Below, piece by piece: positions 1 to 64,000 of a stretch of 64,000 bases of DNA. The stretch comes from Austropuccinia psidii (taxonomy: Eukaryota > Basidiomycota > Pucciniomycetes > Pucciniales > Sphaerophragmiaceae). Numbering within the stretch: position 1 is the first letter of the stretch; every line of letters starts with the position of its first letter. Both the position numbers and the translations under genes were made by a program. Below the pieces are notes generated by a model that saw only the letters and a list, made by a program, of their open reading frames with translations, made no database searches and had not been told where the DNA came from. The DNA is taken from contig JALGQZ010000001.1 of assembly GCA_023105745.1 (NCBI GenBank), positions 65,552,937 to 65,616,936 of the forward strand, read 5' to 3'.

Positions 1-249
1 AAGCTGATCCACTATACTATTTCCCTTGTTGAATGAAAATTCTGTAAGTACTAAACAAGGCAATCATAATTTTTCTGGTCATTGCAGGATGGTTTGTTAT
101 ATTTTTGGTAATTGAATGGTGCAGGAAGTTGTGATTCAAAAAGCTGTTTTATTTCACATGGGACAGATGGGGATTTCAGGAGAACGGAAAGTCTGGAAGA
201 TCAACAGATATGTTGAAGTAAGGTTTTATCTATAGCATCTATTCAGAGT

Positions 250-2662
250 TTCAAGAAGTTAGTCTTATTCAGTTGATGTTTTTGATCAATGTTAATATGT
301 TTCTCTTCTTAAATAACATACATAGTTTGTTATTTGTTAGAATCTTTGCAAATATTCAAATTAAACGCTTATAACCCCATGTGGCTGAGGCTTGTGCTGG
401 GCCCCAACTTTGGAAGAGTTCTGGAATCTGATCAGCAAAATGATGATTTGGTTTACTTTTATGTTTTGGGAACAGGGGTTGATTGGAAAGACAAAGGTTT
501 TTCCGATTTTCAGCAAATGCAGTTGCATTATCCATTGAAAAAGTCAAACTTGTGGCAATGTTGATAGCCCTAATCAAATGGAATGAACTCTTGGTTAGTC
601 AACTTTAAATCTCTTCTTATTTACACATTTTCCCTTGAGTATTGGGTGAATTGTGTTCATCTAATGACATCTGTTGACTAAGAATTCAAAATGGAATGTA
701 GACCTTGTATGAGAGATACCATTCAGGGGCTTTTAAGCTACCATGAGATGGGGAACCCATTTTCCAGGGTACTCTTGTCCATGATGAGAGAATTATGGTA
801 TCAGATATGATTTTTAAGAGATGCTCCAGAGCCTCACCCTTGATCTGGTGATCACTCAGTGCACTGATATCCAATTCAGAGGGGAGGTAATCTGCATCAA
901 ATGATGGAATCTCTGCAGAAAAACTTGATGGATGTTGCATGTGAGGAGTGGGGAGTGACTCATTTATTATTTTTGCTGGGTCTTCTCTCAGGGAGCGGGC
1001 CTCTCTCAACGTTATTTGATCAAGAGAGCTTGTGGAGGTCATGGAATCTGAGTCTGAACTGTTGGTGTCATTGGTTTTCCTGTGGGACCTGAATTATATT
1101 TTTGATTTGGACTCTGGAATGCACAATTTGAAAGCTGCATGATCCTTCAAAATTCCAAGTATTAAATTATGCATTATATCAAGATTAACCATTCTGGTTG
1201 CATCCCAATATGGAAGGTCTTCCAAAATTGAATATCACCATCCATACTCAGAGAAAATTTCTTCTTTTTGTTGTGGGGTTTCCCCAAGCCAATTCAAAAT
1301 GGTTGATTTATGATTTTAGTATGTGCGTGTGTAACCAAATTGAGGCCCAATTTCTTCAATTTGAGCCTTGTGAATAGAGCAAAAATCACAAAAGTGGTTT
1401 CCGTAGTGAGAAAGAAATCTAGTAAGCTTGCACATGGACACCACATCTGCAATTTCTGTGAGGATGGCAACATGGATAAAGGAGCCTGAAGGTCCTGTTG
1501 AGGTGGGTGAAAAATGGTAACCTTGCCACGGTTCCTTGAGATCCTTGATCAGGGGCATTAATAGGTAATTCAATTGAAGAGCAGTTGACTCCTTCAGACC
1601 AGGGATGATTTGAAGAACATAGTCCTTCTCTGGCTTCAATTATTCACTTGGGGGGAGATTGAGACAAATAAGCATGATAGGTCCAATACTGGCCAACTAG
1701 GTTGACTTTCAATGTGCATTAAACCAGTCCACATAAATCAAGAAGGCCAATACACCAGGAATGGACATGAATTGGGGGTCATTGGTATTTCTAGTCCCAG
1801 TGAAGCATCTCCAGACACATCCATCCCAGATGTCACATTTGGGGGAACCTTCAGGAATTTGGGATTGTTGATGTTGATGCATAATTTCCATAATTCCAGC
1901 CCACTGAAGAAATCTGGAAATCCAATTTTTGAATGGTTGATAAATGAAATGTTTTGTTGGTACAAATTTTTGCTTCATTTTGGTTGTGTTTTAGGTGTGG
2001 GGCTCAAATGAATTGATGAATTTGCGTAATGATTGTGTGCAAGGAGGCTTGTGTTCATTTGGTTCATTATGGTGTTGAAAGTGGGGTTGGTCAGTTGTGA
2101 CAGATTCAGTGAGGCCATTAAGAAAGAAACATTGAGGACAATATATATACTTTAAAATCCGTTTCTCCAATTGGAGATATTCAGATAAGGTACTGAGATC
2201 TTGAGGTATATGGAATCTGGGAGTGGGGTGACCACCTGAGCTTGATATACTGGACTTGATCAGCAGGTTCAGGGTGGCGTTGAGAATGTGTGAAGCACTT
2301 CGGGGTATATTATACCTTAATGATAGAATGGCAGATATTATTATTCCAAGGGCTTGTGGGGAAAGCTTTTGACTGTTTATGTATTGTTTCTGTGCAGTTG
2401 AATTGAAATTTGGTGGTGTGGAGAATGTGCTTTGGGTCAATTGAGAATAATCAGCTGGGAAAATATGATCCAATATAACTTGAAGGCACTCAGATCCTGA
2501 TGCTGAAGTAGGGATCTTTTGAAGAGATCTGGGTTCACTGGATGATCTGAGATTTTTAATGTGCTGTTTATATTGGAAAGGTGTGAAGGAAACTCTCTTC
2601 CTATCACCCTCAGGAGAAGAGTGTGTTTGAGTTGAGCAGTGTTGACACATGCATATATGCAT
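250..2662 (-). pseudogene. CACTA/EnSpm-like transposase (Transposase_21 family), decayed
   Basis: Reading leftward from about 2662, broken frames give the order expected of a fungal CACTA transposase. First comes an N-terminal region with a C-x2-C pair (CQHCSTQT) and a second Cys pair (CPQC). Next is the block ending YVDWFNAH (1709-1978), holding an acidic residue of the catalytic core, then IIPGLKE and an FCDFC motif (1316-1639). LPYWDATRMVNLDIMHN follows (about 1190-1240). The C-terminal blocks are WTRVPWKMGSPSHGSLKAPEW (about 700-790) and PNHHFADQIPELFQSWGP (about 380-450). This collinear order is characteristic of the family, whose proteins excise and reinsert the element. Several stops and frame changes, some possibly introns, interrupt it. 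The 3' end may continue past the window edge. I could not identify CACTA terminal repeats. The family call is confident; exon borders are not. Confidence 0.8.
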
Positions 2663-3640
2663 TGAGGAATAGCAGGGGGTTGAAACTGTTGTGGAAATTG
2701 TGAATAAGGTTGAATTTTTTTATAAATATCTATGAATGATTTGAAATTGCTTAGGGAAGTGATTAATTGGGAAACAAATTGAGTTATTATTTATGAAGGG
2801 GGATATTATTTGGGCCAATTGAGGGTTTTACCCTATTTTTAATGGTGGCTGAGCTTCAGGGTATAAAGTGTAACATGGCACATCTTGATGGGGGAATTGG
2901 TCAGGAGTTTACTTGGGTGAAATTCCATGCTGCTCAATGCTCGTACATATTCTAGTATATTTACACATGGTGATACAGCCGGTTTGACCATTGAGGGGGT
3001 CCATTAGTGAAGTGTCACCATTGAATTGAGGGGATTAAAATTTAATCCATGTATGCTGGCCTGCCATTGTACATGGATTAAAGCTTATTACGGACATAAC
3101 AATATAGCTCTATTACATAAAGGTTTGGAGTGGAGCTAAAGTCTTGGTATTTGGTTTGAGTGCGGCAGGCTTTTAATCAGTTGAAATGTGATTTGGAATG
3201 TCTTGCCTTTATTAAAAAGGTGATGTCTCTTTTGTGGGTAAATCCTTTACGAATATACCCTTATACAGATATATAATTCTGGGGAATTAGGATGCATATA
3301 TTGACAGTTTGGATACTTAACACAATGTGAAAATGGGAAGGGGGAAATTTTTATTGAATCTGATCACTTATGGATGATGGGTCCCCCTTGAGATCAAGGA
3401 AGTATCACATTATATGCCGGTAGGCAGGCAGTGTGGTTTCTGACAAAAGCAGAGGAGCTCAAAAATAGGGAAGGCAAGTTATCCCACAAATTGTTTTATT
3501 AGACTTTCACAAGGGACGTTGTTCCCACTATTTAATACAATTTCTCTATTATACGTTTGAAATCCTTCATTTGAGATCACTCTACTTTATCATAATACTG
3601 AGCTGTTTTGTCAAGTTGAAAACCTTACTGTAGTTTTTTA
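2663..3640. other. Non-coding stretch upstream of the CACTA pseudogene
   Basis: No reading frame of note on either strand. The stretch lies between the start of the minus-strand CACTA transposase and the start of the plus-strand gene remnant, so it should contain the upstream ends of both. No convincing CACTA terminal inverted repeat, promoter box or tandem repeat was found by eye. Confidence 0.5.
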
Positions 3641-3648
3641 GCCCTCAT

Positions 3649-4200
3649 GTCATCTTCCAACCCATATAAATCACATTCAGATTCTGTTCATGACTCAGAT
3701 AGTGAATCTAGCATAGAATATGTTCAAACAACAAAGTCACCAATGAGTCCCAACATTCCAATCACAACCCCTAATGCATACTAAATGAATGTATCAGGTC
3801 TCAACATTGATGTGGGAAATGAAACTTCTCAAACTTCAAGCACTTGGTCCATTCCTAATATTTCTGTCACTCTAATTCCCCCAAATGCATGTGTCTGAGG
3901 GGCCAGGAAGCACACAAGAAATGTCATCAAAGGCTAATGCACAAGACTTTCTCCTTAATCCTGGTCGGAATCCAGTAACATACCAGGAGGCCTTTGGGAA
4001 AAGTCAACAGCCAACCCTCAAGATCCCAATAGGATCTCAGCTTTATGTGGGCCATGAAAATCGGATTGATGGTGGGTGGTGAAAAAGACCATTGAAAAAT
4101 GTTACTCAGAGTGGACCTTTGTAGGGAAATACAGGATTGACACTTCATCAAAGGAAGTCTTTTGGATTTTGGAATATAAATTTTTTTAAAATCTGACATG
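3649..4200 (+). pseudogene. Unrecognised Ser-rich coding remnant
   Basis: An ATG at 3649 opens a Ser/Asp-rich frame (MSSSNPYKSHSDSVHDSDSE). After a stop and frame changes it continues as a more conserved-looking segment, NPGRNPVTYQEAFGKSQQP, then KIPIGSQLYVGHENRIDGGW, with the W followed by a stop at 4080. The second part resembles a repeated protein I associate with rust genomes, but I cannot name a domain or function. It may be the upstream part of the gene remnant starting at 4220 or a separate reading frame of the same repeat. The interruptions mark it as decayed. Confidence 0.45.
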
Positions 4201-4219
4201 TTTTTTTCATGGGTTAGAT

Positions 4220-5683
4220 ATGGCACCTAAAGGCAAGACAGTCCAATCTCAGGAGCCAATTGAAGATGGTGAGTATGACCAGTCTTTATTAATTTTTTGA
4301 TGTGTTGACTGATGATTTGCATGGAAGGTGATGAACTTTATGCATCTTCACCTCTGCTCCATAAAGAAATGTCACTGGACGTCATCATCCATATGCCTCC
4401 AAACCAAGAACGGGTCATGCCAGTTCATCAAGAGGAACAATTGTGGATGATGAGGATGAGAACATGTCTCTGACTTAAAGTGAAACAAATGATGAACCAA
4501 GGGGGAACTATTTCATGGCGCATGAGCAGGGCACTCAGTCAAATAGTGAGCTCACCCACCCTCAAATAACCCTTGCCCAGAGTATGCTCCACCAATCCAA
4601 GATGAGACAGCAAAGAAACCAGGCTCACAAAGCTCACAATGTGGCAAAATGTGCAAGCCAGAAGGAGCAACAAAGATGGCTGAAAGCGGAACTTCCATAA
4701 AATGTCAATGGGATGAGATCAGCTGTACATGCCCATTGCCTGTTCCTACTCAAAGTAAGGGATAAGGATTTTTCCTCACTACCAGCACCACCCAGTACCA
4801 AAGAGCATGAAATTGCGATTCAAGTGGCTAGTCATATTGGATATGTCCACAAGGATGTTTTAGATGAGCCATTAACACAGGTTCAGTCTCAGGGCCTCCA
4901 AAGCTACTGCAAAAATGAGCTCCACAAATTAGGACTGAAGTGATTCACTTGGGACTGGGAGAGCTTGTGCGAACATCCATTCAACGAGTTGATGTATATG
5001 GTGTTTTACCATATCTTCCGTCTTGCACTTGTCAGCACCAAGTATCATCATGACTTTTGGAACAAGGATCATAATAACTACAGGGCCGTGGCAGATTTAA
5101 TGGAGCAATACATCACTTATTTGAAAGCAGAATGGAAGTCTATTCAAAAGGATGCAGAGTATTTGGTAAAAAGAAAGGAGAATCAAAAGCTCACACAGAC
5201 TTGTCAAAGGGTTAGTTACTGTATCTCTTTTTCATTGTGAAGTAAGTTTGATGATAATCTAACTGATTATGTGTGGACCTGTGAGGGCTGTTGTGAATGG
5301 TTTGATATGACTAAATTTCCCATTATAGAATCAAAATTCAATGACCCTTGATTATGCTCAGATACTTAGGAGGTACTGGAAAATGGACGTCAAGTTTACC
5401 GCAGAGTGGGATTACGCTGGCACTCACACTTATTTAATGAGTTAGTATTAAAAATTGATAGAGACATACAGCTTTGTAATCCAATTCAAAAAAAGGGTAA
5501 AAGAACTATTGATAGATTACCAGAAATTAGATCAATAGATGATGGTGATATTCCTTAAGGGCTATCTTTTCAGGTATTTGATCAAGATTGGCTCAAAGGT
5601 TGCAGTAAGATGAAGACTATTGCCCTCAAGATACTTGAAATTCCAGTTATTAGCACAAATGGGGATGCTCTCCAATAAGTGAG
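4220..5683 (+). pseudogene. Uncharacterised repeat-family protein with two introns
   Basis: The frame starts at an ATG at 4220 (MAPKGKTVQSQEPIEDG). A clean 59-nt intron follows at 4269-4327 (GTGAGT...AAG), and splicing it restores EDG-DELYASS. After frame changes come a Lys/Gln-rich stretch (SQKEQQRWLKAELP), HCLFLLKVRDKDFSSLPAPPS, HIGYVHKDVLDEPLTQVQSQ and CEHPFNELMYMVFYHIFRLA. A second intron (5211-5328, GTTAGT...TATAG) precedes NSMTLDYAQILRRYW. The last recognisable segment is FDQDWLKGCSKMKTIALKIL. I regard this as a member of a large uncharacterised basidiomycete/rust protein family that usually sits in repeats, and I know of no assigned activity. Several stops (4698, 4941, 5557) show it is dead. 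An unknown transposon passenger or transposase accessory protein is possible. Confidence 0.55.
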
Positions 5684-6059
5684 TAAAATAAATATATAGC
5701 ACAGCCACCAATCAAGATTTTTTGAATTGTTTGTGTGGGTGTAATACAGTCTGATTATTATTCCTTAAATATGCAACATCTTTCTAAATAAGTTAGAATA
5801 TAAAAAAGATGATTTAGTATTTACCATGGTGTCCCTTATCAAGATCTGTCTATTGCTCATTTTCATTGAGGAAATATTAAAGAATTTCAATCCAGCTCAT
5901 GGTGTTCATAATTGTGGACCTGTGGTGGGGTGAAAACAAGGTATCAACTTTGTCAAACACAAATTAGATAATATCAGGAAGGCTCATGCACTTAATGAGT
6001 TTCTCTTTTCTTGGACCTATTGGTGATTGGAATATGGGATTCCCATAAAGAAATGTTTT
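5684..6059. other. Intergenic gap
   Basis: AT-rich gap between the ends of two convergent pseudogenes (plus-strand repeat protein and minus-strand helicase). No frame, repeat or signal recognised. Confidence 0.5.
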
Positions 6060-8363
6060 AGAATAGTAATAAAATTAGGCAAAAAGATGAGCTTGAAAGG
6101 TACTTTCCACATGTTGACCTCAACTGAATGAGGAGTGATATAGTGAATGACCTTCACAGGTCATTGTTTGCCAATATGATAGAGTCAATCAACACTCTGA
6201 GCCTCAATGGCTGGGCTCCAATTGGGCTTCTGGAAAGGTGGCTGTCAGAGTTGGAAAATTGGGGTAGAATTTTGGGGGTCCCCTCACCATTAAATAGACA
6301 ATCTTAGTGCAATTTATGTTGAGGCCAGTTCCAGCTGTGGCAATGGATGCAATGCGTACTTCACATTCAGGATTATTGAAGAAGCTCTCCAGGGCCTTCT
6401 CCTGCACTTGTTCTGTAATTGGTCCATAAATTTGGGCTGAAAGGATAGAGTGATGGGCAAGTGCAATACCAATTCTAACAAAAAAAGACGGTCAGATGAA
6501 TTTAATTGGTAATGGATGCATATGAGAATTAACTCACAAATCAAGAAATTGGGTCCATTGGGTGGAAAACACAGATTTGGATGGACCACAATTTGATTGT
6601 TTTTTCTTCAGTAAGCTTTTGAGGAGGTGTGAAATTTTACTACTCATCATGCATGTTTCCACATCCGCAATAGTTTGGGTTATTGTTAAGTTATTTGGAG
6701 TGCTCCCACCCTCATGGTCTCCCAAATTAGGATCTGCCATACTATTAAGCATTATATGATGGTTACAACATATCTGCAGCTTATTAATACTTCTGAAAAA
6801 TTCCCCTGGTCCTTTTGTTTTGGATTATAGGAATTCTTCATATAATGCATAATGTTCTTTCTGCATTGTTGGGTTGAGTGGGAGCAGTTTGTAGTGATGG
6901 CTAATAGTGGGAAGTGATTTGAAATGGGAGGTTTTGGTGCAGCGCAAGCTCAAATGCAAAATATGATTTCTACCTTTGGAAAGACTACTCAGGATCAATG
7001 GGGACCAGTTATCTTGATCTGAGCTCTGGGGATGGGTGATGAATGATATTATGCTCAAAAGGTCATGAATGGTGTTGTGAATAGGTGTTCCAATTAAACA
7101 TATTTTATGGGATGATAGGAGGCTATTGATGGCACATTGGGTGGCAGTTTATTGAGAGATAATATAGCTACAAGATGGGAGAGGGTTATTGGATATAATA
7201 GGTAATTTGCATTATTGAATGATAAGACACTCACTGTGCTTTATCCAAAATTATGCAATGCCAATTTATTTTAAAAATGAATGATGTAGAGGTATTGGTT
7301 TGTTTAAGTTATTTGGTGATAGTATTTTAAGAAGTGATGATGAGATCATATTTTAAGACATTGGCCTCAGATAATAAGTGACAAGTGGGGCCTTGGTAGG
7401 TGTTGGCTTGCAGTGCTCCAGCCTGAGCATACTTGGACATTTCTGATTTCCAGTTGGTGATTAAGCAAGGTGGGCAGATGATAATGGTGGATGTGGAGCG
7501 GTGGAGGTTGGTAATTAGCCCCTCCTTAGAGGTACCAATTAGTGAAATGGCCTGAATGGTTTTACCTAATCCCATATAGTCTGCGGGCAGTCCTCCAAAA
7601 GGGATTTGAATGAGCTGAAAACCTTGTTTGTAGTTATGTGCCTGGCATTAAAACTGGATCAAGGGGGTGAGGTGTCCCAAAGGTTACTTGCGGATTGTCC
7701 ATTGGGGATTTCTCAATCCCAGAGAAACGCTAGTCTGGTTTTTTGATGAGGGAGGAGGGGGGTTTGAATCATGGGAAGGTCTGATCCACTGGGTAATTGT
7801 ATCAGATTTTGATTGGAAGTCAATGAAAAGAGAGCAGGATATGAGGGTGTTGTCAAGTTTGAAGCAGGAAATGTGGGAGTAAAAGGTTGACATTGACTAT
7901 GAGAATTACAGTCATATTCTTTAGGAATTTTAAGCTTAAAGTCTTGTTTTTTAAAACTTTCAATTAGGCATAGAATGTTCAGATACCATGCGAAGAACAT
8001 AAACACTAGATTGGGTTTCTGAGATGAGGAAGGATCATTTGGATCAGTCATAAATACTTCCTCAACACCTAATGTTTGAGCAGGATTGGATTGGCAATTT
8101 TCAATCAATGCCCCACCAGGACCACAGTGAATGAACATTTGTGGTGCCCCAAGGAATGGTATCAAAATGTTGGAAAGGGTTCCAGGGAGAGAGCCAATAG
8201 TATGCTGGTGATTGGGGAGATATAGGAATATGTTGTGTTGATTGTGCCATAGTATAATCCAAGAATCTAAATGGGAATTTTTAATTTTGAAGGTTATATC
8301 ACTATTTATTTGAATACAAATATTAATAATACCAATGCAAAGTGGTTGTGAAGGGGTTGGCAT
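6060..8363 (-). pseudogene. SNF2-family helicase/ATPase pseudogene (Rad5/HLTF-like layout)
   Basis: Leftward from 8363, a roughly 210-residue N-terminal part of no clear domain ends in LPHQKTRLAFLWD, the usual lead-in to the SNF2 ATPase. Then follow motif I YMGLGKTIQAISLIGT (about 7540-7580), motif Ia IIICPPCLITNWKSEM, motif II read as LDKAH, motif III CLIGTPIHNTIHDLL (about 7060-7110), and in the second lobe EVRIASIATAGTGLNI (about 6320-6370) and motif VI remnant PAIEAQSVD-LYHIGKQ (about 6160-6210). Motif II is split by a probable 67-nt intron at 7168-7234 (GTGAGT..TTGTAG). Splicing it completes the His codon, but the Glu of DEAH reads Lys, which would abolish ATP hydrolysis. Stops and frameshifts are frequent. 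SNF2 paralogues of this type are numerous in rust repeat DNA, so this is probably a dispersed copy, not the host remodeller. Confidence 0.75.
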
Positions 8364-8866
8364 GATGGCTATTATGAATTATTGGGGGACAGTGGGAAAT
8401 GATATGATCAGGAAAGGTCAGCTAAATGGAATGAAGACCAATAAGTGCAGGCAGGGAACTTATATGAGAGGCAGAAACGGGCTCAAAGAAGGATGGACTG
8501 TGGTTACATGCATGGTTATTAGGAAGATGGGCCTCTTGGTCTTATTATTTTAATATCCAATTTGGGGCATATATTAAAGAAAGGTGGCAAGAATGTGGGT
8601 GCAGAAATATTAATGCTGGATCTGCCGCATATTACGCAAGGATTGGTGGATCAATGTTCACATTAACATATCCAAAATTTGGTGAGCTGTAGCAGCTTTG
8701 TGTACAGTGGCATATTACAGGCATGCAGCAATGTTGGCTGGTGTGACAGCAAACAGTAAGTTTATCTTCCCCAGCTTAATTTTCATACAGTGACCTACTG
8801 GGAAATGGTGGCAGTGGAAAGGAAAATTTCACTTTGGGGATCTTTTTGTGTGGGTGGGCAAGGTAT

Positions 8867-8888
8867 GTACGGTGGTGTGCCACCAAAC
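8867..8888. repeat. Imperfect 22-bp palindrome (GTGG..GCCAC core)
   Basis: The segment reads GTACGGTGGTGTGCCACCAAAC, close to the perfect palindrome at 13013-13034 and to another at 14984-15005. Both this copy and the 13 kb copy are followed by ATGAG. It could be a shared terminus or hairpin of a non-autonomous repeat. Confidence 0.5.
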
Positions 8889-9046
8889 ATGAGTTTGGTT
8901 TTGCATGAAAGTTCTTGTGGACTGATGCCTACTGAGATTCCAGGAGGGAATTTGTGACTTGATCAAAGGGTCCCCGGCCTTGATCCATGATCAACTTACA
9001 CATTCACCCCTATTGTGTGCAAGGCTTTTGTAACTAATCCACCCAG

Positions 9047-9342
9047 ATTGGCATCAGGCTTTTCCCCTCACACCTGTGAGAATCTCCAGAGAAATGGGCC
9101 ACCTGCCCAAGGTAATTGTTGACTGGAAGACAGGTTCCAAATGTTCCACGGTGCATGTTTCATTGTCCAGAATATGACTTGTGGTGGCAGATCCCCTGCA
9201 AAATGATCCGGCCTCAGGGATCATAGGCAGGGGTTATGCTAATGCGTATGAGTCTTAAGCAAATACATGCTGATTGGCCTCAGGTTTCTTCACCCAAGCG
9301 GGCCACCTGCAAAAGAAAATAGTTGGCTGGAAGACAGGTGGT
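9047..9342 (+). repeat. Degenerate direct duplication, about 205-220 bp apart
   Basis: The segment at 9047-9133 and that at 9270-9342 share the order GATTGGC..TCAGG, then GGGCCACCTGC, then TTG(A/G)CTGGAAGACAGGT. The copies differ by small indels. This is probably an old local duplication inside a repeat; there is no coding explanation. Confidence 0.5.
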
Positions 9343-10580
9343 AAAAGGTCTGCCAGGGGTGTGAAAATCTCCTGCTTATGACCCATGGGGGGGGGGTGCA
9401 TATGAAAGCGTGTGGCGTCCCAAAATTGTGCAGGTGTGAAATTCATAAGTGGGGGCCAGTCATAGTTTGACCCAACCTCGGCATTGGAGTGAATCCACCA
9501 TTTGTGTATGACCCAAATCATTACCCATCCCAATATGCACCCCTTACCATAACTTGAATTACACCAGCATCTGTGTGGTATTTAAGCAGAGCTCTCCAAC
9601 AAGGTGAATTCAAAGGATGCATTTGAGCAATTTGACTCAATGGCTTGGCGTGATTGCATGTTACATTGTTGTACAGCTTTTGCTCTGCCCGGAAGCATAC
9701 ATGTAAAAAGTTGTACGTACTACAATTTTGGCTGTAAAAATTAGGATGGTGTAATACTACTTCAGCCTGCATGCATATTACCAATGGGTATCCACCTTAC
9801 AATTTTTTGCATACATGTGGCTCATGTGACACATGCTCAGCATTGTGATTCACATGATTTTCACACGCAAGGTCAGTGTGGAAGTTTTTTTGAATGCCAT
9901 GGTTGGAGCACTTTTCACAATAATTCATTGGAAGGCCCACTTCTGAGCACTTCACCAAAGCGTGTGATATTCTAATCCTGGCTGAAATGTCTTTTGATTT
10001 TGTGCCAAATGCTCAGATTGCATGCTTACAAAAATGACCTAGCAATTTCTCATCAGGGTGCAATTGATATTGTTATATCAATAGCTCAACAACTGTGAAA
10101 TTCAAAATTTCAGCCACTGAGCATTTCAATTATGACCCAAAGCAGACCTGCACAATGGGTTGACCCAAGCTCATCCTGTACCCACTTTTTATACAGCGGC
10201 CTGACCCTTTGTTCAAACTCTATCACCTTGCCAAAATGCTGGTATCCTCACTGCGGTCACCTATGACCAAATGCCCCATGTCCTTTTCTGAATGGGGAAT
10301 GTGTGGATTGCACTCACCATGCACATTGGACAATGCCATCACAAAAGCCCTCCTGAGAAATTGGGTGTCTATTCAAAGCAATGAAGAGGAGCTGACTGAG
10401 TCCAAAAATTCAATCAATTGCAATACTCAGCCAGACCCCTATGTTCCTCTTCCTCACACAGGAGTTTCCCTTCTCAGTTGCAGCCAATTCTGCGACTAAG
10501 ATTTCATTTTTCCAACACACCTTGGAGATGAGACTTGGGCAGGTGCTGCGACTGCTGCAATTGGCTCAGCTTCACCATTG

Positions 10581-10588
10581 TATAAAAG
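10581..10588 (+). promoter_or_regulatory. Candidate TATA box (TATAAAAG) of the 11 kb gene
   Basis: A consensus TATAAAAG is followed by a strongly pyrimidine-rich stretch (about 10605-10760), the usual look of fungal core promoters and start regions. It lies about 430 bp upstream of the first recognisable coding exon at 11012. No experimental start is implied. Confidence 0.4.
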
Positions 10589-11011
10589 ACCATCTTTGCC
10601 TGAAATGTCCTTCACTTTTTTTCTCACCAGCTACACTTTCTCCCACTTCACCTGCACTTCTTATTCTGGTGCATCCACATTCCACTTGCTCTTCATTTGT
10701 TTCCGTTCTTTTATATTGCACTCCATTATCCCCTATCTCTCCATTCCGCTTTATTTTTTCCCACTTATATGTCCAGAACCCCCCTTCTATCCACCTCGTG
10801 TGTCTCCTCCATTTAAAAATTTCATCAATATTATGCTCCAATATTAATACTAAATCTTCTTCATGACTTCCTTCCAAACTTTTAAAAAATTCCAACTAGA
10901 GCTTCTTTATTTTAATTACGTTTTAAATCTCAAATTAATTTCACATCTTCCTTTTTTTGCTTGACAGTTTAATTTCTATTCATTTACTAACCTGAATTCT
11001 CTTGTTGTTAG

Positions 11012-12238
11012 ATGTTGTGCACTTTGTGCTCCAAGCAGGGTATCCCCTGCATCCGCTTCTCCATGATGACCAACACTTGTGATTATTTCCAACAAGCACA
11101 CAAGAAATGCTCGTTTGTTTTGCAACCCTTCTGACCATGTGGCCAGAGGAGTTCCCACCCAACACGCCCTTGTGAGGAATCCTTTGTGGTCAAAAATGAT
11201 GAAAGCATTCCCAAGTGGGAATGGATGCTGCGACCCCAAAGAGGCAGACGGGAACAATTCCAGAAAATTAGCGCGGCTCCATCTAGTATTTATTTTTCTA
11301 CTCCCCCTCCTAGGCCACCATCCAATGGAAACTTCCCTCCTAGACCGGAGCAATGTGATTATCTGGCCTATGAAGGATGGCAATGGGGAGAGGACATTTG
11401 AGCTTGGGCCAATCATCACCATGTCTTGTCACACATGTGATTCAAATGCCAAAGTAAGTTTTATTTCTCCTCCTTAACTCATTTCTGTTCATGCAATAAT
11501 ACTGACTTTCTTCCATTATGCATGTAACAAAACCAACCAAATCCCCTGTGACATGACTCTTGTGTTCCTAGTACGCCTTGCAAGGAAACTCCACGGCAAC
11601 CAACACCAGGCCCAAGTGGCATCCAATGGTCAGAGGACTTATTCTGCAGTAAAAAGCCAAACATTCCTTTGCTAATTTCAACTTTTGACTCAAATGAACT
11701 GACTCTTCCTCCTTTTTTAGAACACTCCCAACCCAATGATCCACCTATTCCAGGCCCAAGTCAAGAATCCAAACCACATGAGCCTGAACCTGAGGTGGCT
11801 TCAACACAATCCACAGAGGAACCTTTTGGTAAGTCCCCACTTTACTTTTTTTACTCTTCCCCGGAGATCCCACCCATTTCCCAGAGAACCCGACTGCCTC
11901 CTGCCCCCTGGCGCCAAGCTGCCCTTGATCCCACAATGAGGCTTGGCAGGAATTTATGGACTTGAGACCAACCCTAATGATTCCTTGAGCAATTTTCCAC
12001 AAACAAATCAGCCAAATATTGCTGGTGCATTGCCAATTGCTCCACATAATTCCCTTTGTGGGTGCAGCTCATTGAAATGAGATGCACCACAAATTCCGGA
12101 AGGAACTAAACTCCCTCCTTGGGCAGGCACTGGAGGCTTATCCAAAAGAAGGCAACACTGGGGTAGTCTCAAGATTCCTTGAAAAAATAAATAAATGTGA
12201 ATTGTTTTCACTTTTTACCTTTTTTAATACACTCCTTT
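11012..12238 (+). pseudogene. Abundant rust repeat-family protein with Zn2Cys6-like N-terminus, decayed
   Basis: A perfect TACTAAC branch site (10985-10991) and a TTAG acceptor directly precede the ATG at 11012, so this is probably an internal exon. The first 33 codons give C3-x2-C6-x6-C13-x9-C23-x2-F26-x6-C33, a Zn2Cys6 zinc-cluster spacing with the fifth Cys replaced by Phe. After a stop and frameshift comes a conserved block with ESFVVKNDESIPKWEWMLRP and YLAYEGWQWGEDI, then a GTAAGT donor at 11453. Next are a Pro-rich stretch (QPTPGPSGIQWSEDLFC, partly spliced), EPEVASTQSTEEPFGKSP, and a conserved C-terminus HHKFRKELNSLLGQALEAYP ending near 12238. I recognise the whole collinear series as a family present in very many A. 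psidii gene models. Its function is unknown; DNA binding is a guess from the Cys spacing. Multiple stops show that this copy is dead. Confidence 0.65.
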
Positions 12239-12600
12239 AAATACGTTATTTGTATTCAATGAAATATTTTTTCAATTTCTATTAAATTCTTTGTTCACAT
12301 GAAAATATTTTATTTACTTAATGGTCCAAATAACCTATTTTGTGATAATAATTTTTTTAAGTGCCCCACCAAATGTGTTTTCAGTCAGTATTCCTTTGTG
12401 TGAACCTCTTTTTCAGAAAATGCGCAAATAGTCACCATAACTGCCTCCTATATTCTCTTCTTCCATGGTTTACAACCATATCAGATCTTAACTGTAAAAA
12501 TGCAGGGGTTCCCCACATTTGAGCAATCCACAAGAGATTAATGAGTCATTGCCTTTCCTATGGTCACACAATATTAATATTAGTCATGTAAGGAATTTGT
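12239..12600. other. AT-rich spacer
   Basis: AT-rich sequence between the pseudogene end and the minisatellite. No gene or signal recognised. Confidence 0.5.
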
Positions 12601-13012
12601 AGGATTGTCAGGAGGCTTCCGCTGTGCAAGGACTTGTCAGGAACCTGTACAAGTGTAAGGATGAGTGTGTGAAGCATTGGGAGCCTGTAAAAGCGTAAGG
12701 ATTTGCATGTGAAGGGTTGGAAGCCTGCACCGGTGTAAGGAAGTGTTGGAATTGTGGGGAGGCTGCCCCGGCGTAAGGAGTTGTTTCAATCTTCAGGAAC
12801 CTGTACAAGTGTAAGGATTTGCATTTGAAATGTTGGGAGCCTTGAAAAGCATAAGGAATTGTTAGAATTGGCAGGAGGCTTCCCTGGCGTAAGAATTTAC
12901 AGTGCAAGGCTTTAAGTGTGAAGCATCAGGATCCTGGACAGGTGTAAGGATTTGCTTGTGAAGCCTCAGGATCCTGCACAAGCGCAAAGAAGAGCAAGGA
13001 ACCAGCACAAGC
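12601..13012 (+). repeat. Minisatellite, about 10-11 units of 38-40 bp
   Basis: A recurring block of the form GGAGCCTG..C(A/C)(A/G)G(T/C)GTAAGGATTTG recurs with its GTAAGG near 12655, 12695, 12735, 12773, 12811, 12851 (ATAAGG), 12889 (GTAAGA), 12943 and 12983 (GCAAAG). Steps are thus 38 or 40 bp with one larger gap. Units are diverged by point changes. The array is noticeably richer in CpG than the retrotransposons to its right. Minus-strand open frames over it are only translations of the repeat. Confidence 0.8.
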
Positions 13013-13034
13013 GTATGGTGGCATGCCACCATAC
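13013..13034. repeat. Perfect 22-bp palindrome ending the minisatellite
   Basis: Both arms read GTATGGTGGCA inward, giving an 11-bp perfect inverted repeat with no spacer. It sits directly at the distal end of the 38-40 bp array and is followed by ATGAG, as at 8889. It could extrude as a hairpin or mark an element terminus. Confidence 0.7.
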
Positions 13035-13152
13035 ATGAGCCATTGTATAACCCCAATTCCAACCCATCAAAACCAGGTGTATATTGTCCTGCGCATTATC
13101 ACACCTTTATTCTCCAAATCACCCTCTAACTCACAGATGAATACAAATTCCC
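13035..13152. other. Short spacer
   Basis: Unassigned sequence between the palindrome and the 3' end of the oxygenase pseudogene. No feature seen. Confidence 0.4.
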
Positions 13153-14540
13153 TCATTCTTCTAATTGAGATGAGATTTTATTACCATCCCTGATGTGATA
13201 GCCTGCTCCCTTGCCAATCTCATAATAGCCGTGGCTTTTCCGCCACATTGTTTTTGCTAACCTCCTTGAGCATTGTGCAGACATACCCACTAGTGTTGTG
13301 CTTTTGTTGTCATGTGCTGGATCAGTATAATGAAAAAATGTACTACTGGCCCATACTACCTGAATGAGCCCATGACATTCAGATAGATCAATCCAAAAAT
13401 GCTCATTTTGGAAAATCAATTTTCCCCCTGTACACCGCTTTGAATTTGGCTGCTCCACTTATCAGCTTGAAACCACCATCCCAAAGCATACAACAATGCA
13501 TCCTTATGAAGATGAGGTGAGTTTTTGAATGTGTTAATGGTGAATGTTAGTGAAGAAGCAAACCTGAATGCCTCCTGATTTGCAGAAATATTGGCTTCAT
13601 AGTTGTCTTGATCAAAGGAAATAACCCCAATGACTTGTAGCAAGTTTGAATCTTTTGAAATAATTTATCCCCAAAATATTGTAAGGATTGAAATACAATG
13701 CAGCTTACTGAGCTGAGATTTGCACCTTGGTTCCACCATTCATCTTTTGCATTTTAAATTTTCCTGCGACTTCGATAAAGACCAAACTGTTCATTCTTTG
13801 TGCTGAATTTGCACCACCCAATGGAAGAAATAAATCCCTCAAGTAAAGCCTTATTTGTTGCAATCAGGTTGGTGAATTTTCTTTTGAAAAATAAGAATTG
13901 TGGTAATTCATCCCATTGATTGACCTTGACTTCACTCATTGTTGTGAATGGTCTGAATTTAACAAGGGCCATGATTAATCTGGTTGAAGGGAAAATTTAC
14001 ATGCAGAAAAAGTGAAGGCGTTTGATCTGATTGAAATCCACAACCCTCCAAATTTTACCTGGGGTCATATTTGCTGATACTGGCATCGATATTTGTGCTG
14101 TTGGTTGAGTGGAGGAAAAAAACCTATTATTTTGGGTGGTTTTAGCCTCATTTGTCTTTTGGAAATGTCCCACTATTCCCAAGTGGTTGAGGGATCACTT
14201 TGTGTCAAAGAAGACAATATATCAGATACTTCTTCCTCCCATTTGAAGCTAAGGCCTTTTGAATCCAATATGGTTCTCAATGCCCAATGAGCTTTATTTG
14301 CCACACATATTTGACTTCCCTGTTGGAGCCCACATGAAATTGGCTTGATTTAAACCAACTAAAGCCAATGTTCTTCCACGGGGCCCAATGAGGGTGCCAC
14401 ATGAATGCCAACCCATATATATATCTGTATATATATTCTGAGAATAAGTGAGCCACTCACACTTTCCTTCCTCACCCTGACGCTTTCCAGCAAGTTCCCT
14501 TTTACAATCATTTCCTTTTTTCATGAATTGCATGCTTGCA
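13153..14540 (-). pseudogene. TET/JBP-like 2OG-Fe(II) dioxygenase pseudogene
   Basis: Leftward from 14540, broken frames give an N-terminal part (GPRGRTLALVGLNQANF), then GKIWRVVDFNQIKRL (14000-14060), KVNQWDELPQFLFFKRKF and STKNEQFGLYRSRRKI (13754-13972). The catalytic double-stranded beta-helix follows: FASSLTFTINTFKNSPHL (about 13510-13570), YALGWW, GGKLIFQNEHFWIDLSECHG (about 13370-13440), HYTDP with the distal His (13330-13332), and a C-terminal SRR. The layout matches the TET/JBP-related oxygenases expanded in basidiomycetes, which oxidise 5-methylpyrimidines in DNA and often travel with KDZ transposons. No KDZ transposase is visible nearby. The metal-binding H-x-D reads H-L-H here (13506-13514), so even the conserved core is probably inactive. 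Stops and frameshifts confirm a pseudogene. Confidence 0.65.
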
Positions 14541-15103
14541 CAGGAAAATGAAATAAAACTAAATGATTAGTAACTGTTGTGTGAATTATTAATTTCAACT
14601 AAATCTGATTTTTTTCAATGAATGTTTTTGAATTACCTCTAAAAATGAAAGATTACATCTAACTTTCTCAAATTGGCAATCTCAAGTACCTGAACCTAAA
14701 ATAATGCAGTGGATACTGCATTATTGAACTTGATATATTCATATTCCCATTAAATGAGTTTCAAATCCAACCATGTGCAATATTGCAAGCATGGGTGAAT
14801 GCAATATGCACTCCGCTGCGGATCCCTAATAATCCTATTCCTCTTGAAAGAACCAGTGCCATTTGGCTTATTATGAGCTTGCGGGAAGTTATGAAACCCA
14901 CTTCATGCAATTCCCCTGCGTGGGCTAATTGTGGGAAAAACTGCCTGACTCAGTTTGCATCTTATCAGAGGATTTTCAATGGTGTACGGAGGCATGCCTC
15001 TGTACAAAGGTAGTTATTATTGGAATTCATACTGAAGCATCCAGGAAGTGGTAGGATAGGTAGTCACAATTATTAAATTCATAAATCACTTTCCAAAATT
15101 AAA
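14541..15103. other. Spacer carrying a third palindrome copy
   Basis: No gene recognised. It contains the imperfect 22-bp palindrome at 14984-15005 (GTACGGAGGCATGCCTCTGTAC), related to those at 8867 and 13013. Confidence 0.45.
14984..15005. repeat. Imperfect 22-bp palindrome
   Basis: Arms GTACGGAGGCA and TGCCTCTGTAC pair with one mismatch. It shares its design (GTAYGG, GGCATGCC centre) with the 13 kb palindrome. There is no neighbouring array here. Confidence 0.55.
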
Positions 15104-17336
15104 TTACAATCTATCTAATACAAAGCTAATCTGAAGCCAGTCAATCCTGGTTGTAAGTTTAGATGACCTGGGTACAGTCAATGTGACCTCATAACTTGAA
15201 CCAAGACTGTGCTTCTCCACCCAGGAATCTCCAAAGCCTAATATCAAGCATTGTTCAAATTCAAATCTAAGAGGTACAGTTGGGTTAAAAGACTCTGATG
15301 AGAAGAAACTCTTATTCAGTAAATTACATATATAATTATTAGTACGTTGCCACACTGGCTCTACTAGATTTCTACCCTCTGAAAGTCTTTTGGAAATGTC
15401 AATGAGTCACAAAGCCTCTTTCACTGAGCTTGTTCTCCAGTGATCTGAGCATAACATAAAACCACAAACCCGCTCCACACAGAATGCCGCTAATATACCA
15501 AATCAAATTTGATTTATTCCAGGATTCTTGTGACACGCCAAACAATCTTTGATGGTCTCATGTTTTTTGAGCTTGTGAGTTTGCTTTTAATGCCATAGAC
15601 TTTGACCTTTTTATGTGCATGCACCATGTTGTATGAAATCATTGAGTGGATAACTGTATCCATTAGATCCTCCAGGTTATTGTCCAGCCTTGTCAATATC
15701 TCATTGTCAGCCCCGCCACCTTCAATGCTAAGCTGTGTTGCACATTTCTTCAATTTATTCAAGCAGGAGGAAAGTTATTCAACTGCACCAGATTTGAGTT
15801 CAAGAGGATCAGTCAAATTTGATATTGGTGCCACATATGGTTTCAGTGCAACCACATTGTATGAGACTAAATTAATGGATTCTAAAATAAAATTTTTCCA
15901 AAAATGCTTAATTGGATTGGAGGGGTAAAGAAGGCTCTGAACCACTTGAAGAAGGAGTGTTCAGAATTTCGGTGAATATCTTGAGGTTTTGCTGATTCCT
16001 TCATCAAGTTGGGATTCCAAACGTTATTATTGAAAAACACTTCTGTTTCTGTTGCCTTAAAAAATCTAACCCTATATATATTGCAAATTATCTCAAATGA
16101 GTAATCAGCCAAATCATAATTTATCATTCAAAAAGATAAAAATCACCTGCAGTCTCAAGATCCTCAAGCCACACCAACATTTTAAGCTCTTGGCCACTGG
16201 TCACCTTATTGCCAATGGGCAGGAATATATCAGGATAATTTGTTGGTAAATATTCCCATCCATTTTTGTAAATACTATTGATATTATCCAGCCCCCCTTT
16301 CCATGAGTTTTGAGTAATATTGGCATGATAATTCAAAATGTCTCCAAGCTCTTCAATGCAGATTGAAAATATTCCTTGAAAATTAGCGGAGGATGAGACT
16401 TTGGGCTCAGGGGCAGGCATTATATCAGTCATATCTTGACCCATTGTATCATGTTTAATTGTCTCCCTTTCTTCAAAAGCTTGAATATTTTGAGGAGAGG
16501 CAGGAGCGTTTTCATCATGGATTGTTTCATTGAGTATGGGGGGGCTTTCAGTATGCCGAGTTTCATAATCAATATGGTCCACTTCAACATTGATCATGTC
16601 ATCACCTTGATCCCGGGAATCTTTTGTGGTTTCAAAGGTATGGCATTTTTTTTTTGGTTTTTTTGGTGGAATTTATATTTGGTCTTTTTCCTAAACCTTT
16701 TCCTGGAGCTCCAGTTACCACTCAAGATCCTTCAGGTAGAGATCCTCCCACCTCCACACCTGCCCATATATTGTGAGAAGCCACTTTTAATGTTTTTGTA
16801 TTGAATTAGTAATGGACTTACAGTTAAAATCTATCTTGAGGAGGCTCATTGCTTCAGCAATCTTTTAACATACATAATCAGGAATTTTACTATCATTTTT
16901 AATTTTTTCAATCCCTGGGATTTTTTGAGCAATGTTTGAGACAAATTGTTCCTTGGATATAATTTCAGCCTCCCCACTGAAAATTATTTCATCTTTCCCA
17001 GCATCATCTGTTAGTGCACAAGGTTCAACAGTCTTTTCCTTCTCATAGATTTTGAAATTTGGTTTCTGAGAGCTTGGAGGCTGAGCTGAAATAAAGGCTA
17101 TGAAAAACCTATCAGGTTTGGAGAGATTACAAATATTCAAGATAAATATATGCTCACATTATGGAAGAGCTGGGGGATCTGGATTCATTTCATTTTCCAG
17201 GCTCTCTACTTCAATGCCTAATTCATGGCTACTAACCATATCAGAGATTTCCCTTCCACTCCCTGAGGCTGAAGTTTGTAGTTCATTGAATTTAGTTGAA
17301 TTTCCCAGGGTTTGGGGCAGTGGTGGAGGCATAGCA
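15104..17336 (-). pseudogene. Unrecognised multi-exon gene remnant
   Basis: Leftward from 17336 there is a coding-like series on one strand. It begins with MPPPLPQTLGNSTKFNELQT, then a GTGAGC..TTTCAG interval (about 17083-17154) that looks like an intron, then SAQPPSSQKPNFKIYEKEKT and EQFVSNIAQKIPGIEKIKND. A second exon (16124-16597) contains HIDYETRHTESPPILNETIH and SWKGGLDNINSIYKNGWEYL. A probable intron (GTGATT..TATAG, about 16072-16147) is followed by FKATETEVFFNNNVWNPNLM, and then, after frame changes, NKLKKCATQLSIEGGGADNE (15514-15762). I recognise no domain. Acidic residues are common in the first half. Consistent strand and plausible splice borders argue for a real former gene; stops argue that it is decayed. 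The lower boundary (15104-15355) is uncertain. Confidence 0.4.
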
Positions 17337-18089
17337 GAGGTAGTTTATTGAGTAAAGAGAGGGTGAAAAGTTGATGGATAACTTGATTGAAATTAATTGA
17401 ATAAAAAGATCAAAATTGACAAAAAAAGGGAGGAGTTCTTAAAGTGGTGGAAGTATAATAAGCTTAATAAATTAATTATTGATTCCTTTTTAGGTAATCT
17501 CAATATTGGAAAATTTTGGAAAGTTTGAAAGAAGTTAAATATCAATTTAAATCAGTGCAATATTTGGTGAATTTTCCAGAAAAAAGACATTTCAGAACCT
17601 CAAGCTGACAAAAAGAAACCAGCCCATTAACAGCCTTGGAACCTTCCATCAATATCTATTGAACTTGTAATGGATTTGAAAAATATGATTTTTCAGGAAA
17701 TTCAAGGAGGTGATGTGTTGCAAATTATTTCATATCATTCAAATGAAATCACTTCCCTGTGAGAAATTGAAAAAGGTTGACTAGTGAGAAACCTACTCAA
17801 GTCAACTATTGAAATATTCAATGCTCATGAGGTAAGGACCAAGCAAAGTGTTCCCCTCGAATAATATGAAATAAAATGGTTTTGTTTCAAAAAAAGAAGA
17901 TACAAATTGGGTTTCAAATAGTCCAATTATTAGGTTTTAATTTGTGAGCCTCATCGTTTAAGCCCTAACCACAACACTGTGAATATCAGGGCCAATTTGG
18001 CCCAGGACCTGTTGGGAGAGAAGACAACTCAGCATATTTCTGTGATTGCGTTCATCATTTACGCCAACAAGCCACCATACCCTATGAAT
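17337..18089. other. Unassigned AT-rich stretch
   Basis: Upstream flank of the remnant that starts at 17336. It holds A-rich runs but no frame or repeat I can name. Confidence 0.4.
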
Positions 18090-18720
18090 CTAATACGTGA
18101 GCATAAGGATAGTAAGCAGCGGGTGGGAGGAGGCGTAAGGGGGTTTGAGGGCGCTACGGGAGTGTAAGGATTGTAAGCAGCAGAGAAGAAAAGGAGTGGT
18201 GAGGGTGGAGATGGGGGGGCAGCATTGGAGTCACATCTTGAGGGGGCTGCAGGAGCCTAAGGATGGTAAGCGGCAGGTAGGAGAAAGCTTAAGGAGGGGT
18301 GAGGGCAGTGTCAGAGGCATATCTTAAGGGCGCAGCGGTAGCATTACATTGCTATGTGGCATGGGTTCTGAGGCATAAAGATGGGTGAGGGCGGTGATGA
18401 GGTGGCGGCTTTGGAGGCTTATCTTGAGGGCTCTGCAGGGGACAAAGGATTGTAAGTGGTGAAGAGGATAAGGGGTGGTGAGGGCCGCATTGGAGGAATG
18501 TTGGGAGGGCATGACATGAGCGTGAGAACGGTAAGCAGCGGAGATGATCAGGGCGGTGGGAGGAGTTGTCAGGAGGGGTGAGGGCGCAGCGGGATCATGA
18601 TCATGTTAACCAGAAGGGGTGCAGAAGCATGAAGGTGGGTCAGGGAAGATATGGGGGTGCCATGGCAGAGGCATATCTTGATTTTGGTGCAGGAGCATAT
18701 GCATGTTAAGGGTTGGAGAG
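18090..18720 (+). repeat. Degenerate G-rich tandem array, units of roughly 60-130 bp
   Basis: A composite motif recurs in order: GGGTGAGGGC, then (G/A)TATCTTGAGGG, GC(T/A)GCAGGAGC, TAAGGAT, GTAAGC(A/G)GC and AGGAG. Copies begin near 18200, 18297, 18384, 18477, 18566 and 18626 and have drifted in length. The array is CpG-richer than the flanking retrotransposons. Short open frames across it are translations of the repeat. Confidence 0.6.
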
Positions 18721-19082
18721 GATTAAAGGGGATGTGAAAGCCAATTAATGCATGAGAGTAGGAATGTTAGAGGGGTGAGATCATCAGGAGGCGGAGCAGA
18801 ACTAATATCATGCACAAATATGAGCATGCCAAACTTCTGGCTTGCACCATGAGGTGAAATTAGCTGAACCTTGCAAATGGTGTTGATATGGGTTTGGGCT
18901 TTGAGTGACATACTCATGTGAAAAATGTGACAATCAACATTGTCTTGATGTATATGTGATGTGACCCACTAAGCCCAGTGACTATAGTGTGACACTAACA
19001 TGACTAAAGCAAGAATTTATACTAACAGCAGGGGGATGTGAAGTCAATCACCGGAAATTGACGCAACAGTGGCCCTGGTGTA
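18721..19082. other. Flank left of the retrotransposon array
   Basis: No gene. The junction with Gypsy family A sequence lies near 19075-19083, where similarity to the second copy (27300 onward) begins abruptly inside the integrase core. Confidence 0.5.
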
Positions 19083-19440
19083 TACCTATCAACTATGACT
19101 AGGCAGCCATTGAAATTCTCTTTTCCTCCTGGGACAAGTCCTGTGACCCAGTCCCTATTGATGGTTTCCCATGGGTGTCTGGGCTCTTTTATGTGTGGAA
19201 GTTGGCCACATTTCTTCCCATTCTTTCCATTTGCCTTTTGGCATCTTTCACAAATGTTGATGTATTCACTCAACTATTGTTCCTCTTTGGGCTACCAAGC
19301 TGTTCTTGCTACCCTTCCTTTGGTCCTGTCTTCACTCATGTGTCCCATATAGGGGCAGTCATGACATTCCTGCAGGATCAGGGATATATGGTCCCTGTCT
19401 ATCACTGTGAGTGAACTGGTGTGCTTTTCTATATGATAGA
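19083..19440 (-). pseudogene. pol: Family A1 integrase, N-terminal fragment
   Basis: The frame gives the zinc-binding end CERCQKANGKNGKK (C-x2-C pair) followed by the start of the catalytic core, [20 protein letters not shown], including the first core Asp. It stops matching the family after VDRY at about 19083, so the remaining DDE residues are gone. Integrase inserts the cDNA into chromosomes; this fragment cannot. Confidence 0.8.
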
Positions 19441-20300
19441 GAAGGCTATCTATAAGGAAAACCTGTACTTATAGTCTCTCAACCAGGGTTCCTCTAATTG
19501 GGATTCCATCTCTGGGCTCCTGTACTTTAGTTGGAGGAGTTGAAAAAATATGCTACACTGTTTGTGTTTGGAATATGTCTTCATTACTGCACTGAAGAAT
19601 TCATTATGCAACTCTGAGGAACTTATTCCTAATATGGGAGATTCTGCCCCTTCTGGTTCAATGTCTCCCCTGTCTGGGGTACCATTTTCTGGTGCCCATT
19701 CAGAGGAGCTGAAGTTTCTCCTTCTATCTATTTCCATGAAAATGATAGCAATCTTGGCTGATACTTCAGGGTCTTAGTCTGGGTTTCTTTTGACATTGTC
19801 TAGTGGCCATCTCCTGAGGCCATCTGCGCTGGTGTGGCTTTTGCCCTCCTTGTATATAATGGTCATATTGCCTCCATACTCTTTGGTGGATATTTGCCAC
19901 CCCAGAATGTGTCTATTGGTAGTCTTCATGTTCAGTAAAGACTTCAAGGGTGTGCAGGGTGTGTAGACTTCAAAGACTGCACCCTCCAAATAATAGTGGA
20001 GTTTCTCTAAGGCCCAGACTGAGCATAGGCATTCAGTCTAGGTGGCCCCATATCTGGCTTCTGAATCCTTCAGTTTCCTAGAGATGTAGCATATTACTCC
20101 CTCTCTTGGCTCACCATCTACAATTTGTCTCTGGCAAAGGGCTACGCCTAAGCCTTGGCTACAGGCTGCATCTATATATAGCTTGAATGGTAGTTCAAAG
20201 TCAGGCAAGATAAGCACAGGTGAATTAGTGAGTTCATGTTTTATCCTCTCATATGCATCCCTTCTTTCCTTGGTAATTTAAAAACCTAAACCATATGAAC
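19441..20300 (-). pseudogene. pol: Family A1 RNase H and RNase H-integrase linker
   Basis: The right part reads VFEVYTPCTPLKSLLNMKTT and SADGLRRWPL, the end of a Gypsy RNase H. It is followed leftward by the linker with ISSSELHNEFFSAVMKTYSK and EEPWLRDYKYRFSL. RNase H removes the RNA template during reverse transcription. Stops are present; the A2 copy at 27500-28500 is collinear. Confidence 0.75.
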
Positions 20301-21130
20301 ATAGCTTGTATAAACTAGTTATGTGAGAAATATTTCTGATGTGGTTTCTGTATTAGCTAGCAAACCCAAGGAAAGATTGCATCTCTTTGATGTTCTTTTG
20401 TACTGGTTTTAGAAGTACTGCTGCTCCTTCATTCTGGTCTATGGCTAGACTAAAACCTGATACTTTATGTCCCAGTGCCAGTAATTCTTGTTGGACAAAA
20501 TTTCACTTCTTAAGTGAAATTTTCAGATTGATGGGTGTGCATATACTTAGGACTCTGTCTATATACTGCAAATGGTCTTACCATGTCTCTGAGTATATAA
20601 TGATGTCATCAATATATACTACAATCCCACCTTCCAATATTTGTTCTTGAAATATTGTGTCCATCATCCATTGTAAGTGGCCTGGTACATTTTTGATTCC
20701 AACTTTCATCTTGGTGTAGTCATATATTCCCATATGGCATATGATTCTGAGTATTTTGATGGAGTTTGGTTTAAGTCCATTCTGGTGAAAACCTTTCATG
20801 CAATCCATCTTGGTTATGTATTTGGATTTCTCCAGTTTGTCTAGGGCATGAGGTATGCTAGGTATAGGGTACCTGTCAGATTTTTTGTAGTTGTTCAGGG
20901 CTCTGAAATCTCCACACAGCCTAGACTTTCCATCATTCCAGGTGATAGGTACAGGAGTGGTAATTTCCATGATTGCATTGTGTGCTATCTTCCTGGTGAC
21001 ATCCATGTCTAGGGGTTCATTAACATGTTTTTCAATTTCCTTCCTAGTTTCCAGACTTGCTGGGTAAGGGAATCTTCTCAGACTTGGTGGATAGGGTCTT
21101 TCCACATCAATATATAATTCTATATCATGT
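20301..21130 (-). pseudogene. pol: Family A1 reverse transcriptase
   Basis: The region gives PYPPSLRRFPYPASLETRKE, TTPVPITWNDGKSRLCGDFR, RYPIPSIPHALDKL, KMDCMKGFHQ and the catalytic YIDD in VVYIDDIIIYSETW (about 20580-20620). The motif order is that of Ty3/Gypsy RT. Unlike A2, the YxDD box is intact (Y-I-D-D). Downstream palm/thumb sequence to 20301 is interrupted by stops. Confidence 0.85.
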
Positions 21131-21750
21131 CCTCTGATTTTTCCTAATGTTTCTTCACCAATGGCAAATGCTGGTATATTTTTCCTTAGAATATTCAGTA
21201 AACTGAGCTTTTGTTTGGTGGTAAAAGTAGGCTTAAATGGCCCTCCCTGAATTCATTCAGTGATTCTTCTAGAGGGTCATGGGTAGATATTTGGTATATT
21301 TAAAGTGAAAATTTCTTTTCCTTGTTTATACCAATAGTTATATGCCTGTTTTTACTAGTGTAAATATAAATGCCATACATCCTCTGGTAATCTGTTCCCA
21401 GGAAAATCCCTTGGATGTGGGCTTCTTCAAGCACAACAAACTCTGGTTTGAGTCTGATATTACCTTCTATAAGGGGTATGATTATCTATTTGATAATTTT
21501 CCCAATGGATGTTCACTTCCCTGATGCACTTTTGAAGTTCCTTGCATTGGTTGGAAAGAGCTGTTTTTCCCAATTAGCAAAGTGGTTATCCTGATAATTC
21601 CTGGATATTCCTGAGCAGTGTTCTCCACTGTGAATGATCAACGGGTGTTGAGCATTCTCAATACAAACATTCATCTTTGTGACTGTCTCATGTATGTATT
21701 CCATTCCTTTGGTTGGTGTAACTAGGAATGTCTGTGCATCTTGTGTGTGT
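21131..21750 (-). pseudogene. pol: Family A1 aspartic protease region
   Basis: The frame 21513-21704 contains PLIIHSGEHCSGI, aligning with the family's active-site loop where D-S-G would be expected. The catalytic Asp is replaced by His. Residues after it (NYQDNHFANWEKQL) match A2. The protease would cleave Gag-Pol; this copy is inactive. Confidence 0.7.
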
Positions 21751-21850
21751 GTTTACAAAAGTTCTTATTTGAAGTGTCTTGTGGCATGCATTATTCCAGC
21801 TGTATGTACTTAATTTCTAGCGGTGTTTACTCTTGGTATTCCACTAGAAG

Positions 21851-22060
21851 TTATTCTCTTGATTCTTGGTCATAATGAGATTGTTCTCTGATGGCATCAC
21901 CCATAGAGTCTGATTTGGAATCCCCTGTGGGGGATTCTCCCTCTGTCACTTTCTCAATGGCATAGGCTTTCTTCTTTGCCTTTGGACAGTTGTTGGCATA
22001 ATGGTCTGTTGAACCACAATTGTGAAATGAATTTTTCTTCTTAGCCACTTATGTCACCCC
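21851..22060 (-). pseudogene. gag: Family A1 Gag zinc knuckle
   Basis: FHNCGSTDHYANNCP matches the nucleocapsid knuckle C-x2-C-x4-H-x4-C, but the first Cys is Phe. The acidic stretch after it leads into the protease. The knuckle normally binds the element RNA. Confidence 0.75.
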
Positions 22061-24240
22061 TTCTCTGGTTTTGTCTTTAAACTCCACCCTGAAAGGTTGT
22101 TTCTCTTTGAAACCACTATTTTATATGGGGAATATTGCCCTATATTTGTTCTCTTCCTACATCGTGTAAGGTATTTGCAATGTCATGTAAAGTGAAATTT
22201 TGGTTGCATCTGAATTTTACTGCATGCTATAGTTCTCCTGGCATTTGTATCAGGAGTTTGTGATTCCACATCTGAATATTCATTTGAGGATCCATGGCTT
22301 TAAGTCTCTTAGACTGTCTAAGACACCACTCATATGGATCTTTTTCCATGGAATATTTGTCATTTTCAAACGACATGGTCTTTTGCCATATCCAGGTACC
22401 ATTTCTATACTTTTGGATTATTGGAATTTCCATAATGGCCAATTACTTCTGCCATGCATTTCTTGCATCTCTGTGTACCAAATACTAGCATGTCCTTTGA
22501 GTTCTGTCTTGAGTCTAGCAGTAATCTAGTAGTCTGATATGCTTGGTACGTCAATGAAGAGTCCATCTATATAATCAATGAGCTTCATATGATCATATTC
22601 TCCTGTTCCAGAGGATTTGGGCCAGTTTGAGGCCTCCAGAAGCTGTTTCAAGGATTCCTTCTCAGAATAAGACATATTATCTCCATATTGGTATTGAGAT
22701 GGAGATCTTGCCTTATCCACCCGTAAGGCATCTGGTTTGATGTCTTCTTGGTGGTATGGATTCTCCAAAGCATGGCCTTCTGGTTGGGGCTTCAAGGTTT
22801 GGTAGAAATTGAAAAAATTGTTTAGGTATTGATCCAGACAATCCCTGTCCCTTTTGCAATGATTTTGCTCTTCAAGTACTTAATTCAGTCTTTTGTTGGT
22901 TTCTTCAGAGGCTTTGCTCAACTGAGCACAGCCCTCTTGTATGGCTTCAATTGTAGCCTCTTGTAAGATTGAATTTCTTTGCAACCTTTCATTTATCCTC
23001 TTGAAATCATCAAGTGATTATTAAGTTTGCACTGCAAATTTGGACATTTTTAACCACATTTTATCACTGTTCAAGTTACTCTCAGGTGTAACAACATTAT
23101 GTTCTGTCTGAGTGGGGGTAATATTTCTATTAGTGGGGCTACTGATTCTGGAACTATTTACAACTATTTCTGGCTTTTGTGCACTTCTTTCACCAAGTCC
23201 AACAGTATCTGTATCATTGGGTCTGACTCTCTCTGCCTTTGGTTGAAAGAGGTCTTCTTTTGCCCCTGTATCCTTGTCTTCTCCTGGAGGCTACTTGGAA
23301 TTGTGAAGAATGGTGATTCTTGTTAACTGATCTGCTGGTGCCTGAATGGTGTGAAGCCACTGGAGAGCTGGTTTGGTCTACTCCTTGTGAGCCTGAAGGG
23401 ATCTGGGTATGCCCTGTCTGGGTCAGCTGTTCTTCTATAGCTTGGATAGTGGCTTAATTCTCCCTTATCCTGATTGCCCTCTTCTCCAGAAGTCTGAACT
23501 GCCTGGGGGGATTCCAACCTTTGGTTATTAACATAAGGCCTTTGAAGTCTATCTCTTTGAGACATATCTTCTGGCAACTTGCTTTAACTTCTGCCCAGAA
23601 GGATGCTAGGTTGAACCTCTTGTTGTCCAGTCTCCATTGAAAAATGTCTTTGAGCAGTTGGTGGAGCTAAAGAACTTGATTCATATCATTCCAGTTGTCT
23701 GTTTTGAGGTTTCTGTCTCATTGGAAAGTTAATGGCAAAGTGCCTATGAGCCCCTCAATGTCTTCCCATCCACCCCTGTGTCCACGGTGTCCTCTTCCAG
23801 GTCTTCTGGTTCTGGACAAGCCTTCTCTGTCCTCTGGCTTGTACCTTGGGATGCCAAGGTCTCTGAAGTGTACAGGTGACATATCAGTGTTTGCAAGAGT
23901 TCAACAAATTAATGTTCTTAGGGTATTTACCTTTTAATGTTCCTTGTACAAATTTATTGTATAATGCTTTGGGAAATTTGCCTTTAAAGGTTACAACTGG
24001 CTTAATTGTTGTAATTTTACCTGTAAAAGCAATTAAGGTTGGTTTACCTTTTATTGATGCAGGGTTTTGTGAATTTTTACTCCTCTGGGTGGCAATTGGT
24101 GTCCACCTTTGAGTTGTTATAAGACCTTCACTGTGCCTCTTTCCTTTCCCTTTTCTTCCCTCTGGTTCTGAGGGTGTCATTGGTATGCTGGCCTGTGACT
24201 GGGTTTCAAGTGGTATGAAATTTTCTCCCACAGAATCAAA
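22061..24240 (-). pseudogene. gag: Family A1 Gag precursor
   Basis: Leftward from about 24240 the frames give ENFIPLETQSQASIPMTPSE, a Lys/Ser-rich N-terminal part, a middle part (23323-23577) rich in Gln and Ser, and the capsid-like core with WPKSSGTGEYDHMKLIDYID, the block LKGHASIWYTEMQEMHGRSN, and MTNIPWKKIHMSGVLDSLRD in a shifted frame (22227-22795). I recognise these blocks as one Gag family abundant in A. psidii. Several stops and frameshifts break it. Gag assembles the virus-like particle. Confidence 0.7.
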
Positions 24241-24848
24241 CAGGAAAAAGAGGGATTATTGTCAGTTAAGACTTCTTATAATGCTGTTTGCACGTCTAAG
24301 AATGGCCTCTGGGCAATATATCTCTATATTATACCCTTGTATCATGACAGTGTAATTGAAATTATCTATTACACATCAAAAATTCAGCTTGTGGATTTCT
24401 GGTACACTGTTTGTATACCATTATCTCACAGATTAACTTGTAATTAACAAGTGTAATCTAAAAATGGTTATGTGAAGGCAATTGAAATTATCAATATACC
24501 CAACCATGCCTCTAATTCTGTTGGTCTACAGGGAGAGGTGTTGCATACAATTAAAAAAGAACAATATCAATGGCTGAAAGTGTTTTAATATGCAAAAAAT
24601 GCCAAAAGATAAGGTTTTGTGGTGATTAAATTAAAATCAACCACACAACAAGGCAATCAAAAAATAAAAACACAGTGGTATATAACACATACAACTCAAA
24701 AGATAAATATAAGATACATATTATAATTTATTATTTGATAAAATTATGCCTAAAAAAAGAAACAATAATTTCAGGAATAGGATAATAAGAGAAAAAAACT
24801 TACTTATACGGTCCAAAAAGGTTAAAAAACACAGCAAGGCCCCAAAAA

Positions 24849-26270
24849 TGTCAGTCTGAGTCTATCATGAAGGTGTAATAAAGCTATTTACAACTTTAAC
24901 TATGACTGTAACATGGTAAAATTAATTAAAAAGTGGTTGGATTATAGATCATAAAAGTTGAAAATGGAATAATAAGGGCTTTACTATTATAAAATAGTGG
25001 TGGTGAGTGCTGTTGAAAGCCCTGGGTGCAGTCTTACCAGGTGGGTTGCTATAATAAGAACTACAATACTAAGATTTAAACTATAACCTGATTATTTTCC
25101 AAGAGTATAGCTGTTTTGACAGTTGTACTATTTAGGAATTCAAAAGCAGGATGAGGAAACCTTTTCTGGTGCAGAAAACGCCCCTTTTTATCCTAAACTG
25201 GGGTGAAAAAGGCTTCTAGAGCTTTCCACGTAGATTAAGTGAAGATTTTTCACTTCCAAGGACTGCCTTGTGGTTTTCACAAGGCCTGTATAGCCTTTAT
25301 TGGGCTCAGATGTGGTTTTAAAACCACATCTGGGCAGTTTGCACCAATACAGGGTGAAAATTTTCATTTGGGGACCACATATCCCTCTTCTGATGTGTAT
25401 GTCACGTAGAATGCTGTACAGAGCCTGTAAAGAACCCCAGTATTAACCAAGCTATGAGGTATTGAATTATCAACAAGCTTCTTTGTATGTCTGACACCTC
25501 ATAATCATAGTTATGGGACATTATCCCACACTAAGGCTGTATTGGTCTAACTGTGGGATTTTGACCTTAAAAACAGCCACACCATTGTCAGTTTTTGAGA
25601 TATCAAGCTCAGGGTTAGGTCATTGTGAAGCCCTGGATGTGTACTACACAATGTTACCTCATTTAATATGGATATCATTGAATATGTCAAAGTTATGCCA
25701 TGTATAAAATGTTTTGTACATATGTATGATTTGCTTCAAATCTGGATGGAGCTTGTTTGCCCCATAAATTTTGGTATATATGAGATATGGAGAAATAGAT
25801 GGCACAATCAGATATCCCTGATTGTGCTATTTCCAAAAAGACCTGGCTTTGGGTATCTCACACTAAAACCATAGAATTTAGATGATAGGTGAATATTTTA
25901 TTCACCCTTATTTGACCTTATTTTGTCCACAACTGCTGTAGTTCTGGGGCTAGCACGATTCAACTAGTACCATTGCATAGCCCTGACTTAGAGCTTCAAA
26001 TTTAATACCAATTTTCTGGGGGTAAGCCTCTTCCTCTGGATTTCAGATGAGAAGGGAAAAATAAGGTTTATGCTCAGCAACAACTTTTTTATTCCTTGTC
26101 CTATAATGGTGGGACTTCTATATTTGGAAGTTGGTGGGTTTCCTCTTTCTTTTGATACCTTGTGAGCTGATTTGTCTCAGGTCCATGCTTTGGTGGTATT
26201 TTGGCTTTACCATTGGTTTGGGGTATTTGGATGTCATGCTTGTGCTCTGGGTTTGAGTCATAGGCTGACA
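24849..26270 (-). mobile_element. Family A LTR shared by A1 and A2
   Basis: 1,422 bp with inverted termini TGTCAG and CTGACA. On its left is the primer-site side of A1 (GGCCCCAAAAA before TGTCAG). On its right is the polypurine tract of A2 (GAAGGGAGGGTA on the minus strand). It therefore serves as 5' LTR of A1 and 3' LTR of A2. Matching copies are the split LTR 34404-35196 plus 48064-48689 (1,419 bp) and the inverted solo LTR 29789-31228 (1,440 bp). Confidence 0.85.
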
Positions 26271-26290
26271 TACCCTCCCTTCAAAAAATG
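26271..26290 (-). promoter_or_regulatory. Polypurine tract of A2
   Basis: On the minus strand GAAGGGAGGGTA abuts the LTR start TGTCAG. This is the expected primer site for plus-strand DNA synthesis. Confidence 0.7.
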
Positions 26291-26338
26291 CTCATCATTT
26301 GTGAGACTGTTCAATCCTTCCCGGGGCCCTGAATCTCC

Positions 26339-27500
26339 TTAGATGAACATTCCCATCTTGTATGAAATCTTCTGCCAACCATTTGTCTGTATCTGCTGTC
26401 TCTGGTCTTTAACATTAAGCCTAATCTTCCTGGCCTTGATGATTTTCTTCACAAGGCCAGGGGTGTCTTCCACTTCCACTATGTCTGGCAGAGGGGGATT
26501 TTTCTTCCTGGAGGGGAACCTCTCCTCCTCTTTTTGGAAGTATGGCTTGACCAAGCTCACTGGGAATACTGGGTTTTTCCTAGAAGATTCCTTGGTGAGT
26601 TGGACCTGCACTGCATTTTCCCTATTGGTTTAACAATAGTGAAGGGCCCTACAAATGAGTCTCTTATCTTTTTAGGTCCCTTAATATTTTTGAAGTTGAG
26701 TGTGGACACTAACACCTGGTCCCCTTCTTTCAAGTCAGGTTCTATATGGGATTTGTCCCACCTCTGCTTTTTGTATTCTTTTTCCTTAACTATGCATGTA
26801 GCAGCTGTATCACAAGCCCTCTTCCACATATCATGGAAGTATTTTGCTTTTGGGTGGATAGTCAGAAGACCTTTGCTCAGGTGATCCATGAGAAATAGAG
26901 GGTTCCACCCTTTTTCTACCTGTGAGGGCGATTTCCCTGTGGTAGAATGCTGACTGGTGTTGTAAGGAGTTTGGACTGCTGGTAGAAGTGTAACCCAGTC
27001 GTGGGTATATCCTTCATGGTCTTTTTATTCCATGCCATATTCACAGAACCTTATAAGGATATCCTCCAGGGTTTTAATCATCCCTTCAGCTAGGCCATGT
27101 ATCTGTGGATGGTAAGCTGTAAAAAATTCCAGCTTTGTACCCAGCATGTCATAGAGGTTGGTCCAAACTTCTGATGTGAATTTTGGGCCTTTGTCACCAA
27201 TGATGATCTTTAGGACTCCACATGTGGATATGATGTTATGCCAAAACAACAAGGCTGCATCCACTGCTGTGTCTTTCTCAAGACATGATAGGAAGCTAAC
27301 ACTTTTGCTATACCTATCGACTATGACTAGGAAGGCATTGAAATTTTCTTTGCCTCCTGGGACAAGTCATGTGACCCAGTCCATATTGATTTTTCCCATG
27401 GGTGTTTGGGTTCTTCTATGTGCTGAAGTAACCCATACTTCTTCCCATCTTTCCTATCTGCCTTCTGGAGTCTTTCACAAGTTTTGATATATTCACTAAA
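26339..27500 (-). pseudogene. pol: Family A2 integrase core and C-terminus
   Basis: The core shows [20 protein letters not shown], where the family's SDRD has become GDKG but the second Asp remains, and [20 protein letters not shown] with the catalytic Glu. The C-terminal domain reads KKQRWDKSHIEPDLKEGDQV, GPKKIRDSFVGPFTIV and FPVSLVKPYF. A chromodomain-like tail is expected after ARKIRLNVKDQRQ but is scrambled (26271-26400). Frameshifts occur near 26560 and 27000. Confidence 0.8.
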
Positions 27501-28520
27501 CTCTTTTTCCAGTTTGGGCCACCAAGCTGTGCTTGATACTCTTCCCTTGGTCCTGTCTTCACTCATGTGTCCCATATGGGGGGATTCATGACATTCCTTT
27601 AGAATCAGGGAGACATTGACCCTGTCTATCACTGTGAGTGCACTTGTGTTCTTTCCTCCATGATAGAGAAGGCTATCTATAAGGAAAAACTTGATGTACT
27701 TATAGTCTCTCAACCAGGGTTCCTCTAACTGGGATTCCAGTTGTGGGCTCCTGTAATTTAGCTGGAGTAGTTGCAAAAATATGCTACACTGTTTATGTTT
27801 GGCATATGTCTTCATTACTGCACTGAAAAAGCCATTATGCAATTCTGAGGAACTTATTCCCAATATGGGAGTTTCTGTTCCTTCTGAATCAGTGTCTCCA
27901 CTGTCTGGGGTACCAATTCTTGGTGCACATTCAGAAAATCTGAAGTTTTTCCTTCCATCTATTTCCATGAAATGGATAGGAATCTTGGCTTCTACTTCAG
28001 GTTCATAGGCTGGCTTGCTTTTGACATTGTGTAGTGGCCATCTGCATTGGTGTGGCTCTTTCCCTCATTGTATTTGATGATGATATTGCCTCTATACTCT
28101 TGGATGGCTATTTTCCACCTCAGCATGTGTCTATTGGTAGTCTTCATGTTCAGTAAAGACTTCAAGGCTGTTCAGTCAGTGTAGACTTCAAAGACTGCAC
28201 CCTCAAAAAAATAGTGGAGTTTTTTTAAAGGCCAGACTAAGTGTAGGCATTCAGTCCGGGTGGTCCCATAACTGGCTTCTGAATATTTCAGTTGCCTAGA
28301 GATTTAGCATATTACTCCCTCTCTTGTTTCACAATCTACAATTTGTCTCTGGTGAAGGACTGCCCCTAAGCCTTGGCTACAGGCTGCATCTATATATAGC
28401 TTGAATGGTAGTCCAAAGTCAGGCAAGATGCACACAGGTGAATTAGTAAGTTTATGTTTGATCCTCTTATATGAATATCTTTTTTCCTTGGTAATTTGAA
28501 CAACTACATATTTTTAACAT
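27501..28520 (-). pseudogene. pol: Family A2 integrase N-terminus, linker and RNase H
   Basis: The frame 27327-27968 carries the zinc-binding segment KECHESPHMGHMSEDRTKGR and CERLQKADRKDGKK (second Cys of the pair replaced by Leu) and the linker ISSSELHNGFFSAVMKTYAK. To the right (to about 28520) are RNase H remnants collinear with A1. The first His residues of the HHCC finger remain. Confidence 0.75.
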
Positions 28521-29350
28521 AACTTGTATAGACTACTATTTATGTGGGCAAAACTTCTCATGTGATTTCTGTAGTAGCTAGCAAACCCAAGGAAAGATTG
28601 CATCTATTTGATGTTCTTTGGTACTGGTTTTAGCAGTACTTCTGCTACTTTATTCTGGTCTATGGCAAGACAAAGACCTAGGACTTTGTGTCCCAGTTCC
28701 CGCAATTATTGTTGGCCAAAATTTCACTTCTGAAGTGAAATTTTCACATTGATGGGTGTGCATTTACTTAGGACTCTGTCTATGTACTTCACATGGTATT
28801 CCAATGTCTCTGAGTATATAATGATGTCATCACTATATACTACCATCCAGGCTGCCAACATTTCTTCTTGAACTATTGTGTCCATCATCCTTTGGAAGTG
28901 GGCTGCTGCATTTTTGATGCCAAATGGCATCCTGGTGTACTCATACATGGCCATACAGCATATGATTCTGAGTAGTTTCATGGAGTTTGGCTTAGCTCAA
29001 ATCTGGTGAAAGCCTTTCATACAGTCCATCTTGGTTATTTATTTGTATTTCTCCAGTTTGTCTAGGGCATGAGGTATCCTAGGTATAGGGTACCTGTCAG
29101 CTTTTGTGTAGTTGTTCAAAGCTCTGAAATTTCCACACAGCCTAGATTTTCCATCATTCCAGGTGATAGGTACAGGAGTGGTATTTTCCACTATCTCATT
29201 GTGTCCTATCTTCCTGATGACATTCATTTCTAGGAGTTCATTGATATTTTTTTCAACTTCCTTCCTAGTTTCTAGACTTTCTGGGTATGGAGGTCTTCTC
29301 AGCATGACCAGATAAGTTCTTCCAACATCCAGATATAATTCTATATTGTG
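28521..29350 (-). pseudogene. pol: Family A2 reverse transcriptase
   Basis: Blocks are PPYPESLETRKEVEKNINEL, TTPVPITWNDGKSRLCGNFR, RYPIPRIPHALDKL, then after a stop MPFGIKNAAAHFQRMMDTIV and VVYSDDIIIYSET (about 28810-28840). The catalytic box reads Y-S-D-D instead of the usual Y-x-D-D with a hydrophobic x, which may impair activity. The reading frame is broken near 29039. Confidence 0.8.
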
Positions 29351-29788
29351 AAATCTGATTTTTCCTAATGGTTCTTCACCAATGGAAAATGCTGGTCTAT
29401 TTTTCCTTAGCATTTTCAGTAAACTGAGTTTTTGTTTACTGGTAAGGGTAGTTCTGAATTGGCCCTCCCTGAATTCATTAAGTAATTCTTCTAGAGGGTC
29501 ATGCATAGATATTTGGTATATGTCAAGTGAAAATTCCTTTTCCTTGTTTGTACCAATAGTTATATTCCTGTTTTTACTATTGTAAATATCAATGCCATAC
29601 ATCCTCTGGTAATCTGATCCCAGTAAAAACAGGTGGATGTGGGCATCTTCAAGCACAACAAACTCTGGGTTGAGTCTGATATTACCTTTCCTATGGGGTA
29701 TAATCATCTCTTTGATAACTTCACCAATGGATTTTATATTCCCAGATGAGCTTTTGAAGTTCTTTGCTTTGGTTGGCAAGAGTTGTTT
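29351..29788 (-). pseudogene. pol: Family A2 protease-RT spacer (left part of split gene)
   Basis: Frame with NKEKEFSLDIYQISMHDPLE, PLEELLNEFREGQFRTTLTS and FSIGEEPLGKIRFHNIELYL, collinear with A1 21130-21500. It is cut at 29788 by the inverted solo LTR; the continuation resumes at 31234. Confidence 0.75.
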
Positions 29789-31228
29789 TGTCAGCCTGTG
29801 ACTCAAAGCCAGAGCACAAGCATGACAGCCAAATACCATAAACCAATGGTAGAGCCAAGATACCACCAAAACATGGAGCTGAGCCAAATCAGCTAAAAGA
29901 AGTATCAAAGGAAAGAGGAAAACCACCTCTTTCCAAATATACAAGTCCCACCATCATAGGAAAAGGAATAACACAGTTATTCCTGCTCAAAGTTGTTGCT
30001 GAGCATAAACCTTATTTTTCACCTCTCATCTGAAATCCAGAGGAAGAAGCTTAACCCCATCAAATGGGTATTACAAATGAAGCTGTAAGTCAGGGTTATC
30101 CAATGGTACTAACCAAATTAACCTAGCACCAGAATTACCGAAGTAATGACCAAAATAAGGTCAAATAAGGGTGAGGAAAATGATCACCTCTGATCTCAAT
30201 TCTACAGTTTTAGTGTAAGAAACATAAAGTGTTGTCATTTTGGAAAGCGCACAGTCAGGGCTATCTGATTGTGCCATCCACTTCCCTATATCACATCTAG
30301 AACAAATAATTATGGGGCAAACAAGTTCCATACAGATTTTAAGCAAATCATACATTTGTACAAAGAATCTTGTACATGGCACAACTTTGTCATTTTTAAT
30401 AATAGCTGTATCAAATTAGGGAAAATTGTGTAGAACACATCTAGGGCTACATAATGAACCAACTCTGGGCTTGATATCTCAAAAACTGACAAAGCTATGG
30501 CTGTTTTAAAGTCCAAGTCCCACAGTTAGACCAATAAAGCCTTACTGTGAGATATTCTCCCATAATTATGATCACAAGGTGTCAAAAAGACCAAGAAGAA
30601 TGTTTATACTTCAATACCTCAAGTTTTGGTCAATACTAGGGTCCTCTACAGATTCTGTGCAGCATTCTATGTGTCATACACATCAGAAGAAGGCTATGTG
30701 GTCCCCAAATGAAAATCTTCACCCTGTATTGGTGAAAACTGCCAAAATGTGGTTTCAAAAACACATCTGAGCCCAATACAGGATATAAAGGCTTTGTGAA
30801 AACAATAAGGCACTATTTGGAAGTGAAAAATCTTCACTTCCTCTACATGGAAAGGTCTACACATCTTTTTCACCCAATTTTAGGATAAAAAGGGACTTTC
30901 TCTCCACCAGAAAAGGTTCCCTCATGCTGCTCTTGAATTCCTATGTAGTACAACTTTCAAAAAAATTTATAATCTTGGAAAAGAACCAGGTATGATTACA
31001 CTTTGAATTATTGTAGTTTCTATTATTGAAATCCAACAGGTAAAGATGCACCCAGGGCTTTGGACAGCACTCACCACCACTATTACTCAATAGTAAAGCC
31101 CTTAATATTCCTTCATGAAGCTTTTATCATCATGAATAAAATCTTTATTACTATTTTGACTCTGTAACAGTCATAGTTAAAGCTTGTAAATAGTTATTAA
31201 TAAGCTTCATCATAGACTCAGCCTGGCA
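29789..31228 (+). mobile_element. Inverted solo LTR of family A inside A2
   Basis: 1,440 bp in plus orientation, starting TGTCAGCCTG and ending GCCTGGCA (canonical CTGACA with one change). It is flanked by the 5-bp duplication TGTTT (29784-29788 and 31229-31233). The uninterrupted A1 copy reads straight through this point (near 21555-21565), confirming the insertion site. No internal region remains, so it arose by LTR-LTR recombination. Confidence 0.9.
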
Positions 31229-31233
31229 TGTTT

Positions 31234-31470
31234 TTCCAAATTAGGGAAGTGGTGATCCAGATAATTTCTGGCTACTATTGAGCAGTGTGTTCCACTTTCA
31301 ATGATCAATGGGTGTTGAGAATTGTCAATACAAGCAGCCATCTTTGTGGCTGTCCCATGTATGTATGCCATTCTTTTGGTTGGTGTAACTAGGAATGTCT
31401 GTGCATTTTGTGTGTGTTTACACAAGTTCTTGTTTGAAGTGTCTTGTGGCATGCCTTCTTCCAACTATAT
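31234..31470 (-). pseudogene. pol: Family A2 protease active-site part (right part of split gene)
   Basis: The frame contains HPLIIESGTHCSIVARNYLD. The catalytic Asp of D-S-G is replaced by Glu. The following residues run directly into the solo LTR boundary, so the gene is split as well as mutated. Confidence 0.75.
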
Positions 31471-33900
31471 TTACTTAATTTTGAGTTGTGTTTCCTCTTG
31501 GTATTCCACTAGAAGTTCTTCTCTTGATTCTTGGTCATCATCAGATTGTTCTCTGATGGCATCACCCATAAAGTCAGATTCAGAATCCTCTGTGGGAGAT
31601 TCCTCCTCTGGGACTTTATGTGACCAGGGTTTTTCTTCTTAGCCCCTTCTGTCACCCTTTCTATGGGCTTGTCTTCAAAATCCACCCTGAAAGGTTGTTT
31701 CTCTTTGAAACCACTATTTTATATGGGGAATATTGCCCTATATTTGTTATCTTCCTTACATCTTGTAAGGTATTTGCAATGTCATGTAGAGTGCAATTTT
31801 GGTTGAATCTGCATTTTACTGCATGCTCTAGTTCTCCTGAAAATTGGGTCAAGAGTTTGTGATACCTCATCTGAATATTAATTTGAGGATCATTGGCTTT
31901 AAGTCTCTTAAACTGTCTAAGACACTACTCATATGGATCTTTGTCAACAGAATATTTTTCATTTTCAAATGACATGGTCTTTTGCCATATCCAAGTACCA
32001 TTGCTATACTTTTGGATGATTTGACTCTACCATCATGGAATTTTTTTTGCCATGGATCTGTTTAATCTCTGTGTACCAAATACTAGCATGTCTCTTTAAT
32101 GTTGTACTGAGTCTAGCTGTAATCCAGTAGTTGGTTGTGCTTGGTACATCAATGTAGAGTTCATCTATATAATCAATGAGTTACATATGATCATATTCTC
32201 CTGTTACACAGAATTGGGGCTAGTTTGAGGCCTCCAGAAGCTGTTTCAAGGATTCCTTCTCAGAAGAAGACATATTATCTGCATCTTGTTATTGAGATGA
32301 AGATCTTGCCTTATTCACCAATAGGGCATCTGGTTTGATGTATTCTTGGTGGTATGAATTCTCCAAAGCATGGCCTTCTGGTTGGGGCTTCAAGGTTTGG
32401 TAGACAATAAAAAATTTGTTTAGGTATTGATCCAGACAATCCCTGTCCCTTTTTCAATAATGTTGCTCTTCAAAGACTTGATTCAGTCTTTTGTTGGTTT
32501 CTTCAGAGGCTTCTCTCAATTAATCACAGCTCTCTTGGATGGCTTTAATATTAGCCTCTTGTAAGATTGCATTTATTTGAAACCTTTCATTTATCCTCTT
32601 GAGATAATAAAATGATTCTTGAGTTTGCACTGCAAATTTGGACATTTGCAACAACATTTTATCGCTGTTCAAGTGACTCTCAGGTGTAACAACATTATTT
32701 TCTGTCTCAGTGGGGGTAATATATCTATTAGTGGGGCTACTGACTCTAGATTTATTTACAACTATTTCTTCCTTTTGTGTACTTCTTTCACCAAGTTAAA
32801 AAGCTTCTGTATCATTGGGTCTGACTCTCTCTGCCTTTGGTTGAAAGAGGTCTTGTTTTTGCCCTTGTATCCTTGTCTTCTCCTGGAAACTACGTGGTAT
32901 TATGAACAATGGTGACTCTTGGTCATTGATCTGTGGGTTCCTGAATGGTGTGAAGGCACCGGAGAGCTGGTTTAGTCTAGTCCTTGTGAGCCTGAAGGAA
33001 TCAGAGGAGGCCCTGTCTGGTTCAGCTGTTCTATAGCTTGAATAGTGGCTTGATTCTCCTTTATCATGGTTTCCCTCTCCTCCAGGAGTATGAACTTCCT
33101 GGTGGGACTCCAACCTTTGGTGATTACCATAAGGTCTTCAAAGTCTATCTCTTTGAAACATAACTTCTGGAAACTTGCTCCAACTTCTGCCCAGTGGGAT
33201 GCCAGGTTGAACCGCTTGCTGTACATGCTCCATTGAAAAAGGTCTTTGAGGAATTGGTGGGGCTGAACAACTTCATCCATATCCTTGCAGTCCTCTGGTC
33301 TGAGGTTTCTGTTGAATTAGAAAGTGAATGGCAGAGTGGGTATGAGTTACCTCAATGTCTTGCCATCTACCACTGTGTCCAAGGTGTCTACTTCCAGGTC
33401 TTCTGGTTCTGGACAAGCCTTCTCTCTCATCTGGCTTGTTCCTTGGGATGCCTAGGTCTCTGTGGTGTACAGGTGACATATAAGTGTTTTAAAACAGTTC
33501 ACAACATAATGTTCTTAGGGTATTTAACTTTGGCTGTGACTTGTTCAAATTTTTAGTCTACTGATTTGGGCAGTTTGGCTTCAGAGGTTACAACAGGGTT
33601 AATGATTGTCATCTTCCCTCTACAAGTGATTAAGGTTGGTTTACCTTGTATTGATGCAGAGTTTTGTGGTTTTCTACTCCTCTGAGTGGCAATAGGTGTC
33701 CACTTCTTATCTGTGATGAGGCCTTTACTGTGCCTCTTTTCTTTGCCCTTGCTCCCCTCTGGTTCTGAGTGTGTCACTGGTGTGTTGGCCTGTGACTGGG
33801 TCTCAAGTGGTATGAAGTTTTCTTCAACTGAATCAAACAGGAAAAGGAGGGCTTATTTAAATTCAAGACTTCTTATAATTCTGTTTGCACATCCATGAAA
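31471..33900 (-). pseudogene. gag: Family A2 Gag
   Basis: Collinear with A1 Gag: N-terminus ENFIPLETQSQ near 33830, THSEPEGSKGKEKRHSKG, middle part FNLASHWAEVGASFQKLCFK and VITKGWSPTRKFILLEERET (32972-33280), then capsid-like blocks in broken frames (31900-32340) and MRYHKLLTQFSGELEHAVKC (31661-31870). The zinc knuckle region near 31620 is largely lost. Many stops. Confidence 0.7.
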
Positions 33901-34403
33901 GGCCTCTGCGCAATATATCTCCATATTATACCCTTGTAATATGACAGTGTAATTGAAATTATCTATTACACATCAAAAATTCAGCTTGTGGATTTCTGGT
34001 ACACTGTTTGTATACCATTATCTCACATATTAACTTGTAATTAACAAGTGTACTATAGAAGTGGTTATGTGAAGGGAAATTGAAATTATCAATATACCAA
34101 ACCACGCCTCTAATACTGTTTGTTTACAATGGCTGTTAGTGTTTTGATATGCAAAACATGCCAAAATATAAGGTTTTTCTGGTGATTGAATTCTAATCAG
34201 CCATGCAACAAGTAAAACAAAATAAAAAATAGTGGTATAGAACATCTACCACTCAAGAAAGAAATCAAAGATGTGTATTATAATTATTTTTCAATAAATT
34301 TACACCTAAAAAAAGAAACAATAATTTCAGAATTAAGATAGTAAGAGAAAAGATCACATAAAAATTCCAAAAGAGGTAAAAAAACATGGCTAGGCCCCCA
34401 AAA
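33901..34403 (-). other. Family A2 leader between Gag and 5' LTR
   Basis: Untranslated leader, similar to 24240-24848 in A1. The bases next to the LTR are the candidate primer-binding site. Confidence 0.6.
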
Positions 34404-35196
34404 TGTCAGGCTGAGTCTACAATGAAGGTGTAATAAGTCTATTCACAACTTTAACTATGAATGTAACATGGTAAAATTAATTAAATGAGGTTGGATTTTT
34501 AGATAATAAAACTTTCAAAATACAGTAACAAGGGCTTTGCTATTACAAAAGAATGGTGGTGAGTGCTGTTGAAAGCCCTGGGTGCAGTCTTACCAGTTTG
34601 GTTACTATAATAAGCGCTACAATACTAAAGCTTAAAGTATAACCTGATTCTTTCCGAATAGTATAAGTGTTTTTGACAGTTGTACTATGCAGGAATTCAA
34701 GAGAGGGATGAGGAAAGCCTTTCTGGTGCAGAAAAGGCCCATTTTTATCCTGAACTGGGGTGGAAAAGGCTTCTAGACCTTTTCACATAGAGGAAGTGAA
34801 GAGTTTTCACTTCCAAGGACTGCCTTGTGGTTCTCGCAAGGCCTGTATAGCCTTTATTGGGCTCAGATGTGGTTTTGAAACCACATCTGCGCAGTTTTCA
34901 CAAATAAAGGATGAAAATTTTCATCTGGGGACCACATAGTGCTCTTCTGACATGTATGACACGTAGAATTCTGTACAGAACCTGTACAGGACCCCAGTAT
35001 TGACCAAACTATGAGGTATTGAAGTATCAAAAAGCTTCTTTGTCTGTTTGACACCTCATATGAATAGGTATGGGAGATTATCCCAAACTAAGGCTGTATT
35101 GGTCTAAATGTGGAATTTTGACCTTAAACCTGCCATCCAATTGTCAGTTCTTGAGCTATGAAGCTCAAAGTTGGCTCTTTGTGTAGCCCTTGATGT
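34404..35196 (-). mobile_element. Family A2 5' LTR, first part (split by element B)
   Basis: Starts TGTCAGGCTGAG and follows the shared LTR base by base to 35196, where element B begins. The remainder resumes at 48064. The join reads through the LTR sequence seen at about 25630-25650. Confidence 0.9.
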
Positions 35197-35941
35197 TGTC
35201 ACAGGGGCTCTTCTAAGTGAAGAAGGCCTGGTACTCAGTAAGCCGGGACTCACTTATGGAGGGCTCAAGGATATGTTGAAGAGAAATACACTTAAGAGTG
35301 TTAAGAGATGAATTACTAATAGAAGAAATATAAGAAAAGCAGAAACAAAAGAATAAGAGTAAGAAATAGAAGAGCCAACCACAACCAAGTCCAAGTCCAC
35401 TGTTTCAACCTGTCAGAGTGAAAAGAGAAGGGTTAATAAGGATATGGCCACCCAACTCATACTGTACAGGCAAAGAAAGAAAATGCAAAGACTAACTTAA
35501 TATTAAATAAATATAATACCCAAAATAAGGATAAGAATATTCATAAAATTATAAATAAACTAAATTAATTGACTGGGGAAAAGTCCCCAGGGGGGAGAAA
35601 GAGGGGCTGGTATATGTGAGAGTCACCAGCCCTGATCCAGAGAGAGAATTTCCATGAGAGGATTTGATGATTTAATTGAGTCTGGCCAATACAGGCCCTG
35701 TACAAGAGGAGTGGTGATATTGAGTGATCATACAGTTTGGAAGTGGTGTATCCAAACTGTATTGGGTAATTCCAAGCTGTACAAGTATTGACCAGCTGTA
35801 TTGATGAAACAGACTGTATGCATGTTTCAGCAAGGAAGATTTCTGAAACTGAATGCTGATGCAAATAGCGGATCTGCTGATTTGAGGTGTTTGAGTGGGT
35901 GTATTAATGAATACCCTTACCCCTGTTGAGTGGTTGTTACA
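35197..35941 (-). mobile_element. Element B 3' LTR
   Basis: 745 bp, the same length as the 5' LTR. The next seven bases (GTATCCC, 35942-35948) are the start of B's internal polypurine side, after which a family D solo LTR intervenes. Confidence 0.9.
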
Positions 35942-35948
35942 GTATCCC

Positions 35949-37873
35949 TGTGAGCCTTGAGGTATATTTTACATACCCAAATAGGCCACAATTATCTTAA
36001 AAAGAAATTTTGAATTATGCATAACTCATAAGTCATGCATATATCCAAAATCCATCATTTTCAATTTCAGGAAAGATTAATAACTTTTTTTTGAGTAAGT
36101 AAATCCATGGATTTGAGACAAGATTTGGATTCTACACAAAAATTCACCTAGGGTAGCTCCATAGAGTGAATAAGCTCAAATTAACTCTTTGAGGTGTTAA
36201 AATGGAAAATACTTCAATACCACATCATCAATACCACATAAAAGATCCGTGAAAATTTTTGTTATTCTTATTTCACGCCAAAATAATGGGAAAGTGAGAA
36301 ATACCATGTTACATATACACTAAGAATAGTGTTATGCATGTTTTGAGCACTTAATATCATGGTATTCTTACATGGACTTTTGGTACACCCATAGTGGATA
36401 TCTCACTTTGTGCTTAAATTACTATTTTGACGTAAAAATTAGGCAAGGGGGACAAAAGACATCAAAGAGAGCCAGGGTACCCAACTTCTGAGGCCTCAGA
36501 GGCGTGGATAGCTCCAGAGCATAGATCCATGGCTCATCTTGGCCCAATTGGTAAACTAAAACTCTTTGGGAACTTGGTTACCAAGTTACACCTACTGTAA
36601 TCATAAGAAAATAGCAAATAACCTGCTATTTTGACGTGCCAAGGAGGTAATAAGCTACTTAGGCTCCTGTAACCACGTCAATTCTTGATGACTTTCCATG
36701 ACTAGACCCTAAAAGAGTAATTAAAACCCTTTTGGGATCCATATTCATTGATTTACCTCATAGCAACCAGCAAAATACTGCTATTTGCAATTCTACGTAG
36801 AAATGAGGTAAAAACTTCAAAAATTCATTAAAAATACAATTCTTAATGAATCTTTCTGAAACTTTCAGGACCAATGAAGAACTGTATTATCAATGGTACA
36901 ACCAAAAAGAATTACAGTTTTACTAGTAAAATTCAAAGTTTTTCTTACAGTCCATTTTTTGACCATTCTACGTGAAACACTGAATCTTGAAAAATTCACA
37001 GTAATTAAAACCTGTGATGAAATTGGCAATAACATTGATAACTTTGAGAAATCAATGATTATTTTGGAATAAAAGAAGATTTACTGTTGTTACTCCTTTT
37101 ATTCTTAACCATATTGAGGTTAGTAGTCACGTAAAAGCATCAATTAAGTAATTATGATAATCTTACGTGACAACAGATGATGCAATCATTAATCCAAAAA
37201 GGTTTATTGTTTTCTCACTCACTGGTTTTTCAGTGCGCTCCATGGCACTCCTCTGTGAGCTGTTGTTGACTTAAAAGAAGCCTCTTCTTGCTGTTTTTTG
37301 CGTATCATCATCTTATCAATTTATTAAATCATTATTACCAACAAGTAAGTATTAGTTAAAGCTATTCTTAAGTGTTTTAAATCTTTCAGAATCAACCAGA
37401 AAGACGTGAAATCATAGAATCCAACTATATATTGTTGTAATACTGTTATAAATCCTTTTTGATCCCTTAAAATCCACAATTCCACGTCAAATTTCTCTAC
37501 TCTTATCTATCAATAAGTTCTTTGGAGTATTAGTGAGTCATTTATTTTTAATTCTTAAATGTTTTTCTCTAGTAATAGTTTTCTTCAAGAAATATCTTTA
37601 TAATTATTCTTGTAAAAGATAATTATATATTAAAATAATTTTATTATTTTAATAAAGAAGTTTTTATTATTCAATTCTTCTTGTAATTGATTCTAGTAGA
37701 CAATTACTGCTCACTGTTATAATCACTAGTAGTGTATAACACGTGAAAGAAATAATTTCATAATTATTTAATTGTGGTTATAATAATCTTTTTTTATTAC
37801 ATTTCATAAGAACAGACATAGTACTGTTGATTAAATAGTAATATTATCATCAGTTTCATAGTCACATCTTACA
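35949..37873 (+). mobile_element. Solo LTR of family D at B's polypurine tract
   Basis: 1,925 bp, starting TGTGAGCC and ending TCTTACA. It is flanked by the duplication ATCCC (35944-35948 and 37874-37878). It matches, in inverse orientation, the LTR at 59592-61779 (for example the segment GATTCTACAC followed by CCTAGGGTA). It is AT-rich and non-coding. It lies between B's 3' LTR and the rest of B. Confidence 0.85.
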
Positions 37874-37890
37874 ATCCCCCTGTTGAAACT
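37874..37890 (-). promoter_or_regulatory. Element B polypurine tract, split by the D solo LTR
   Basis: The minus strand reads CAACAGGGGGAT here and continues GGGATAC at 35948-35942 next to the LTR. The intact equivalent in copy C (53097-53110) is CAAGAGGGGGATAC. The insertion duplicated part of the G-run. Confidence 0.7.
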
Positions 37891-38593
37891 GGTGGGCTCC
37901 TGAAAACCATAATACCCTGCCACTGTTGAGTGGAATCTCAATATCCCCACATTTTGTCAAAAAAATTTCTTTTTAATTTTCATTTCTTCTTGACCATTAT
38001 CCTGAAAATCCCTTTTCAATTCTTCCCTGCCAAAATAACTTGATTCCCCCTTTCTTATAAATTGAGTAAGTCTTCCACTTTGAAATGTGTCTTTTTTCTT
38101 CTTCTGATTCAATGAGTCTTTCTTCTTGGGGAATGGCCTTGGGCTGTATCCCAAAATGATGGCCACTGAGCTCTTCTGCTCATAAAGGATGCAAAATGAG
38201 TATATGAAGGTATAATAAATTGCCAAGGGTCAACCTCATGTTGGACCCTTCTTTCCCAGCTGAAAATGTCCTGGAGAGAGAATTCAAGGGGTCTTCTCCC
38301 CATTTGTCTTGGAAAATACCCCCCGGCCTTACCATAGTCTTTGGGCCTTGGCCCTTGATAAGGTAAATCTTGTTGATTCTTTATTCTATGGCCTTTTGGG
38401 CCTTTTTTGGGTCTTGGGAGCAATGGGTGTTTTTGGGTTCTATGGCCGTTTTTGGCCTTTTCTTTATTTTTTGTGTCCTATGGTCTGCGGGCTGTGGACC
38501 ATGGGCTGTATGCTGCAGTCCGTGGGGGCTGTTGGAGGCCTCCAGGACCAAAATGGACCCCCTGGGCCCAATTTTGCTGGGGACCCAGGGATG
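37891..38593 (+). other. Upstream region of the antisense gene (left of inserted LTR)
   Basis: Collinear with 53110-53740 of copy C. It contains a G/T-rich stretch with several overlapping open frames that are not conserved as proteins. It presumably holds the promoter or 5' leader of the plus-strand gene at 39640. Confidence 0.5.
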
Positions 38594-38598
38594 CCATG

Positions 38599-39363
38599 TG
38601 TCACAGCCAAGGAGGCAGGGGCATTTCCAATCATCATCAGCAAATCATTATATCATGGATACCCTTCAAAACCCAATCAGCAAGGGGGTTTCATTCAAGA
38701 CTCTCCAAATACAGTTTTCATACAGGCAAGATCCAAATACAGTTTCAAACCTCAATACAGTTTCATACAGGCAAGACTCAAATACAGGATTCACCAAATA
38801 CAGGCCTGTAATCAATACAGGCGCAAATACCTGTATTGACTGTATAACCTGTATTGGATTCACCAATACAGGATTCAATCCCACATCCAACTTCTTCCAG
38901 CATACAGACAAGTATCTCAACACTCAAACTCCAAGGCTGGTATTTCTCACATATACCAGCCCCTCTTCACCCACCTGGGGGTTTTTCCCCCAGTTAATTA
39001 AAATAGTTGATTTATTATTTAATATTATTTTATTCTCACTTTTGGAATATTATTTTATTACTTATTAAGTTAGTCTTAGCCTTCCCTCACCTGTTCAGTA
39101 GAGTCCTGGTGGCCATATCCTTATTAATTCCTTTTCTCTTTTCTGAACAGGTTGAAACAGTGACTCAGGATTATTTGTGGTTGGCTCTTTATTATTGCTT
39201 TTGTTTTGTCTCTCTTATCTTTTATGCTTATTATTTTATGACTAGGAATTTATCCTCTTACTCCATTACTCTTATCATTTGAGTATTTTCTTCTGAGCCC
39301 TCCATAAGTAAGTCTGTTCACTGAGTGCCAGGCCCTCTTCATTTTAGAAGAGCCCCTGTGACA
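38599..39363 (+). mobile_element. Solo LTR of the B family inside element B
   Basis: 765 bp with inverted ends TGTCACAG and CTGTGACA, flanked by the duplication CCATG (38594-38598 and 39364-39368). It is a diverged relative of B's LTRs, in opposite orientation, and includes an expanded ATACAG-rich stretch (about 38700-38880). It lies 277 bp upstream of the antisense gene's ATG and transcriptionally points toward it. Confidence 0.9.
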
Positions 39364-39639
39364 CCATGGGACCATAAATTGGCCCATGGACCCATATCTC
39401 ACCTACATGGCCTGGACCCATTGAGATGGTCCAGGACAATCAATATTCTGGCCTCCAAAAAGTTGCAGGGGAGGTCCTGGGTGATGAATTCAGCCCCAAA
39501 GGGGCCTTGAATCTTCACCTTGGAGGCTTTGAGGGGGGGCATAATTGAGTTATGCCCCATTTCCTTGAGGTCATTTGTCTTTGACTTGGAGTGGGCTGAT
39601 TCTGACATATTGAATCTTCTGCTTGCATATTCTTCAGTT

Positions 39640-40852
39640 ATGAGTTCCAAACTGACTGAACTCACTGAATCTTCTCCTTCCGCGCCGCCGCCATCTGTCC
39701 TTTGTGGTTCTGGCGTCTTCAGTCGATTGCCTTCACTCTCCATGGCTTCTTCTGGGAATCTTGATCCCTCCCAAACATATGATGGTTACAAGGCAGTTGA
39801 GGTCCTTGATCCTGCTTGTACTGAGTGTATGGCCAGGGGTAAGGATTGTTTTCAACACTACAATCCTCAATCTTCAAAGTGCCATTACTGTTTCATTGGA
39901 AAGAGGCCATGTTGTTGTACTGGGGTGCCAACTTCTAATTTCAGGAGGTATTTATGGAGTAGGAAGGATGGGCCTTTTGGGAAATAGTTCCCAGTTTCTG
40001 AGGCACCTACTCCTGATGGAACTTCAGGGTATTCCCATTGTGAGTAACTTGAATAACTTGATTAAAATAGGTACTGATATTCTTGATGTAGTGACTTGTT
40101 CTAGGCAGAGGGATGTGGCAAGGTGGACTAGTGTTGGAGGGCCAATTCCAGTTGGTGGTAGGCCAATATATTCCAGCTCAGAAGTCCCAATCTCCAGGAT
40201 CAATACTGAAGGGGTAGTGAAAAGGATAAGAAGGATTGCTGATTCCCCAACTGATCCAGATGCTGAAGGTAGTGATGAGTTGGATGGTGAAGAAGTTGTA
40301 GTTGTTCCCCATTCAGTTAACCACCAATCCAGCACTTGCTCTTCTCAGCCTCTTGCCAACAGATTCCAAAGTCAAGCTATTCCCGGTACTACCAGAAATT
40401 TCCAACCTGTTCTTGCTTCCATTCCTACTTCCCTTCCTCCTGCTTCACCAATTCCTTCCTTGAATCAAGCAGTAAGACCATCACCCCACCAGAAACCCAG
40501 GAACTCACCCATAACCACCTCTCAACAACTCCAACCTATGGCCAGTTCCAGTAGAAGAAGAGATGGATTGTCTCCTTTGCCATTTCCTTCCACTCAAGTC
40601 TTTCAAAGAAGAGATTGTTGGCCTATCCAAATTACTAGAGAAGATCCAAACGCGGCAAGTGAAAACCAAGAAGCTGTGGCCAGGGTATTCAGGAGAGTTG
40701 ATAGAACTAGCACAGAGGTGATTATGTATGCAAATGATAGAACTATTCTGGGTACTGCTTCAGAAGAGATGGCTGCAAAATCTGCCTGGTGTGAGGATGA
40801 TTTGATAAATGACTTTCAGAGAACCGTTGACGATTTAGGTAAAGATAAATAG
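39640..40852 (+). pseudogene. Antisense element gene: Zn2Cys6-like protein, two exons, one premature stop
   Basis: The ATG at 39640 starts MSSKLTELTESSP. Removing a 52-nt intron (40040-40091, GTGAGT..GTAG) gives 386 codons ending at TAG 40850-40852. Residues C60, C63, C70, C81, C84 and C91 have the spacing C-x2-C-x6-C-x10-C-x2-C-x6-C, within the consensus of fungal Zn2Cys6 zinc clusters. A Ser/Pro-rich, probably disordered middle part follows (about 190-290). The C-terminus is conserved with copy C: DCWPIQITREDPN, VIMYANDRTI, GTASEEM. The only disabling change I see is a TAG at codon 116 (39985), where a sense codon is expected. It lies convergent to pol within element B and is present at the same place in copy C. 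Zinc or DNA binding is inferred from spacing only. I recognise it as an abundant A. psidii family. Confidence 0.75.
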
Positions 40853-40927
40853 TTTCCTTGTCATTGTTTGTGTTTGGTTTGACTTCTATCCCCACTCTTA
40901 TAACTACTAAAAATGAAACAAATGATA

Positions 40928-40951
40928 CCTCCCAATTCATGACTTGGGAGG
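40928..40951 (+). terminator. Hairpin shortly after the antisense gene
   Basis: CCTCCCAA and TTGGGAGG form an 8-bp stem with an 8-nt loop, 76 nt past the stop codon. A comparable 7-bp stem (CCTCCCA/TGGGAGG) occurs at 55264-55287 in copy C. It lies between the convergent antisense gene and pol. A role in 3' end formation is a guess. Confidence 0.4.
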
Positions 40952-41532
40952 GGATGCTGCTTCTTTTAACAAATGAAAGAAAAACAGAATTATACAAGTA
41001 AAGAAAAGAAAGAAAATGAGAGAAAAAGGGAGTAGAGAAAAAGAAATAGAGAAATTCCTGATGTTTTGTCCTTCTTGTAGTGAGTTGCTTGATTTTTGCC
41101 AAGAATGTCTGAAAATAAAAACCAAGCATTTGATGCTCACAGAGTGGCCCAGGTAATGATTTACAAGAAGTAGAACCCTCAGGGATGCATACCAGGAGAT
41201 GGAACTTACTTTCATGACTCTCACTCCCCACCAAGAACCATAACATGAAACAAATTTCCATAAATGACTTGAATTAATGAAAGTCTTGAATAATGATGAT
41301 TGGCATAAATTGAAATATTGATAAAGAGAAAAGAAAAAAAAAGAAAGAAGAGATAAGGCCATATCTTAATAAGGTCCAAATTGGAGGGTATTGATGTTGC
41401 ATGCTTCATGAGTCTGTCCAAAAAGTTGACAAGAGCTCACAAAGTGGCCAAGGTGATGCTTACAACAACATATGGGTAGAATACCCCCTTGAAGGTGCAG
41501 GCCAGGAGAGCAACTTACTTTCATAACTTCTT
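40952..41532. other. Spacer between antisense gene and pol
   Basis: A purine-rich plus strand (about 40970-41060) with no conserved frame, then sequence collinear with copy C 55290-55884. It probably holds the 3' untranslated parts of both convergent genes. Confidence 0.5.
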
Positions 41533-41790
41533 CTACCCACCAAGCACCATAAATAAAACTCTTGAGGTATTTGGACCAGGCTTACCAGGATACAATGAAT
41601 GGAAATCTTTGACAGGGTCTGGTGAGCTGGTAAGGTTGGAAGCTGGTTCCCAACTTGTTCTTTCTGGGTCTTGACTGAATCCTTCCCACTCTACAAGATA
41701 CCATAATTTACCTCTCTTGAGTTTGGAGTCCAGAACCTGAGCCACTTCCCATTCTTCTTGCTCTTGCACTATGACTGGTGGTGGTGGCAA
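41533..41790 (-). pseudogene. pol: Element B chromodomain (C-terminus of Pol)
   Basis: The frame has EWEVAQVLDSKLKRGKLWYL, VEWEGFSQDPERTSWEPASN and HSLYPGKPGPN. This is a canonical chromodomain fold signature (VAQVLDS..YLVEW.GF....SWEP..NL) with aromatic residues at the cage positions. It would read histone tail methylation to direct integration. It is in frame by itself but separated from the integrase by a frame break near 41800-41860. Confidence 0.85.
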
Positions 41791-41865
41791 TTGATGTCAA
41801 TTTGGAATAGCTGATTGATTCACTTGTTCTAATAAGGACACATGAAAGACAGGGTGAACTGACTT

Positions 41866-43115
41866 TCATTGTTGAGGCAACTTGAGGTGATATGCATGGC
41901 TCCCAATCTTAAGAACTTCAAAGGGTCGCAGCCATCTTTCTGAAAGTTTCTTGGTGGGTCTTGTAGTCTTGATGTTCTTGGAAGCTAGCCATACCTTATG
42001 CCCAGGTTGGAAATCAGGTGGAATTGCTCTATTTGTATCTGCATACTTCTTGAACCTCCTTACTGATAAGTCTAATTCTTCTTTCACAACTTTCTGTACT
42101 GATTGGAGTTTTGTTGATAACTTTTCAGCAGGTGAGTCTTGAGAAACATGGATTGAGTCAAAGCTGGGATTTCTTCCATAAATTCTGAAAAGGGTGATTG
42201 CTTTGTTGATTAATTTTCTGCATTATTATAGGAAAATTTAGCCAGGGAGAGCCAGGTGTGCCAGTAATCTTAATGGTAACTGAAATACATCCAAAGATAC
42301 TGTTCTAGAATCTGATTTACCCTCTCTGTCTGTCCATCTGTTTGGGGATGAAATGCAGTTGAAAGATCTCTTGATATCTTGAGCTGCTCACATAATTGAG
42401 TCCATAATGATAAAACAAATAGAGAACCTCTATCACTAACAATACTGACAGGAAGGCCATTTTAGGAAAATACATGACTAATAAAGATTTGAGCTAAGTC
42501 CAGTGCAGTGATTGCTCCATAAGTTGGAATGAAGATTGCCATTTTTGAGAATCTATCCACAACCATTAAAATTGAAGCAAAGTTGTTTGAGAGTGGCAAT
42601 TGAGTGATAAAGTCCATTGATAATGAATTCCAAGGACTAGACGGAATTGAAAGAGGCTTGAGTGATCCAAACTTCTTATGATGAATGTTCTTGTTTCTTG
42701 AACATTTCTGACATGAGGACACCTAGTCCTTAATGAATTGATTGATGCCATCCCAATAAAAATCCCTCTTTATGAGCTTGAGGGTTGTCTCCTGGCCAGG
42801 ATGGCCAGCCAATGGTGAGTCACGACGCTTTTGAAGAATATTGAGTTGGATTTCTTCATTTATTGGGATTACCACTCTATCTTTGAATAATAATAACTTG
42901 GCTTGAGGTTCAAGAGAATAATCTGGAACTGATTTACCTCTTGCTAGTTGCTTGAGTATTTCTTTATAATCATCGTCTTGCCATACTTCTTTTTGAATCT
43001 TGTCAACTGAATCTGAGAATATTTCTACTTTGATTGAGAAGAATCTTGACTCTTGAATTCCATCTTGCTTTATTACTTGATGAAAACTTTGAGGATTCTT
43101 GCTGATCAAGTCCAC
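41866..43115 (-). pseudogene. pol: Element B integrase
   Basis: The zinc-binding part is PLAGHPGQETTLKLIKRDFY with the CQKC pair at about 42700 (the first His is Arg). Core: [54 protein letters not shown], i.e. Asp, Asp and Glu of the catalytic triad are all visible. The C-terminal part is FQPGHKVWLASKNIKTTRPT and LSERWLRPFEVL. Stops at about 42720 and 42462 and a frame change near 42090 break it. Confidence 0.8.
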
Positions 43116-44640
43116 CCCCCTCTCTGGTTACACGTTGTCCTGACATGACAAGGCATCTGGTACAGTGGCCAGCCTGCCAGGTTGGTCAGTAATAGTGAAA
43201 TGAAACTCAGAAAGGAATTCAGCCCAATGGGCCTGACAAGTACTAAGAACTTTAGAAGACATGAAATACTGCAGGGAAGAGTGTTCTGTCAAGACCTAAA
43301 AAGGATTGGAAAGAGAAAGAAGGAAAGCTCCCCAGCACTTGAGAGCCCAAAATATGCCAAGGAGTTCCTTGTCATGAGTTCATAGTTGAGCTCAGCTGGA
43401 AGCAGCTTGCGACTATCAAATGCAATGGGATGCTTTCCTGAGTCATTCACCTGACTCAGTATAGCACCCAAAGCATAATCAGAAGCATTGGTCTCCACTA
43501 TATTTGGTAGAGAAGGATTTAAATGAGCAAGGATAGGTGCAGTGGTGAATGCTTCTTTGAGTATTTGAAACTGGCTAAGAGCTTCCTCATTGAAGATAAA
43601 AAGGAGAGTTTTTTTTGAGAAGGGAAGTGAGAGCAGTGATTTTTTTAGAGTAATTTTTTATGGAAAGACGATATAAATTGGAAAATCCCAGAAAGGATTG
43701 AAGAGCCTTGATTTTTCTGGGCTGAGACCAATTGAGGATTTTCTGAACCTTTGAAGAATTCATCTTGAGAACTTCACTTGAAACAACATAGCCCAAGTAT
43801 TCCACACTTGAAGCATGGAATACACACTTGGAGGCTTTAGCAAACAAATTATTCTCTCTCAGCCTTTGGAGGACAGAGCTCACATTTTTGACATGTTCTT
43901 CCTCAGGACTGGAGAAAACCATAATATCATCTAGATAAACCAAAACACACACATTCAAAAAATCTGCAAGTATATCATTCAGTAGATTCTCAAAAGACGC
44001 AGGAGCATTGGTAAGGCCAAATGGCATAACCAAACACTTGTAGCTACCATATTTGGCTCTAAAGGCAGTTAAGTGCTCATCCCCCTCTTTGATTCTCAAG
44101 AGATTATATGAACCACACAGATCTATCTTGGAGAAGATAGTGGCACCGTTGAATACAGTAAGAAGCTTGTTCATAGGAGGAACAGGATACCTGTTCTTCC
44201 TAGTGACAGCATTGAGTTTGGGGTATTCAACACATAAAAAAAGACCTCCATCCTTTTTCTTGACAAAAAGGACAGGTTCTCCTGTTGAAAAGGAGCTTGG
44301 CCTTATGAAACCTTTCTCTACAGTATCTTAAATTAACGCCCATAGTGTTTCTGACTCTTGATTTGATAATGAGTAGATAACACCCACTGGAGGTAGAAGA
44401 CCCTCCAGTTTGATATGATGATCATAGGCGCAATGTGGAGGAAGTTTCTCTGCTTTCACCTTGGAGAATACATCCAAAAATTGGTGATAATCAGGAGGGA
44501 CTACCTTCAAAACAGTTTCAATTTCTTATGAATCTTCCTCCTCATCCCACTGCCCCTCCATGGAGGCATGATAAGATAAAGGAGGAAGATCCATATCCCC
44601 TTGAAAGAGATGAAGTGAAGATATAGCAACATCTTATCCA
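43116..44640 (-). pseudogene. pol: Element B reverse transcriptase and RNase H
   Basis: RT starts near 44510 with VPPDYHQFLDVFSKVKAEKL, then [40 protein letters not shown] and the catalytic VLVYLDDIMVFSS (about 43920-43945, intact YLDD). The connection reads ALQSFLGFSNLYR. RNase H begins METNASDYALGAILSQVNDS and HPIAFDSRKLLPAELNY (43289-43498), then breaks. Copy C preserves the RNase H better. Confidence 0.85.
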
Positions 44641-44684
44641 ACATCTTTTATACCTTTGAAGACTTAATCTCTTAATGGAAGTAA

Positions 44685-45251
44685 TTACTGAGAGGGAATG
44701 ATGGAACAGATATGGACAGAATAATGAAGGGAAGGTGTCTTAAGTCCACCAACCAGCGCAACACTGTTGACAGCAGTGGCAAAGCCATTACTAGCAGAAG
44801 GAAGAATACCACTAGAATCATAGGTGATCAATCCATTTTTCCAATCAATAATGGGATTGAAATGGTAAAGGAAATCATATCCCAATATCAGGTCTTCTCC
44901 TTTGGGTGAATCTATGATAAAAAAGTCGCATTCAAAGCTTGGGAAGGAAGGCAAGTCAACTACCCACTTGGTATTATGGGTCATGAACAAGGCAGGAGAT
45001 TTATTTGAGTCCAGAATGAAAAGAGGAATCTTTTCAGGAAGCTCTGACAGAGTCAATGAGTACTTGAGAACAAAATTCTTTGCAATAAAAGAGTCTGTAG
45101 CACCAGAATCAATGAGAATACTATAAAAAAATATCAGAGAAAGAAGAAAAAATAAGAAACTTTGAATATTTCTTGACACTAGTATTCCGAGTGCACAATT
45201 GTGCTCTTGAAGGAAATAAGTGGGAACCATTGAACACATCATGATCCCCAC
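44685..45251 (-). pseudogene. pol: Element B aspartic protease
   Basis: The frame has YSILIDSGATDSFIAKNFVL with an intact D-S-G active site (about 45090-45115) and the distal motif GEDLILGYDFLYHFNPIIDW. The 189-residue frame is uninterrupted, making it the best-preserved protease in the window. It lies between the Gag knuckle and RT. Confidence 0.8.
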
Positions 45252-46607
45252 TCAGGCTTTACCCTGCTTTCTAGGGAAGCCTCTTGATGACCCGGGATTG
45301 TTCTGAGGTCTCTCGAAGCATTTTTTAATTGGGTGCTTTCCACCACAATAAGTACACAACCCCTCTTTAATCCTCCTCTCCTTTTCAGAACCGATTAATT
45401 TATTTTCCTTCTTCAGGAGAGCAGCTTGGGGCTTGTCCTTTGAGGATTGAAATTGCTTTCCCTTCTTATTCTTTTTTGCTGAGGCCTTGTTGAAGATGAG
45501 TTTTCAGGAGGCCTATATTGATTGGACCCAGTAGCAGGAGGCTTTTTCTCTTTATTGCCACCCGTTTCTTTTTGCCTCTCATGATATATTGTGTCTAATT
45601 CTAAAGTGACATCCATAACTTCTTGACAAGTGTCAAAGGTTCCAGGGTGAGAAGCCAACTTATCCAATAATCTTTATGCCAATCCTCTTCTGTAACCATG
45701 GATATAAGCTCTTTCCCCCAATCTCCAATTCTTGACATTAAGCCCCTGAAATCATCAATGTGCAAGGATACATGACCACTTTCCTTCATCCTCAAACTGT
45801 CTAACACCTGTTTAACCTTTCTGAATTCATTGGGGTCACCAAACAGAGTGAATAATTGATTTTCAAATAACTGCCAATTATTGAGGAGGTAGGAAGGATC
45901 TTCATTAGAAATATATGAGAGATAGGGTTCAATCCACTTTCCAGCTCTACCAGTGAGAAAATAAGTTGAGGAAAGAACTTTCTTCCTGTCAGAGAAAAAA
46001 TTTGCTGGGTCATTATGGAAAATTAATTGAAAGGATTGGATGAATCATCTCAATTCATGAGCTTGAGTACCATCAAAAAAATTGGGTGCCTTCATGGATG
46101 GAGTCTTGAAAGCAGGGGCTTTGGAATTGTCCCTGGGGGTAACTGCTTGAGTGAGTTGCCCCATGCATTGAATCATTTGGTCCATCATCTTGAGGAGACT
46201 TGGTTCAGTCTGAGAGACAAGAGGTTGATGAGACAGTGCTAGATTAGAGCCCTGACGCACCTCTGGAGCATTTGCCAAAGCATCTGCTGATTCAGTTTCC
46301 CCAGAATCTTCCTCTTCCACAGACTCCTCCCCCTCTTCATCTTCAACTTCTCCTATTCTTGCTCTTGCACCTTCAGACATGCCAGGGCGCCACCCAAAAG
46401 GCCATAGAAAGATCTTGATTTTCTTGATTTCATTCCCCCTCTTCTTGAGGGTGCTTCTCCTTCCATTGGCTGTCCTCTGTCCAAGTTAGCACTCAGTTGA
46501 TGAACTGATGGTGTGTGGTCAAGAGGAACCCTTTCCATAGGAGTGAGAACAGCTGGATTTCTTTGAAATCTAGTTTTCTTGGCTGGAGGGCTATGCTGAA
46601 CCGGCAT
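45252..46607 (-). pseudogene. gag: Element B Gag
   Basis: Starts at an ATG at 46607 (MPVQHSPPAKKTRF), followed by an acidic stretch (EDEEGEESVEEEDSGETESA), APAFKTPSMKAPNFFDGTQA, RAGKWIEPYLSYISNEDPSY, the capsid-like block VLDSLRMKESGHVSLHIDDF and LDKLASHPGTFDTCQEVMDV. The zinc knuckle CTYCGGKHPIKKC (C-x2-C-x4-H-x4-C, complete) is near 45325-45365. At least four frame changes split it. I recognise the family as an abundant A. psidii Gag. Confidence 0.8.
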
Positions 46608-47313
46608 TATGAAAAATTAGAATAATAAATTGAAGGTATTAAAGCAGAAATCAAAGCTTGGCCAAATCAGTCACAATCAAATCTTGATGAATCCTGAGGA
46701 ACCAATCAACAGTCTTGAGGTGAAATCAAATTCAATCAACAATCAAGCAACCAATTCAACCAATATCAAGAATCAATTCAAATTCAAATATCAATAATCT
46801 TGAGTAAATTGATAATTAATCAATAAGTGTTTTCAATATGAAAATCAAATTCTTGAGGGATCAATCAGTCAAATCAATATCTTCAGGAATCAGTTCAATG
46901 TCTTTATCAGTCAAAATAAATTCTTGAGGATCAATCAAATATCTTGAGAATTCAGAGTCAATCAGTCCAATCCAAATAAAATCCTGAATTGCTTAATCAA
47001 TAAACCAAATGAATCCCAATGAATAATACAATCAATCAACCAATCAATAACCCCTGATAAAAGCAGAATATGAAGACAAAAAAGCTCAAATTGAAATATA
47101 AAAAATGAAATGAAATGAGATGGTCAGCAATGATTAAGAAAAATAGGGAGAATTAATTTTCATATGAATGAAATGAATAAGATGAAACTTTATGAGAGAA
47201 AAAATCATAATTGTCAAAGAATCATAAAGTCATAAAAAATCATAATTGATGAATAAGAGAAATGAATTTAAATGAATGAAATGAAAGAATCAAATATGAG
47301 TTAATTAATTTAA
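46608..47313 (-). other. Element B leader, AATCAATC-rich
   Basis: A 706-nt untranslated leader between 5' LTR and Gag. The plus strand is dominated by AATCAA/TCAATC words and recurring CTTGAG, giving a low-complexity leader. Start of Gag at 46607. Confidence 0.6.
47299..47313 (-). promoter_or_regulatory. Element B candidate self-priming site
   Basis: Directly against the LTR end, the minus strand reads TTAAATTAATTAACT and shows no TGG-starting tRNA primer site. This is complementary to a segment within the LTR (47677-47691 here, 13 of 15; 52696-52710 in copy C, 14 of 15). Confidence 0.5.
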
Positions 47314-48058
47314 TGTCACAGGGGGTCTTCCAAGTGAAGAGGGCCTGGAACTCAGTAAACGGGGACTCACTTATGGAGGGCTCAAGGATATGATGAAGAG
47401 GAATACACTTAATAGTGTTAAGAGATGGATTACTAATAGAAGAAATTTAAGAAAAGCAGCAAGAAAAGAATAAGAGTAAGAGATAGAAGAGCCAACCACA
47501 AACAAGTCCAAGTCCACTGTTTCAACATGTCAGAATGAAAAGAGAGGGGTTAATAAGGATATGGCCACCCAGCTCATACTGTAAAGGCAAAGAAAGAAAA
47601 TGCAAAGACTAACTTAATATTAAATAAATATAATACCCAAAATAAGGATAAGAATATTGATAAAGTAACAAATAAACTAAATTAAATAACTGAGGAAAAT
47701 TCCCCAGGGGGGAGAAAGAGGGGCTGGTATATGTGAGAATCGCCAGCCCTGATCCAGAGAGAGAATTTCCATGAGAGGATTTGATGATTGAATTGAGTCT
47801 GGCCAATACAGGTCCTGTACAAGAGGAGTAGTGGTATTGAGTGATCATACAGTTTGGAAATGGTGTATCCAAGCTGTATTGGCTAATTCCAACCTGTACA
47901 AGTATTGACAGGCTGTATTGATGAAACAGACTGTATGCATGTTTCAGAAAGAAAGATTGCTGAAACTGAATGCTGATGCAAATAGTGTATCTTCTGATTT
48001 GAGGTGTTTGAGTGGGTGTGTTAATGAATACCCTCACCCCTGGTGAATGGTTGTTACA
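47314..48058 (-). mobile_element. Element B 5' LTR
   Basis: 745 bp. In element orientation it starts TGTAACAACC and ends CTGTGACA. It contains a TATA-like CATATACC and a pyrimidine run about 20-45 nt before the segment complementary to the candidate primer site, so transcription may start near 47690. Confidence 0.9.
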
Positions 48059-48063
48059 GATGT

Positions 48064-48689
48064 GTTCTACACAATGGTACCTCATTCAATATGGAAAACA
48101 TTAAATATGGCAAGCTTATGCCATGTACAAGATTTTTTCTACATATGTATGGAGCTTGTTTGCCCCATAACCTTTTTTCTACATGAGATATGGAGAAATT
48201 GATGGCACAAGAAGATATTCCTGATTTTTCACTTTTCAAAGAGACCCCAATTTAGGTATCTCACACTAAAGCTGTAGAAGTTAGACGGGAGGTGAATATT
48301 TTATTCACCCTTATTTGAACGTATTTTGGCCATAACTCCTGTAGACCTGGTGCTAGCTCAATTTGGCTAGTACCATTGGATAGAACTGACTTGGAAATTC
48401 AATTTGAATACCCATTTGAGGGGGTTAAGCCTATTCCTCTAGATTTCAGATTAGTGGTGAAAAATAAGGTTCATGCTCAGCAACAACTTTGATCAGGAAT
48501 AGCTTTGTTACTCCTTGTCCTATGATGGTGCTACTTGTATACTTGGAAAGTGGTGGGTCTCCCCTTTCTTTTGATACATTTTGAGCTCATTTGGCTTGGC
48601 TCCATGCTTTGGTGGTAGCTTGGCTTTACCATTGGTTTATGGTATTTGGCTGTCATGCTTGTGCTCTGGTTTTGAGTCACAGGCTGACA
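48064..48689 (-). mobile_element. Family A2 5' LTR, second part
   Basis: Continues the LTR cut at 35196 and ends CAGGCTGACA at 48689. Together the parts make 1,419 bp, against 1,422 for the shared LTR. Confidence 0.9.
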
Positions 48690-49362
48690 AAGCAGTTCAA
48701 AAATTATGCTTTATACAGAAAGACATCATGAAAACAGATGTATGCAAGATTCTTTCAAATATGCAAAAGAAAGATGGGAAAAAATTTATCAGCCACATTA
48801 TTTTGAAGTTGGAGAGTTGGTATTAGTATTAACTCTCAAGTTGAATAAAATGGAAGGGCCAAGTAAATTGAAAGATTCCTTTGCGGGACCCTTCATGATC
48901 AAACCATTTCATGGTCCTAATACTGTGCACCTAGAATCCACAGGTAACTTAATTGAAAACACCCAATGTTCCCTCTAAGTCTGACAAGCTCTTACATCTC
49001 AAGCAATAAATAATAATTCTCCTCAAAAAAAAACCATCACTTTAAATTACCCCTCTACACGAGGTAGAAGAAAAGAGAATTTAAAAGTCCTTAAAGAAAG
49101 GAGGACAAGAAACAAAAAAGAAATGAAATACCTTTTATGGTATACAAACCCACCTCAAGAAGATTAATGGCTACTTAAGAAAGATATAACTAATTCTGAC
49201 CAGTTATTACAAAGTGTTAGACATGAAAGAAAATGTAAAGGATGGAAAATTTGAGCATTGTTGAGCTTCAATACAAAAAAATCTATTGAAGAGGTAGGAC
49301 TGTGGATGGTACCCTAATGGACTATATCAGATTGTGGTAAAATATTTTTTGGTGGTAGGAAA
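48690..49362 (+). pseudogene. pol: Family D remnant (D2): integrase C-terminus, chromodomain and PPT
   Basis: Plus-strand frame with KYAKERWEKIYQPHYFEVGE and LKDSFAGPFMIKPFHGPNTV, homologous to 62200-62450 of element D1, then chromodomain remnants (KYLLWYTNPPQED, LLQSVRHERK) in another frame. It ends in the polypurine tract ATTTTTTGGTGGTAGGAAA (49344-49362) directly before a family D LTR. The left side is cut by the family A LTR. Confidence 0.75.
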
Positions 49363-50940
49363 TGTGAGCTTTTGAGATATGACCGAATATACAAACAGGT
49401 GACAAAAAAACTTTACAACACTTATTTTAATAATAAGAGTTGAAATCAGTATCTCAAAATAGAAAGAAGAAAGCCATGATTAACTCTGAAGCCAATTCAA
49501 AAATGTGTTAAATAAATTTCATCATTGGATTCCCCATGAAGAACTACACATATATCATTTTTAGTTGATATCTGTGAAGTCAATATGTACTGAGATGACC
49601 TGAATATATGAACTTTTATGATAATTGCATATATTAATGGTTTTTAGCTCATATATTTTCAAGTATGCATTATAAATAGTTGAAGAAAGTATAAATTTAC
49701 CACATAATTACTGTAACAATACAGATATAAGCTTTTTTTGACAACCTAAAAGCAAGGTTATGACATAAAAGGGTTTATTGAGCAAAATAGCAACAGCAGT
49801 TGACAACTTTGTTGTGAAAGTGGTCCAAGCTTACAAAAGTAGATATTAAGATTCTACTAGCTCCTATGTAAATAATAATGCAATTTGTATCACTACACTC
49901 AAGGTATAACTCCTTGAAATCATGGTTTGAAGTCCAAAATAGTAAATTTTGACAGAAAAGATGAGTTACCAGGAAAAACATCGAAAATAGAGTTTTGATT
50001 ATTTAATAAAATTATCTTGGAAGCATAGTGAGGACATTCCAAGATATCAGAAATCACTCTATGATTGACTTGAGTATGTATAACTCAAAATCTATTAATG
50101 ATCAAAATTTAAGCTTAAAAATGATCTTTAATGATCACTCACTGTAATCTTATTTTAAGCTTAACAGCTATACAAGTGATAAAACTGATTAATGATATCA
50201 AACTATTATTGATTATAATGAAATAAAAGAAGTTTGACCCTCTTCCAAGCATATGATGCCAGCAGAATTTGAGTTATAGTGATAGCTCTAAATAATGGCT
50301 TAATATTGAGAGAAGGTGGCTTAATGATGCTTTTATCAGAAATAAACCTTCAAATAATGATGGATTGCAGTGGATAATATCATTCCACATGTACTAGAAG
50401 CCTATTTTAATCTATGGGGAAGAAGTTTACTAAATATAGAGCTCTTTTTACTCTATTTCCCCCTTGGATGCAACAAAAATACCAACAATATCAAGTCCAA
50501 AGCTGATAAATGTATTATGTTTATATAATTAGAATATATAATCAAAGAATCAAGTACATATTTATATTAATAATCAATTTTTATGTGATTAAACTATTAT
50601 TTGAATTGTTTTTGTTAAATTTTCCTCTAAATCCTCAATTCCACATAAAATGAAAAATATTTGTAATTCTCTATATTTTTTCATTGTAAATACAATTTAT
50701 TCAAATTTTATATACATTATTTGGCCTAAAATAGTTCAAAATTATTAAATTAAATGTTAAAATTAGCTTATATTTCTCTTCATTATTTTTCTGAATAATC
50801 CTTTATTAACATAAATAGTATTCGTATTAATATATAACCTGAATATTAGTAATATTCTTGCTATAATTTTTTTTATTAATAAATACAAATTTCTCACACA
50901 TTTGTTATTTGTTTTTAACAAAAATAAATTTCAATAAATA
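49363..50940 (+). mobile_element. Diverged family D 3' LTR of D2
   Basis: Begins TGTGAGCT right after the polypurine tract. It is strongly diverged but shares points with the 35949-37873 LTR (for example CCTCAATTCCACATAAAAT against CCACAATTCCACGTCAAAT). The right end is uncertain because no clear CTTACA terminus is seen before the MULE remnant. Confidence 0.55.
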
Positions 50941-51457
50941 TAGGGTATTGGTAAAGACATTTAACGGGTGCCCTGGGTTCATTTTGAATTAAAAATGAAA
51001 CACAACCATGGATGTGTTGGGCCAAAAAAATCCCAAAAAAGGGTTTTCCCCCCAAAACCTCTCTGACTCTCAATTGTTCCAGATTTTTTCGCCCAGCCCC
51101 CCCCAAATAATCCACATTATTCCCCCCAAACAATTTTTTTTGAAAAACAGCATTACCAAAGCTATTTTGCCAAGCTTTTCACACTTTTATTTCTTTTTGC
51201 CCCCAAAGACTGCATTTTCCACCACAACAAACTGCTTTCAAGCCTTTAAATTCTCAATTTTTTACGTTCCCTCACCCATTACTCCCACATTTAAACCACT
51301 TTTTTCACTCTTAACCACTTCTTTTAATTTTTCATACCCTTTTTGACTTCTTTTTAAACTTTCAAAAGGTTCTTACCCCATTTCAAATCCCCAAATCCCC
51401 CTGTTTTCAAATTTATACATCTTTTTCACTCAAAAATTCTTGAACCCCCCTGGGGGT

Positions 51458-52110
51458 GAGTTTAAGACCCTTGAGCTTCTTTTTCAGCATGTATATAATG
51501 TTTCCAGGGCTTAGGGGTATGCTATGTCCACCTTGAGGTCCAATATGACCAACATTCAAATTGAAATAGGTTGTGACAGGTCTGTGACCCCAAATGCCAA
51601 CAAAAACCCCTCCAAAACAGTCACTTCAAGAAAGATTGACTGTCCTTTTAGACATTATGCCAGAGTGTATGCCAAGAGTACCACTTGGACTCTTAAAGTC
51701 AAAAATCCTGAAAATAGCCATGATACCACTGAAAATATCATGGCACATCCTGCTTTCAGGAAATTAAATGAGCAATAAACATCCAAATTCCTCAAATGTG
51801 TGAATCACTGCTTCTGCCAAGGCAAATTCAGGCCCAATTATTGAGCCAGAGGGAGTATGACAGGTCTGTAATCCCCCACAACATTTACAACCAAGTCAAG
51901 AAGATCAAGAAAGACAAACTGCAAGGCAGAAGGCCCAATGATTCTCTTATTGAAACTCTCAAAGAAGAAACTTTTTTTTGGTCCTCTGCAAGGGGTTCTG
52001 AGGGACTCATTACCTCCTTGTTTTTTACTCACCCCTCACCATAAAACTCCTTCATGGATTTCCTCATGTCATTCTTATTAATTGTACTTATAAAACCAAT
52101 AAGTAAAGCT
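51458..52110 (+). pseudogene. MULE transposase N-terminal half (FAR1-type)
   Basis: FKTLELLFQHVYNVSRA precedes MSTLRSNMTNIQIEIGCDRS and the FAR1/WRKY-GCM-like DNA-binding block KIDCPFRHYARVYAKSTTWT and VKNPENSHDTTENIMAHPAF. It continues with SLLLPRQIQAQLLSQREYD, IYNQVKKIKKDKLQGRRPND and SSARGSEGLITSLFFTHP. In a shifted frame follows IKLLHGFPHVILINCTYKTN, the start of the MULE DDE domain with the first catalytic Asp (D-C-T-Y) replaced by Asn. Coding similarity then stops at about 52108, so the rest of the transposase is deleted. MULE transposases move DNA elements by cut and paste. Confidence 0.7.
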
Positions 52111-52335
52111 TTCCCAGGTTGATATTTAGATACACCATCAAGGCCATCAATGTCAAGGGTGATGGAAACTGTGGTTATAGAGCAGTATCCCACTACATTT
52201 ACAATACTAAAGAGCAATGGGCTGATGTCAGAGGTGACTTGGTTGAATACATTCAAAAAACGCAAGACATTTATGAGGCCATGAATGCTTTAATGACCTC
52301 AGTATCCTCTTATATGGAAAGAATTGAATGGTATG
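52111..52335 (+). pseudogene. OTU-like cysteine protease domain, N-terminal part
   Basis: INVKGDGNCGYRAVSHYIYN contains the OTU active-site motif D-G-N-C with the catalytic Asp and Cys, followed by WADVRGDLVEYIQKTQDIYE and SVSSYMERIEWYV. The domain is cut after about 70 residues by the LTR at 52336, losing the catalytic His. OTU domains fused to MULE transposases are known (KAONASHI-type); here the join lacks the transposase core. Confidence 0.75.
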
Positions 52336-53096
52336 TGTCAGAGGGGCTCTTCTAAGTGAAGAGGTCCTGGAACTCAGTAAATGGTGTTCATTGCAGAGGG
52401 CTCAAAGGATGAGAAAGGGCAAAAAACTAAAGAGTGTAATGAGAGTAATTATTGCTAAGAAATTCCAATATCAGAGAAGCACCAACAAGAATAAGAGGAA
52501 GAGACAGAAGAACTAACCACAAGCAAGTCCAAGTCCACTGTTTCAACCTGTAAGAAGGAAAGAGGAGGGTTAATAAGGATATGGCCACCACACCTCATAC
52601 TGAACAGGTGGGAGAAAAATGCAAAGACTAACTTAATTCCAATAACTATAATAACAAAAAATAAGAGTAAGAATAATTATAAAATAATAAATCAACTAAA
52701 TTAATTAACTGGGGAAATGTCCTCAGGGGAGAGAAAGAGGGGCTGGTATATGTGAGAATCACAAGCCCTGATCCAGACAGAGAGTTTTCATGAGATGGAT
52801 TGATTATTGAGTTGAATCTGGCCAATACAGGTCCTGTACAAACTGTAAAGGATATGTACAGGAGGAGTGGTAGTGTTGAGTGATCATACAGTTTCAGGAG
52901 GGTCTATCCAATCTGTATTGGGTAATTCCAACCTGTACCAGTATTTACAGGCTGTATTGATTCACCAGATGGTATGCATTTTTTAGCAAGCAAGATTACT
53001 GAAACTGATTGCTGATACACACAGTGTATTCCTGGTTTGAGGTGTTTGAGTAGGTGTAAGATTGAATACCCTTACCCCTGACTAGTGGTTGTTAGG
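52336..53096 (-). mobile_element. Copy C 3' LTR
   Basis: 761 bp, starting TGTCAGAGGGGC on the plus strand and ending TTGTTAGG, where CA has mutated to GG. Contains the segment CTAAATTAATTAACT (52696-52710), the best match to B's candidate priming site. Confidence 0.85.
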
Positions 53097-53110
53097 GTAT
53101 CCCCCTCTTG
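53097..53110 (-). promoter_or_regulatory. Copy C polypurine tract
   Basis: The minus strand reads CAAGAGGGGGATAC and abuts the 3' LTR. This is the intact form of the tract split in element B. Confidence 0.75.
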
Positions 53111-53971
53111 AAACTGGTGGGCTCCTGAACACAATAATACCCTGCCACTGTTGCGTGGCAGCACAAAATCCCCAAATTTTTTTCTAAAAATCTTCTTTTG
53201 ATTTTTCTTTGCCTCTTGACCATTATTCTGAAAATCCTCTCCTCTCTTCATTACCTTTGATTATCTGTCTTCTCCCCTTCTTTCAATCTTGAGTAAGTTT
53301 TTCAATCTTCGAATTATACTCTTCTGAATTTCAATCAATAACTCCTTTAAAGACATGACCCTTGGGTTGTATCCCAAAACTAAGGTCTTAGAGCTCTTCA
53401 CCTCAAAAAATGATTAATAATGGTGATATGAACATATGTACCCATTATTGACTGGGCAGTTGTTCCTCTTGGCTCCTCTTCACCTTTATTGGCCTCTGGA
53501 ATCATCCAAGGAGGGGGCTTGTTCCCATTGTCCTTGAAATTTGGCCTGAAATTTGGTTTTTTGGCCATTATAAACCCTGGCTATTTCCATGGCCCCTTTT
53601 GTTGGAATGGTGATCAGGGGCCTTTTGGGTCATTTGAGGTCCTATGGGTTTTTGGGTCTTTGGCTTTTCCTAGGGTCCATGGTCCATGGGGGTTACCAGA
53701 GCCCCCCAGGGCCAAAAAACGCCCATATGGCAGAATTCCAGGGGGTCCATGGGACCATGACTTCACCTTCATGGCCTGGGCCCATTGAGAGGGTCTAGGG
53801 CCATGGACTCTGACCTTCCCCAATATTTCAGGGAAGGTCTTGGGTGATTGATCGGGGCCCAAATTGAGGGGCCATAACTGGCTTCTGGGCCATCTTCATT
53901 CATTAATCTTCAGGATTGGAGTGAAGTATTCTGACGCACTGAATTCTTCTGCCTGAAAAATTTCTATAGAC
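53111..53971 (+). other. Upstream region of copy C antisense gene
   Basis: Collinear with 37891-39639 of B once B's inserted LTR is removed. It contains GGG/CCC-rich segments (53690-53800) producing overlapping open frames on both strands that are not conserved proteins. It presumably holds the promoter of the antisense gene. Confidence 0.5.
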
Positions 53972-55179
53972 ATGAGTTCCAAACTAACTGAACTCACTGA
54001 ATTTTCCCCTTCTGAGCCACCATCTGTTCTTTGTGGTTTTGGCATCCTCAACCAGTTGGCTTCACCCTGGTCAATGGCTTCATCTGGGCACTTTGATCCT
54101 GGCCAAACCTATGATGGCTACAAGGCCATTGAAGTTGTTGATCCTACTTTTACTGAATGTTTGGCCAAGGGAAAAGATTGCTTTCAGCACTCCAACCTCA
54201 AACCTTCAAAGCTTCACTTCTTCTTTGTTGGGAAGAAACCATGCCGTCATCGTGGGTCAGACGCTTCCAACCTCAGAAGGATTGCCCTTTTGGGAAGGAG
54301 ATCCCAGTTTCTGAGGTCCCAACTCCTGATGCTACTTCAGGCTGTTGTGATTGTGAGTCAAACGAACTTCTTGATTGAATTGGATACTGATATCTTGAAT
54401 TAGTGACTGGTTCTAGGCAGAGGGATGTGGCAAGATGGACCAATGTTGGAAGGTCCATTCCAGTTGGTGGTAGGCCAATCTACTCCAGTTAAGCAGTCCC
54501 AATTTCCAGCATCAACACTGATGGAGTAGTCAAAATAATAAAAGGAATTGCCAATTCCCCACCTGATGCGGATGCTGAAAGCAGTTATGAATTGGATGGA
54601 GAAGAAGTTGAGGTGGTTAATAATCCAGTTGGCCAAAAATCCAGCACTTCTCCTTCTCAGCCTCCTGCCAAAAGGTTCCAAAGCCACCTGATTCCAAGTA
54701 CCCCTAGAAACTTCCAAAAAAATCTTTCTTCCACTCCTACTTTCCTTCCTCATCCTTCACCAAGTTCTTCCCACACCAGGCCTGCCATAAATACAGCAGT
54801 AAGACCATCCCCCATTCAACAGTCCAGAGCCTCACCCATAGTCACGTCTCAAAAACTCCAACCTGAGGCCAGCTCCAGTAGAAGAAGAGAAGAGCTTTCA
54901 CCTTTACTGTTTCCTGCCACCCAAGTATTTCAGCAAAGGGATTGTTGGCCTATCCAAGTTACCAGAGAAGATCCAAATACCACAAGTGAAAACAAAGATG
55001 CTGTGGTCAGGTTGTTTAGGAGAGCTGATAGAAATAGTAAGAAGGTGATTATGTATGCTTATGATAGAACAATCCGTGGTACTGCTTCTGAAGAGGTGGA
55101 TCAAACATTTGGCCGGTATAAAGATTAATTGAGCAATGATTTCCAAAGCGCTTTTGATCATATGGGTAGAGATAACTAG
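53972..55179 (+). pseudogene. Copy C antisense gene: Zn2Cys6-like protein, decayed
   Basis: The ATG at 53972 gives MSSKLTELTEFSPSE. The exon ends at 54352, and an intron 54353-54403 (GTGAGT..TTAG) sits at the same place as in B. The second exon resumes TGSRQRDVARW and ends at TAG 55177-55179. Of the six zinc-cluster cysteines, positions 60, 81 and 84 are now Phe, Leu and Phe, so metal binding is lost. A frameshift near residue 106 and stops near 54490, 54520 and 55128 add to the damage. The C-terminal block (54592-55128, e.g. ASSSRRREELSPLLFPATQV, DCWPIQVTREDPN, VIMYAYDRTIRGTASEE) remains well conserved with B. Confidence 0.75.
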
Positions 55180-55884
55180 TTTCCTTCTCCTTGTTTGTGT
55201 TTGGTTTGGATTCTATCCCCACTCCTGCAACTACTAAAAAATAAAAAATAAAAATAAATGGAACCTCCCAATACATGGTATGGGAGGGGATACTACTGAT
55301 TTAAAGATAAAAGAAATAAAATGCAATATAAAAGTCAAGCAAAAGAAAGAAAAAAAGCGACAAAAAGAGAGTAAAAAAAGAAATACAGAAATTCCAAGGT
55401 TTGTCCTTCTTGTGGTGAGTTTCTTGATTTTGGCGAAGAAATGTCTGAAAGATGAAAACAAAGCATTTAATTCTCACAGAGTGGCCAAGGTAATGTTTTA
55501 CAAGAAGTGGAATCCTCAGGGATGCATACCAGGAGATGAAACTTACTTTCATAACTCCCACTCCCCACCAAGGACTATAAAAGGATAAAATTTCCATGCT
55601 TGACTTTGAAGTGAAGAATTTCTTGAATAAATATGACTGGCATAAGCTGGAAAGGAATAAAAAATAGAAAGAAAAAGGAATTTAGCCATATCTTGGAGAA
55701 AGGTCCAAATTTGAGGGTATTGATGTTGCAAGGCCTTCTGAATCTGCCCAAAGAATTGACAAGTGCTCAAAAAGTGGCCAAGGTGATTATTAAAACAACA
55801 TTTGGGTAGAGTGCCCCCTTAAAGCTGCATTGCAGGAGAGGAACTTACTTTCACAAAATCAAATCCCCACCAAGCACCATAAAA
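55180..55884. other. Spacer between copy C antisense gene and pol
   Basis: Collinear with 40853-41532 of B. It includes the CCTCCCA/TGGGAGG stem at 55264-55287 and a purine-rich plus-strand stretch. Confidence 0.5.
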
Positions 55885-56121
55885 TCAAACTCTTGAGGTA
55901 ATTGGGCCAGGCATGTCTGGATACAATGAATGGAGCTCCTTGAAAGGTTCTGATGAGCTGGTAAGGCTGGAAGCTGGTTCAAAAGCTATTCTTTCTGGGT
56001 CTTCACTGAATTCTTTCCACTCTACTAGATACCATAATTTACCTCTTTTGAGTTTTGAGCCCAGAATATGCGCCACTTTCCATTCTTCTTGCTCTTGCAA
56101 TATGACTGGTGGGGGTGGCAA
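55885..56121 (-). pseudogene. pol: Copy C chromodomain
   Basis: EWKVAHILGSKLKRGKLWYL, VEWKEFSEDPERIAFEPASS and HSLYPDMPGP. Compared with B, the conserved W of SWEP is Phe and G of W-x-G-F is Glu, so methyl-lysine binding is doubtful. Confidence 0.8.
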
Positions 56122-56199
56122 TTGATGTCAATTTGGAATAGCTGATTTATTCACTGGTTGTACTAAGGAGACATGAAAGACAGGGTGAACTGACTTTCA

Positions 56200-57465
56200 T
56201 TGTTGAGGCAACTTGAGGTGATATGCATGGCTTCCAATCTTAAGAACTTCAAAGGGTTGCAGCCATTTTTCTGAAAGTCTCTTGGTGGGTCTTGTAGTCT
56301 TGATGTTCTTGGAAGTTAGCCATACCTTATCCCCAGGTTGGAAATCAGGTGGAATTCTCCTATTTCTATCTGCATACTTCTTGAATCTTCTTATTGTTGA
56401 CTCCTATTCTTCTTTGAAAACTTGCGGTACTGATTGGAGTTTTGTTGACAACTTTCCAGCAGGTGAGCTTTGAGAAATATGGATTAAGTCAAAGTTGGGA
56501 TTTCTTCCATAAATGGTGAAAAAGGGTGATTGCTTTGTTGATAATTTTTCTGCATTATTATAGGAAAATTCAGCAAGAGGGAGGAAGGTGTTCCGGTCAT
56601 CTTGATGGCAACAGAAATACATCCAAGGATACTGTTCTAGAATATGATTTACGCTCTCTGTCTATCAATCTGTTTCAGGATGAAAGGAAGTTGAAAGCTC
56701 ACTTGATATATTGAGCTGATGACATAATTGAGTCCAAAATGTTCAAACAAACAAAGAACCTCTATCACTAATAAAACTGGCTGGAAGACCATGTTGGGAA
56801 AAGACATGGTTAATGAAAATTTGAGCAAAGTCCAGGGAAGTAATTGTTTCATAAGGTGGAATGAAGATTGCCGTTTTTGAGAACCTGTCCACAACTACTA
56901 ATATTGAATCAAAGCTGTTTGACAAGGGCAATTAAGTGATAAAGTCCATTGATCCAGAATTACAAGGACCAGATTGAATTTAAAGAGGATTGAGTAATCC
57001 AAACTTCTTATGGTAAATTTTCTTGTTTCTTGAACATTGCTGACATGAGGACACATTTTCCTTAATGAATTGATTCATGCCAACCCAAAAAAAATCCCTC
57101 TTGATGACCTTGAGGGTCTTTTCCTGGCCAGGGTGGCCAGCCAATGGTGGGTCATGACTCCTTTGAAGAAGATTGAGTTGGATTTCTTCATTGCTTGGAA
57201 CTACCACTCTATCTTTGAATAACAATAATCTGGCTTGAGGTTCAAGAGAAAAATCTAGAATTGATTCACCTCTTGCTAAGTGCTTGAGCTTTTCTTTATA
57301 GTCTCTGTATTGACATACTTCTTTTTGGATTTGGTCAACTAAATCTCGGAAAAGTTTAACTTTGATTGCGAAGAATCTTGACTCTTGAGTTACATCTTGC
57401 TTGTTTACTTGATTAAAACTTTGAGGATTCTTGCTGATGAAATCCACCCCCCTCTCTGGGTACAC
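56200..57465 (-). pseudogene. pol: Copy C integrase
   Basis: The zinc finger is complete here: RSHDPPLAGHPGQEKTLKVI and SSCQQCSRNKKI (two His, C-x2-C). Core pieces are SILVVVDRFSKTAIFIPPYE and [13 protein letters not shown] (56743-56931). The Glu region is shifted out of frame. The tail includes EFSYNNAEKLSTKQSPFFTI (56404-56622). A stop near 56935 removes the first core Asp from this frame. Confidence 0.8.
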
Positions 57466-58700
57466 CTCCTCTCAATGTGATAAGGCATCCGTTAGAGTGG
57501 CCAGCCCGCCTGAGTGGTAGATAATAGTGAAATTAAACTCAGAAATAAATTCAGCCCAATGGGCCTGATGACAATTAAGGACTTTGCAAGACATGAAACA
57601 CTGAAGGGAAGAGTGGTCTTTCAAGACCTCAAAGGAATTGGAAATAGAAAGAAGAAAAGCTTTCCAGCACTTGAGAGCCCAAACTATGCCAAGCAGTTCC
57701 TTGTCATGAATTTCATAGTTGAGCCCAGCTAGGAGAAGCTTGCGACTATCAAATGCAATGGGATGCTTTCCCCAGTCATTCACCTGACTCAGTACAGAAC
57801 CCAAGGAATAATCAGAAGCATCAGTCTCTACAATGGTTGGTAGAGAAGGATTGGAATGAGAAAGGATAGAAGCAGCAGTGGATGCTTCTTTGAGTATTTG
57901 AAACTGACTAAGAGCTTCCTCATGGAAGATAAAAGTAGAGTCTGTTTTGAGAAGGGAAGTGAGAGCAGTGATTTTGTTGGAGTAATTTTTAATGAAATGA
58001 CAATATAAATTGGAAAAGCCAAGAAAAGATTGAAGAGCTTTGATGTTCTTGGGCTGAGGCCAATTGAGGGTTTGCTGAAATTTTGAAGAATCCATCTTGA
58101 GGCCATCACTTCAAACAACATAGCCCAAGTATTTCACACTTGCACCAAGGAAGACACACTTGGAGCCTTTGGCAAACACATTATTGTCCCTCAGTCTTTG
58201 CAGGACAAAGGCCACATGTTTGACATGTTCCTCCTCAGAACTAGAAAAGGCCATACTATCATCCAAAGAACCTACAACAAAAATATCCCAGAAATCTGCA
58301 AAGATATGATTCACAAGATTCTAAAAAGAAGCAGGAGCATTGGCAAGGCCAAATGGCATAACCAAACACTTTTAGCTACCATATTTGGCTCTAAAGGCAG
58401 TTAAGTGCTCATCCCCCTCTTTGATTCTCAAGAGATTATATGAGCTACACAGATCTATCTTGAAGAAGATAGTGGCACCGTTGAATACAGTAAGAAGCTG
58501 GTTCATAGGAGGAACAGGATACCTGTTCTTCCTAGTGACAGCATTGAGTTTGGGGTATTCAACACATAAACAAAGACCTCCATCCTTTTTCTTGACAAAA
58601 GGGACAGGTTCTCCTGTTGAAAAAGGAGCTTGGCCTTATGAAACCTTTCTCTACATTATCTGAAATTTAGGCCCACAGTGTTTCTGACTCTTGATTTGAT
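57466..58700 (-). pseudogene. pol: Copy C reverse transcriptase and RNase H
   Basis: The 207-residue frame 57472-58095 holds an almost textbook Gypsy RNase H: VETDASDYSLGSVLSQVNDW, EIHDKELLGIVWALKCWKAF, LKDHSSLQ and LTDALSH, keeping D, E, D and D. The RT part (58111-58663) has lost its catalytic Tyr: VVGSLDDSMAFSS (about 58240-58270) stands where B has VLVYLDDIMVFSS. Frameshifts and stops occur near 58100 and 58320. Confidence 0.8.
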
Positions 58701-59480
58701 AATTAGTAAATAAAACGAACTGGAGGTAGAAGACCCTCTAGTTTGATATGATGATCACAGGCGCAGTGTGGAGGAGGTGACTCTGCTTTCAAATTGGAGA
58801 ATACATCCAAATATTGGTGATAAGCAGGAGGGACTATCTTCAAAACAGTTTCAATTTCTTCTGGATCTTCCTCCTCATCCCACTTCCCCTCCAGGGAGGC
58901 ATGAAAAGATAAAGGAGGAAGGTCCATATCCCCTTGAAAGAGATGAAGTGAAGATATAGCAACATCTTCTCCAATATCTTTTATCTCTTTGAAGACCTCA
59001 TCTCTTGTTTTAAGTAATGCAAGAGATGGAATGATGGAAGGGATATGGACAGAAGAAGGAAGGGAAGGTGTCTTAAGCTCACCAACCAGAGCCATGTTGT
59101 TGACAGAAGTGGCCAAGGCATTACTAGCAGAAGGTTTAATTCAACCAGAATCCTTATGACTAGAATCATAGGTGATCAGTCCATTTTTCCAATCAATGAT
59201 AGGATTAAAATGGTAGAGGAAATCATAGCCCAATATCAAGTCTTCTCCCTTGGGTGAAACTATGATAGAAAAGTCCCATTCACAGCTTGGGAAGCAAGGC
59301 AAGTCAACTACCCACTTGGTACAATGGGTGATAAACAAAAGGAGGGGACTTATTTGGAGCCAGAATTTAAAGAGGAATCTTTTCAGGGAGCTCTGACATA
59401 GTCAATGAGCACTTGCGAACAAAATTCTTTGCAAGAAAAGAGTTTGTAGAATCAGAATGAACAAGAATACTATAAAAAAT
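58701..59480 (-). pseudogene. pol: Copy C protease and RT start
   Basis: GEDLILGYDFLYHFNPIIDW matches B's protease tail. The active-site loop near 59440-59470 reads LVHSDSTNSF against LIDSGATDSF in B, so both the catalytic Asp and the Gly are lost. The leftward part VPPAYHQYLDVFSNLKAESP leads into RT. Confidence 0.75.
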
Positions 59481-59591
59481 ATCAGAGACATGTGAAAAAA
59501 TAAGAAACTTTACAGATTTCTTGACACTAGTATTCAGAGTGCACAATTGTGCTCTTGAAGGAAATAAATGAGAACAACTGAACAGATCATG

Positions 59592-61779
59592 TGTAAGGTT
59601 TGTCTATGAAACTCTTGATAATAGTACCAAAATCAAGAGGACTATGACTGTCCTCAGTAGAAATATATAATATAACAAAATATTATAACCAAAAATTTAA
59701 ATATAATTATTAAAAATAATTGTAAAAATAAATAAAATTAATTATTATTATAAAAATATAATAATAATAAAAAATAATAATTATAATAAATTATAATTGT
59801 TCTATTATTGTTATAGTCACTGACAGTTATAACAATAAGCAGTGTAAAGCTCTTAATGAGACAATTACACATGGAAAATATGAATATTAACCACTTATAA
59901 ATAATATAAATATTATTTATAAAAGAACTAAACACACACTGTGCAGAAATAATTCTTATAGAATAAAAATTCAATATAAGAAAACTAATACTAGATAAAA
60001 AAAGATATAGAACTTTACAGAAAACTTACTTAAAATATTTATTGAATACAACAAGTCAAACAACAACAGTTATTATATTAAATAATAATTATAAGTTAAA
60101 AACACGCCTAACATCAATGATTTTAAAGATAAAAAAACTTTTTATAATAAAAATTAAGATTAAAGAGATTTTAAGAGGAATTTGTGGACTTTTAAAAGAT
60201 ATTTAAGATGATTTAATTTTATATAATAAAATATATTATTGGTGATTACAACAATAATCTAAATTCTATGATTTCAATTCTTTAATTATAATTAATAAAT
60301 AATAAAATAACTTAAGAATTACTACAATAATAAGATTTTTTATTTAATAAAACTTTGCCCTTTTAAATTTCTAATGTGACTGGTTTGATAATGAATGATG
60401 GACAAAAACAGTGATGAAAAGACTCTTTTTATGTCTTCAGAGCAGCTCTCATGATTCATAATGGATATAGAGGGCGTGCTCAGGTCAAAACTGAAAAACC
60501 TGCTTAAAAAGAAAGTTCTTAACTTAAGATAACTTAATTTTAATTCCAATTTAAAGTTACCAGGGTTATTCTCAACTCCATGTAGCCTTAATCCTCATTT
60601 AAACTAATTATTTTAAATTTTTAATATAAATAAACTTATTTATATTAAAGTTCATCACATGAGCAACTTAAAAATAGAGTTTCAAGAAGAAATCTCTTAA
60701 ACTTAATTTTTAATTAATTTTTAAAGAAATTATAATTTTCTTTGACCTTTAATTAAAAGAGTAAATTTCCAGGCTAATTACCCAGGAAATTTATTTATAA
60801 ATAATACTTAAAATTTAATTTATATGTAGATAATATTGAATTGTAAGCTGTGTGAAGTTTACAAGCAAATCCTTTAAGAATTGGATTTTTAATGAATTTT
60901 TGAAGTTATTGCTATTTTGCCACGTAAAATAGCAATACACAGAAAACCTTAAGTTTTGATAAGGTTTTAATGCTTTTAACCTTAAAGTTGTAAGCTTATT
61001 TGAGCTTCTTAACCTTAATTAAGCTTTGGAAGTTCTTAAAACCTTGAATTCAAGCCTGCATATTGGGATTTACCCTCTGGCAGCTTGAAATTCCTGTCTA
61101 AATTTGGATAAAACCAGTTTAAACTTTAATGTTGGATCAAAGTCTAATCTTAAAGTTGAAATAAGGTTGAAAATCCTACAATACAGGTGGACAACCTTAA
61201 TTTAATCCTTGAAGATCCAAAAAGTTGGGTACCCAGCTCTATTTGGTCTTTTTCCTTTGTCCCACCTTTTTGCATGAATTTTGCCCTTTTATTTATTTAA
61301 AGCCATACTATGGCCCTAAACCCTTTTAAATTGAGCTCACGCAGGACTTACATTCTGTATGGCAAATCATTAGCCAATTCAGTAAATATACAACATACCT
61401 CAATTTTAACTAAAATTTTGGTAAGTTTTCATAAACCTTGTGCAACTTTAAACTTAAGCTTATTTAACCTTAAATTTAACAATTTTAAAAAAATGTTAAA
61501 AAAGTTACATTAGTACTGTGAGATTCTTAGATCTTCTAATAACATAAGAAATAAGTGTTTTTGGGTATAACACCTTATGAATGTACCCTAGGTTATTTTT
61601 GGTGTAGAATCCAAAAATGACATAATATCTAGAACTTTGTTTATCCAAAAAAAGTTATACTTATTTTTTGTTATTTTTTATTTTAAATTCAATTAAAAAG
61701 TCTATTCAAGACAAATTTAAATGTGTATAAAGTTATTTGTGGCCTTATGGGTATGTTATACATACCTCACAGGCTCACA
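59592..61779 (-). mobile_element. Family D 3' LTR (long, AT-rich)
   Basis: 2,188 bp, beginning TGTAAGGTTTG and ending AGGCTCACA. Extremely AT-rich between 59680 and 60340. Homologous at both ends to the inverted solo LTR 35949-37873 but longer by about 260 bp. Confidence 0.8.
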
Positions 61780-61802
61780 TTCCCTACCACCAAAAAAAAT
61801 TT
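61780..61802 (-). promoter_or_regulatory. Family D polypurine tract
   Basis: The minus strand reads TTTTTTTTGGTGGTAGGGAA next to the LTR start TGTGAGCC. The same arrangement is found in D2 at 49344-49362. Confidence 0.7.
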
Positions 61803-61876
61803 TACCACAATTTTTCCTTTGTAGTATACCCCCAAGTTATTTTGGGGGGGTATAATCCATTTTCCAACCTCTCTAC

Positions 61877-62572
61877 CTATACTTTTCTAAGTATGTAAAG
61901 CACACAATTCAAACTTAATTGAGGAATTGGTCTTCTCTCATGTCTGAATCTTCTGAGAAACTTCTGGGAATCAGGTATTTTGCTTTCTACAATCCATTCA
62001 TCTTCATGTTGTGGATTTTTATACCTGACTAAGTATTCTCTTTCATTTTTTCCCCTAAGTCTTCTTTCTTTCAAGACTTTTAGTACCTTTTTCTCCTCAC
62101 TTTGATCTAGTGGAGGTACTTCTAAGGGTGTTTCATTTCTCAAAGGAAATAATTCCTTATCACTTGAAGTGTAATGCTTTACTAGACTGACAGGGAATGT
62201 TGGATGTTTGTTTTCCAGCTCTCCTGAAAGTTCTACCTGTACTGCATTTGTCCCATGAAGGGCTTTAATAATAAATGGTCCTGCAAAGGAATCTTTTAAT
62301 TTCTTTGGGCCTTTATTGTCATGAAAGTTCAAGGTTGAAACTAGTATCAAGTCCCCTACTTTGAGTTCTGGGGTCTTATGACTTTTATCCCATTTCTGTT
62401 TAGCATAATCAAAGGCGTCATTCATGCTTTGATTTGCATGATGTCTTACTTTATCAAGCAATAACTTAAAGCTTGAGGCAGTTGGATGAATATCAATCAG
62501 ATCTTTTTTCAAAGTATCAATTGGAAGTTTGGGGTTCCATCCTTTTTCCAACATTGCAGGAGTTTTGCCTGT
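61877..62572 (-). pseudogene. pol: D1 integrase C-terminus and chromodomain-like tail
   Basis: A 225-residue open frame with MLEKGWNPKLPIDTLKKDL, DYAKQKWDKSHKTPELKVGD, KLKDSFAGPFIIKALHGTNA, HPTFPVSLVKHY and a terminal module VLKERRLRGKNEREYLVRYK, NPQHEDEWIVESKIPDSQKF, which looks like a chromodomain-type end. It is separated from the integrase core only by a TAA at about 62571-62573. Confidence 0.8.
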
Positions 62573-63277
62573 TTAAGCATGGATGGAGGTCTTGTAGGCT
62601 AATTCCACTGCTGGTATAAGAGTACACCAATCATGGGTAAAGCCATCAGAATCTTTGAGCTCCAGCCCATAAGCACAAAATCTTCTGATCATGTCCTCAA
62701 GGGTTTGAATCATTCTTTCTTCCAGCCCATCTGTTTGTGGATGGTAGGCTGTTGAGAATGATAGTCTTGTACCCAAAAGCTTATGTAAATTAGTCCATAA
62801 GGCTGATGTAAATCTTGGGTCTCTGTCACTAATGATTTTTTTAAAGATACCAGTATAGGATATTACTCTATTCCAGATCAAAGGAGCTGTATCCATTGCT
62901 GTTTCATCTTTGTGACATGGTAAAAAGATTGGTTTTTTGCTATATCTGTCCACAATAACAAGACATGCATTGTAACTTTTATCACCTGCAGGTGGTAAGG
63001 CAGTTACCCAATCCATGTGAACCACTTCCCATGGGGTACTTGGTTCTTGAATATGGATCATTAAACCAAGTCTTTTACCAGTAGCTTTATTGGCTTTCTG
63101 GCATCTATCACAACTGTGACGGTACTCAATGACATCTTTTCTCCAAGATGGCCACCAGGCACATGTCTTAATTCTTTCCATAGTTCTGTCTTCAGACAGA
63201 TTTCCAGAATATATGTTATCATGGCATTCTAGTAATATGGTGTTAATTAACATTCTACTACATAGGCCATAACACAT
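62573..63277 (-). pseudogene. pol: D1 integrase zinc-binding domain and catalytic core
   Basis: The core is complete: [20 protein letters not shown] (first Asp), [15 protein letters not shown] (second Asp) and [20 protein letters not shown] (Glu), with 35 residues between the second Asp and the catalytic Glu. In the zinc-binding domain [18 protein letters not shown], the second His (G-H-L in relatives) is Asn, while CDRCQK keeps the Cys pair. Confidence 0.85.
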
Positions 63278-64000
63278 GTGTGTTTAGATCTATGATACAG
63301 TATACCATCAAACAAATGGAATATCCCATTATCATAAGATGTTTTCCAAATATCATCCAGAGAATTAGCCAAGGCTACATCTTTGCAATCTTTGTCAAGT
63401 AGAGAAGTAAGAATATGAAAATTCTTATCTTTCTTATAGCTTTCTCTAACTTCTTCAAAGAATTCTGTTCCAACATCCGTGATATTAATTCCTTCAATTG
63501 GAATTTGAGGTTCTGCACTTGTAGGAACATAAGCAGGGTTATCAGGTGTATTTGGTAATTCCCATCTACTTAGGCCATCAGCATTCTTATGAATATTTCC
63601 GGCTTTATGTACTATGGTCATATTGCCTCTATACTCCTGTATAGCAATCTGCCATCTTAACATGTGTCTGTTTGGAGTTTTCATGTTAAGAAGTAATTTT
63701 ACTGCATTACAGTCAGTAATTACTTCAAACACACTACCATAAATATAGTAATGAAGTTTTTCCAAAGCCCAAACGAGGCAAAGGCACTCCATTTGGCTAG
63801 CTCCATATCTGGCCTCAGTAGGTTTAATTTGTCTTGAAATAAAACAAATGGGACCTTCATAAGGTTTGTCATTGACAAATTGAACCTGATGAAGAGCAGC
63901 TCCTAAGCCTTCACCACATTCATCAATATACAGCTTGAAAGGAAGTTTCCAGTCTGGCATCAATAATAATGGTGCATTGGTCAAGGCATACTTGATTTTC
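63247..64000 (-). pseudogene. pol: D1 RNase H and linker, partial at window edge
   Basis: Open frame reading [89 protein letters not shown], and [10 protein letters not shown], keeping the RNase H acidic residues, then the linker to the integrase. A frameshift near 63255 separates it from the integrase frame. RT lies beyond the window edge. Confidence 0.85.

What the first reader, a model, noticed from the sequence alone, without database searches (positions are those of the whole stretch)
37874..41790. A spliced antisense gene with a Zn2Cys6-like domain inside a chromovirus
Seen: element B (bounded by LTRs and target duplications) carries, between its chromodomain and 3' LTR, a plus-strand gene with ATG at 39640, a 52-nt intron and 386 codons. 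Six cysteines are spaced C-x2-C-x6-C-x10-C-x2-C-x6-C. Copy C has the same gene at the same place with its intron at the same position. Known: this spacing fits the Zn2Cys6 class of fungal DNA-binding proteins, and extra antisense ORFs are known in a few plant Gypsy elements. Inference: the family encodes its own zinc-cluster regulator, convergent to pol, which might bind the LTR or silence or activate copies. This is the strongest candidate here for an undescribed system.
Basis: partly seen in the sequence, partly recalled or inferred. Interest (0 to 1): 0.88.

Follow-up and report, generated by a model that had tools for sequence, protein, structure and literature searches.

The report
Spliced antisense gene in rust retrotransposons
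An abundant jumping element in a rust fungus carries an extra gene, read backwards and spliced, whose protein natural selection preserved while the element spread, so the element probably encodes its own helper or regulator, although that job is untested.

Summary
The gene is real. In element B it lies on the + strand between the chromodomain and the 3' LTR: ATG 39640, a 52-nt GT-AG intron (40040-40091), 386 codons, six cysteines with the stated spacing. The window lies in a 1.015-Gb genome, almost certainly Austropuccinia psidii (1007 protein hits; the 120 listed are all from that species). Of sixty genomic copies from two subfamilies, 52 keep GT and AG at the intron, 56 have the chromodomain convergent downstream and 47 the LTR end upstream. 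Net dN/dS between the subfamilies is 0.18 (0.12-0.25), near 0.1 in the cysteine region and C-terminus; two wrong frames of exon 2 exceed 1. So the protein was under purifying selection while the element spread.

Corrections: B's gene has a stop at codon 116 and copy C has lost three of six cysteines. Zn2Cys6 is supported by spacing only. Regulation of the LTR is unproven; the LTR holds a dense TACAG/CTGTA array. Antisense ORFs at this place are known in plants and in the fungal chromovirus Boty, so this is a new variant of a known kind. How many family members lack the gene could not be tested.

The parts
35197..35941 (-). 3' LTR of element B (for the minus-strand pol)
   Evidence: 50 differences from the other LTR in 746 aligned columns; ends TGTCAC...TTACA and duplication GATGT at 35192-35196
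35690..35818 (.). Array of TACAG/CTGTA motifs in U3 of the 3' LTR
   Evidence: 7 of the 10 motifs of this LTR lie here; 10 per LTR against 1.7 in first-order Markov simulations
35949..37873 (.). Later insertion with TG...CA ends between LTR and internal region of B, duplication ATCCC; not part of the system
   Evidence: junction sequences against copy C
37874..39639 (+). Region between 3' LTR and aORF start (presumed 5' UTR/promoter of the aORF); contains a nested LTR
   Evidence: homologous to 53099-53971 of copy C; 83% identical next to the LTR, otherwise 43-70%
38599..39363 (+). Nested inverted solo-LTR-like insertion, duplication CCATG; in B, not in copy C; not part of the system
   Evidence: inverted match to B LTR at 75.9%, ends and duplication
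39640..40039 (+). aORF exon 1 with the six-cysteine region (39817-39912); in-frame stop at codon 116 in this copy
40040..40091 (+). 52-nt GT-AG intron
   Evidence: 52 nt in 30 of 30 B-group copies, GT donor in 29 of 30, AG acceptor in 30 of 30
40092..40852 (+). aORF exon 2; proline/serine-rich linker and conserved C-terminal part
41569..41796 (-). Chromodomain at the 3' end of pol, convergent with the aORF
   Evidence: translation; on the opposite strand beyond the gene end in 28 of 30 B-group and 28 of 30 C-group loci
41866..46485 (-). gag-pol of element B, interrupted by stops: SH3_Tf2-1, integrase H2C2, RNase H, RT, protease, gag with zinc-knuckle-like motif at 45318-45356
   Evidence: Pfam; frames; motif
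47314..48058 (-). 5' LTR of element B; duplication GATGT at 48059-48063; motif array at 47807-47935
52333..53096 (-). LTR of copy C, with motif array 52826-52956
53972..55179 (+). aORF of copy C (decayed; intron 54353-54403, 51 nt; three of six cysteines lost). Analyses used 53973-55178.

Best explanation
This is a conserved accessory gene of an abundant chromovirus family of a rust fungus. It lies between pol and the 3' LTR, is read from the opposite strand, is spliced through one 51-52-nt intron, and encodes a protein of about 386-391 residues with a cysteine-rich N-terminal module, a fast-evolving linker and a conserved C-terminal module (shown by sequence, intron conservation and codon-level selection; splicing itself was not observed in RNA). 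Because the intron is antisense to the element's genomic RNA it is not removed from that RNA and is carried through each round of retrotransposition (inference from polarity, and it fits the intron's presence in the copies). The protein most likely binds zinc and nucleic acid and acts in the nucleus on the element's own expression or integration, much as HBZ does for HTLV-1; the U3 motif array is a candidate target (inferred, untested).
For: 1007 related proteins at E <= 1e-3, the 120 listed all from A. psidii MF-1. GT and AG kept at the intron in 29 of 30 B-group and 23 of 30 C-group copies; length 52 nt in 30 of 30 and 51 nt in 25 of 30. Chromodomain convergent beyond the gene in 28 of 30 and 28 of 30, LTR end upstream in 24 of 30 and 23 of 30. 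Net dN/dS 0.18 (95% 0.12-0.25) for the gene, 0.10 (0.02-0.26) for the cysteine region, 0.07 (0.02-0.14) for the C-terminus, 0.54 (0.29-1.09) for the linker, against 0.13 (0.01-0.49) for the chromodomain and 1.15 and 2.34 in wrong frames of exon 2. B-C differences fall most often on third codon positions, 41 of 89 in exon 1 and 76 of 165 in exon 2. Cysteine changes on a protein tree: 43 on tips, 5 internal, against 1347 and 410 elsewhere, P = 0.036. LTR motif density 9-14 per LTR against 1.5-1.9 simulated.
Against: No transcript evidence was seen. No Pfam match beyond one chance hit, no zinc-cluster match in PDB sequences, structure models of mean pLDDT 39 and 42. Twenty-seven of 30 and 28 of 30 sampled copies have in-frame stops; B-group copies show no third-position excess among themselves. 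Only 11 of the 120 listed MF-1 proteins hold the full six-cysteine pattern, and the third cysteine is kept in 13 of 30 C-group copies. Random sets of six alignment columns had as few internal changes as the cysteines in 45% of draws. Weaker motif clusters occur at 25286-25537 and 34843-35094, where tblastn with four family proteins found no such gene, so a host factor could bind the motif; the motif was picked by eye before testing. Conservation of motif positions beyond their surroundings is not significant by net divergence (P = 0.12 and 0.08). The cysteines may serve RNA or protein binding instead.
Confidence: 0.55

Rival explanations
1. The protein is an accessory factor of the replication cycle rather than a transcriptional regulator: it coats or escorts RNA/cDNA, helps nuclear entry, or steers integration with the chromodomain.
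For: Cysteine-rich region and a separately conserved C-terminal part; the gene sits beside the chromodomain. Review passages suggest such roles for plant antisense ORFs (PMC7264820).
Against: Gag of element B already has a zinc-knuckle-like motif. Nothing ties the protein to Gag or integrase.
Confidence: 0.27
2. A canonical fungal Zn2Cys6 transcription factor gene captured by the element.
For: Spacing fits; profile comparison with seven recalled Zn2Cys6 domains gave probability 77%, score 23.85 against a mean of 13.7 in 100 shuffles with cysteines fixed.
Against: That alignment covers 13 columns and pairs our first half with the second half of the family, and the best shuffle reached 24.1. First half resembles Zn half 2 (P = 0.0025, uncorrected, six comparisons made), second half resembles neither. 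No Pfam Zn_clus match.
Confidence: 0.1
3. The antisense RNA, not the protein, matters: it pairs with genomic RNA and feeds small-RNA silencing.
For: The gene is complementary to the genomic RNA; RNAi genes are reported in all 12 Pucciniomycotina genomes of PMC12210899 (passages seen; A. psidii is not among the species named in the genome-data passage).
Against: Codon-level purifying selection in the coding frame and intron conservation are not expected of a non-coding role.
Confidence: 0.05
4. Decaying captured host gene without function in the element.
For: Most sampled copies have stops.
Against: Net dN/dS 0.18 is close to that of the chromodomain (0.13, interval 0.01-0.49), and the raised ratios are found within subfamilies.
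Confidence: 0.03

Closest known systems
Boty of Botrytis cinerea with antisense gene brtn (Zhao et al. 2011, paper not seen; described in passages of PMC7264820, PMC8365987, PMC4227169)
   Same: Fungal LTR element with a chromodomain in pol and an additional antisense gene between pol and 3' LTR
   Different: Host is an ascomycete (recalled).
Plant Retand/Grande/RIRE2 antisense aORFs (TRP28 domain in Retand; PMC7264820, PMC11963269, passages seen)
   Same: Antisense ORF between pol and 3' LTR, conserved across a family, suspected DNA binding and regulatory role
   Different: Retand is a non-chromovirus lineage; no TRP28 match here; the word 'intron' has 0 occurrences in PMC11963269
HTLV-1 HBZ and APH proteins (PMC10186651, passages seen)
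   Same: Antisense, spliced, made from the 3' end of a retroviral genome, nuclear regulators in most cases; a functional analogy
   Different: bZIP in HBZ rather than cysteine-rich; a retrovirus, no homology claimed
Fungal Zn2Cys6 (Zn_clus, PF00172) transcription factors
   Same: Six cysteines with compatible spacing
   Different: No profile match, basic residues and half-domain order differ

Membership tests
Antisense aORF between pol and 3' LTR (aORF-3R) | Coding frame on the opposite strand between pol and the 3' LTR | tested here: met
Antisense aORF between pol and 3' LTR (aORF-3R) | Present in many copies of the family | tested here: met
   40 candidates scored per query, 40 and 41 matches; 3968 and 3286 first-look candidates, the rest unscored
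Antisense aORF between pol and 3' LTR (aORF-3R) | Present in most members of the family | not tested
   pol-based search did not complete
Antisense aORF between pol and 3' LTR (aORF-3R) | Selection on the protein | tested here: met
   net dN/dS 0.18
Zn2Cys6 (PF00172) | Six-cysteine spacing (recalled: CX2CX6CX5-12CX2CX6-8C) | tested here: met
   element B; 11 of 120 listed proteins hold the full pattern
Zn2Cys6 (PF00172) | Profile match to Zn_clus | tested here: not met
   no Zn_clus hit for seven proteins at E <= 10; no zinc-cluster chain in the PDB profile search
Zn2Cys6 (PF00172) | Basic first half (recalled: CRxRKxKC) followed by the second half | tested here: not met
   our first half resembles the family's second half; our second half resembles neither (11 of 40 aligned proteins had the pattern, first 4 used in the shuffles)
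Zn2Cys6 (PF00172) | Binuclear zinc cluster fold | tested here: inconclusive
   mean pLDDT 39 and 42
Chromovirus (Ty3/Gypsy with chromodomain) | RT, RNase H, integrase and C-terminal chromodomain in one element with LTRs | tested here: met
   (chromodomain by eye)

The most novel reading that the evidence does not exclude
The element encodes its own trans-acting regulator of a new zinc-binding type, which reads the TACAG/CTGTA array in U3 of its LTR and sets copy activity; and the gene with its upstream region moves between subfamilies as a cassette, since its synonymous divergence (net dS 0.41) far exceeds that of the chromodomain (0.126) and the net divergence of the LTR (0.055).
Probability: 0.25. 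Interest if true: 0.78.

Novelty: new variant of a known kind. Interest (0 to 1): 0.6.

Why it matters
Antisense ORFs of LTR elements are recurrent, and a review states that their functions are yet unknown (PMC7264820, passages). Here sixty copies out of thousands of candidates in one genome gave a codon-level answer: the protein was selected for while the element spread, in a genome reported to be over 90% transposable elements (PMC8063080, passages). An antisense intron is also a natural marker: a transcript spliced on the + strand would come from the accessory gene and not from genomic RNA, so expression could be read from strand-specific RNA data. If the protein controls the LTR, it is part of the explanation of how a fungal genome reached a gigabase.

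Tried and rejected
Canonical Zn2Cys6 factor: rejected as a filing, see membership test. The inverted LTR upstream of the gene as its promoter: rejected, because it is a nested insertion with its own target duplication, absent from copy C. Unspliced reading of the 398-codon frame that runs through the intron (some MF-1 gene models use it): rejected, since exon 1 in the two other frames shows net dN/dS of 1.44 and 0.97 against 0.22 in the stated frame (B group against copy C). Distant relatives: no locus in viral contigs (165 pattern matches, none confirmed); searches with the length window shifted to about 405-1300 residues found 6 and 5 proteins, all A. psidii. These searches would miss relatives of other lengths or without shared words, so restriction to A. 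psidii is not shown. Motif conservation in U3: raw divergence between subfamilies is low (P = 0.005 against random sites in the array, 0.025 over the wider LTR), but net divergence is not significant (0.12, 0.08) and 8 of 112 shifted patterns do as well. Fold searches were not run because both models were of low confidence. Paper searches whose listings showed no description of this gene; of papers, only passages (and one named section) of seven were seen. Numbers of in-frame stops printed are one too low; one search gives the right ones. LTR dating: ten copies tried, five gave an LTR pair; L010 (0.652, truncated and poorly aligned) was dropped, and L004, L006, L008, L012 gave 94.8-96.6%; for L012 the right-hand piece was over-extended by a second hit.
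Full report
What is there. The window lies in a 1,015,390,075-base assembly of 84 contigs.

Element B has LTRs 35197-35941 and 47314-48058 with 50 substitutions in 746 aligned columns and the duplication GATGT. Its pol reads on the minus strand and matches RVP_2, RVT_1, RNase H, Integrase_H2C2 and SH3_Tf2-1, followed by a chromodomain recognised by eye. On the plus strand lies the accessory gene: exon 1 39640-40039, intron 40040-40091, exon 2 40092-40852. In B codon 116 is a stop. Two later insertions sit in B, 35949-37873 and, inverted, 38599-39363. Copy C (LTR 52333-53096, gene 53972-55179) is more decayed: three of six cysteines lost, a 19-base deletion in exon 1, two in-frame stops in exon 2.

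Is it a family trait? The B gene as DNA query gave 3968 first-look candidates, of which 40 were scored and all 40 matched at 90-100% identity; the C gene gave 3286, 40 scored, 41 matches at 77-100%, some of them partial. These are candidate counts, not confirmed copies. I analysed the 30 best loci of each (B group including B itself; C group including C itself). The LTR end lies upstream in 24 of 30 and 23 of 30, usually 0.8-1.0 kb before the ATG; the chromodomain lies on the opposite strand beyond the gene in 28 of 30 and 28 of 30, full-length in 24 and 23, usually about 0.7 kb beyond the stop. In the B group all 30 start with ATG and have a 52-nt intron; 29 keep GT, 30 keep AG. In the C group 25 of 30 introns are 51 nt; 29 keep GT, 24 AG, 23 both. 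These samples were chosen by presence of the gene, so they do not say how many family members lack it; the search that would tell did not complete.

Is it a functional protein? Within each subfamily dN/dS is 0.67 and 0.58 and most copies have in-frame stops (27 of 30, 28 of 30), as expected of dead insertions. Subtracting within-group from between-group divergence isolates the lineage along which the element was active: net dN 0.074, net dS 0.41, ratio 0.18 (95% 0.12-0.25). By part: codons 1-53 0.16 (0.03-0.57), 54-107 with the cysteines 0.10 (0.02-0.26), 108-205 0.10 (0.05-0.18), linker 206-295 0.54 (0.29-1.09), 296-386 0.07 (0.02-0.14). The chromodomain gives 0.13 (0.01-0.49) (random subsets of up to 300 between-group and 200 within-group pairs each; with all pairs gives the same for the whole gene). 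Exon 2 read in the wrong frames gives 1.15 and 2.34. The estimates are Nei-Gojobori distances with Jukes-Cantor correction from my own script, with codon bootstrap; in the cysteine region net dS exceeds 1 and is poorly determined. A single-pair estimate between B and C gives 0.32 (0.24-0.44), which still contains the decay of both copies.

The cysteines. Each position is kept in 28, 28, 22, 25, 26, 29 of 30 B-group and 23, 19, 13, 17, 22, 25 of 30 C-group copies; all six in 14 of 30 and 3 of 30. Of 120 listed MF-1 proteins 44 have the domain in frame, and 32-39 of these keep each cysteine; 11 of 120 hold the full pattern. On the tree of the 44, cysteine changes are mostly terminal, 43 against 5, versus 1347 against 410 for other columns (Fisher P = 0.036), but six random columns had no more internal changes in 45% of draws, so this is weak.

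Is it Zn2Cys6? Spacing fits. No Pfam family matched among seven proteins except a chance deformylase hit; the PDB profile search gave four chance matches. Profile comparison with seven recalled Zn2Cys6 domains gave 77% probability, over 13 columns, pairing our first half with their second half; 100 shuffles with cysteines fixed gave mean 13.7 and maximum 24.1 against 23.85 observed. A half-by-half test showed the same, P = 0.0025 uncorrected, with no likeness of our second half to either of theirs. AlphaFold models have mean pLDDT 39 and 42. I therefore call it a cysteine-rich, probably zinc-binding region.

The LTR. The U3-side part of the LTR holds 7 TACAG/CTGTA motifs within 130 bp; whole LTRs (B left, B right, C, nested solo) hold 10, 9, 10 and 14 against 1.5-1.9 in simulations. 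The motif was noticed by eye first. In the 24 B-group loci with LTR the segment has 0-10, mean 6.25, the zero being a 33-base remnant. Six clusters were found in the window; four are LTRs of this family or the nested solo LTR, two lie in another element where tblastn with four family proteins found no such gene. The array is a candidate regulatory region; its reader is unknown, and its conservation beyond the surroundings is not established.

Cassette. Net dS of the gene is 0.41, of the chromodomain 0.126, and net divergence of the LTR part 0.055 (19 and 18 LTRs); between B and C the region upstream of the gene is 43-70% identical except next to the LTR. The gene and its upstream region thus seem to have a deeper split than the LTR and pol on either side, which suggests exchange by template switching. 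A higher mutation rate there is not excluded, and no interval was computed for these differences.

How it most likely works. Shown: gene, intron, position, selection. Inferred: expression from a promoter between LTR and ATG or in the LTR; zinc and nucleic-acid binding; nuclear action on the element. HBZ of HTLV-1 is the best functional analogy (PMC10186651, passages seen). Known relatives in kind are the antisense ORFs of plant Gypsy elements and of Boty, whose pol has a CHROMO domain; Zhao et al. 2011 itself was not seen. Hence: new variant of a known kind.

Noticed in passing
window:41050-41240 and window:41390-41560: Two degenerate direct repeats between the aORF stop and the chromodomain (seen by eye, not tested); [quoted passage not shown]
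   Followed up: no
window:1-64000: CpG is strongly depleted: 283 CG against 2101 GC.
   Followed up: partly
window:39817-39912 and copies L002-L030: Lost cysteines become phenylalanine more often than tyrosine (10 F and 3 Y among 22 losses in the B group), which points to G-to-T changes exceeding G-to-A at these codons; A to S also exceeds A to T in MF-1 proteins (113 against 21), though other residue pairs in the same count do not show it.
   Followed up: partly
window:25286-25537 and window:34843-35094: Weaker TACAG/CTGTA clusters in repeats of the neighbouring element, where the accessory gene was not found.
   Followed up: partly
P0009, P0012, P0014 and other MF-1 gene models: Public gene models read this gene in different frames: by a crude pattern 22 of 120 look spliced, 15 read through the intron, 83 unclassified. 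One close relative is named 'RxLR effector protein' in UniRef, which looks like a misnomer for a transposon gene.
   Followed up: partly
L004, L006, L008, L012: LTR pairs of four copies are 94.8-96.6% identical and B 93.3%, compatible with insertions of similar age.
   Followed up: partly
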